Shown: positions 1 to 29,886 of the stretch, piece by piece
How positions within the stretch are numbered: position 1 is the stretch's first letter
Layout of the letters: every line of letters begins with the position of its first letter
Virus record (IMG/VR): IMGVR_UViG_3300030104_001481
Coordinates: 337-30,222 of that record
Strand: one strand, 5' to 3'
Source: a virus
DNA length: 29,886 nt
Notes under the pieces: model-generated
The model's database searches: none
The model's input: the letters and a program-made list of their open reading frames with translations, nothing else
Told to the model about the DNA's origin: nothing
Program-made: the position numbers and the translations under genes

Positions 1-1778
1 CTTTAACTGCTACAACAGTAACAGCTAGTGGTATTGTAAAAACAGATGATACTACTGAAGCAACTTCTACAACAGATGGCTCGTTGCAAACTGATGGTGG
101 ATTATCTGTCGCTAAAGATGCTGTTATTGGTGATGACCTTAAATTATTAAGTGACTCTGCAGTATTAAATTTTGGTGCAGATTCAGACGTATCACTTACT
201 CATGTTGCGGATACAGCTCTATTATTAAATGCTGCAATGAGATTACAATTCAGAGATTCTGGATTATACATAGGTTCAAATGCTGATGGTGATTTAGATA
301 TTGTTTCAGATGGCACGGCAGTTGATTCTATTAATTTAGAATCAGCAGGTGGTATTACTCTTGATGCTGGCACTGCAGGTAGTGGTATTATCTATGAAGA
401 TGATGGTACTGAAATGGCTCGTATTCATAATTCATCAAGCAATGTTATATTAGAAACAAAAGTTTCAGACGCAGATTTTTCAATTAAAGGTAATGATGGT
501 GGTTCAACTATAACTGCTTTAACTTTTGACATGTCAGATACAGGTAAAGCTACATTTAGTGGCAATGTGGTCGTAACTGGAGATCTTACAGTATCGGGTG
601 ATGATATTACTATGGGTACAAATACTTCTGGTAATATTTTAGTTGCAGATGGTACAAATTTTAATTCAATAGCTGTTGGAGATTTATCAGCAATATCTAC
701 AGTTGCAGCAGATGATGTTTTATTAGCAGTAGATACTTCAGGTGGTGGACTTAAAAAAATTACAAGATCAGCTTTAGTTTCAGGGCTAGCAGCTGGTACT
801 ATGAGTGATGTTGTGGATGATTCATCTCCTCAATTAGGTGGTAATCTTGATATGAATGGTAACGATATTGTTACTACTTCAAATGCAGATTTAGAATTAG
901 CTCCTAATGGCACAGGGCACGTAACTGTTAGAGGTAATACAAATTCAGGTGCTATACAATTTAATTGCGAGAGTAATTCTCACGGACAAATTATAAAAGC
1001 CCAGCCCCATTCAGCAGGTGTAACAAATGAAATGTTGTTACCAGATGGTTCTAGTTCAACTTTAGTATCTCTTGTTGCAACACAAACTTTAACAAACAAA
1101 ACTTTAACTACACCTGTAATTGCAGAAATAGATTCAGGATCTACTATTACACTTGATGCAACAACAGATATTATTCTTGATGCAGATGGTGATAATATTA
1201 CTATGAAAGCAGCGGGCACAACTGTTCTTGATTTTGTATTAAACGGAGCAACAGATGTTACTTTAGATGCACCAGGTGATCTTAAATTTGATGCAGACGG
1301 AGGTGATTTTAATTTCTTAGATGGTGGCACAGAAATATTAAGAATATCTAACTCATCTAGCGATGTAATTATTAAACCAATTGTTGATGCAAAAGATTTA
1401 ATATTCCAACAAAGAGATGGAACAGAAGTAGCTAGAATAGAAGACAATGCTACTTTTAATGTTGTAACAGGTAAACTAGCAATTAACGGAACAGCAATTA
1501 CATCAACAGCAGCAGAACTTAATTTATTAGATGGTGTTTCTGGATTAGTACAAGCAGATTTAACAAAACTGGCAGCTGTTGATTCAACAGCAGCAGAACT
1601 TAATATTGTAGATGGTGGCACATCAGCTACATCTACGACTTTAGTAGATGCTGATAGATTAGTAACAAATGATAACGGAACTATGGTTCAAGTAGCTATG
1701 TCAGATGTTAAAACATACCTAAGTAGTGCAGGATTTAGTTCGGATGATCCAACGGCACTTGCAATTGCTTTAGGATAA
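1..1778 (+). CDS. long tail fibre protein, 5' truncated
   Basis: The reading frame is open to the left edge (first whole codon at base 3), giving about 591 visible residues; the real start lies outside the window. Composition is Thr/Asp/Gly/Ser rich and almost Cys-free, as in fibrous beta-structured phage proteins. Phage-fibre motifs are visible: TQTLTNKTLTTPVI near residue 360, and two TAAELN(L/I)(L/V)DG repeats near residues 500 and 528 separated by a VQADLTKLAAVDS linker. Short repeats of the type DGTE(M/V)ARI followed by (N/S)SSS(N/D)VI recur along the shaft. The AELNxLDG repeat family is common in tail fibres of marine phages, and the fibre genes downstream fit that role. It probably contacts the host surface, but no lectin or enzyme domain can be identified. 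Annotating it from the TTG at 84 would truncate a frame that clearly continues upstream. Confidence 0.85.
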   Translation, partial: LTATTVTASGIVKTDDTTEATSTTDGSLQTDGGLSVAKDAVIGDDLKLLSDSAVLNFGADSDVSLTHVADTALLLNAAMRLQFRDSGLYIGSNADGDLDIVSDGTAVDSINLESAGGITLDAGTAGSGIIYEDDGTEMARIHNSSSNVILETKVSDADFSIKGNDGGSTITALTFDMSDTGKATFSGNVVVTGDLTVSGDDITMGTNTSGNILVADGTNFNSIAVGDLSAISTVAADDVLLAVDTSGGGLKKITRSALVSGLAAGTMSDVVDDSSPQLGGNLDMNGNDIVTTSNADLELAPNGTGHVTVRGNTNSGAIQFNCESNSHGQIIKAQPHSAGVTNEMLLPDGSSSTLVSLVATQTLTNKTLTTPVIAEIDSGSTITLDATTDIILDADGDNITMKAAGTTVLDFVLNGATDVTLDAPGDLKFDADGGDFNFLDGGTEILRISNSSSDVIIKPIVDAKDLIFQQRDGTEVARIEDNATFNVVTGKLAINGTAITSTAAELNLLDGVSGLVQADLTKLAAVDSTAAELNIVDGGTSATSTTLVDADRLVTNDNGTMVQVAMSDVKTYLSSAGFSSDDPTALAIALG

Positions 1779-1806
1779 TATATAAAAGGAAAATAGGAGA
1801 TAAAAT

Positions 1807-2172
1807 ATGGCAAATACGTTTAAGGTGGTTACTTTCGCAGCAGAACCAGCTTCTGCAGGAACTGCATACAAGATGTACACATGTGCTTCAAGCACAACAA
1901 CTGTTGTTCTTGGTCTAATATTAACTAACATAAACACAACTTCTGTAACTGCAGAAGTAGAACTTGTTAGTGATACAGGAAACAGAGGCGGAGCAAACAA
2001 TGTTTCTAATGGTACATCGTTCCTTGTTAAGGACGTGAATATTCCCGCAGGAAGTTCTTTAGAAGTCTTGACGGGCGGTAAAGTAGTATTAGAAGCAACA
2101 GATGAAATTAAAATAGATTGTTCCGTTGCAGATAAACTATCAGGCACGTTAAGCATTATGGAGATAACGTAA
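1807..2172 (+). CDS. small virion-type protein, copy A of a paralogous pair
   Basis: 121 residues, preceded by a strong ribosome site (AGGAG at about 1795-1799). It begins MANTFKVVTF and is predicted all-beta, with alternating hydrophobic/Thr/Ser strands and a C-terminal segment VVLEATDEIKIDCSVADKL. It resembles the 113-residue protein at 10471-10812: both start MAN(T/S)F, have a T(A/T)LYT- or TAYKMYT-like strand early, a TTVVLGLILTN / TTGVVRSILVS strand, and end with L(E)..DEIKI / ESEVLKV followed by ...LS.MEI / LSALEI. Small proteins of this kind are frequent in marine phage structural clusters. Decoration, collar or fibre-base roles are possible but cannot be distinguished here. It sits between the long fibre and the MAYIG fibres, and its stop is one base before the next ATG. 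Confidence 0.75.
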   Translation: MANTFKVVTFAAEPASAGTAYKMYTCASSTTTVVLGLILTNINTTSVTAEVELVSDTGNRGGANNVSNGTSFLVKDVNIPAGSSLEVLTGGKVVLEATDEIKIDCSVADKLSGTLSIMEIT

Positions 2173-2173
2173 G

Positions 2174-2974
2174 ATGGCCTATATTGGAAATATTCCTACA
2201 GACAACTTCGTTACGTTTGCTACACAGAATTTTTCTACGTCAGCAACATCTTCATACACACTCACTCATGCAGTAAGTAACGAAAATGAAATTGCGTTAT
2301 TTATAAATAACGTACGTCAACACCCTGGATCTGGTAAAGCATATACTGCTACAGGTACAGCTTTAACGTTGTCAGCAAACACAGCTTCAACAGATACAAT
2401 GTATTGTATTTTTTTAGGTCGTGCTATTCAATCTACAGTTCCGTCAACTAACAGTATTACACCAGCAATGTTAGGTGATACTACTGTTACAGCATTAACT
2501 GCAGGGACGGGAATTACTGGAGGCACAGGCACAGTTTATAGATCTGCAGTAGAAAAGTTAGGAAATATTTACCATACAAAAATTTTAATAGATTTAACAG
2601 GATTAGCTAGTTCTGGTAGTGGAGATATTATTGGAAAAGCTGCAACAGCAAATTCTCATATTGGACAGATAACTGCAGCAGTTAACGGAACAGTTTTAAG
2701 TGGCAAAATGACTTGTATGGAAGCACCTGCAGGTGGAGATCCAGACATAAATTTATGGTATGCTGATGAAGCCACAGGAACAGAAGATGCGGCAATTACA
2801 GGTTTATCAAATCAAACACAAATGTGTGATAGTGGAGATTTAGCAATTGGAACCGTTGTTGGAATACCAACACCACCAGCTGCAGATAAATATATGTATA
2901 TGGTTACAGGTGCAGCAACAGATGCTAATTACACAGCAGGTAAAATATTAATAGAGTTTTTTGGATATGTATAA
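2174..2974 (+). CDS. MAYIG-type tail fibre protein 1
   Basis: 266 residues. The N-terminal ~100 residues start MAYIGNIPTDNF and contain IALFINNVRQHPGSGKAYT, the common phage-fibre pattern 'FVNGVxQxPGxxYT', followed by a strand and an ITPAMLGD linker. This module is shared with the next gene (both begin MAYIG; the first 14 bases from ATG are identical), so it is probably the virion-attachment part. The remaining ~150 residues form a different tip: DLTGL, GDIIGKA, a GKMTCMEAPAGGDPDINLWY stretch and a terminal GKILIEFFGY. That tip family recurs in marine phage structural proteins, but I know of no assigned function. The ATG follows the upstream stop by a single base, consistent with translational coupling. 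Confidence 0.8.
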   Translation: MAYIGNIPTDNFVTFATQNFSTSATSSYTLTHAVSNENEIALFINNVRQHPGSGKAYTATGTALTLSANTASTDTMYCIFLGRAIQSTVPSTNSITPAMLGDTTVTALTAGTGITGGTGTVYRSAVEKLGNIYHTKILIDLTGLASSGSGDIIGKAATANSHIGQITAAVNGTVLSGKMTCMEAPAGGDPDINLWYADEATGTEDAAITGLSNQTQMCDSGDLAIGTVVGIPTPPAADKYMYMVTGAATDANYTAGKILIEFFGYV

Positions 2975-2997
2975 AATGAATAAAGGAGATATATAAT

Positions 2998-4014
2998 ATG
3001 GCCTATATTGGCAAACAACCCGTAGTAGGAAACTTTCAAATTTTAGATGCAATTAGCGTTGTAAACGGTCAAGCTGCTTACACGATGCAAGTAGCAAGTA
3101 CAAATGTAAGTCCAGAATCAGCTAACCACATGTTAGTTAGTTTAAATGGTGTATTACAAAAACCAGGATCTTCATTTACTGTGTCGGGGGCTACAATTAC
3201 GTTCGCCAGCAACTTAGTTACGAACGATGTTATTGATTTTATAATTTTATTAGGTGATGCATTAAATTTAGGTACACCTTCAGACGCAACTGTAACTACT
3301 GCAAAACTTGCAGCAGATGCAGTAACAGAAGCTAAAATAGCAGACGATGCCGTTGAAAGTGAACATTTAAATAATAATATTATCTCAGGGCAAACTGCGT
3401 TAGGTGCAACGCCAGCAGACACTGATGAGTTATTAGTTTCAGATGCTGGAACTTTAAAGAGAGTAGATTTCTCTTATTTAAAAGGTGGTGGAATGTGGGA
3501 ATTTGTTACATCAACTAATGTAACAAGTGCAACAGCTGCAGTTGAGTTTGTTGATAATTTATCAACAGACTTTATAGATTTTTGTGTAGTTATAGAAAAT
3601 GCACATCCAGCAACAGATGAAGCAAGAATGTATCTTAGAGTGTACACTGGAGGTGGAACTGGTACATTGCACGATGGAGGTGTTTATCATTATGCAGAAA
3701 TAATGAGAGACGATTCGACAGTAACCGATCATAATACAAGTGCAGATCATATGAGAGTTTCAAACCAAATAGGAAGTGCAGCCACTGAAAGTATGTGTTC
3801 TGAAGTCGTAATTTTTAATCCACACAGTACAACTTATCATAAACTTATAAAAGCACATACAGCTATACAAGGTTCTGATACTGGTCGTACTGGAATTGAT
3901 AATTGGGCTGGAAAATATGCTGCAACAACTGCTATAACAGGTTTAAGATTTTTTATGCAAAGTGGTAATATAGAAGCTGGAAGATTTTCTTTGTATGGAA
4001 GAAAACATAGTTAG
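2998..4014 (+). CDS. MAYIG-type tail fibre protein 2, with a tip like the downstream array
   Basis: 338 residues with a good ribosome site (AAAGGAG about 10 bases before ATG). Residues 1-100 are the MAYIG attachment module, with LVSLNGVLQKPGSSFTV and ITFASNLVTNDVI. Residues ~100-135 carry a heptad-like linker (TTAKLAADAVTEAKIADDAV) typical of trimeric fibre coiled regions. Residues ~165-338 are a divergent copy of the domain in the six genes that follow: shared landmarks are NAHPATD, the IFNPHSTTYHKLI block, GKYAATTAITGLRF and the end SGNIEAGRFSLYG. This gene therefore looks like the parent architecture (anchor, linker, tip), while the next six encode the tip alone. A receptor-contacting role is inferred from architecture. 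Confidence 0.82.
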   Translation: MAYIGKQPVVGNFQILDAISVVNGQAAYTMQVASTNVSPESANHMLVSLNGVLQKPGSSFTVSGATITFASNLVTNDVIDFIILLGDALNLGTPSDATVTTAKLAADAVTEAKIADDAVESEHLNNNIISGQTALGATPADTDELLVSDAGTLKRVDFSYLKGGGMWEFVTSTNVTSATAAVEFVDNLSTDFIDFCVVIENAHPATDEARMYLRVYTGGGTGTLHDGGVYHYAEIMRDDSTVTDHNTSADHMRVSNQIGSAATESMCSEVVIFNPHSTTYHKLIKAHTAIQGSDTGRTGIDNWAGKYAATTAITGLRFFMQSGNIEAGRFSLYGRKHS

Positions 4015-4023
4015 GAGTAACCC

Positions 4024-4674
4024 ATGGCTATTTCTAAAGTTAATTATAACAGCCTGAATGTAACTCCCTCAGCAAGTAAATTTTTAGCATGGGACTCAGA
4101 TGCAGATGCTTTAGCAGCTTCAGATATTGGCGGTTCTTTAAACCTAATATCCACACAAACTGCTAGTAGTAGTGCTAGTTTATCTTTTACAAGTGGCATA
4201 GATTCTACTTATAAAGAATATATTTTTAAAATTATTAATGTACATCCTTCAGCAAGTAATCAAAGATTAGCAGTAAATTTTTCTGTTGATACAGGTTCAA
4301 ATTACAATGTAACTAAAACTACTACATCTTTTAGAGCGGCACACACCGAAGCTGATGGAACTCCAGATTTTGGCTATGTTACTTCTCAAGATTTAGCACA
4401 AGGAACTGGTTTTCAAAATTTATTTATTGGAGCACCTAGTTCTGCAGGTAATGATAGTAGTGGTTCAGGCACTTTACATTTATTTGATCCATCAAACACA
4501 ACTTTTGTAAAACATTTTATTTTTAGAGGATCATCTTATCAAGAAAACGATGCAGCTTGTGATTCTTTTATAGCAGGTTATGGAAATACTACGAGTGCAA
4601 TTGATGCAGTTCAATTTAAATTTGTATCAGGTAATATAGATTCTGGTGTAATTAAAATGTATGGAGTAACATAA
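4024..4674 (+). CDS. fibre-tip-like paralogue 1
   Basis: 216 residues. The ribosome site AGGAG overlaps the stop codon of the preceding fibre gene. The N-terminus MAISKVNYNSLNVTPSAS belongs to the long-leader subgroup shared with copies 2 and 3. The core shows FTSGIDSTYKEY, NFSVDTGSNYNVTKTTT, SQDLAQGTGF, LHLFDPSNTTFVKHF, GYGNTTSAIDAVQFKF and ends SGNIDSGVIKMYGVT. There is no signal peptide, membrane segment or catalytic signature; the sequence looks all-beta. Unlike the upstream fibre it has no attachment module or coiled linker, so it must join the virion by another route or act away from it. A minor tail/tip or adhesin component is the best guess. Confidence 0.75.
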   Translation: MAISKVNYNSLNVTPSASKFLAWDSDADALAASDIGGSLNLISTQTASSSASLSFTSGIDSTYKEYIFKIINVHPSASNQRLAVNFSVDTGSNYNVTKTTTSFRAAHTEADGTPDFGYVTSQDLAQGTGFQNLFIGAPSSAGNDSSGSGTLHLFDPSNTTFVKHFIFRGSSYQENDAACDSFIAGYGNTTSAIDAVQFKFVSGNIDSGVIKMYGVT

Positions 4675-5336
4675 TGGCTTTAACAAAATTTGAATATAAT
4701 AGTTTTGATGTAACACCAGTAGCAAGTAATGGTTTTGCTTTTAACTCTACACCTAATGGTTTAACGACAGCATCTGCAGGGGCAATGACATTAATTAAAA
4801 CACAAACTGCTAGTGATGTAGCATCAGTAGAATTTAAACACGGAACATCAGATGTGGTTCTTGATGGAACTTACGATACGTATCTTTTTAAATTTATTGG
4901 TATGCATCCAGAAACAGATGCTACAGATATGACAGTAAATTTTTCAGTTGATACTGGTTCAAATTATAATGTTTCAAAAATGACAACTTTTTTTAGAACA
5001 CAACATTACGAAAATGGTACAAGTGGTGTTGTAGCGTATATAGCTGGAAATGATTTAACAGAGGGCACTGGAGAACAATATTTAAATCAGGATGGAAGTA
5101 TGGGTGCTGATAACGATCAATGTCTTGCTGGTAAGATGTATCTATTCAATCCATCATCAACCACTTTTGTAAAACATTTTATGTCTGATACAATAGAAGT
5201 AAATGCTGGTGACAGATGTAGAGAAGCTTTTGTAGCTGGATATGGAAATACTACAAGTGCCATAGATGCTGTTAGATTTAAATGTTCTAGTGGTAATATA
5301 AATGGAACAATTAAACTTTATGGGGTAACAAAATAA
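4674..5336 (+). CDS. fibre-tip-like paralogue 2
   Basis: 220 residues, starting inside the previous stop codon (TAATG). N-terminus MALTKFEYNSFDVTP matches copies 1 and 3. In the first core segment it carries the alternative form GTSDVVLDGTYDTYLFKF in place of SGIDSTYKEY, a variant shared only with copy 5. Later landmarks are NFSVDTGSNYNVSK, YLFNPSSTTFVKHFM, GYGNTTSAIDAVRFK and the end SSGNINGTIKLYGVTK. The stretch between KHF and GYGNT (DTIEVNAGDRCREAFV) is hypervariable across the array, as would be expected for exposed loops. No function beyond fibre-tip similarity can be assigned. Confidence 0.75.
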   Translation: MALTKFEYNSFDVTPVASNGFAFNSTPNGLTTASAGAMTLIKTQTASDVASVEFKHGTSDVVLDGTYDTYLFKFIGMHPETDATDMTVNFSVDTGSNYNVSKMTTFFRTQHYENGTSGVVAYIAGNDLTEGTGEQYLNQDGSMGADNDQCLAGKMYLFNPSSTTFVKHFMSDTIEVNAGDRCREAFVAGYGNTTSAIDAVRFKCSSGNINGTIKLYGVTK

Positions 5337-5977
5337 TGGCTTTAAGTAAATTACAATATAATAGTATAAATGTAACACCAACTGCTGGTGAAGGTATTAG
5401 ATTTAATTCTGGTGCTAATGGTTTTGAGACAGCAAGTGCTGGTGGTAATTTAGTTAAACTTTCTGCGTCAACTGCTAGTTCAAGTGCAACAATTTCATTT
5501 ACTTCGGGAATAGATTCTACATATAAAGAATATTTATTTTTATTTAATAGTATCCATCCTGCTACAGATAGTGCAAATGTTCAATTTCAAGGAAGCACAG
5601 ATGGAGGAAGTAATTACAATACAACTATAACTTCAACTTATTTTCAAGCTCAAGCTAATGCAAGTGAAACAGCCTTAGAGTATGATGGTGGTCAAGACTT
5701 AGCTCAAAGCACTAACTTTCAAACTATCTTAGGCAAAGAAGTTGGTAATGGAAATGATGAATCAGCAAGTGGAATGCTTCGTTTATTTGACCCAAGCAAT
5801 ACTACTTTTGTAAAACATTTTTTAGCAACTGGTAATTGTCAAGATACAGAGGCTATGTCTAGACAAGGATTTACTGGAGGATACTTTAACACAACAAGTG
5901 CAATTAATGCTGTTCAGTTTAAAATGAGTTCAGGTAACATGGACGCTGGAACTATAACAATGTATGGAGTTAAATAA
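5336..5977 (+). CDS. fibre-tip-like paralogue 3
   Basis: 213 residues, coupled to copy 2 by TAATG. N-terminus MALSKLQYNSINVTPTAG places it with copies 1 and 2. The core uses the common form FTSGIDSTYKEYLF, then GGSNYNTTI, GGQDLAQSTNFQTILG, LRLFDPSNTTFVKHF, GGYFNTTSAINAVQFK and the end SSGNMDAGTITMYGVK. The middle strand (STDGGSNYNTTITSTYF) departs from the NVTKTT consensus of copies 1, 2, 5 and 6. No enzyme motif, transmembrane helix or signal peptide is seen. Role inferred only from array context and homology to the tip of the upstream fibre. Confidence 0.75.
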   Translation: MALSKLQYNSINVTPTAGEGIRFNSGANGFETASAGGNLVKLSASTASSSATISFTSGIDSTYKEYLFLFNSIHPATDSANVQFQGSTDGGSNYNTTITSTYFQAQANASETALEYDGGQDLAQSTNFQTILGKEVGNGNDESASGMLRLFDPSNTTFVKHFLATGNCQDTEAMSRQGFTGGYFNTTSAINAVQFKMSSGNMDAGTITMYGVK

Positions 5978-6579
5978 TGGCAATAGTATCTGCAAACAAT
6001 AATGCTTTATCAGCAATCACAGCTTTACCAGCTTCAATATCAGGTGGTGGATTAAATTTAATATCTACACAGACAGCTAGTAATAGTTCAACATTAGATT
6101 TTACAAGTGGAATAGACAGCACATATAAAAAATATATTTTTAAATTTATAAATATTCATATTATAACAGGTGGTCAAAATTTTGGTTTTCAAGCAGATAC
6201 AGGAACAAATACTAGTTATGCTCAAACCATAACCAGCACATTTTTTGAAGCTGTACACGGAGAAGATGGTTCGGGCGGTGCTGTAAGTTATAAAACAGCA
6301 AAAGATCAAGTACAAGCAACGGGATTACAAAGTTTGGGACAGCCAGGTGATAATAATGATGCAAGTATATCAGGCACATTACATTTATTTGATCCTAGTA
6401 ATACTACTTTTGTAAAATTTTTTCTTGCTAGAGGTTGTCTAAATGAAGATGGTGGCGTAGCAAGTGATAATCATGTTGGAGGTTATATTAACACAGCTAC
6501 AGCGATAACTAGAATACAATTTAAAGCATCATCAGGCAACATAGATAGTGGAGTTATAAAATTATATGGCGTTAGTTAA
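5977..6579 (+). CDS. fibre-tip-like paralogue 4
   Basis: 200 residues, coupled to copy 3 by TAATG. Its N-terminus (MAIVSANNNALSAITALPAS) is about 15 residues shorter than in copies 1-3 and belongs to the NNN subgroup shared with copies 5 and 6. Core: LNLISTQTAS, FTSGIDSTYKKYIF, LHLFDPSNTTFVKFF, GGYINTATAITRIQFK and the end SGNIDSGVIKLYGVS. It is the most divergent copy in the middle strand (ADTGTNTSYAQTITSTFF). Its last codons (LYGVS, stop) contain the start codon of copy 5 in another frame, so this sequence is dual-coding. Confidence 0.75.
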   Translation: MAIVSANNNALSAITALPASISGGGLNLISTQTASNSSTLDFTSGIDSTYKKYIFKFINIHIITGGQNFGFQADTGTNTSYAQTITSTFFEAVHGEDGSGGAVSYKTAKDQVQATGLQSLGQPGDNNDASISGTLHLFDPSNTTFVKFFLARGCLNEDGGVASDNHVGGYINTATAITRIQFKASSGNIDSGVIKLYGVS

Positions 6580-7204
6580 ATACAATAATAATTCTATAAG
6601 TTCTATTACTGCAACAGCAGGTATGCCAGCAGGTGCTATGACTTTAATTAAAACTGTAACAGCATCTTCAAGTGCAAATATTAGTTTTGTTAATGGTACA
6701 TCCAGTGTGGTATTAGATAGTACATATCCAATTTATTTATTAGAATATATTAACTGCCATCCTGGACATAGCGGTCGTGTTGATTTTCAATTTAATCTTT
6801 CAGCAGATACAGGTTCAAACTATAATGTAACTAAAACTACTAGTGTCTTTCATGCTTACATTGGTGAGGGAGACCCTAGTGCTGTGTTTACTTATTATGC
6901 TGGTCAAGATCTAGCACAAGGCACAGGTTATCAAGTGCTTGGAGAAGTTGTGGGTAATGGTGCTGATGAAGGTATTACAGGATACATGTATATTTTTAAT
7001 CCAAGTTCAACAACATACGTCAAACATTTTATGTGTCACAACCAATATATAGCATTAGATGGTGGTGGTAATGCCTATAATAAATCTGACTATATTGCGG
7101 GTTACGGAAATACAACGTCAGCAGTTGATGGAATAAATTTTCAATTTGCTAGTGGTGATATAGATGCTGGAACTTTTAAACTCTACGGAATTAAGGATAG
7201 TTAA
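6566..7204 (+). CDS. fibre-tip-like paralogue 5 (apparent chimera)
   Basis: 212 residues. The ATG lies 14 bases before the end of copy 4, reading TATGGCGTTAGTTAA as M-A-L-V-K. N-terminus MALVKYNNNSISSITATAG is of the copy 4-6 type, but the core carries NGTSSVVLDSTYPIYLLEY and YIFNPSSTTYVKHFM, variants otherwise present only in copy 2. Other landmarks: LSADTGSNYNVTKTT, AGQDLAQGTGYQVLG, GYGNTTSAVDGINFQF and the end SGDIDAGTFKLYGIKDS. The mixture suggests recombination or segmental duplication within the array. Start choice is supported by MALxK(Y/xY)N being the conserved beginning of other copies. Confidence 0.75.
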   Translation: MALVKYNNNSISSITATAGMPAGAMTLIKTVTASSSANISFVNGTSSVVLDSTYPIYLLEYINCHPGHSGRVDFQFNLSADTGSNYNVTKTTSVFHAYIGEGDPSAVFTYYAGQDLAQGTGYQVLGEVVGNGADEGITGYMYIFNPSSTTYVKHFMCHNQYIALDGGGNAYNKSDYIAGYGNTTSAVDGINFQFASGDIDAGTFKLYGIKDS

Positions 7205-7803
7205 TGAGCATAGTTAAACTAAATAATAATGGTGTAAAGAACGCAACTACTTTTGGTAGCATAACTGGTTTAGGTAATTTAAAATTTATATCAAGATCAA
7301 CTGCTAGTTCATCATCAAATTTAAGTATTACATCAGGTATAGATAGCACATATAAAGAATACATATTTTTCTTTAATAATATTCACGCATCAACACAAGC
7401 ACATTTTCAAGTTAATTTTAGTGCTGATGGTGGAAGCAACTACAATGTTACGAAAACCACAACTTTTTTCTTTGCTTCTCACAACGAAGCTGGAGATTCT
7501 ACAAGTTTATCTTATCAAGATAGTCACGATATAACAGGAACAGGTGCACATTCTTTGGGTTTATCTTTTAGTAGCGATAGTGATGCTGGTGGTGCTGGAT
7601 ATATGCACTTATTTGATCCAAGCAATACAACTTTTGTAAAACATTTTATAGCAGTAACTGGAGGTTTTACTGATAGTGATTACTATAATACTAACTATAC
7701 TGCAGGATATGCTAATACCACTTCAGCAGTAAATGCTGTACAATTTTCAATGGCATCAGGAAATATAGATTCAGGAACAATCGATTTGTATGGGGTAAAT
7801 TAG
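7204..7803 (+). CDS. fibre-tip-like paralogue 6
   Basis: 199 residues, coupled to copy 5 by TAATG. N-terminus MSIVKLNNNGVKNATTFG is of the NNN subgroup. Core: SRSTASSSSNLSITSGIDSTYKEYIF, NFSADGGSNYNVTKTTTFF, MHLFDPSNTTFVKHF, AGYANTTSAVNAVQFS and the end SGNIDSGTIDLYGVN. It closes the array; a 52-base gap follows before the next gene, which has its own ribosome site, so coupling ends here. That gap also holds a weak 5-bp hairpin (7813-7817 with 7823-7827) of unclear meaning. Confidence 0.75.
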   Translation: MSIVKLNNNGVKNATTFGSITGLGNLKFISRSTASSSSNLSITSGIDSTYKEYIFFFNNIHASTQAHFQVNFSADGGSNYNVTKTTTFFFASHNEAGDSTSLSYQDSHDITGTGAHSLGLSFSSDSDAGGAGYMHLFDPSNTTFVKHFIAVTGGFTDSDYYNTNYTAGYANTTSAVNAVQFSMASGNIDSGTIDLYGVN

Positions 7804-7855
7804 GCTTTTACAACTATATGAAATAGTATATAAACAAAAAACAAGGAGAACAAAT

Positions 7856-8143
7856 ATGCCTAGATTCAAGATGGTTAACGGTGAGCGAATACAATTCACA
7901 GCAGCTGAAGAGACAGCAAGAGACGCTGAAGAACAAGCGTGGGCGGATGGTGCTGTAGCAAGAGCACAAGCTGATTTAAGAGCTAAAAGAAATAGACTCT
8001 TAGCAGAAACAGATTTTTATGCTTTATCTGATGTTACTATGTCGAGCGATATGACAACGTACAGACAAAATTTAAGAGATCTTCCAGCTGGTAAAGACAC
8101 TGTTGCAAAATGTACAGACGCTACTTGGCCAACTAAACCATAA
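7856..8143 (+). CDS. phage tail assembly chaperone-like protein (Phage_tail_APC type)
   Basis: 95 residues, with ribosome site AAGGAG about 9 bases upstream of ATG. The N-terminal half is an Ala/Glu-rich helix (EETARDAEEQAWADGAVARA). The second half shows RNRLLAETDFYALSDV followed by YRQNLRDLPA and a terminal WP, which is the pattern 'RdxLLxxTDwxxLpDv...YRqaLRdiP...WP' of the tail assembly chaperone family PF16778. Family members usually lie next to tail fibre or tail genes and are thought to help fibre or tail assembly. Here it lies directly after the fibre-tip array, which suggests these unusual small tips may be its clients. That last point is inference. Confidence 0.75.
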   Translation: MPRFKMVNGERIQFTAAEETARDAEEQAWADGAVARAQADLRAKRNRLLAETDFYALSDVTMSSDMTTYRQNLRDLPAGKDTVAKCTDATWPTKP

Positions 8144-8159
8144 GGCATAGGAAACTACT

Positions 8160-10307
8160 ATGCTGCAAAAAGTTAAATTTGCTCCTGGATTTAATAAACA
8201 AGTCACAGCAACTGGAGGCGAAAGCCAATGGGTTGCAGGTGATAATGTTAGATTCAGATATGGCACACCAGAAAAAATAGGTGGTTGGTCTCAATTAGGT
8301 TCAGTAGATATTACAGGTCGTAACACTGCTATTCATCACTTTATTAATACATCAGGTATCAAGTATGCTGTGCTTGGAACCAATAGAATTTTATACGCTT
8401 ATTCAGGCGGTATCTTTTATGATATACATCCTCTTAAATCTACGACAACATTAACTAGTGCTTTTTCTACAACCAACGGATCAGCAGTTGTAACAATAAC
8501 TTTCGCATCAGCACACAATATAAATCAATATGATATTATCTTATTAGATAATTTTACATCTATAACAAACTCTAATTTTAATTCACAAAATTTTGATGAT
8601 AACAAATTTATGGTAACATCAATTCCATCTTCAACAACTTTAACAATTAATGTTGGATCAAACGAATCAGGTAGTGGTGCTACTACATCAGGTGGTATTA
8701 GAGTTAGACATTATTATCCAGTAGGTCCAGCTGTAGAAGTTGCATCAACAGGATTTGGATTAGGTCCTTGGAGTGGTTTTAAAACAGGACAATTTACATC
8801 TACACTATCATCAAGTATCAACACATCTGTTACAAGTTTAACAATGGCTAGTTCTTCTTCGTTTCCATCTTCAGGAACTGTATTGATTGACAATGAACTT
8901 ATTACTTATACAGGCAACAGTGGTGGTACATTATCAGGTTTAACAAGAGGAGCTTCAGGAACAACAGCAGCTTCACACTCATCTGGAGCAACAGTAACAG
9001 ATGCATCTAACTTTTTTTCATGGAATGCTGCAGCATCCGGAGACGTAATAACAGCACCAGGATTATGGTCATTAGATAATTTTGGTAATAAACTTGTTGC
9101 AACCATTAATAGCGGTGAAAGTTTTGAATGGGACTCTAATCCTACAGGAGCTAATAATACAAGAGCAACTATTATTACAAGTGCACCAACAGCTTCTGCA
9201 TTTAGTTTAGTATCTACACCAGATAGACACTTAATCTTTTTTGGTACAGAGACAACAATTGGAACTAAATCAACACAAGACCCTATGTTTATAAGATTTT
9301 CTTCTCAAGAAGATATTAATACTTACACACCATCAGCAACAAACACAGCGGGTACACAAAGACTTGCAGATGGATCAAAAATTGTTGGAGCTATTAGAGG
9401 TCGAGATGCTATTTACATTTGGACAGATACAGCTTTATTTGTAATGCGATTTGTTGGTCCACCATTTACATTCTCATTTCAACAAGTAGGTACAAACTGT
9501 GGATTAATTGGACAGAACGCAGCGGTAGAAGTTGATGGTACAGCTTATTGGATGTCTGAGAATGGTTTTTTTAGATACACAGGTAAACTAGAATCATTAC
9601 CGTGTTTAGTTGAAGATCATGTTTATGATGATATTAACACAACACCAAAACAACATATTAATGCAGGATTAAATAACTTGTTTGGTGAAGTAATGTGGTT
9701 CTATCCTAACTCAGGATCAGGAACTGTAAATAGAATGGTTGCTTATAATTATTTAGACTCAAGTCCTGAAAGACCTGTATGGACTACAGGAACATTAGCT
9801 AGAACAGCGTGGCAAGATTCTGCTGTATTTGGTAAACCTCACGCAACAGAATATGATGAAGATGGTACAACAGCTACAACAGATACAAATTATATTTTTG
9901 GTAATACAGATGGTACATCAACATATTACGAACATGAAACAGGATTAAATCAAGTTAAAGAAGGTGCAACAACAGCGATTGCTGCTAACATAGAATCAGG
10001 AGACTTTGATATCGGTCAACAAGGATTAGCTGGTGATGGTGAGTTTATGATGAAAATAAGAAGAGTGATACCAGACTTTTTATCACAAACAGGAGATGCA
10101 GTAGTAACTTTAAACTTAAGAGATTTTCCAAACGATACACAAGCTAGTTCTACATTAGGACCTTTTACGATTACAAGTGGTACACAGAAAATTGATACAC
10201 GAGCCAGAGCAAGATCTATATCTTTAAAAATAGCTAATACAAGCACAAGTCAGTTTTGGAAATTAGGCACATTTAGAATAGACTATCAACCAGATGGAAG
10301 AAGATAA
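8160..10307 (+). CDS. large virion protein, candidate P22 gp10-like tail hub/stopper
   Basis: 715 residues. The opening FAPGFNKQVTATGGESQWVAGDNVRFRYGTPEKIGGW, then repeated short strands (KYAVLGTNRILYAY, DNFGNKLVATINSG, FSLVSTPDRHLIFFG, DAIYIWTDTALFVMRFVG, CGLIGQNAAVEVDGTAYWMSENGFFRYTG), suggests a beta-propeller-like fold. The order resembles P22 gp10, the packaged-DNA stabilisation protein that plugs the portal and links it to the needle: both have a late 'GL(I)GQ/KGIAG...Y(W/A)(M/F)' segment and a C-terminal RARARSISLKI...FWKLGTFRID module. Residues ~216-282 look like an inserted beta domain (FPSSGTVLIDNELITYTG...LTRGASGTTAASHSSGATV), a motif recurring in marine phage tail proteins. The gp10 assignment is by pattern only. 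The stop overlaps the next ATG by one base. Confidence 0.55.
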   Translation: MLQKVKFAPGFNKQVTATGGESQWVAGDNVRFRYGTPEKIGGWSQLGSVDITGRNTAIHHFINTSGIKYAVLGTNRILYAYSGGIFYDIHPLKSTTTLTSAFSTTNGSAVVTITFASAHNINQYDIILLDNFTSITNSNFNSQNFDDNKFMVTSIPSSTTLTINVGSNESGSGATTSGGIRVRHYYPVGPAVEVASTGFGLGPWSGFKTGQFTSTLSSSINTSVTSLTMASSSSFPSSGTVLIDNELITYTGNSGGTLSGLTRGASGTTAASHSSGATVTDASNFFSWNAAASGDVITAPGLWSLDNFGNKLVATINSGESFEWDSNPTGANNTRATIITSAPTASAFSLVSTPDRHLIFFGTETTIGTKSTQDPMFIRFSSQEDINTYTPSATNTAGTQRLADGSKIVGAIRGRDAIYIWTDTALFVMRFVGPPFTFSFQQVGTNCGLIGQNAAVEVDGTAYWMSENGFFRYTGKLESLPCLVEDHVYDDINTTPKQHINAGLNNLFGEVMWFYPNSGSGTVNRMVAYNYLDSSPERPVWTTGTLARTAWQDSAVFGKPHATEYDEDGTTATTDTNYIFGNTDGTSTYYEHETGLNQVKEGATTAIAANIESGDFDIGQQGLAGDGEFMMKIRRVIPDFLSQTGDAVVTLNLRDFPNDTQASSTLGPFTITSGTQKIDTRARARSISLKIANTSTSQFWKLGTFRIDYQPDGRR

Positions 10308-10471
10308 TGGCTAGAATTGTACAATCTTTAACACAACCGAATAGAGAATACGATCAACAAGTACAGCAATCGTTTGTTAGAGATGTTGATAGTGTAATAC
10401 AAAAACTTAACACAACTTTTCAACAAGACGTAAAAGATGAAGTTGAAGCGTTTAACTTTTTTCTAGCATAA
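10307..10471 (+). CDS. small conserved phage protein, 54 aa
   Basis: 54 residues, bounded by 1-base TAATG overlaps on both sides (with the hub candidate upstream and the MANSF protein downstream). It starts MARIVQSLTQPNREYDQQVQ and continues as an almost uninterrupted predicted helix rich in Gln, Asp and Val (SFVRDVDSVIQKLNTTFQQD), ending FNFFLA. There are no Cys, no membrane segment and no signal peptide. A coiled-coil accessory or adaptor of the virion is plausible from position; no function is known to me. Reality is supported by perfect double coupling and by lack of any other use for the 163 bases between flanking genes. Confidence 0.75.
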   Translation: MARIVQSLTQPNREYDQQVQQSFVRDVDSVIQKLNTTFQQDVKDEVEAFNFFLA

Positions 10472-10812
10472 TGGCAAATTCTTTTGTAAATAAAAAAGCT
10501 GATTTAACCACAACAAGTGCTACAACACTATATACTGTGCCTACAGCTACAACAGGTGTGGTTAGATCCATATTGGTATCTGAAGATTCTGGTAATGCTG
10601 ATACTATAACAGTTACGATTACAGACACTAGCGATAATGTATTTAGCCTATTTAAGACCAAATCTATATCAGCTAATGCAACAACAGAACTATTAACAAA
10701 TCCTTTAGTTTTAGAGGAAAGTGAAGTATTAAAAGTAACGGCAGCAACTGCAAATAGACTACACGTAGTGCTGTCTGCTCTAGAAATTAAACCTAGAGAT
10801 ACCATAACATAG
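10471..10812 (+). CDS. small virion-type protein, copy B of a paralogous pair
   Basis: 113 residues, MANSFVNKKADLTTTSATTLYTVPTA..., homologous in pattern to the 121-residue protein at 1807-2172. The shared layout is a MAN(S/T)F start, a LYTVP-like strand, VVRSILVSE, a Thr-rich middle (TITVTITDTS), LLTNPLVLEESEVLKV and a final hydrophobic strand LHVVLSALEI. The fold is probably an all-beta sandwich. The two copies flank the fibre/hub block about 8.3 kb apart. A decoration, collar or fibre-adaptor role is conceivable. It is the last gene before an 80-base gap with two hairpins. Confidence 0.75.
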   Translation: MANSFVNKKADLTTTSATTLYTVPTATTGVVRSILVSEDSGNADTITVTITDTSDNVFSLFKTKSISANATTELLTNPLVLEESEVLKVTAATANRLHVVLSALEIKPRDTIT

Positions 10813-10892
10813 TCTTGATTTACTAGAAAAAAACTAGTAAGTTGATAAACTCAGGTGAAATTCCTGCCTTATAAATTTAATTTAATAAACAT
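10813..10892 (+). promoter_or_regulatory. structured intergenic leader
   Basis: This gap between the hub block and the ejection-protein block holds a perfect inverted repeat TACTAG (10821-10826) / CTAGTA (10834-10839) around an all-A 7-base loop, extendable by one A-T pair. A second hairpin is CAGG (10852-10855) / CCTG (10863-10866). Neither is followed by a U tract, so a classical terminator is unlikely. A TATAAA (10870-10875) could serve as a -10 box but no -35 is correctly spaced. The following ATG at 10893 lacks a ribosome site, unlike most genes after a gap here, so translation control by the leader is possible. Confidence 0.4.
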
Positions 10893-12398
10893 ATGATAAC
10901 AAGAGCTCAAATGCAAAGACAGTTACGTAATAATGGTGGTGTAATGACCGTCAAAACTATCCGTAAAAAATATGGTATAGGTAGTGATTTAAAAGACTTT
11001 GTTAGAAAAATAATACCAAATGAAATAGCAGATGTTGCAGTTAAAGCTGCACCCATCGTTGCACCTTTCTATCCAGGAACTGCAGCATTGATGAGAGGTA
11101 TTGGAAGATTTGATCAAAGAGGTAGTCTTAGCGATGCATTTAAACAAGGTGCATTAACTTATGCTGGAGGTAGAGGTGTAAGATATTTAGGTGGAGCTGA
11201 AGGAGCAAGTGGTGGACTAGGTTCATATTCTAAAGAAGGTTTTAAACAAGGACCTATAGGTAGTTTATTTAAATCAGATCCAACAAAAACAATAAGTAAA
11301 GTTGACCAAGGTTTTGATGTAGCACCAGGAACAATAACGGAAAAAACAATAGGTAAGGTTCCAATAGTAAATAAATTACCTAAATTTGTTCAACAACAAT
11401 TATTAGCAGGTGGTGTAACAGCTGGAGCTTCTTTATTAGCTAGTTATTTTCAAGGAGAGTTTAGAGAACACGATCCAGAAACAGAATCATATGAAGAATA
11501 CTTGGCTCAAAGAAAAAAAGTAGTGGGTAGTCAGATGAGAACTTATATGGATAACTATTTTAAATTTGATAAAGAATATTCAACTATGACTGACGAACAA
11601 AAAAATGCATTTGTTGCAAGATACAATCTTCGTGATGGTGGTAGAATAAGAGCAGGTATCATGAATGCTCCACAAATGAATAAAGGTGGTAGAATAGGAT
11701 TTCAAAATGGGTCAAAAGACAACGCCACAAAAATTAATGAACTAGTTGAAAAAGGTATGAGTATGGATGAGGCTATTAAAAAAATAACACCAGGCGCTAA
11801 ATCTTCTGTAGAATTTACAAGAGAAGAGTTAGGTTTAGGACCATTAAAGATAAATCAAGAAATAGACAAGTTATTAAAAGAAGGTGTAGACATAGAGATT
11901 ATTAAATCTATGACAGGTGCAACTGATGAGTTAATTCAAGAGCGTATAAAAATTGTAAGATTTAGTCAAGAAGCACCTGAAAGATTTATGAAAGTTTTTG
12001 GACCGAACAAAGAAGTTATGTTTATTCCAAGTAATGAAATGTTTAAAGATGCTTCTGATAGAAGAATGTTTGAAGATGCTCCACGCAAACTAACTTTAGA
12101 AGAGCAAATTATTCAAAAGATTAGAGAAAAAAGTAAACCTAAAAAAGCCAAAGGGGGTTTAATGAACATACCCGTTAGAACAAACTCTGAAGGTATCAAA
12201 GAATTAGATATGAGAAAGAGTGGCGGTTTTGTTCCAATTGGTGTAAAAGAAAAAGCAGATGACGTTCCAGCAATGTTATCTAAAAATGAATTCGTAATGA
12301 CAGCTGATGCAGTACGAGCTGCAGGTGGCGGTAGTATAAATAAAGGAGCACAAAGGATGTACGACACAATGAAAAAACTAGAGAGTAGGGTAGCATAA
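10893..12398 (+). CDS. putative internal virion/ejection-associated protein with DDVPAML tail
   Basis: 501 residues, MITRAQMQRQLRNNGGVMTV. There is a hydrophobic Ala/Gly-rich stretch at residues ~48-70 (VAVKAAPIVAPFYPGTAALM) and another near 168-187 (QLLAGGVTAGASLLASYF). KGG/DGGR(I)(G/R) motifs follow (DGGRIRAG, KGGRIGFQNGS), of a kind repeated in marine phage proteins. The C-terminal ~70 residues are the recognisable GGFVPIGVKEKADDVPAML...NEFVMTADAVRAAGGG...KGAQRMYDTMKKLE segment, widespread in uncultured marine phages next to ejection proteins. I know of no biochemical function. The next three genes have Ala/Gln-rich or membrane-active character, so a packaged internal protein is a reasonable inference. 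The start codon lacks a ribosome site. Confidence 0.6.
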   Translation: MITRAQMQRQLRNNGGVMTVKTIRKKYGIGSDLKDFVRKIIPNEIADVAVKAAPIVAPFYPGTAALMRGIGRFDQRGSLSDAFKQGALTYAGGRGVRYLGGAEGASGGLGSYSKEGFKQGPIGSLFKSDPTKTISKVDQGFDVAPGTITEKTIGKVPIVNKLPKFVQQQLLAGGVTAGASLLASYFQGEFREHDPETESYEEYLAQRKKVVGSQMRTYMDNYFKFDKEYSTMTDEQKNAFVARYNLRDGGRIRAGIMNAPQMNKGGRIGFQNGSKDNATKINELVEKGMSMDEAIKKITPGAKSSVEFTREELGLGPLKINQEIDKLLKEGVDIEIIKSMTGATDELIQERIKIVRFSQEAPERFMKVFGPNKEVMFIPSNEMFKDASDRRMFEDAPRKLTLEEQIIQKIREKSKPKKAKGGLMNIPVRTNSEGIKELDMRKSGGFVPIGVKEKADDVPAMLSKNEFVMTADAVRAAGGGSINKGAQRMYDTMKKLESRVA

Positions 12399-13378
12399 TG
12401 GCAATAACAGAACAAAGACAATTACCACCAGAATATATAGAAGCAGCACAGAAAACGTTTTTAGCTGATCTTACAAGACAAGCTGGTATACCAAGTATTA
12501 CAACTGCAACAACACAACAACCAGGTGAAACAGCAGAACAGTTTGCAGCAAGACAAGCACAAGCTCAACAATTTGGAATTACAAAAGCTGGTATGGCTGA
12601 CCTTGCACCACAAGTTGCAGCACAAGATGCATTACAAACAGCAGCTTACCAACAAGCAACAGATGCAACAACAGGACTAGGTGTTTATCAACCTTTTTTA
12701 ACAGATGCTAAAACAGCAGCAACAGGTGCAACTGCATTAACAGGAACAGGTGCTGGAGATGCATCGACTGCAGGATCTATTCAATCTTATATGTCGCCTT
12801 ATCAAACATCTGTTATTGATACGACACTAGCTGAATTTGACAGACAAGCACAAGCTCAAAAAGCATCTCAAGCAGCACAAGCCTTAGGTATACCTGGTGC
12901 ATTTGGTGGTGGTAGAGAAGGTGTATTACAATCTGAATATCAATCAGCAAGCGACAGGAATCGAGCGGCTTTACAATCAGGATTATTACAACAAGGATTT
13001 CAACAAGCACAAGCTTCAAGACAACAAGACCTTGCAAATCAAATGGGATTAGCAAACTTACAATCTGGTTTAGGAGCAAGAGCTCAAGACTTTAGTCGAG
13101 CACAAATATCTGGTCTTGGTACATTAGGTGCACAACAACAAGCACAATCTCAAGCGATATTAGATGCACAAAGACAAACAGCACAAATGGCTGTTGATGA
13201 TCCAAGAAGAAGATTATCGATGCTAGGTGCAGGTATCACGCAACTAACACCAGGCGCAGGAGCTGTAACCATATCTGATGCAGAGGCAGCACCAAGTGCT
13301 AGTCCGTTAACAACAGCATTAGGATTAGGTTTAGCAGGTGCTGATATCTATGGAAGAATATTTGGAAGAAAAACATAA
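12398..13378 (+). CDS. Ala/Gln-rich ejection-type virion protein
   Basis: 326 residues, coupled to both neighbours by TAATG overlaps. Composition is dominated by Ala and Gln, with long helical stretches (TAEQFAARQAQAQQFG, QGFQQAQASRQQDLANQMG, LGAQQQAQSQAILDAQRQTA). A central YMSPYQTSVIDTTLAEFDRQAQAQ segment leads into a Gly-rich GAFGGGREGVLQSE; this is a known phage pattern in internal/tail-associated proteins with the general look of P22 gp7/gp20-type DNA-ejection proteins. The C-terminus has a short hydrophobic segment (LTTALGLGLAGADIYGRIFG). A role in genome delivery across the host envelope is inferred from composition, motif and position. Confidence 0.6.
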   Translation: MAITEQRQLPPEYIEAAQKTFLADLTRQAGIPSITTATTQQPGETAEQFAARQAQAQQFGITKAGMADLAPQVAAQDALQTAAYQQATDATTGLGVYQPFLTDAKTAATGATALTGTGAGDASTAGSIQSYMSPYQTSVIDTTLAEFDRQAQAQKASQAAQALGIPGAFGGGREGVLQSEYQSASDRNRAALQSGLLQQGFQQAQASRQQDLANQMGLANLQSGLGARAQDFSRAQISGLGTLGAQQQAQSQAILDAQRQTAQMAVDDPRRRLSMLGAGITQLTPGAGAVTISDAEAAPSASPLTTALGLGLAGADIYGRIFGRKT

Positions 13379-14466
13379 TGAGTAGAATATTAAAAAGACC
13401 AATGTTTAGAAAAGGCGGATCTCCTAATAAAGGTATTATGACTGGCCTTGTGGATAGAAAACAATATCAATTTGGTAGCATTGATAAAGAACAAATAGCA
13501 AAAAATGTTGGCGTTTTAGAAGAAGTATTAAGAGACTATACACCTAAAACTAGATTACCTATTGGTGAGTTTGGTTTAAACCTAGCATCAGGTATGACAC
13601 TTACAGATGCACTAAGAGATCCGTATAAAAAATTTACAAGAGCAGATGATGCAAGAGAAGCAGCTATAAAAGGTGGAGCAGCTAAACTTGGTATTGGTAA
13701 AGCATTAGAAAAACCTAAAGACACTAGAACAGCAGCAGTAAAAAACGCTATGGCAATAGGATTAGTGCCAGGCACCCCTGAATTTAATAAGTTTGTACAA
13801 GCTGCAACTATTAAAGGAGGATTTAATATAGAATTTGGTCCTGACGGCAAAGTTAAAAATATATCAGAAGGAGGATCACAAAGCGTTAAAATTACGGAAA
13901 AAGCAAATGATATAAAATCTGCAACTTTTGCTATGAATAATGTGGCTAGCACTATGTTAAAAAATTTAGAGGGAGCTAAAGTAGGAACAGTTGGTGGAGT
14001 TATTAATGCTTTAGATAGTGTCGGAGCACAATTAAGTCAATTAGCAGAAGTCACAGGAATTAAAAACAATTTTGTTAGTGAAGGAACTGGTGAAATAGAT
14101 GCTTATTTGAAAAAAAATCTTGGAGAAGGAATATTTGCAGATGCAGTTCAATATGGTAAAATTAGATCAAACGCTATTAATTTAGCTTATTTAATGGCTA
14201 GAGTTGATGAGCCTGGTGGAAGATTTACAGATAGAGATATAGCATTGAAAATGGAAGAAATTGGAATAGGATCTAATCCGCAAAAAACAGCTCAAATTTT
14301 AGCTGCTGCTGTAAATTTAAGAAATCAAAATGCTGCTAATAATTATAAACTTTTAACAGGTGAAGAATTAACTTTTGAAAATTTTGATATTAGTAATATT
14401 TTTCAAAAACCTAAAACAGAAACAAGCGCTAAAGATGAAGATAATGATCCCGCTGGAATAAGGTAA
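13378..14466 (+). CDS. putative internal virion protein with RPMFRKGG N-terminus
   Basis: 362 residues, coupled to the previous gene by TAATG. It starts MSRILKRPMFRKGGSPNKGIMTGL, a Gly/basic leader seen on several marine phage virion proteins and related in style to the KGG motifs of the 501-residue protein. Middle motifs: GLVPGTPEFNKFVQAA and FNIEFGPDGKVKNISEGG (a GPDGKV turn common to such proteins). After that comes a mainly helical region with KTAQILAAAVNLRNQNAANNYKLLTG. No catalytic motif was recognised and no transmembrane helix is obvious. Its place within the ejection-protein block makes a packaged or assembly role likely but unproven. Confidence 0.55.
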   Translation: MSRILKRPMFRKGGSPNKGIMTGLVDRKQYQFGSIDKEQIAKNVGVLEEVLRDYTPKTRLPIGEFGLNLASGMTLTDALRDPYKKFTRADDAREAAIKGGAAKLGIGKALEKPKDTRTAAVKNAMAIGLVPGTPEFNKFVQAATIKGGFNIEFGPDGKVKNISEGGSQSVKITEKANDIKSATFAMNNVASTMLKNLEGAKVGTVGGVINALDSVGAQLSQLAEVTGIKNNFVSEGTGEIDAYLKKNLGEGIFADAVQYGKIRSNAINLAYLMARVDEPGGRFTDRDIALKMEEIGIGSNPQKTAQILAAAVNLRNQNAANNYKLLTGEELTFENFDISNIFQKPKTETSAKDEDNDPAGIR

Positions 14467-14469
14467 AAC

Positions 14470-17418
14470 ATGTCATTAAAAAAAATTAGAGAAAAATATC
14501 CTCAATATAATGATATGTCAGACTTAGAGCTAGCAGAAAGGTTTTATAAAAAACATTATTCAGATTTAAGTGAGAGTGATTATTTTGAAAAAATGTTCCC
14601 TGAAATAGCAGCTAAAAGAGGAACAGATGAAATAATATCTCCAGACGATGATTTTAGCGAAAACTTTGAATTTAAATCAGACAAGCCAGAATTTAAACCA
14701 ACAACATCAGAGATAGCTAAATCAGCAGGAGTATCTGTAAATGACCCTGCAAATTTTAAATCACGTTTTGGTGGATCTTTAGGTTACAACGAAGAACAAA
14801 AAAGACTTGCAATAAAAGATGGTTTATCAAAATTATACAAGCAAGATATAGATGTCAGAAAAGGACCTCAAACAGGAGAACTAGAATACTTTAATCCTGA
14901 AACTAAACAATATTCTTTAGTAGATAAACCTGGAATGGATCTTGGAGACTTTGCTGATGTAGGTGGAGATGCTTTTGTTATAGGGTCTGACTTAGCTGCT
15001 ACTATTGTAGGCACAATTTTTACAACACCTGTAGGTGGCTTAACAACAGGTGCTATTGCAGCTGGCGCTGCTGAGTATTATAGACTTAAATGGGGTCAAG
15101 AACATTATCAAGTTAATTTAGATTTAACAGATAAACAATTATTAGACGAAGCATTTAAAACAGCAGGAATATCTGCTGCAGCTGGTTTTATTGGAATTGG
15201 AGGTGTTAAACTAATTAAAGGTGTAAACAATGTAATTAAAGGCAGAACTTTTTCAGAAGTTGGTGAGGGTATTAAAGTAGCAAAAAGTGCTAAAGCTTTT
15301 GAAGCAGAACAAGCAGCAACTAATATTAACAAAGCATTAGAGGATGCAAATGTTAAGTCTAGGTTAAAATATACACTAGCAGAAGCTGCTGATGATAAAG
15401 ACCTATTAGCAATTCAATCTTCATTTGAAAATGTTAGACATTTAGGTAAGACAGAAGAGTTTAACACTTTTGGAAAAAATCAAGCAGAGGCTTTAAATGA
15501 ATATTTTAAATTAATGAAAAAAAATTTTGGAGGTCCTACAGGATCAACATTTGATACAGGCTTTGCTATTAAGGAAGTATTAGAAAAAAGAAACACTCCT
15601 GTAATTAAAAACATAGTAAAAAAACAAGAAGTATCTGAAGATTTATTGACTAAAAAAATATTTAATTTACCAGATGGTAATGTAAAAACAACAGGTGTTG
15701 AGTTTAGATCAATTATAAATGATTTAAGTAAAACTTATAAAAGTAATATGGATCTTGCTGGAAAAGAGCTCGATAGAGTAACAGGTTTTAAAACTATAAA
15801 AACTAAAGAAATAGCAGAAGCTATTGGTAAACTTTCAAATAAAGAAAAAAATAATTTAATTAAAGTTGCTAAATTAGAAGGTGTTTTTAAAAAAGATGTT
15901 TTTGATAACCTTGCTGATAAAAATGGAACAATATCTTTAGCTAGTGCTAGAGAAACAATTTCAACATTAGGTAAATTAATTAGAGAAAAAGAACTGGGTT
16001 TAGCTGCAGGAGAAAGTGTTGATGTGGGTAGATTAAAATTTTTAAAAAATGCTTTTACTGAACAAGTTAGAAAAAATGCAGGGAAAGAATATCTAGATGA
16101 ATTACAAAAATTTAACGATTTAACTATATCTGGTAAAGAACTTTTAAATAATGAAACTATTGCTAAATTAACGGTAAAAGATATTGGTAGTAAGTTTAAA
16201 ATAAGTGATGAGGCTGTATTTGAAACAACTTTTAAAAAAGGCGTTAACAATGGAAAAACAGCAAAAGAAGTTTTTGATGTTGTTAGTAGATCACCAGATG
16301 CATTAAAAGCGTACAAAGAATCTATATTTGATTTTTATAAAACTAAAGTTTTAGTTAAGGGTAAACCAAGTGTATCTAAACACAACGCATTTATTGAAAG
16401 CTATAAAGAGCCATTAAGAGTATTTTTTAATAAATCTGAATTTGAAAAAATATCTAGAATAGGTGGTCTAGCAAAAAACATAGAAAAAACAAATAAAGCT
16501 CTTATACAGACTAATAAAGAATTAAATAAAACATTTGAAGGTAGATTATTAGATACATCACCTCAAGAAATATTTAAAAGAATATATGGACCAGGTAATG
16601 TTGGTGAGATAAAAACATTGAAAAATGTATTAGCTAAAAATCCTGAAGTATACAAAAAGTTTCAAAGAGATGTTTTAACAGACTTAAATGAAAGAGTTTT
16701 TAAAACAGATAAAAAATATACTTTAGGTAAAGTTTTAGACGCTGACGCTTTTAATAGATATTTAAATGGCGGTGGAGGTGAAAGAGGGTATAGGGCTGTA
16801 TTAAAAGAAGTGTTTGGAGATGAGTATGTTAAAAATTTAGATATTTTAAATAAGGCATTACAAATATCTAGTAGATCAGCAGCGTCTGCACAACAAGGTG
16901 TTGTTGGTAGTGCTTTTACTGATATTATTAGAGCAAGGTTAGGTCAGTTTACACTTGCAGGTAGATTGTTTACAGCTGGTAGAAGAATATTTACAGCGGC
17001 TTCAAACAGAATGATAGCAAGAGCGTTATTAAATCCAGACTCATTAAAAGATCTTATAGCTTTAAGAAAATTATCAAAAAAAAGTAAAGCTTATTCAGTA
17101 ATTTTAGCTAAACTAGGTGGTAGTATTTTTATGGTGCAAGATGATTTACCTACACCACCACCTAAAGAAGCAATCATAGAACAAGAAACACCTGATCTTA
17201 GTATGTTATTTGAAGACATAGTAAACCCAGAGGGAACGGTAATTGGAAGTAGAAGAGTTCAACCCACAGCATCTGTAGCACCAATAACACCACCAATTGA
17301 TACTGGCATAATGCAAGTTAACACACCTTTATCACAAACAGGATTGACTCAAACTGAACAGGCTTTACTATCAGAAGAAGAAAAAATAATGAGACTTAGA
17401 CAAAGAGGAATGGCGTAA
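14470..17418 (+). CDS. large ejection-type internal virion protein
   Basis: 982 residues. The N-terminus IREKYPQYNDMSDLELAERFYKKHYSDL is a short module recurrent at the start of phage internal/DNA-transfer proteins. Two hydrophobic Gly/Ala-rich segments at residues ~168-205 (IGSDLAATIVGTIFTTP, TTGAIAAGAAEYY) and ~230-251 (AGISAAAGFIGIGGVKLI) could insert into membranes. The following ~600 residues are Lys/Glu-rich helix with coiled-coil character. Late features are an LGQFTLAGRLFTAGRRIF amphipathic region and a Pro-rich tail (DDLPTPPPKEA). Size, membrane segments and block position fit the class of large proteins ejected with the genome (compare P22 gp16 or T7 gp16). No lytic transglycosylase motif was found. 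Stop and next start overlap by one base. Confidence 0.6.
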   Translation: MSLKKIREKYPQYNDMSDLELAERFYKKHYSDLSESDYFEKMFPEIAAKRGTDEIISPDDDFSENFEFKSDKPEFKPTTSEIAKSAGVSVNDPANFKSRFGGSLGYNEEQKRLAIKDGLSKLYKQDIDVRKGPQTGELEYFNPETKQYSLVDKPGMDLGDFADVGGDAFVIGSDLAATIVGTIFTTPVGGLTTGAIAAGAAEYYRLKWGQEHYQVNLDLTDKQLLDEAFKTAGISAAAGFIGIGGVKLIKGVNNVIKGRTFSEVGEGIKVAKSAKAFEAEQAATNINKALEDANVKSRLKYTLAEAADDKDLLAIQSSFENVRHLGKTEEFNTFGKNQAEALNEYFKLMKKNFGGPTGSTFDTGFAIKEVLEKRNTPVIKNIVKKQEVSEDLLTKKIFNLPDGNVKTTGVEFRSIINDLSKTYKSNMDLAGKELDRVTGFKTIKTKEIAEAIGKLSNKEKNNLIKVAKLEGVFKKDVFDNLADKNGTISLASARETISTLGKLIREKELGLAAGESVDVGRLKFLKNAFTEQVRKNAGKEYLDELQKFNDLTISGKELLNNETIAKLTVKDIGSKFKISDEAVFETTFKKGVNNGKTAKEVFDVVSRSPDALKAYKESIFDFYKTKVLVKGKPSVSKHNAFIESYKEPLRVFFNKSEFEKISRIGGLAKNIEKTNKALIQTNKELNKTFEGRLLDTSPQEIFKRIYGPGNVGEIKTLKNVLAKNPEVYKKFQRDVLTDLNERVFKTDKKYTLGKVLDADAFNRYLNGGGGERGYRAVLKEVFGDEYVKNLDILNKALQISSRSAASAQQGVVGSAFTDIIRARLGQFTLAGRLFTAGRRIFTAASNRMIARALLNPDSLKDLIALRKLSKKSKAYSVILAKLGGSIFMVQDDLPTPPPKEAIIEQETPDLSMLFEDIVNPEGTVIGSRRVQPTASVAPITPPIDTGIMQVNTPLSQTGLTQTEQALLSEEEKIMRLRQRGMA

Positions 17419-19448
17419 TGGATGAAGATGATATTTTATACCAATCAATCATAGCAAATCCTGAAACGGTGCCCTCTGATGTAGATATATCTGGACTTAG
17501 AACTGAAACAGAAACAAACCCTGAATTACTGGCAGCTGTATCCGAGTTTCCTGGTTTACAATTCGATCCTACACAGTACAGTTCATACGAAGACTTATAT
17601 GATTTATACAGTAGAGGATTACCTATGGTGGAGACACCTGAAACAGATACTATTGCAACACCTGTTGTAGAAACACCGATAACAGATACAAGTGCTGGGG
17701 ATCAGGTGACAGGGGACTTAACAACGGATTTAACAACAGACCCTATTAATACAGGTGCTCAACAAAATTTAATAGATCAAGGTATCGGGGTGCAAGGAGC
17801 AATAGGTGATCCTGTTGTAGCACCAGGTGAAGCACCTGTTACACAACAAGAAATAGATGAATTTAATTTTCCAGCATTAACTCAAGATAGTACAGCAGGG
17901 GACATATCTCAAGATTTAGCAAATCAACAAGTTATGTTAGATCCAACAGGTGGTAATATTATGGATGAAGTTGCATTAACAGGTGGAGATACAGGTATAT
18001 TAGATACTGCAGTAAGTGGTGTTTCTACAGCAGCAAGAAATGCTTTTGAAGCTGTAAAATCAGGTGCATCTACGGCTGCTAATTTTATAACAACATATGG
18101 TTATCCTGTGTATCAAGCATTACAAGGAAATCTTGTAGCTGCTGGTGCTAGTGTTGCAACTGGGCTTACACCTCTTATACTTGGCACTAATTTTGTAGGA
18201 AAAATTTTTGAAAGCGTAGGAGACACAAAATCAAAGCAAGAGTATGATTCATATAGTTCAGAACAACAATCAGAAATAGACAAAGCCTACGGACCAGGTG
18301 GAGTTATGGAAGGGTATAATGCTGTATCACAATTTGGAGAAGGTCCTAAAGCAACTATTCAAAGTAGATTAGATACTAGAAGAGCTAATGGAATATCTGA
18401 CAGTAGCCCAATCTCACAACAACTTATAGAACTACAAAATAATCTTGGAATTACAGATTTTACACAACTTACTCAAGATGATATTTCTGATAGAGACGAT
18501 ATAGATCCTACAGATGTTGGTTTAATTGCTGCTGGATCTGCTGATGTTCAAGATTTTGCTGATATTATGCCAGATGAACTTCCTGATGTAACAATAACTA
18601 AAGATAATGCTGCAGATTATTTAATTGAACAACTAGATAAATCTTTAGCTATAGATGCAGCGAGAAGAGAAATGTTAACTCCAAAGAGACAGGATGAATT
18701 AGTTGAGGAGCAAAATAAAATTAAAAGAAATATAACCAATATGCTCAATAATTTTCCAGAAACTTCGGAACAAGTTCTTGCAGATAGAGCAGAAAAAGCA
18801 CAAGCAAATGTTGAAATTGATTTACCTACATCACCGATTACATTTGAAGGTGATAGTGATAGTGCACCAACAGGAGTCGATGCAGGAACGGCTGATGTTC
18901 AAGATTTTGCTGATATTATGCCAGATGAACTTCCTGATGTTACAGATCCAATAGAAGATTTTGAAGTATCAGGTGATATAGGACAACCGGGTCAAGTATT
19001 GGATACTCTATTAGGTCCAAGTGATACTGGCAGAGATACTGATGTGCAACAAAGCGGTACGACATCTTCTGGAAGAGGTAGAGATACTGATGTACAACAA
19101 AGTGGTACAACAGATAGTGGCGGGTCATCAGGCGGAGGTGGCGGTAAAATTGTTTGCACAATGATGAACAAAACTTACGGTTTTGGTTCTTTTAGAAATA
19201 AAATATGGTTGAGACAATCAAAAGATTTAGCACCTGAATATCAAAAAGGTTATCACATACTATTCTTACCACTTGTAAAAATAGCAGAAACAAATAAGAT
19301 TATTAGAAAAATTTTAGAACATATAGCTGTTCATAGAACCATAGATATTAGACAAGAGTCTAGAGGTAAAACACATATATTAGGTAGAGTATATAGAAAA
19401 GTATTAGAACCCATTTGTTATTTGGTAGGTAAATATGGCAAAAGATAA
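17418..19448 (+). CDS. virion-associated protein with disordered repeats and conserved CT-domain
   Basis: 676 residues. Residues 1-200 are acidic and Thr/Pro/Gln-rich, probably disordered (ETPETDTIATPVVETPITDT). Residues ~217-268 are Ala/Gly-hydrophobic (YPVYQALQGNLVAAGASVAT) and could contact membranes. Two internal repeats follow: ADVQDFADIMPDELPDVT twice (~117 codons apart) and GRDTDVQQSGTT twice. After a Gly-rich hinge (SGGSSGGGGG), residues ~576-676 form a domain starting KIVCTMMNKTYGFG with W, GYHILFLP and RTIDIRQ landmarks. It matches a C-terminal domain ('CTxL...GY..wa.P') found at the ends of many phage tail/internal proteins, of unknown function. Its last 14 bases overlap the next gene. 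Confidence 0.6.
   Translation: MDEDDILYQSIIANPETVPSDVDISGLRTETETNPELLAAVSEFPGLQFDPTQYSSYEDLYDLYSRGLPMVETPETDTIATPVVETPITDTSAGDQVTGDLTTDLTTDPINTGAQQNLIDQGIGVQGAIGDPVVAPGEAPVTQQEIDEFNFPALTQDSTAGDISQDLANQQVMLDPTGGNIMDEVALTGGDTGILDTAVSGVSTAARNAFEAVKSGASTAANFITTYGYPVYQALQGNLVAAGASVATGLTPLILGTNFVGKIFESVGDTKSKQEYDSYSSEQQSEIDKAYGPGGVMEGYNAVSQFGEGPKATIQSRLDTRRANGISDSSPISQQLIELQNNLGITDFTQLTQDDISDRDDIDPTDVGLIAAGSADVQDFADIMPDELPDVTITKDNAADYLIEQLDKSLAIDAARREMLTPKRQDELVEEQNKIKRNITNMLNNFPETSEQVLADRAEKAQANVEIDLPTSPITFEGDSDSAPTGVDAGTADVQDFADIMPDELPDVTDPIEDFEVSGDIGQPGQVLDTLLGPSDTGRDTDVQQSGTTSSGRGRDTDVQQSGTTDSGGSSGGGGGKIVCTMMNKTYGFGSFRNKIWLRQSKDLAPEYQKGYHILFLPLVKIAETNKIIRKILEHIAVHRTIDIRQESRGKTHILGRVYRKVLEPICYLVGKYGKR
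18540..18940 (+). repeat. 50-base exact direct repeat, in frame
   Basis: Bases 18540-18589 and 18891-18940 are identical over 50 bases and lie exactly 351 bases (117 codons) apart. Both encode the same ADVQDFADIMPDELPDV segment. Perfect nucleotide identity in a region without other strong constraint indicates a recent duplication or gene conversion, or a site able to mediate in-frame deletion of the 351 bases between. Confidence 0.95.
19032..19112 (+). repeat. 33-base tandem-like repeat with synonymous differences
   Basis: Bases 19032-19064 and 19080-19112 each encode the peptide RDTDVQQSGTT with its preceding context, differing at three positions that are all synonymous third bases. This contrasts with the exact 50-base repeat just upstream and suggests an older duplication kept at protein level. 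Confidence 0.85.
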
Positions 19449-19629
19449 CGCATTACAGAAAATAGAATCACACGAAAAACTTTGCAGAATAATGCAAAAG
19501 CAGACTCACGATAAAATGAAATCATTAGAGCAACAGATCACTAGAGTTGAAAGAATACTTTTAGTATCGATGGGTGCAGTTATATCTGGTATGGCTGGTG
19601 TTATTTTAGTTTTACTTCAAAAATTATAG
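19435..19629 (+). CDS. small coiled-coil/TM protein, XhlA- or holin-like
   Basis: 64 residues. It starts 14 bases before the end of the previous gene, at the ATG inside AAATATGGCAAAAG. Residues 1-38 are a charged helix with heptad character (ALQKIESHEKLCRIMQKQTH, KMKSLEQQITRVE); residues ~41-61 are one hydrophobic helix (ILLVSMGAVISGMAGVILVLL). This arrangement resembles XhlA-type and some holin/spanin-like phage proteins, and it lies at the end of the late block where lysis genes are often found. No endolysin is adjacent in the window, so a lysis role is only a candidate; a membrane-anchored virion accessory is the alternative. Confidence 0.6.
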   Translation: MAKDNALQKIESHEKLCRIMQKQTHDKMKSLEQQITRVERILLVSMGAVISGMAGVILVLLQKL

Positions 19630-19660
19630 CGGTTATACAATAGTCCTACTTTTTCCTATA

Positions 19661-19870
19661 TTAGTCTTCTCTATCATCGTGCCAACGTTCATTTATCTTA
19701 CTAGCCATCCAATAAGCTATCGGAATACATAATATAAACGTTATCTCTGCAGCTCTTAAAACACTTACATCCCATAGTTTGTAAACAATATGATGAATTA
19801 AAATAGGAGCAAAAGCACCTACACATAGTAATATTGCCATTCTTACATAATAAGGATATCTCATATCCAT
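19661..19870 (-). CDS. small two-TM membrane protein
   Basis: 69 residues on the minus strand. The start lies within the last codons of the SNF2 helicase gene (10-base overlap: the helicase ends K-E-W-I-stop while this gene reads M-D-M-R-Y-P). Two hydrophobic segments are seen, at residues ~10-27 (VRMAILLCVGAFAPILIH) and ~38-56 (RAAEITFILCIPIAYWMA), followed by a highly charged tail (SKINERWHDDRED). Size and topology are holin-like, but its co-transcription with an early-type helicase argues equally for an early membrane protein. No family could be named. It converges with the plus-strand block across a 31-base gap in which I see no convincing terminator. Confidence 0.6.
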   Translation of the reverse strand: MDMRYPYYVRMAILLCVGAFAPILIHHIVYKLWDVSVLRAAEITFILCIPIAYWMASKINERWHDDRED

Positions 19871-21294
19871 TCCTTTAACTCTTCACCCATAACTTGTGTA
19901 GCTATATTAATTTTTTTGCGTAAAGCTTTTACTATTCTCTCATCAACTGTATCTTCTGCAATAATATCAATATAGGTCATTGGTCTTTTTTGACCAATAC
20001 GATCTATTCTAGCTTCAGACTGTTGTCTTTTCTCAAGGTCATAACCATTAGAATAATATATCATAGTGCTAGCTTCACTCAATGTAATACCATAACCACC
20101 TGTTTGTGGTGTGCCTACAATAAATCTTACAGGACTTTTAGGATCTTGAATAGACTTAATTGCTTTTTGTCTGTTTTCAACACTAGTATCACCATAGTAA
20201 GTTACAATAGAATTATCCCCATACTCTTTTGTTATATGTTTTACTATTGTTGCTATATCGTTCCTCCAATGTGCCCATATTACGACTTTACCGTGTATTT
20301 CATTAAGAACTTCCATTAACTCATCGATACGATTATTTTTAATTTCTTGTACGCTGCCATCATCAGCTTTGAAATGACCACAAGTAATTTGTTGTAAACG
20401 CATAAGTTGTGTCATTGTTGTGGCTGTTGTTGTCATCTTATCATTCATAACAGCTAAAGCCATTTGTTTCATTTGATTATAAAGTTTTTCTTGTTCACCG
20501 GATAATTGTATGACACGTTTCATAAAAGTCTTTTTAGGTAAATCTAAGCAATCGTCTTTTAATACTCTATAAGAAAAGTCTTTTAATTTATCAGATAGCT
20601 CTGGTATATTTCTATAACCAACTACAATCTGCACAGATCTACCGCCAAAATTAGCTGATCTCATTACAGCATATCTTGTTCTAAAACTATAGTATGAAGC
20701 ATGATTTAATAACCAAGGACTTAAAAATTCACATTGTGTATATAAGTCTAATGGTGATTTAGTTACAGGTGAACCTGTTAATATTCTTCTATACTTAGCT
20801 GATTCGCCTAGCTTAATAACAGACTTAGTTCTTTTAGCTTGAGGGTTTTTAATAGTCGTAGATTCGTCAATAGCCATTATAGTTTCATGGCAAGATAAAA
20901 ATTTATTAACAAAGTCTACACCTTTTTTAGTTGATAGAGCTTCTACATTTACAATCAATATGTGTAGTTCATGACTAGTCTTAAATAATTTAGATAGTTC
21001 TTTTTCTTGTTTTTTATTAACATTTGATTGCCACAATACAGACACATATTCGACATGATCTGCCATATGTGTAGGTATTTCTGTTTCGTGCCAGTTTTTA
21101 TAAACACCTTTTGGTGCCACAATTACAGCTCCGTTAATTTTACCCGCATCATATAACATTGATATGTTATCAATTAATACTTTAGATTTACCTGTACCCA
21201 TTTCCATAAAATAAGCGAAACATTCTTTATTCCAAGACATTTCCAACGCTTTTAATTGGTGTGCGTAAGGTGTTGTTTTAAACTTGTAGTTCAT
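19861..21294 (-). CDS. SNF2-family (SF2) DNA helicase/translocase
   Basis: 477 residues. Motifs in order: Y10/Q13 Q-motif-like (TPYAHQLKALEMSW), Walker A MGTGKSK (32-38), Ia VIVAPKGVYKNW (58-68), DExx box DEST (143-146), motif III LTGSP (172-176), then helicase domain 2 with VIWAHWRNDIATIV, the motif V-like GTPQTGGYGITLSEAS, and motif VI QSEARIDRIGQ (425-435). This is the SNF2/RapA-like set, and all ATPase residues look intact. Similar helicases occur in marine and lactic phages, presumably in recombination-dependent or fork-remodelling DNA synthesis. It is transcribed away from the replication cluster from a shared divergent promoter region, with a weak AAGAGA ribosome site. The only gene behind it is the two-TM protein. 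Confidence 0.88.
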   Translation of the reverse strand: MNYKFKTTPYAHQLKALEMSWNKECFAYFMEMGTGKSKVLIDNISMLYDAGKINGAVIVAPKGVYKNWHETEIPTHMADHVEYVSVLWQSNVNKKQEKELSKLFKTSHELHILIVNVEALSTKKGVDFVNKFLSCHETIMAIDESTTIKNPQAKRTKSVIKLGESAKYRRILTGSPVTKSPLDLYTQCEFLSPWLLNHASYYSFRTRYAVMRSANFGGRSVQIVVGYRNIPELSDKLKDFSYRVLKDDCLDLPKKTFMKRVIQLSGEQEKLYNQMKQMALAVMNDKMTTTATTMTQLMRLQQITCGHFKADDGSVQEIKNNRIDELMEVLNEIHGKVVIWAHWRNDIATIVKHITKEYGDNSIVTYYGDTSVENRQKAIKSIQDPKSPVRFIVGTPQTGGYGITLSEASTMIYYSNGYDLEKRQQSEARIDRIGQKRPMTYIDIIAEDTVDERIVKALRKKINIATQVMGEELKEWI

Positions 21295-21316
21295 ATTTAA
21301 ATCTCTTAACTTTCTA

Positions 21317-21344
21317 TTGACTTATATAACATATACTTTATATT
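21317..21344 (+). promoter_or_regulatory. rightward sigma70-type promoter, candidate
   Basis: TTGACT (21317-21322, one mismatch to TTGACA) and TATATT (21339-21344, one mismatch to TATAAT) with a 16-base spacer. Expected transcription start about 21350-21352, that is, at the ATG of the first gene of the replication cluster. No upstream plus-strand gene could read through, because the neighbouring genes are on the minus strand. Confidence 0.6.
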
Positions 21345-21352
21345 ACTGTCAA
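21323..21352 (-). promoter_or_regulatory. leftward sigma70-type promoter, candidate
   Basis: Read on the minus strand: a perfect TTGACA (complement of 21347-21352) and TATATA (complement of 21323-21328; four of six consensus) with an 18-base spacer, or TTATAT with 17. Expected start about 21316, giving a ~20-base leader with a weak AAGAGA ribosome site for the SNF2 helicase. The -35 overlaps the first base of the opposite gene's start codon. Confidence 0.5.
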
Positions 21353-21726
21353 TGTCAGAAAGCATAAAAGAAACTCAATCAATTGTATATGTGATACAAG
21401 AAATTGCAGGTACAAGGGAAGGTAGACCAAAAATAAATATTATAGGTGCATCACAATATGGTTCATTTAAATTTTTATTACCGGAGTTATCTCAAATAAT
21501 TTTTTCTCCTGGTCCTTTAATTATGAAATTAAGGCAAGGGTTAAAAGATTATAGATCTAATGATTATTTATTGCTTACTGGCGATCCTGCAATAATAGGT
21601 GTTGCATGTTCTATTGCGTCAGATATAACCAATGGAAAATACAATGTATTAAAGTGGGACAAACAAGAAAGAAGATACTATCCAATAACAATAAACTTAT
21701 ATGAAAGAGGAGAAATAAATGAGTGA
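21352..21726 (+). CDS. conserved marine-phage early protein of unknown function
   Basis: 124 residues, MSESIKETQSIVYVIQEIAG, with REGRPKINIIGASQYG, LLPELSQIIFSPGPLIMKLRQGL, YLLLTGDPAIIGVACSIASDITNG and KWDKQERRYYPITI. I recognise this as a protein recurrently first in the replication cluster of pelagiphages and related marine phages; no function is established to my knowledge. It is soluble-looking alpha/beta with no metal or nucleotide motif. The ATG has no ribosome site upstream and coincides with the predicted transcription start, so its mRNA is probably leaderless. Its last 8 bases overlap the next gene. Confidence 0.75.
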   Translation: MSESIKETQSIVYVIQEIAGTREGRPKINIIGASQYGSFKFLLPELSQIIFSPGPLIMKLRQGLKDYRSNDYLLLTGDPAIIGVACSIASDITNGKYNVLKWDKQERRYYPITINLYERGEINE

Positions 21727-22282
21727 TAACTTACAAAAGATGTTCATTGAGGATGCCCCTCAAGATGTGGACAATCTAAAAGGTGTAGAAAATTTATCTA
21801 CTCTTGTCTTACAGTTACAGAAACTAGAAGACGAGATTAAAGATAAAGAAAGTCAATTAAAATCTACAAAAGAAAAAGCAGATAAACTTTCACAAGTTGC
21901 TATCCCTGAAATAATGGAAGCTTTAAAAATGAAAACTATGAAGTTAGCTGATGGATCTGCAATTGAAATTAAAGAGATATATAGCGCAACTATTCCTGTT
22001 GATAAAAAGGAAGGCGCTTATAACTGGCTTCGAGAAAACGGCTTAGGTGATCTTATTAAAAATGAGATTACAGTTTCCTTTGGTCGTGGCGAAGACAACA
22101 AGGCGAGCGAATACGCAAACCTTGCAAAAGGGAATGGGTTCGAACCAACTCAAAAGTTGAAAGTCGAACCTATGACCCTTAAAGCATTGTTTAGAGAGCG
22201 TTCTGAAAATAAAGAAGAACTGCCATCTGAACATTTTAATCTGTTTAAGGGAAACAAAACAAAAATAACAAGGAGTAAATAA
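21719..22282 (+). CDS. conserved phage replication-cluster protein, coiled coil plus beta domain
   Basis: 187 residues, with an AGAGGAG ribosome site inside the previous gene. Residues ~30-62 are a coiled coil (LQLQKLEDEIKDKESQLKST...EKADKLSQ). A conserved-looking domain follows: MKTMKLADGSAIEIKEIYSA, AYNWLRENGLGDLIKNEITVSFGRGED, KVEPMTLKALFRER. Proteins with the 'WLRxNGxxDLIKNxxTVxFGRGED' signature are frequent in podoviruses of several hosts, beside ssDNA-binding or primase genes, with unknown role. Association with DNA replication is inferred from position alone. One base separates its stop from the next ATG. Confidence 0.7.
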   Translation: MSDNLQKMFIEDAPQDVDNLKGVENLSTLVLQLQKLEDEIKDKESQLKSTKEKADKLSQVAIPEIMEALKMKTMKLADGSAIEIKEIYSATIPVDKKEGAYNWLRENGLGDLIKNEITVSFGRGEDNKASEYANLAKGNGFEPTQKLKVEPMTLKALFRERSENKEELPSEHFNLFKGNKTKITRSK

Positions 22283-22283
22283 C

Positions 22284-23048
22284 ATGAGCGAAGAAGCAAG
22301 AAACGTGACATCAAAACAAGGTGGTGCTTTAGCTAAGATTGACTTTGTTGCAGACTCAGGGATGGGTTTGGAAAACATTGACAAGAGTGATCTAGCATTA
22401 CCTTTTCTGAAACTACTGCAGAGTGGTTCAGATGAAACTAAGAAAAAACATGCTAAGTATGTGGAAGGAGCAGAAGCTGGTATGTTTTATAATACAGTTA
22501 CAAAAAAACTGTATAACGGTGAGAAGGGAATAGAAGTTATTCCCGTGTTCTACAAAATGACTTACCCTGAATGGGCACCTTTTGAAAGAAAAGAAGGTAG
22601 ACCAATCAGCAATGATAGGGGTCCAAGCGTTATGGCAGAAACAACTCAAAACGATAGAAACAAAGATGTGTTGAAGAATGGTAACGAGATTATCAAAACA
22701 GCAAATCATTTTGTTATTATCAATGGGGATAGACCTGAGAAAGCTTTAATGACAATGAAGTCAACTCAGTTAAAAGTTAGTAGAGGATGGAATTCATTGA
22801 TGGAAGATCAATTTGAAATAGATCCAAAAACTAATAAGTCTGTACCAGCACCAGTCTTTTCAAGAGTTTATAAATTAAACTCTGTAGAAAACTCAGGGAG
22901 CTTTACTTGGCATGGTTATAATATATCTATGTTAAGAAAAGTAGATAATGCTGGACTATATCAAATGGCCCGTGATTTTCATAACTCTTTAAAAAACTCG
23001 CAGCAGAAAACTGCCACAGTTTCAGAGGAAGATAAATCAAATTACTAA
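22284..23048 (+). CDS. putative ssDNA-binding or recombination-associated phage protein
   Basis: 254 residues with a good ribosome site (AAGGAG, 7 bases before ATG). Visible segments: DLALPFLKLLQSGSDETKKK, YVEGAEAGMFYNTVTKKLYN, GIEVIPVFYKMTYPEWAPFE, MTMKSTQLKVSRGWNSLM, PVFSRVYKLNSVENSGSFTW. The pattern 'P(F)LKLLQ...GAEAGMFYNTVT...G..VIPV...y.EW.P' is a known phage family encoded before primase/helicase genes and sometimes annotated as a single-strand DNA-binding protein. Aromatic residues in the beta-rich middle and the acidic C-terminus (VSEEDKSNY) fit an SSB-like protein, but the assignment is tentative. It is followed by a structured 64-base gap. Confidence 0.55.
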   Translation: MSEEARNVTSKQGGALAKIDFVADSGMGLENIDKSDLALPFLKLLQSGSDETKKKHAKYVEGAEAGMFYNTVTKKLYNGEKGIEVIPVFYKMTYPEWAPFERKEGRPISNDRGPSVMAETTQNDRNKDVLKNGNEIIKTANHFVIINGDRPEKALMTMKSTQLKVSRGWNSLMEDQFEIDPKTNKSVPAPVFSRVYKLNSVENSGSFTWHGYNISMLRKVDNAGLYQMARDFHNSLKNSQQKTATVSEEDKSNY

Positions 23049-23050
23049 TT

Positions 23051-23099
23051 TCTCGTGAGAGGAATGTGGGCGGTCATAGGGAGACTGAAGCCGCCCATA
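23051..23099 (+). other. GC-rich hairpin/possible pseudoknot before the primase gene
   Basis: TGGGCGG (23067-23073) pairs with CCGCCCA (23091-23097), extendable through wobble and A-T pairs to about nine pairs, with a 16-17-base loop. It is one of the most GC-rich runs in an AT-rich window. Just 5' lies the small inverted repeat TCTCGTGAGA (23051-23060), whose TCTC could instead pair with GAGA in the loop (23081-23084) and form a pseudoknot. The run after the stem (TAAAAAGGG) is A-rich rather than U-rich and supplies the primase ribosome site, so this is not a typical terminator. It could be an RNA processing or translation-control element or a replication signal. Confidence 0.6.
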
Positions 23100-23112
23100 A
23101 AAAGGGATCATT

Positions 23113-24681
23113 ATGGTTGAAGAGTTTATAAAATTATTTACTGGTTATAGTGGAGATTTTGGTATTGCCGATATGTCCAGTGCAAAGCTGGACTCTGAAA
23201 GAAACAAATTAAAACCAGATTATGAATGGTCAGGCAGACCAGTTACAGAAGAAGACTACAAAAATCATATAGCAGGAAAAATATCAATAGGTATACAGCC
23301 TTGTACTATTGATGGCACGGCAAGGTTTGGATGTATTGATATTGATCCAAAGAACTACAAAGAATTTAAGATAGAGAACTATCTAGCTTTATTCGAACAA
23401 TATAAATTACCTTTAATACCTATGCTTTCAAAAAGTGGTGGATTGCATTGTTACATATTTATGGAGGAGTTTGTTCCTACATCAGATTTAATAGAAGCAT
23501 TAAAATCATTTCTATTACCACTTGGATTAAAACCTACTACAGAAATTTTTCCAAAACAGAAAGAGCTAAAAGAAGATGATAAGGGAAATATTAAACCAGG
23601 TAACTTTATAAACCTACCTTATTACAATAACGGACAAACACATCGATATGCTGTAGATAAGAATAATTCTAAACTATCTTTGGATCAATTTATAAAACTA
23701 GCAAACGAATTAAAAACAACAAGAGATAAATTAAATAGCTTAGTAGAAGACACACATAAAAATATATTATTAGGAACTGACTCAGAGTTCTCTGATGGTC
23801 CACCTTGTTTAGCTTTATGTTCTAAAACAAAACTAGATGATGGTAGAGATAGATTTATGTACAACTACATGGTCTTTGCAAAAAAGAAATATAAGGACAA
23901 GTGGCAAGATTTTGTATCAAAAGCAAACTATGCTTACCTAGAATATCCTTGGGATAAATCTAAATTAGATCAAAAATTAAAAGCGTGGGACAAAGAAACA
24001 GCAGGACATACTTGTTATGAAGAACCTATCAAGGACAAGTGTATGCGTAGTCTTTGTTATTCAAAACCTTTTGGTGTCAAGTCTGATAGTATAAATGTTT
24101 TTCCTGATATAACTGATTTTCAAATTATACGATACGAACAACCAGAGTATAGATTTAATGTGGTTATGCCTAATGATGATAAGATAGAGGTTATCATACC
24201 TAATCTTAAGTTAATGACAACACAGAAAGAAGTGTTAAATTTAATATGGGAGCAGACAGGTATATACTTTGAACCCATTAAGCAGAAAGATTGGAGAGCA
24301 AAGTTAAATGAGTGGAGAAAAAATTGTCAGAATATTACACCACCAGAGGGTACAAGTACAGATGATATTTTAGCTAATGAATTATTTCAATACTGTGTTA
24401 ATGGTCCACAAGCTAAAGAAAGAATACAAATTAGATTAGGTTCTTGTCTTACTGAAGAAGGGTTTCACTTTTTTAAATATCAATCGTTTCTTACACACCT
24501 TGGTAATGATTGGAAAATATCAAAAGAAAAGATAGGTCAGAAACTAAAAGAAAGATTTAAAGTAGAATTTAATTACTCACTCAAAGTGGATGGTAAGGTT
24601 GAGAAAGTTTGTAAACTAAAACAATTACACATTGATAAAATAGAATACAAACCAGTAGAAAGAAAAGGATCTAATTACTAA
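23113..24681 (+). CDS. archaeo-eukaryotic-type (AEP) DNA primase
   Basis: 522 residues. AEP catalytic signatures: GCIDIDP with D76 and D78 (metal-binding DxD), SKSGGLHCYIF with S108/G110/H112 (the S-x-H nucleotide motif), and EIFPKQ (144-149) leading to GNFINLPYY (163-171), as in primase domains of TOTE-type and related phage/plasmid AEPs. Around residues 300-322, TCYEEPIKDKCMRSLCYSKPFG gives three spaced Cys resembling the zinc-binding element that follows such primase domains. The C-terminal ~90 residues (GPQAKERIQIRLGSCLTEEGFHFFKYQSFL) are helical and may be a helicase- or DNA-contact region. It would synthesise primers for the PolA. No helicase domain is fused; that function is in the next gene, joined by TAATG. 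Confidence 0.82.
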   Translation: MVEEFIKLFTGYSGDFGIADMSSAKLDSERNKLKPDYEWSGRPVTEEDYKNHIAGKISIGIQPCTIDGTARFGCIDIDPKNYKEFKIENYLALFEQYKLPLIPMLSKSGGLHCYIFMEEFVPTSDLIEALKSFLLPLGLKPTTEIFPKQKELKEDDKGNIKPGNFINLPYYNNGQTHRYAVDKNNSKLSLDQFIKLANELKTTRDKLNSLVEDTHKNILLGTDSEFSDGPPCLALCSKTKLDDGRDRFMYNYMVFAKKKYKDKWQDFVSKANYAYLEYPWDKSKLDQKLKAWDKETAGHTCYEEPIKDKCMRSLCYSKPFGVKSDSINVFPDITDFQIIRYEQPEYRFNVVMPNDDKIEVIIPNLKLMTTQKEVLNLIWEQTGIYFEPIKQKDWRAKLNEWRKNCQNITPPEGTSTDDILANELFQYCVNGPQAKERIQIRLGSCLTEEGFHFFKYQSFLTHLGNDWKISKEKIGQKLKERFKVEFNYSLKVDGKVEKVCKLKQLHIDKIEYKPVERKGSNY

Positions 24682-26120
24682 TGAGATATAAAGTTATAGG
24701 ACCACCAGGTACGGGTAAGACTAAAACACTATTAGATAAAGTAAAACTTTATTTAGATACAGGCATACCATTAGATCGAATAGGATACTTCGCATTTACA
24801 AGAAAAGCATCCGAAGAGGCAAGAGATAGGTTTTTAGAACAAAGACCAAACTTTGATAAAAAAGATATAAAATATTTTAGAACACTACATTCATTAGCAT
24901 TTAATAACCTAGGTTTAAAAGAAGAAAATGTTATGAACGAACTTCACTATAAAACTATAGGTGAAACTTGTGGTATACAAATTCAATATGCGTCTTATGA
25001 AAAAGATACATGGAACGGTATCTTCTCATCAAGCAGTGAGTATTTAAATCTAATAAATTTAGCTAGAGTAAGACAAATAAAAACATTAGAACAGTTAGAC
25101 CTTAACGAACACCTTGGTAAAGTAGAAAGAAATAAACTAGAGGCAATCGATACTGAAATACAAAACTATAAAAAAACTTATGGTCTTATTGATTTTACTG
25201 ACATGTTAGAAAAGTTTTTAGAGAAGGGAAGTATACAAAATAAACTAGATGTAATCTTTGTCGATGAAGCACAAGATTTATCTAAAATACAATGGTCTAT
25301 GATTGAAAAAATAGAAAGAGATAATGGTTGTGACATATGGATAGCAGGAGATGATGACCAAGCTATATTTGGTTGGGCTGGAGCTGATGTAGATTCTTTT
25401 ATAGATTGGGATGCAACAGAAATGCCACTAAAACAATCAGAAAGAGTTCCAAGTCAAATACAACAAAAAGCTCTATCTATAATATCTAGAGTTGTAGATA
25501 ATAGATTAGAAAAAGATTATTTACCAAAAAAAGAAACAGGCGAGATATTCGAGGTATATAAATTTATTGACATAGATATGTCCAAAGGATCTTGGTTAGT
25601 TTTAGCGAGAACAAATCCATTACTCAAACCCATACCAAAAATATTAAAACAAAAAGGTTTATTTTTTAAAACTGTAGATGGAAACAGTATAGCAAAAAAT
25701 TTATACGAGGATATAGAACATTGGAACAAAATAAGAAAAGGAGAAAGTATACCAGAGATACAAGAGCAACGAGTATTAGAAAAAATAAAAGGTAAGCCTA
25801 ATTACAGTTTAGAATGGTATGATGCATTTGATAATGTTGCATCTTCTAAAATAGATTATTTAAGAACCATGATATCAAATGGTGAAAAAATAAATAAAGA
25901 GCCAAGAATAACAGTATCAACTATTCATGGAGCTAAAGGAGGAGAGGCAGCTAATGTTATTTTGTTTTTAAATCAAACTACAAATACTATGAAGGCTTCT
26001 AAAAAATCTGTGTACAAACAAGATGAAGAGTATCGTGTCTGGTACGTAGGTGTAACAAGAACGATACAAAATTTATATCTAGTAAAATGTAACAACAAAC
26101 GAAAGGAGTTTATTATATGA
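24681..26120 (+). CDS. SF1 UvrD/Rep-like DNA helicase
   Basis: 479 residues, coupled to the primase by TAATG. Motifs: Walker A GPPGTGKTKT (7-16), Ia YFAFTRKASEEARDRF (37-52), a FRTLHSLAF motif, DEAQD (195-199), motif III GDDDQAIFGWAGAD (223-236), QSERVPSQI (motif IV region), ITVSTIHGAKGGEA (motif V, ~410-423) and YVGVTRTIQNLYLV (motif VI, near 455). These are the SF1A UvrD/Rep/PcrA hallmarks in a compact form, without the large 1B/2B insertions of bacterial UvrD (about 700 residues). With primase immediately upstream and polymerase downstream it is probably the replicative or fork-restart helicase, taking the place of a DnaB/gp4-type ring helicase not seen here. Confidence 0.88.
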   Translation: MRYKVIGPPGTGKTKTLLDKVKLYLDTGIPLDRIGYFAFTRKASEEARDRFLEQRPNFDKKDIKYFRTLHSLAFNNLGLKEENVMNELHYKTIGETCGIQIQYASYEKDTWNGIFSSSSEYLNLINLARVRQIKTLEQLDLNEHLGKVERNKLEAIDTEIQNYKKTYGLIDFTDMLEKFLEKGSIQNKLDVIFVDEAQDLSKIQWSMIEKIERDNGCDIWIAGDDDQAIFGWAGADVDSFIDWDATEMPLKQSERVPSQIQQKALSIISRVVDNRLEKDYLPKKETGEIFEVYKFIDIDMSKGSWLVLARTNPLLKPIPKILKQKGLFFKTVDGNSIAKNLYEDIEHWNKIRKGESIPEIQEQRVLEKIKGKPNYSLEWYDAFDNVASSKIDYLRTMISNGEKINKEPRITVSTIHGAKGGEAANVILFLNQTTNTMKASKKSVYKQDEEYRVWYVGVTRTIQNLYLVKCNNKRKEFII

Positions 26121-26380
26121 GTGCGTACAAAAAACAAATTGGAGGATCACATTATAAATCGATGGTCATGCAGCCTAGTGAGTTTATAAATAAGAACAGG
26201 TTGCAATTTGCGGAAGGGTCGGCTATAAAATATATATGCAGACACTCTGCCAAAGGAAAGGAAGAAGATATCAAGAAGGCAATACATTATTTGGAAATGA
26301 TTTTAGAACGAGATTATTCAGACAAAAAAGAATCTTGGACTGAAGGTTATAAAGAATGGAAAAAACAAAATGATATTTAA
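26117..26380 (+). CDS. DUF3310 family protein
   Basis: 87 residues. The ATG overlaps the helicase stop (ATGA), with ribosome site AAGGAG upstream. The sequence shows GGSHYKSMVMQPSEFINKN, FAEGSAIKYICRH and KEEDIKKAIHYLEMIL, the full DUF3310 pattern (GGxHYK...QPxEfI..N.L.F..G.aIKYi.R...K...D..KA.hYL). This domain is common in phages; some members, including T7 gp1.7, are linked to nucleotide (dTMP/dGMP) phosphorylation. Placement between helicase and polymerase would fit nucleotide supply or a replication accessory role. The last 11 bases overlap the polymerase gene. Confidence 0.85.
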   Translation: MSAYKKQIGGSHYKSMVMQPSEFINKNRLQFAEGSAIKYICRHSAKGKEEDIKKAIHYLEMILERDYSDKKESWTEGYKEWKKQNDI

Positions 26381-28214
26381 AGCACAAACAGAATGGGTAA
26401 AACCTACAGAGTTTCCAGACCTACGTCATGCAGATGAGATAGCAATTGACTTAGAAACATATGATCCTGATTTAAAAAAATTAGGAACAGGTTCTGTTGT
26501 AGGTAGAGGTAAGGTCGTGGGTATAGCTGTAGCTACAGATGGATATTCTGGATATTTCCCATTTGATCACGAGGGTGGTGGTAATCTTAATAAAGATTTA
26601 GTTATGAAATGGTTTAAAGATATCTGTGAGTCAACAGCAGATAAAATATTTCACAACGCAATGTATGATGTTTGTTGGATTAGATCTATGGGTTTTAAAA
26701 TAAATGGTAGGATTTATGACACAATGATTGCAGCATCATTAGTAAATGAGAATAGATATAGATACGATCTTAATAGTTTGGGTTGGGACTTTGTTGGCCA
26801 AGGTAAAAATGAAACAGAATTAAACAACGCAGCAAAAGAATGGGGTGTAGATCCCAAGGCAGATATGTGGAAATTACCCGCATTATATGTAGGTAATTAC
26901 GCAGAAAGGGATGCAGAGCTTACCTATGCGTTGTGGAGAGTTATGCAAAAAGAAATAAGCAACCAAGATCTAGGGTCTATATTTGATTTAGAAACAGATT
27001 TGTTTCCGTGTTTAGTTGATATGAGATTTAAAGGGGTGCGTGTCGATACCGAATCCGCTCATAAATTGAAACAACAGTTAAGTGAACAAGAAAAACAATT
27101 ATTACAAGAAGTAACAAAAGAGACAGGAGAAGAATGTCAAATATGGGCAGCACGAAGCATTGCCAAAGTTTTTGACAAATTAAAATTACCTTACGAAAGA
27201 ACTGAGAAAACACAGGCACCATCATTTACTAAAAACTTTTTGTCTAATCATGAACATCCTTTAGTTAAGAAGATAGCAAAAGCTAGAGAAATAAACAAGG
27301 CACATACAACATTTATAGACACAATTATAAGATACGAACATAAAGGTAGAATACACGCTGATATTAACCAGATAAGATCTGACCAAGGTGGTACAGTTAC
27401 TGGTAGATTTTCATATTCTAATCCTAACCTACAACAAATTCCTGCTCGTAATAAAGACTTAGGTCCACTGATTCGATCCCTATTTATACCAGAATCAGGT
27501 TGCGAGTGGGGATGCTTTGACTACTCACAGCAAGAACCAAGACTAGTAGTTCATTATGCATCCTTAGACCAAGACACAAGCGTGTTTGGTGTTAAAGAAG
27601 CATACGATGATGGAGATGCAGACTTCCATACTATCGTTGCAAAGATGGCAGATATACCAAGAACTGCAGCAAAAACAATTAATCTTGGATTATTTTATGG
27701 TATGGGTAAGGCAAAACTACAAGCAGAGCTAGGTGTTAGTAAAGATAAAGCTGAAGAATTATTTAATATCTATCATAGTAGAGTTCCGTTTGTTAAATCA
27801 TTAATGAACTCTGTATCTAATAGAGCACAACAACGAGGACAGATAAGAACTTTACTTGGAAGATTATGTAGGTTTCATTTATGGGAGCCAAATACTTTTG
27901 GTATGCACAAAGCATTACCATTTGAACAAGCTGTCCAAGAACATGGACCAGGCATCAAGCGTGCTTATACTTACAAAGCATTAAATAAATTAATACAAGG
28001 TTCAGCTGCTGACATGACAAAAAAATCTATGTTGGATTTATACAAAGAAGGCATTGTAGCGCACATACAAATACATGATGAATTAGATGTTTCTGTAGAG
28101 TCTCCAGAGCAAGCTAAAAAAATTGTTGAGATTATGGAGAATGCTGTTAAATTAGAAATCCCAAACAAAGTAGACTACGAATCTGGTAAAAATTGGGGAA
28201 CAATAAATGACTAA
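26370..28214 (+). CDS. polA: family A DNA polymerase with 3'-5' exonuclease domain
   Basis: 614 residues. Exonuclease: ExoI IAIDLET with D27/E29, ExoII FHNAMYDVCWI (near 100), ExoIII YAERDAELTYAL (near 180), so proofreading looks intact. Polymerase: motif A FDYSQQEPR (catalytic D384), motif B RTAAKTINLGLFYGMG with R431, K435 and Y443, motif C IHDELDVS with H569, D570 and E571. TVTGRFSYSNPNLQQIP is the usual template-contact region. There is no 5'-3' exonuclease domain, as in T7-like phage polymerases. At the position equivalent to E. coli Phe762 (T7 Tyr526) the residue is Leu439. The T7 thioredoxin-binding loop is not evident. It is the replicative polymerase of the cluster and overlaps the DUF3310 gene by 11 bases. 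Confidence 0.95.
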   Translation: MIFKAQTEWVKPTEFPDLRHADEIAIDLETYDPDLKKLGTGSVVGRGKVVGIAVATDGYSGYFPFDHEGGGNLNKDLVMKWFKDICESTADKIFHNAMYDVCWIRSMGFKINGRIYDTMIAASLVNENRYRYDLNSLGWDFVGQGKNETELNNAAKEWGVDPKADMWKLPALYVGNYAERDAELTYALWRVMQKEISNQDLGSIFDLETDLFPCLVDMRFKGVRVDTESAHKLKQQLSEQEKQLLQEVTKETGEECQIWAARSIAKVFDKLKLPYERTEKTQAPSFTKNFLSNHEHPLVKKIAKAREINKAHTTFIDTIIRYEHKGRIHADINQIRSDQGGTVTGRFSYSNPNLQQIPARNKDLGPLIRSLFIPESGCEWGCFDYSQQEPRLVVHYASLDQDTSVFGVKEAYDDGDADFHTIVAKMADIPRTAAKTINLGLFYGMGKAKLQAELGVSKDKAEELFNIYHSRVPFVKSLMNSVSNRAQQRGQIRTLLGRLCRFHLWEPNTFGMHKALPFEQAVQEHGPGIKRAYTYKALNKLIQGSAADMTKKSMLDLYKEGIVAHIQIHDELDVSVESPEQAKKIVEIMENAVKLEIPNKVDYESGKNWGTIND

Positions 28215-28216
28215 TT

Positions 28217-28867
28217 ATGGCTTACTTAAATGCAAATATTCCTGTAACATACTCTCAAATAAGGAGAGAATATTTATATGACCTTAAAAAACATCACGGC
28301 GAAGTTGAAGATTGCATTATCTTTGGTATTACCTGTATTACAGGCCGTCCGATCTTATTCCATTGTATTATGGAAAACGGTGCGATCTTTTACAGACTTC
28401 CAATTTCTGCGTTTATTCAAAGAGGATTTAAACCAGAAGATGTTCCTAGGTATAGACTGGACGAATTGGAGTTATGGAATTCTTTTAGTTACTATCCTGC
28501 TGTTACTTCTTGGGATATCTTAGACGGACAATCTGGTAAATATATAGGTAAAGATAAAAAATGGCACGCAGGTGCTTATCTTTTCACAGTTGACTTTGCA
28601 CACCCAGAGAGTAATATAATAGATACAGATCATTCTGAAATTCCGCACGAACATAAGTGCGCTCACATACTTGCTTTAGACGATGGCAACTATGCGGCTC
28701 AGCCAAACAATAGACTAATATGGGATATACCATCTTTTACAGTTAAAGATGAAATTCCTGACTGGAAAGTCCAAACATCCGAATGGAATGTAGAGGACAC
28801 TCGTAAATGGAAAACGGAAGATACTGACAAGTTCTTCTATGAAATTGAGGAGAAAAAACATGATTAA
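28217..28867 (+). CDS. conserved phage protein of unknown function (HHGE...CIIFG family)
   Basis: 216 residues, MAYLNANIPVTYSQIRREYLYDLKKHHGEVED. Conserved-looking blocks: CIIFGITCITGRPILFHCIMENGAIFYRLPI, LELWNSFSYYPAVTSWDIL, AYLFTVDFAH, DTDHSEIPHEHKCAHILALDDGNYAAQPNNRLIW and a WKV...WNVEDTRKWKTED tail. I recognise this as a family widely distributed in marine and freshwater phages near DNA metabolism genes, without known function. The His-rich HSEIPHEHKCAH and HHGE segments could bind metal, but that is speculative. The gene starts two bases after the polymerase stop, and its last 8 bases overlap the next small gene. Confidence 0.8.
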   Translation: MAYLNANIPVTYSQIRREYLYDLKKHHGEVEDCIIFGITCITGRPILFHCIMENGAIFYRLPISAFIQRGFKPEDVPRYRLDELELWNSFSYYPAVTSWDILDGQSGKYIGKDKKWHAGAYLFTVDFAHPESNIIDTDHSEIPHEHKCAHILALDDGNYAAQPNNRLIWDIPSFTVKDEIPDWKVQTSEWNVEDTRKWKTEDTDKFFYEIEEKKHD

Positions 28868-28940
28868 AAAAATTTGGAATAAAATTAAAAGTTTATGGAA
28901 CAAATGGGTTGAATGGACTTTTAAAGGTTTTTATAAATAA
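28860..28940 (+). CDS. 26-aa Trp/Lys-rich amphipathic peptide
   Basis: 26 residues, too short for standard gene calling. A clear GAGGAG ribosome site lies about 8 bases before ATG, and the TAA overlaps the next ATG by one base. The peptide begins MIKKIWNKIKSLWNKW and has four Trp (6, 13, 16, 19), seven Lys, one Glu and terminal aromatic residues (F21, F24, Y25). Hydrophobic positions 2, 5, 6, 9, 12, 13, 16, 17, 21 and 24 fall on one helical face, with Lys on the other, giving a strongly cationic amphipathic helix. Such helices bind membrane surfaces; possible roles include membrane perturbation at lysis or anchoring of a partner. Function is unproven. Confidence 0.65.
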   Translation: MIKKIWNKIKSLWNKWVEWTFKGFYK

Positions 28941-29041
28941 TGATTAAGACCTGTAAAAAATGTAATCACAAATGCCATTGTTTAGGAGATCTTCATGCTG
29001 ATGAATATGGCGTTTGTACTTGTGAGAACTGTGAGTGCTAA
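28940..29041 (+). CDS. 33-aa eight-cysteine mini-protein, probably zinc-binding
   Basis: 33 residues, linked on both sides by 1-base TAATG overlaps. Cys at 5, 8, 12, 14, 26, 28, 31 and 33 with His at 10, 13 and 19: TCKKCNHKCHC, a short LGDLHADEYGV spacer, then CTCENCEC. Eight Cys in 33 residues in paired CxxC/CxC clusters imply one or two bound zinc ions in a metallothionein- or treble-clef-like mini-fold. I recall similar tiny Cys-rich proteins in marine phages, without known function. It could be a transcription or replication regulator, metal buffer or host-takeover factor. Cys is otherwise scarce in the window's proteins, which makes the composition stand out. Confidence 0.7.
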   Translation: MIKTCKKCNHKCHCLGDLHADEYGVCTCENCEC

Positions 29042-29664
29042 TGAACAAAATAAGTTTGCTTTTAGCATTAATCATCATATTCATAGGTGTAACTAACCAA
29101 GCACATAGTGCAAATTCACAAACAAACGTAAGTGGGTCTAACACAAGTATTGAAGGCGGATACACAGGTGGTGCAACAACGTACGAATCTGGGTCTTCTT
29201 CTAGTACAACTACAAATAGCACTAGTAATAGTAATATAAGATCAGCACCCCCAACATCTAGTGCGCCCTCTTTTAATTCTATGACACAAGATGTTTGTGC
29301 CGTAGGTGCATCAGCAGGTGTGCAAACGTTTGGTGTAGGTATATCTGGTGGCAAACATTTTATTGATAAAAATTGTGAAAGATTAAAGTTATCCAGAATA
29401 CTAAATGATTTTGGTATGAAGGTTGCAGCTGTAGCTATTTTATGTCAAGATGAACGTGTGTTTGAATCTATGATACAAGCAGGAACACCTTGTCCTATCG
29501 ACGGTAAGATAGGTAAAGACGCATTAGCATTGTGGAGTAAATACGACCACGAAAGACCAGACTATAAAACATATGTTAAGCGTATGAAGAAAAGAGAAAA
29601 AGTAGATAAAGAAAAAGAAATTAAAATTGAGAAGTTAAAACCGATCAATGTGGAAAAAAATTAA
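29041..29664 (+). CDS. exported protein with conserved Cys domain
   Basis: 207 residues from the ATG at 29041, chosen over an in-frame GTG at 29035 because it overlaps the preceding stop as TAATG and begins a proper signal peptide. Residues 1-24 (MNKISLLLALIIIFIGVTNQ then AHSA) form a Sec signal with an AHSA/N cleavage site. A Ser/Thr/Gly-rich disordered region follows to ~85. The C-terminal domain has DVCAVGASAGVQTFGVGISGG, KNCERLKLSRILNDFGMKVAAVAILCQDERVFESMI and AGTPCPIDGKIG, with four Cys that could form disulphides in the periplasm, then a Lys/Glu-rich tail. This domain recurs in marine phages, with no known function. A role at the periplasm or outer membrane (superinfection exclusion, lysis, envelope change) is inference. 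Confidence 0.75.
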   Translation: MNKISLLLALIIIFIGVTNQAHSANSQTNVSGSNTSIEGGYTGGATTYESGSSSSTTTNSTSNSNIRSAPPTSSAPSFNSMTQDVCAVGASAGVQTFGVGISGGKHFIDKNCERLKLSRILNDFGMKVAAVAILCQDERVFESMIQAGTPCPIDGKIGKDALALWSKYDHERPDYKTYVKRMKKREKVDKEKEIKIEKLKPINVEKN

Positions 29665-29886
29665 ACCAGCCATAATAGCATTTTTTATATTTTATTTTGT
29701 ACTACAATGTACAATATCTAAAGCAGATAATGATACAGCGACTTCAACAAACATATTACCTAACGCAGGCACAACGTCATCTAACATGGATAACTTTAAT
29801 TTAGATGGTGTCAACTCAGGAACAGGTAGTCTTAATCATAACTCTACACATAATGGATTTACTATAACATGTGGCACACAAATAAA
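29648..29886 (+). CDS. second exported protein, 3' truncated
   Basis: The frame runs off the window after 79 codons. It overlaps the preceding gene by 17 bases. Residues ~1-27 (MWKKIKPAIIAFFIFYFVLQ, then CTISKA) form a signal peptide with a likely SKA/D cleavage site; the lone Cys is preceded by Gln, so it is not a good lipobox. The mature part starts DNDTATSTNILPNAGTTSS and is Asn/Ser/Thr/Gly-rich (FNLDGVNSGTGSLNHNSTHN), much like the region after the signal in the preceding exported protein. A Cys-containing FTITCGTQ follows at the edge. It may be a paralogue or partner of that protein; the missing C-terminus prevents further assignment. Confidence 0.65.
   Translation, partial: MWKKIKPAIIAFFIFYFVLQCTISKADNDTATSTNILPNAGTTSSNMDNFNLDGVNSGTGSLNHNSTHNGFTITCGTQI

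Follow-up and report, generated by a model that had tools for sequence, protein, structure and literature searches.

We propose that the free-standing tip-like genes of this ocean phage are organised by threes, each gene triplet probably encoding the A, B and C chains of one heterotrimeric fibre tip, as judged from sequence comparisons. The window, that is, the whole stretch of 29,886 nucleotides of viral DNA that was analysed, carries an array of six such genes, and this array is two triplets rather than an open-ended set of variants. Because the N-termini of the two triplets differ, the phage should carry two distinct heterotrimers.

The array consists of six consecutive ORFs, all on the plus strand, at 4024-7803. 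Their products (216, 220, 213, 200, 212 and 199 aa) can be aligned over their full length, with 48-54% identity to the first copy, and all six match phrog_14820 over 183-210 residues with E values of 1e-63 to 1e-76 (to 7.7e-76). The initial annotation had described six consecutive homologous genes of about 200 residues here, with the same domain at the C-terminus of the MAYIG fibre just upstream. Both statements were confirmed, the former by the ORFs, the full-length alignment and the phrog_14820 matches, and the latter by a phrog_14820 match at about residues 163-334 of the fibre (E 3e-13). It had also described the copies as lacking the attachment module and the linker of that fibre; the MAYIG module is indeed absent from all six, but c1-c3 keep a short linker-like N-terminus ('FLAWDSDADALAASDIGG' versus 'ELLVSDAGTLKRVDFSYLKGG' in the fibre). 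The junctions within the array are 1-nt overlaps (TAATG), including the start of c2 on the stop of c1, and a 14-nt overlap at c4/c5. The latter (6566-6579) is dual-coding, since the conserved YGVS-stop end of the type A gene is at the same time the MALVK start of the type B gene. Among the relatives, overlaps of -1 or -14 nt predominate between triplet genes. Two IMG/VR contigs from two other datasets (L012 and L013) match the array at 100% protein identity with the same gene spacing; as these independent datasets carry an identical array, it is not an assembly artefact, and the check suggested in this respect left it standing.

Table 1. Fibre genes, array genes and chaperone gene of the window.
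Feature	Coordinates	Strand	Basis
First MAYIG-type fibre gene (266 aa), with the anchor module and a different C-terminal part	2174..2974	+	ORF; alignment to the N-terminus of the second MAYIG-type fibre
Second MAYIG-type tail fibre gene (338 aa), with anchor, linker and the array-type C-terminal tip domain	2998..4014	+	phrog_18673 tail fibre 9e-52 (1-160); phrog_14820 3e-13 (163-334)
c1, triplet 1 (kind I), putative type A subunit	4024..4674	+	phrog_14820 1.3e-72; identical array L012 typed A-B-C
c2, triplet 1 (kind I), putative type B subunit; TSxVVLDxTY insertion	4674..5336	+	phrog_14820; alignment; typing
c3, triplet 1 (kind I), putative type C subunit	5336..5977	+	phrog_14820; typing; AF2 pLDDT 91.3, all-beta
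c4, triplet 2 (kind II), putative type A subunit	5977..6579	+	phrog_14820; typing
c5, triplet 2 (kind II), putative type B subunit; TSxVVLDSTY insertion as in c2	6566..7204	+	phrog_14820; alignment; typing
c6, triplet 2 (kind II), putative type C subunit	7204..7803	+	phrog_14820; typing
Tail-fibre assembly chaperone gene, 95 aa, directly 3' of the array	7856..8143	+	PF16778 Phage_tail_APC 1.4e-11; phrog_4912 tail fiber assembly 4.9e-17

Elsewhere in the window, a long fibre with TLTNKTL-type repeats lies at 84-1778, and two related proteins of 113-121 aa, both matching phrog_1276, flank the fibre region (1807-2172 and 10471-10812). A replication block at 19861-28214 contains a minus-strand SNF2-type helicase, an archaeo-eukaryotic primase (PF22548), a UvrD helicase and a family A DNA polymerase.

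We then asked how many free-standing copies stand together in related phages. Five queries against IMG/VR yielded 359 loci, and runs of copies entered the count if they lay 700 nt or more from the ends of the fetched sequence. Distinct runs of three genes numbered 134 and runs of six 16; there were also one run of seven, two runs of two genes and three single copies. In the run of seven (L015), a frameshift divides one gene, so that the true count is six; L295 contributed a one and a two that together make up a single triplet broken by a frameshift. After such merging there were 135 runs of three, 17 of six, one of two and two of one, so that 152 of the 155 complete runs hold three or six genes, two frameshift-broken genes being counted whole; many of these runs are related, and the triplets form about 46 effective groups at 62% identity. 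Some loci carry 3+6 copies (for example L073, L074, L082 and L083). The remaining run of two (L238, 1489-2735) consists of an A gene and, behind it, a B/C hybrid, whose start resembles type B (MALVKYND) and whose end resembles type C (GDICLYGIA); this run reflects either a deletion in the phage or a repeat collapsed in the assembly. The single copies, in the isolate Lederberg (L011) and in L353, are distant ones. As the length of 152 of the 155 runs is a multiple of three, the array is built from units of three genes and not of one. The initial annotation was right about the number of genes and overlooked the three-gene unit, and the comparison across related contigs that it had called for revealed no fixed single copy. 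A different free-standing tip-like family, with proteins of 158-183 aa ending in LMEI, also occurs in tandem, as four consecutive similar genes in Lederberg (EXVC029P, 31562-33622) and four genes in L353 (2155-4250). As these genes stand in fours, threes are not universal among tandem tip arrays.

The members of a triplet are not interchangeable. In a tree, the nearest neighbour from another locus (less than 90% identical) occupied the same triplet position for 257 of 277 copies. The triplets are of two kinds, kind I resembling c1-c3, with the longer N-terminus, and kind II resembling c4-c6, and in 250 of 251 triplets the N-termini of the three members are of one kind. Residues diagnostic of type are common to both kinds: column 40 is L/L/F in A/B/C, column 43 T/T/K and columns 63-64 KE/PI or PV/KE, with further diagnostic columns at 68 (K/K/T or I), 70 (I/I/N or K) and 208 (K/K/C or T). 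Indeed, a core-domain classifier trained on kind II typed kind I with 93% accuracy, and the reverse gave 88.5%, chance being 33%. These comparisons indicate that the three types are ancient and predate the kinds. When the 251 triplets were typed with relatives left out, 215 read A-B-C, 12 C-B-A and 5 B-A-C; one of each type was present in 92% of them, compared with 22% for random types, and 19 were not typed as one of each. Both triplets of the window, represented by L012 and by the window itself, read A-B-C, and in the nine-copy phages (L073, L082, L083 and L038) the middle triplet is ordered C-B-A. Our strongest reason for considering that the three proteins work as a set is that composition is kept while gene order changes. 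In the model of c3, the diagnostic residues lie mostly at alternate positions of strands 39-46, 65-75, 144-151 and 202-212, as residues of an interface would be expected to do.

Covariation between partners points in the same direction. With true partners, the ten best couplings of the core domain averaged 2.5-2.9, as against 0.8-1.5 when partners were swapped for near relatives; overall, the covariation of true partners was two to three times that of swapped ones. The excess was seen in both kinds, also after relabelling of the C-B-A sets; the analysis had been redone with relabelled types because several strong couplings came from C-B-A triplets with swapped labels. The mean coupling in type-determining columns at first looked significant, but it was equally high with swapped partners and was withdrawn. 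The placement of the top couplings on interface strands was not clearly better than in shuffles, and a directional test of covariation (handedness) gave no overall signal. To some extent the strongest signal comes from the linker (columns 31-39), where it may reflect sub-lineages, and same-column covariation could also arise by gene conversion among the copies. We thus read the covariation as favouring co-adaptation or joint inheritance, and not as proof of contact. A search for ORFs with two fused copies, which would bear on a single-chain packing model, found none.

The AF2 model of c3, built from an alignment that left out four rows from annotated records, is a confident all-beta fold (pLDDT 91.3), and in the model of the fibre at 2998-4014 (pLDDT 76.8) the tip is well predicted. 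In BFVD, the array domain recurs as the C-terminal domain of several annotated tail-fibre proteins, and the fibre-tip-like nature proposed at the outset is supported by this family, which ends many tail-fibre proteins, together with the gene context. No Foldseek match to the PDB passed E 1e-3 for the free copy c3, and the fused fibre gave a similarly weak result. The free copy and the fibre showed a weak beta-sandwich likeness to the galectin-8 N-terminal lectin domain (PDB 3vkn and 3ap4; best E 8.5e-3 and 1.7e-3, TM about 0.25-0.48), with no sequence relation, and this similarity of models is no evidence of sugar binding. A sequence search of the PDB found no relative of the array proteins, and Pfam gave no above-cut-off match for any copy, only one weak sub-threshold match. 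The family phrog_14820 is of unknown function, and its description does not include the triplet organisation, the types or the oligomeric state.

The fused MAYIG-type fibres, with their phrog_18673 N-terminus, share the C-terminal domain and the genome region with the triplets. Unlike the triplet proteins, they have their own anchor and linker, are presumably homotrimeric and have a tip that diverges much faster. Between pairs of phages, the anchor of the fused fibre is 79-87% identical and its tip 32%, as compared with 55-58% for free copies at the same position. In 157 of 159 pairs the greater divergence was that of the fused tip, so that the fast-changing part is the fused fibre and not the triplet. 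Within the triplet proteins, hypervariable loops are found at about residues 163-180 (c3 numbering).

One could also imagine that A, B and C each form a homotrimer of their own whose place or task is fixed and distinct, either stacked on one fibre or at three sites, and that all are needed. Ordinary phage fibres are homotrimers, and phage fibres are almost by default taken as such. Three obligate homotrimers would account for the three conserved types and their joint inheritance and would produce a genomic pattern that is in large part the same, and the couplings pick out no contact face better than shuffles do. However, the similar N-termini within a kind, coherent in 250 of 251 triplets, point to a common attachment and not to three separate ones, gene order varies while the composition of the triplet is kept, and the covariation in the core domain is partner-specific. 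We consider such separate homotrimers rather unlikely.

The initial annotation had put forward two possibilities, a mixed set of receptor-binding tips maintained as alternatives for diversity and a heteromeric tip complex made from one coupled transcript. The latter fits the evidence best, given the threes, the typing, the coherence of kinds and the coupled genes. The former would agree with the hypervariable loops and with the weak galectin-like fold, but it is very unlikely and finds no support in a copy number fixed to threes without gain or loss of one gene at a time, in types that are ancient, or in same-position copies that are conserved (55-58%) relative to the fused tip (32%). For a diversity-generating retroelement, no reverse transcriptase (PF00078) match was found in the 38-kb record, which may be incomplete. 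That the copies are free of the MAYIG module would suit capsid decoration or a secreted set of glycan-binding proteins rather than a tail tip; nevertheless, the array sits between tail fibre genes and a tail-fibre chaperone, and the same domain ends tail fibres, so that this role appears very unlikely. Recent neutral tandem duplication or an assembly artefact has next to no likelihood. Repeats are prone to collapse, as the B/C hybrid of L238 and the split genes of L015 and L295 illustrate, but the copies are only about half identical, the types predate the kinds, independent contigs share an identical array and isolate genomes also carry triplets; conservation across phages led us to rule this reading out.

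In the annotated phage collection, the family occurs only in four Pelagibacter phages, with three copies each, annotated as hypothetical proteins, in HTVC010P, HTVC019P and HTVC034P, and one distant copy in Lederberg. All isolates with triplets infect Pelagibacter. The sole match among GTDB genomes is a Pelagibacteraceae single-cell genome, where a phage fibre region (L359, contig CACJAU010000015.1) holds one A-B-C triplet and links the module to SAR11 cells. We infer that the host of the window phage is SAR11. Its DNA polymerase shares 63% identity with the HTVC027P enzyme, and its backbone differs from those of the triplet-bearing isolates; the annotated collection shows no family member in isolates of the HTVC027P type. 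The triplet would thus appear to move between unrelated SAR11-phage backbones. A hypervariable structural region is reported for HTVC010P-type phages, in a paper whose passages on the subject, as far as found, do not mention triplets (PMC10504331). In the open-access papers searched, no virion proteomics of array-family proteins was found.

A precedent exists in the virophage DSLV2, which has three consecutive homologous gp37-like tail-tip genes of about 200 aa that cluster by position (Chu et al. 2025, PMC12724248). Their 1:1:1 heterotrimer was demonstrated by co-purification and native PAGE (PMC12724248). The likeness lies in the three consecutive same-strand homologous genes of similar length (152 of 155 runs of three or six, 3+3 in the window) and in proteins that cluster by gene position and not by virus (257 of 277; cross-kind typing of 93% and 88.5%). 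For the SAR11-phage triplets, a 1:1:1 complex is a prediction to which the covariation lends support. The DSLV2 tail has the T4 gp37 collar/needle domain PF07484 and the SAR11-phage triplets an unrelated all-beta domain without a Pfam domain; PF07484 gave no above-cut-off match in the copies, and gp37 was absent among the best Foldseek PDB matches listed. DSLV2 is a virophage and the present triplets belong to SAR11 phages; moreover, these triplets are repeated (3, 6 or 3+6), with kind-specific N-termini and a changeable gene order. Because the genomic features are shared and the collar domain is not, the triplets would work like DSLV2 without being a member of that system. In the open-access literature searched by the corresponding phrases, no other report of heterotrimeric tails or fibres was found. 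The term undescribed system, used at the outset, therefore went too far, since a heterotrimeric tail tip encoded by three genes, with another domain, was reported in 2025 (PMC12724248). What is new is the different domain, the occurrence in SAR11 phages, the repeated triplets and the changeable gene order.

The heterotrimer that we propose would be made as follows. The overlapping genes would couple translation and yield equal amounts of A, B and C, and these chains may pack alongside one another by way of complementary residues in the strands at about 39-46, 65-71 and 202-212 (c3 numbering). The kind-specific N-termini would fix the trimer to the virion, possibly aided by the adjacent tail-fibre chaperone, and the hypervariable loops would face outwards and bind a ligand at the cell surface. 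The window phage would carry two such heterotrimers besides its presumably homotrimeric fused fibres. More broadly, and with about as much to be said against it as for it, we suggest that A:B:C tips are obligate in SAR11 phages, that the triplets move between unrelated backbones and duplicate whole, and that one to three heterotrimers per virion recognise a conserved SAR11 feature while the fused fibres carry the fast-changing tip. If the heterotrimer reading is true, a copy number in multiples of three is a genome signature for heterotrimeric tips, and proteins annotated as hypothetical in HTVC010P and its relatives can be named and their complex tested. Asymmetric tips, which could expose three different binding surfaces at a time, would then be made by phages that rank among the most abundant on Earth.

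Follow-up and report, generated by a model that had tools for sequence, protein, structure and literature searches.

Disruptins are diverse, and the one from phage phiKT is a short amphipathic antimicrobial helix (PMC12819732); the phiKT work itself (Holt et al., 2022) is cited here after PMC12819732 and PMC9239132. Many marine phages, including marine cyanophages, have been listed as spanin-less, and the route by which they break the outer membrane has been raised as a question (Kongari et al., PMC6139136). In the phiKT record, gp28 (56 aa, net charge +7) is annotated between the endolysin and the holin. We take this protein to be the disruptin reported for phiKT.

The locus described here lies in a stretch of viral DNA of 29,886 nucleotides (the window), which corresponds to bases 337-30222 of an incomplete virus record of 38,047 bases. 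It encodes a peptide that resembles phiKT gp28 in being short, cationic and amphipathic without a signal sequence or lipobox, in lying, in many relatives, near endolysin and candidate holin genes, and in the occurrence of members or looser counterparts of its family in three isolates that, like phiKT, have no detectable lipoprotein. The two differ in length (26 vs. 56 aa), Trp content (four vs. one), hydrophobic moment (0.84 vs. 0.52) and hosts, and the family of the window peptide additionally includes dual-start Cys-rich variants. As a short cationic amphipathic helix with neither a signal nor a transmembrane (TM) segment, the peptide fits the general description of a disruptin; no sequence relationship to gp28 was found, with gp28 matching phrog_35982 and the window peptide no PHROG, and on this ground, with the function itself still a proposal, we do not claim membership. 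Phage holins share with it, in many relatives, a lysis-module position and, in some, two in-frame starts, but the peptide has no TM segment (its longest charge-free run is 4 residues) and so does not class as a holin. Similarly, it would serve the same outer-membrane step as Rz/Rz1 and unimolecular spanins, but a lipobox, an N-terminal TM segment and a coiled coil are all absent from its sequence, and it does not class as a spanin.

The microprotein gene and its translation signals

The open reading frame translates to MIKKIWNKIKSLWNKWVEWTFKGFYK, which contains 4 Trp, 7 Lys and 1 Glu (net +6), and the residue counts given in an earlier sequence-only reading of this DNA are correct. That reading had also described a strong ribosome site and stop/start coupling to the next gene, and both are present: GAGGAG, a motif likewise found in relatives, precedes the ATG by 7 nt, and the stop codon (28938-28940) shares one base with the following ATG. 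The start codon lies inside the end of the upstream 216-aa gene, here called gene A (Table 1). An alternative in-frame ATG at 28839 is kept in just 11/46 relatives, whereas 43/46 have the ATG that overlaps the upstream gene by 8 nt, and position 28860 is therefore the likely start.

Table 1. Features at the microprotein locus (window coordinates).
Feature	Position	Strand	Basis or remark
Gene A, phrog_3704 (PurM / ferredoxin labels in phage records)	28217..28867	+	overlaps microprotein by 8 nt
Shine-Dalgarno (SD) GAGGAG of microprotein, within 3' end of gene A	28847..28852	+	sequence; relatives
26-aa cationic Trp-rich amphipathic microprotein gene	28860..28940	+	ORF, SD, conserved start, amphipathicity, pN/pS, homologues
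33-aa Cys-rich ORF	28940..29041	+	coupled by TAATG
Exported 207-aa protein (SNT)	29041..29664	+	recurrent microprotein neighbour; also isolate HTVC033P (gp46)

The clean hydrophobic face reported in the sequence-only reading is borne out by the helical wheel, where I2, I5, W6, I9, L12, W13, W16, V17, W19, T20, G23 and F24 fall inside 160 degrees, all strongly hydrophobic residues at positions 2-19 lie on this face, and Lys, Glu, Ser and Asn occupy the opposite side. Only 0.08% of same-composition shuffles exceed its hydrophobic moment, and the moment is significant at the 5% level in 35/50 distinct short ORFs from the equivalent position in relatives. An ORF of this kind exceeds chance expectation: ORFs of 18-40 aa with at least 4 Trp and a net charge of at least +5 number 1 in the window and 0.02 per first-order Markov copy of it, and Trp makes up 10.6% of residues in the family vs. 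0.7% in the long ORFs of the window. AlphaFold predicts a single helix for a 37-aa form (residues 2-35, mean pLDDT 88.5).

A family of amphipathic helices behind gene A

To follow the gene across relatives, we used 80 IMG/VR loci that share gene A and were collected blind to the peptide, 78 of which are informative for the slot behind it; slot ORFs were assigned to classes by our own sorting. A cationic amphipathic helix occupies the slot in 60 of the 78, free in 46 (18-40 aa) and joined to a small Cys-containing part in 14, either as a C-terminal tail (6/78) or as a Cys-rich domain fused in frame ahead of the helix (8/78). The other slots hold a 33-aa mini-TM protein (8/78), the M15 endolysin itself (4/78), a Cys-rich ORF alone (3/78) or other content (3/78). 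The sequence-only reading had suggested searching for the microprotein between homologous flanking genes, testing for an excess of synonymous change, and taking frameshifts or stops between conserved flanks in relatives as evidence against a gene. The helix family was recovered behind the shared gene A, and no frameshift erosion of the slot was seen: each of the 18/78 slots without a helix holds either the endolysin or some other small gene that is intact.

Synonymous change dominates in five helix groups. The 26-aa group to which the window peptide belongs has a pN/pS of 0.10 over codons 4-17, which the search pattern does not cover, and the remaining four have 0.21, 0.28, 0.37 and 0.44; a value of 0.94 in one group of five near-identical 18-mers rests on few synonymous changes and is uninformative. 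Purifying selection on the family is therefore clear, with pN/pS of about 0.1-0.4. Scans of viral stretches with C-terminal module patterns returned 114 matches for FKGFYK, 71 for WLFSWQK and 8 for FTAGLDK, and the FKGFYK pattern had no match in bacterial or archaeal genomes. Searches of Pfam, PHROGs and NCBIfam with the peptide returned no credible family, and a PDB sequence search gave chance matches only. The sole tblastn match of the peptide among phage records was HTVC033P (E=0.2), and searches of this type with other family members gave chance matches in unrelated phages. Collectively, these data make it nearly certain that the ORF is a real, conserved and mostly unannotated gene of HTVC023P-like and related marine phages, abundant in the ocean, whose hosts are Pelagibacter-type bacteria.

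Three Pelagibacter phage isolates carry a family member or a looser counterpart, unannotated in two of them. The HTVC033P helix, MIQKIKEKIKNLWAKFVDWLFSGYDK, is unannotated (locus L085, 109-189; record positions 20554-20631 plus stop) and exemplifies a peptide class that gene callers miss. In HTVC027P, the family's position is taken by gp12, a Cys-rich/WWKKIISWLT protein followed by gp13-gp16 and then a peptidase M15 (gp17). The HTVC023P slot holds an unannotated, Trp-free amphipathic 30-mer (L083, 6741-6833), which may be only an analogue.

Across relatives, the Cys-rich domain stands before the helix, after it, or in an in-frame fusion with it. In seven of the eight in-frame Cys-rich/helix joins (L011, L012, L019, L021, L029, L063 and L080), an ATG inside the gene, with a strong SD of its own, stands directly before the helix, as in L063 (AAAGGAGGACAACATG); this internal start is absent from L069 and from HTVC027P gp12. 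The arrangement suggests that most Cys-rich joins, too, probably yield the free helix, which appears to be the functional product; the longer Cys-rich form may have a separate role, as in dual-start holins.

Gene orders and candidate roles

The helix recurs in three gene orders. The first, which includes the window, runs from gene A through the helix, a variable block, the phrog_20984 single-TM protein and phrog_24646 to an M15 endolysin, the block consisting of a 103-aa TM/coiled-coil protein (TM103) with an exported 162-aa protein, of the Cys-rich ORF with the exported SNT, or of an 83-aa TM protein. In the second, a late basic protein precedes the helix, the same TM proteins follow, and gene A is relocated to just before the M15 endolysin, leaving the helix with the TM genes. 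The third order (L239, L260, L272, L284, L286 and isolate HTVC033P) comprises a virion protein, a 71-aa coiled coil with a C-terminal TM segment, an Amidase_2 endolysin (phrog_822), a 128-aa two-TM protein, a coiled-coil protein and the helix. No neighbour is more constant than the phrog_20984 protein, at most 1 kb downstream in 35/39 loci. TM103 resembles the phrog_1296 holin (E=4.5e-4), a downstream TM/coiled-coil protein has a weak Rz resemblance (E about 0.02), and one of the exported neighbours weakly matches a superinfection-exclusion profile (E=0.014).

Lysis genes lie near the peptide in many relatives and in HTVC033P and HTVC027P. Of 21 FKGFYK loci whose sequence continues downstream for 3 kb or more, 18 have the M15 endolysin (phrog_894, lysis) at most 4.5 kb away; that of the window's record (32789-33259) lies 3.5 kb downstream, outside the window. 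Under a strict 2.5-kb rule 16/30 loci have an endolysin nearby, modestly more than the 9.8 obtained when positions are drawn at random on those contigs. Against a lysis role, no M15 or amidase gene lies inside about 4-5 kb at several loci of the WLFSWQK sub-clade, and longer records related to this sub-clade have one M15 gene each, in some far from the peptide.

Neither phiKT nor the isolates HTVC023P, HTVC027P and HTVC033P, whose genomes are complete, gave a lipoprotein (o-spanin or u-spanin) candidate in a lipobox scan that was validated by recovery of the T7 o-spanin gp18.7. The Rz-like spanin profiles phrog_739 and phrog_89 were silent in the pelagiphages, yet they also missed the T7 control, so that this silence is uninformative. 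The window's record encodes two small lipoproteins with the lipobox LTSC (73 and 54 aa, at about 34807 and 35212; L087, 6808 and 7213), with no obvious i-spanin adjoining; because of these two ORFs and the incompleteness of the record, the window's genome could encode an o-spanin.

Taken together, conservation, amphipathicity and the predicted helix make it very probable that the peptide is a membrane-active microprotein, as the sequence-only reading had proposed; the specific roles it named are supported in part. Of these, a lysis helper agrees best with the genomic context, through M15 or amidase and TM-protein genes in three gene orders, weakened by the sub-clade without a nearby endolysin, and a disruptin-like lysis helper is our best single mechanism, held tentatively at close to even chances. 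A membrane depolariser would also be compatible with the data. The gene would border a set of lysis-associated genes and, as its overlap and SD suggest, be translated through coupling to the preceding gene. The product is predicted to fold as one helix on the membrane with Trp at the interface, and the free helix would bind and disturb membranes late in infection; after holin and endolysin action it might reach and break the outer membrane in place of spanins, a step that falls to the disruptin in coliphage phiKT. Membrane action, timing and target membrane are all steps that we infer. Replacement of the helix by a mini-TM protein or another gene in 18/78 slots counts against the disruptin-like role, as do the two small lipoproteins of the window's record, the lack of a sequence relationship to phiKT gp28 and the Trp-free slot ORF of HTVC023P. 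A broader proposal is quite unlikely as a whole: free Trp-rich amphipathic lysis peptides would form a large family that diversifies fast and would break the outer membrane for marine phages without spanins, and the dual-start Cys-rich form would restrain the peptide until lysis. How spanin-less marine phages break the outer membrane (asked in PMC6139136) could be addressed directly with a conserved, easily synthesised peptide of 18-37 aa, and the family offers many natural variants for comparison.

A rival reading takes up the anchor for a partner named in the sequence-only reading: the helix would dock on the inner membrane either one of the downstream TM proteins or a small protein that is rich in Cys and probably binds zinc. 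The in-frame joins in 8/78 relatives and in HTVC027P gp12, together with the Cys-rich ORF adjoining the helix in the window, point this way, but a pure anchor is weakened by the internal starts, which would release the free helix as if it were made separately, and at many loci the Cys-rich partner is unlike the others or absent, with TM proteins directly following the helix. Moreover, a simple amphipathic tether needs less than a net charge of +6 and four Trp, and we regard the anchor as fairly unlikely. A role as holin regulator or partner, with the helix and the long dual-start Cys-rich form setting the time at which adjacent single-TM proteins form holes, in the manner of dual-start holin/antiholin pairs, is favoured by the constancy of the phrog_20984 protein, the dual starts, the holin resemblance of TM103 and the occupation of the slot by mini-TM proteins; it is nevertheless unlikely, given that a TM segment is lacking in the helix and the holin among its neighbours is only putative. 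Exported neighbours, including the one with the weak superinfection-exclusion match, and the loci without an endolysin nearby are consistent with a peptide for host takeover or exclusion, whose target would be the inner membrane of the host (through depolarisation, transport or superinfection exclusion) rather than lysis; this role is made improbable by the recurrent placement near endolysins across different gene orders. A translation-coupling or leader ORF with an irrelevant product would be short and overlap both neighbours, as this one does, but it would explain neither the purifying selection on amino acids, nor the Trp enrichment, nor the persistence of the helix where the gene upstream is an unrelated one; it is almost certainly wrong, and the leader-ORF and chance-ORF readings were both rejected on the pN/pS and family evidence.

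Gene A and the mini-TM occupant of the slot

The 33-aa mini-TM protein (e.g., MIKKVKDKALHYWANHKIESIVFVILVVALIVK) stands in the helix slot right after gene A in L006, L030, L042, L044, L046, L058, L061 and L075, with the same start overlap as the helix and a pN/pS of 0.21.

The nearest isolate relatives of gene A, in Pelagibacter phages HTVC027P and HTVC023P, are ~60% identical, and a Pfam search with it matched no family, so that its PurM and ferredoxin labels both look unsafe. Nested in its +1 frame is an 81-codon ORF (28278-28523, + strand) that ends in a hydrophobic segment. This frame is open in 79/79 relatives (window included), with exactly 81 codons in 78, vs. 0.92 expected (maximum 3) under synonymous resampling of gene A codons. 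It is not open in Mosig, HTVC033P or 023Pt_psg01, and is open in HTVC027P and HTVC023P. The start codon is mostly ATG, with some ACG or TTG, and the nested ORF is likely an overlapping membrane-protein gene.
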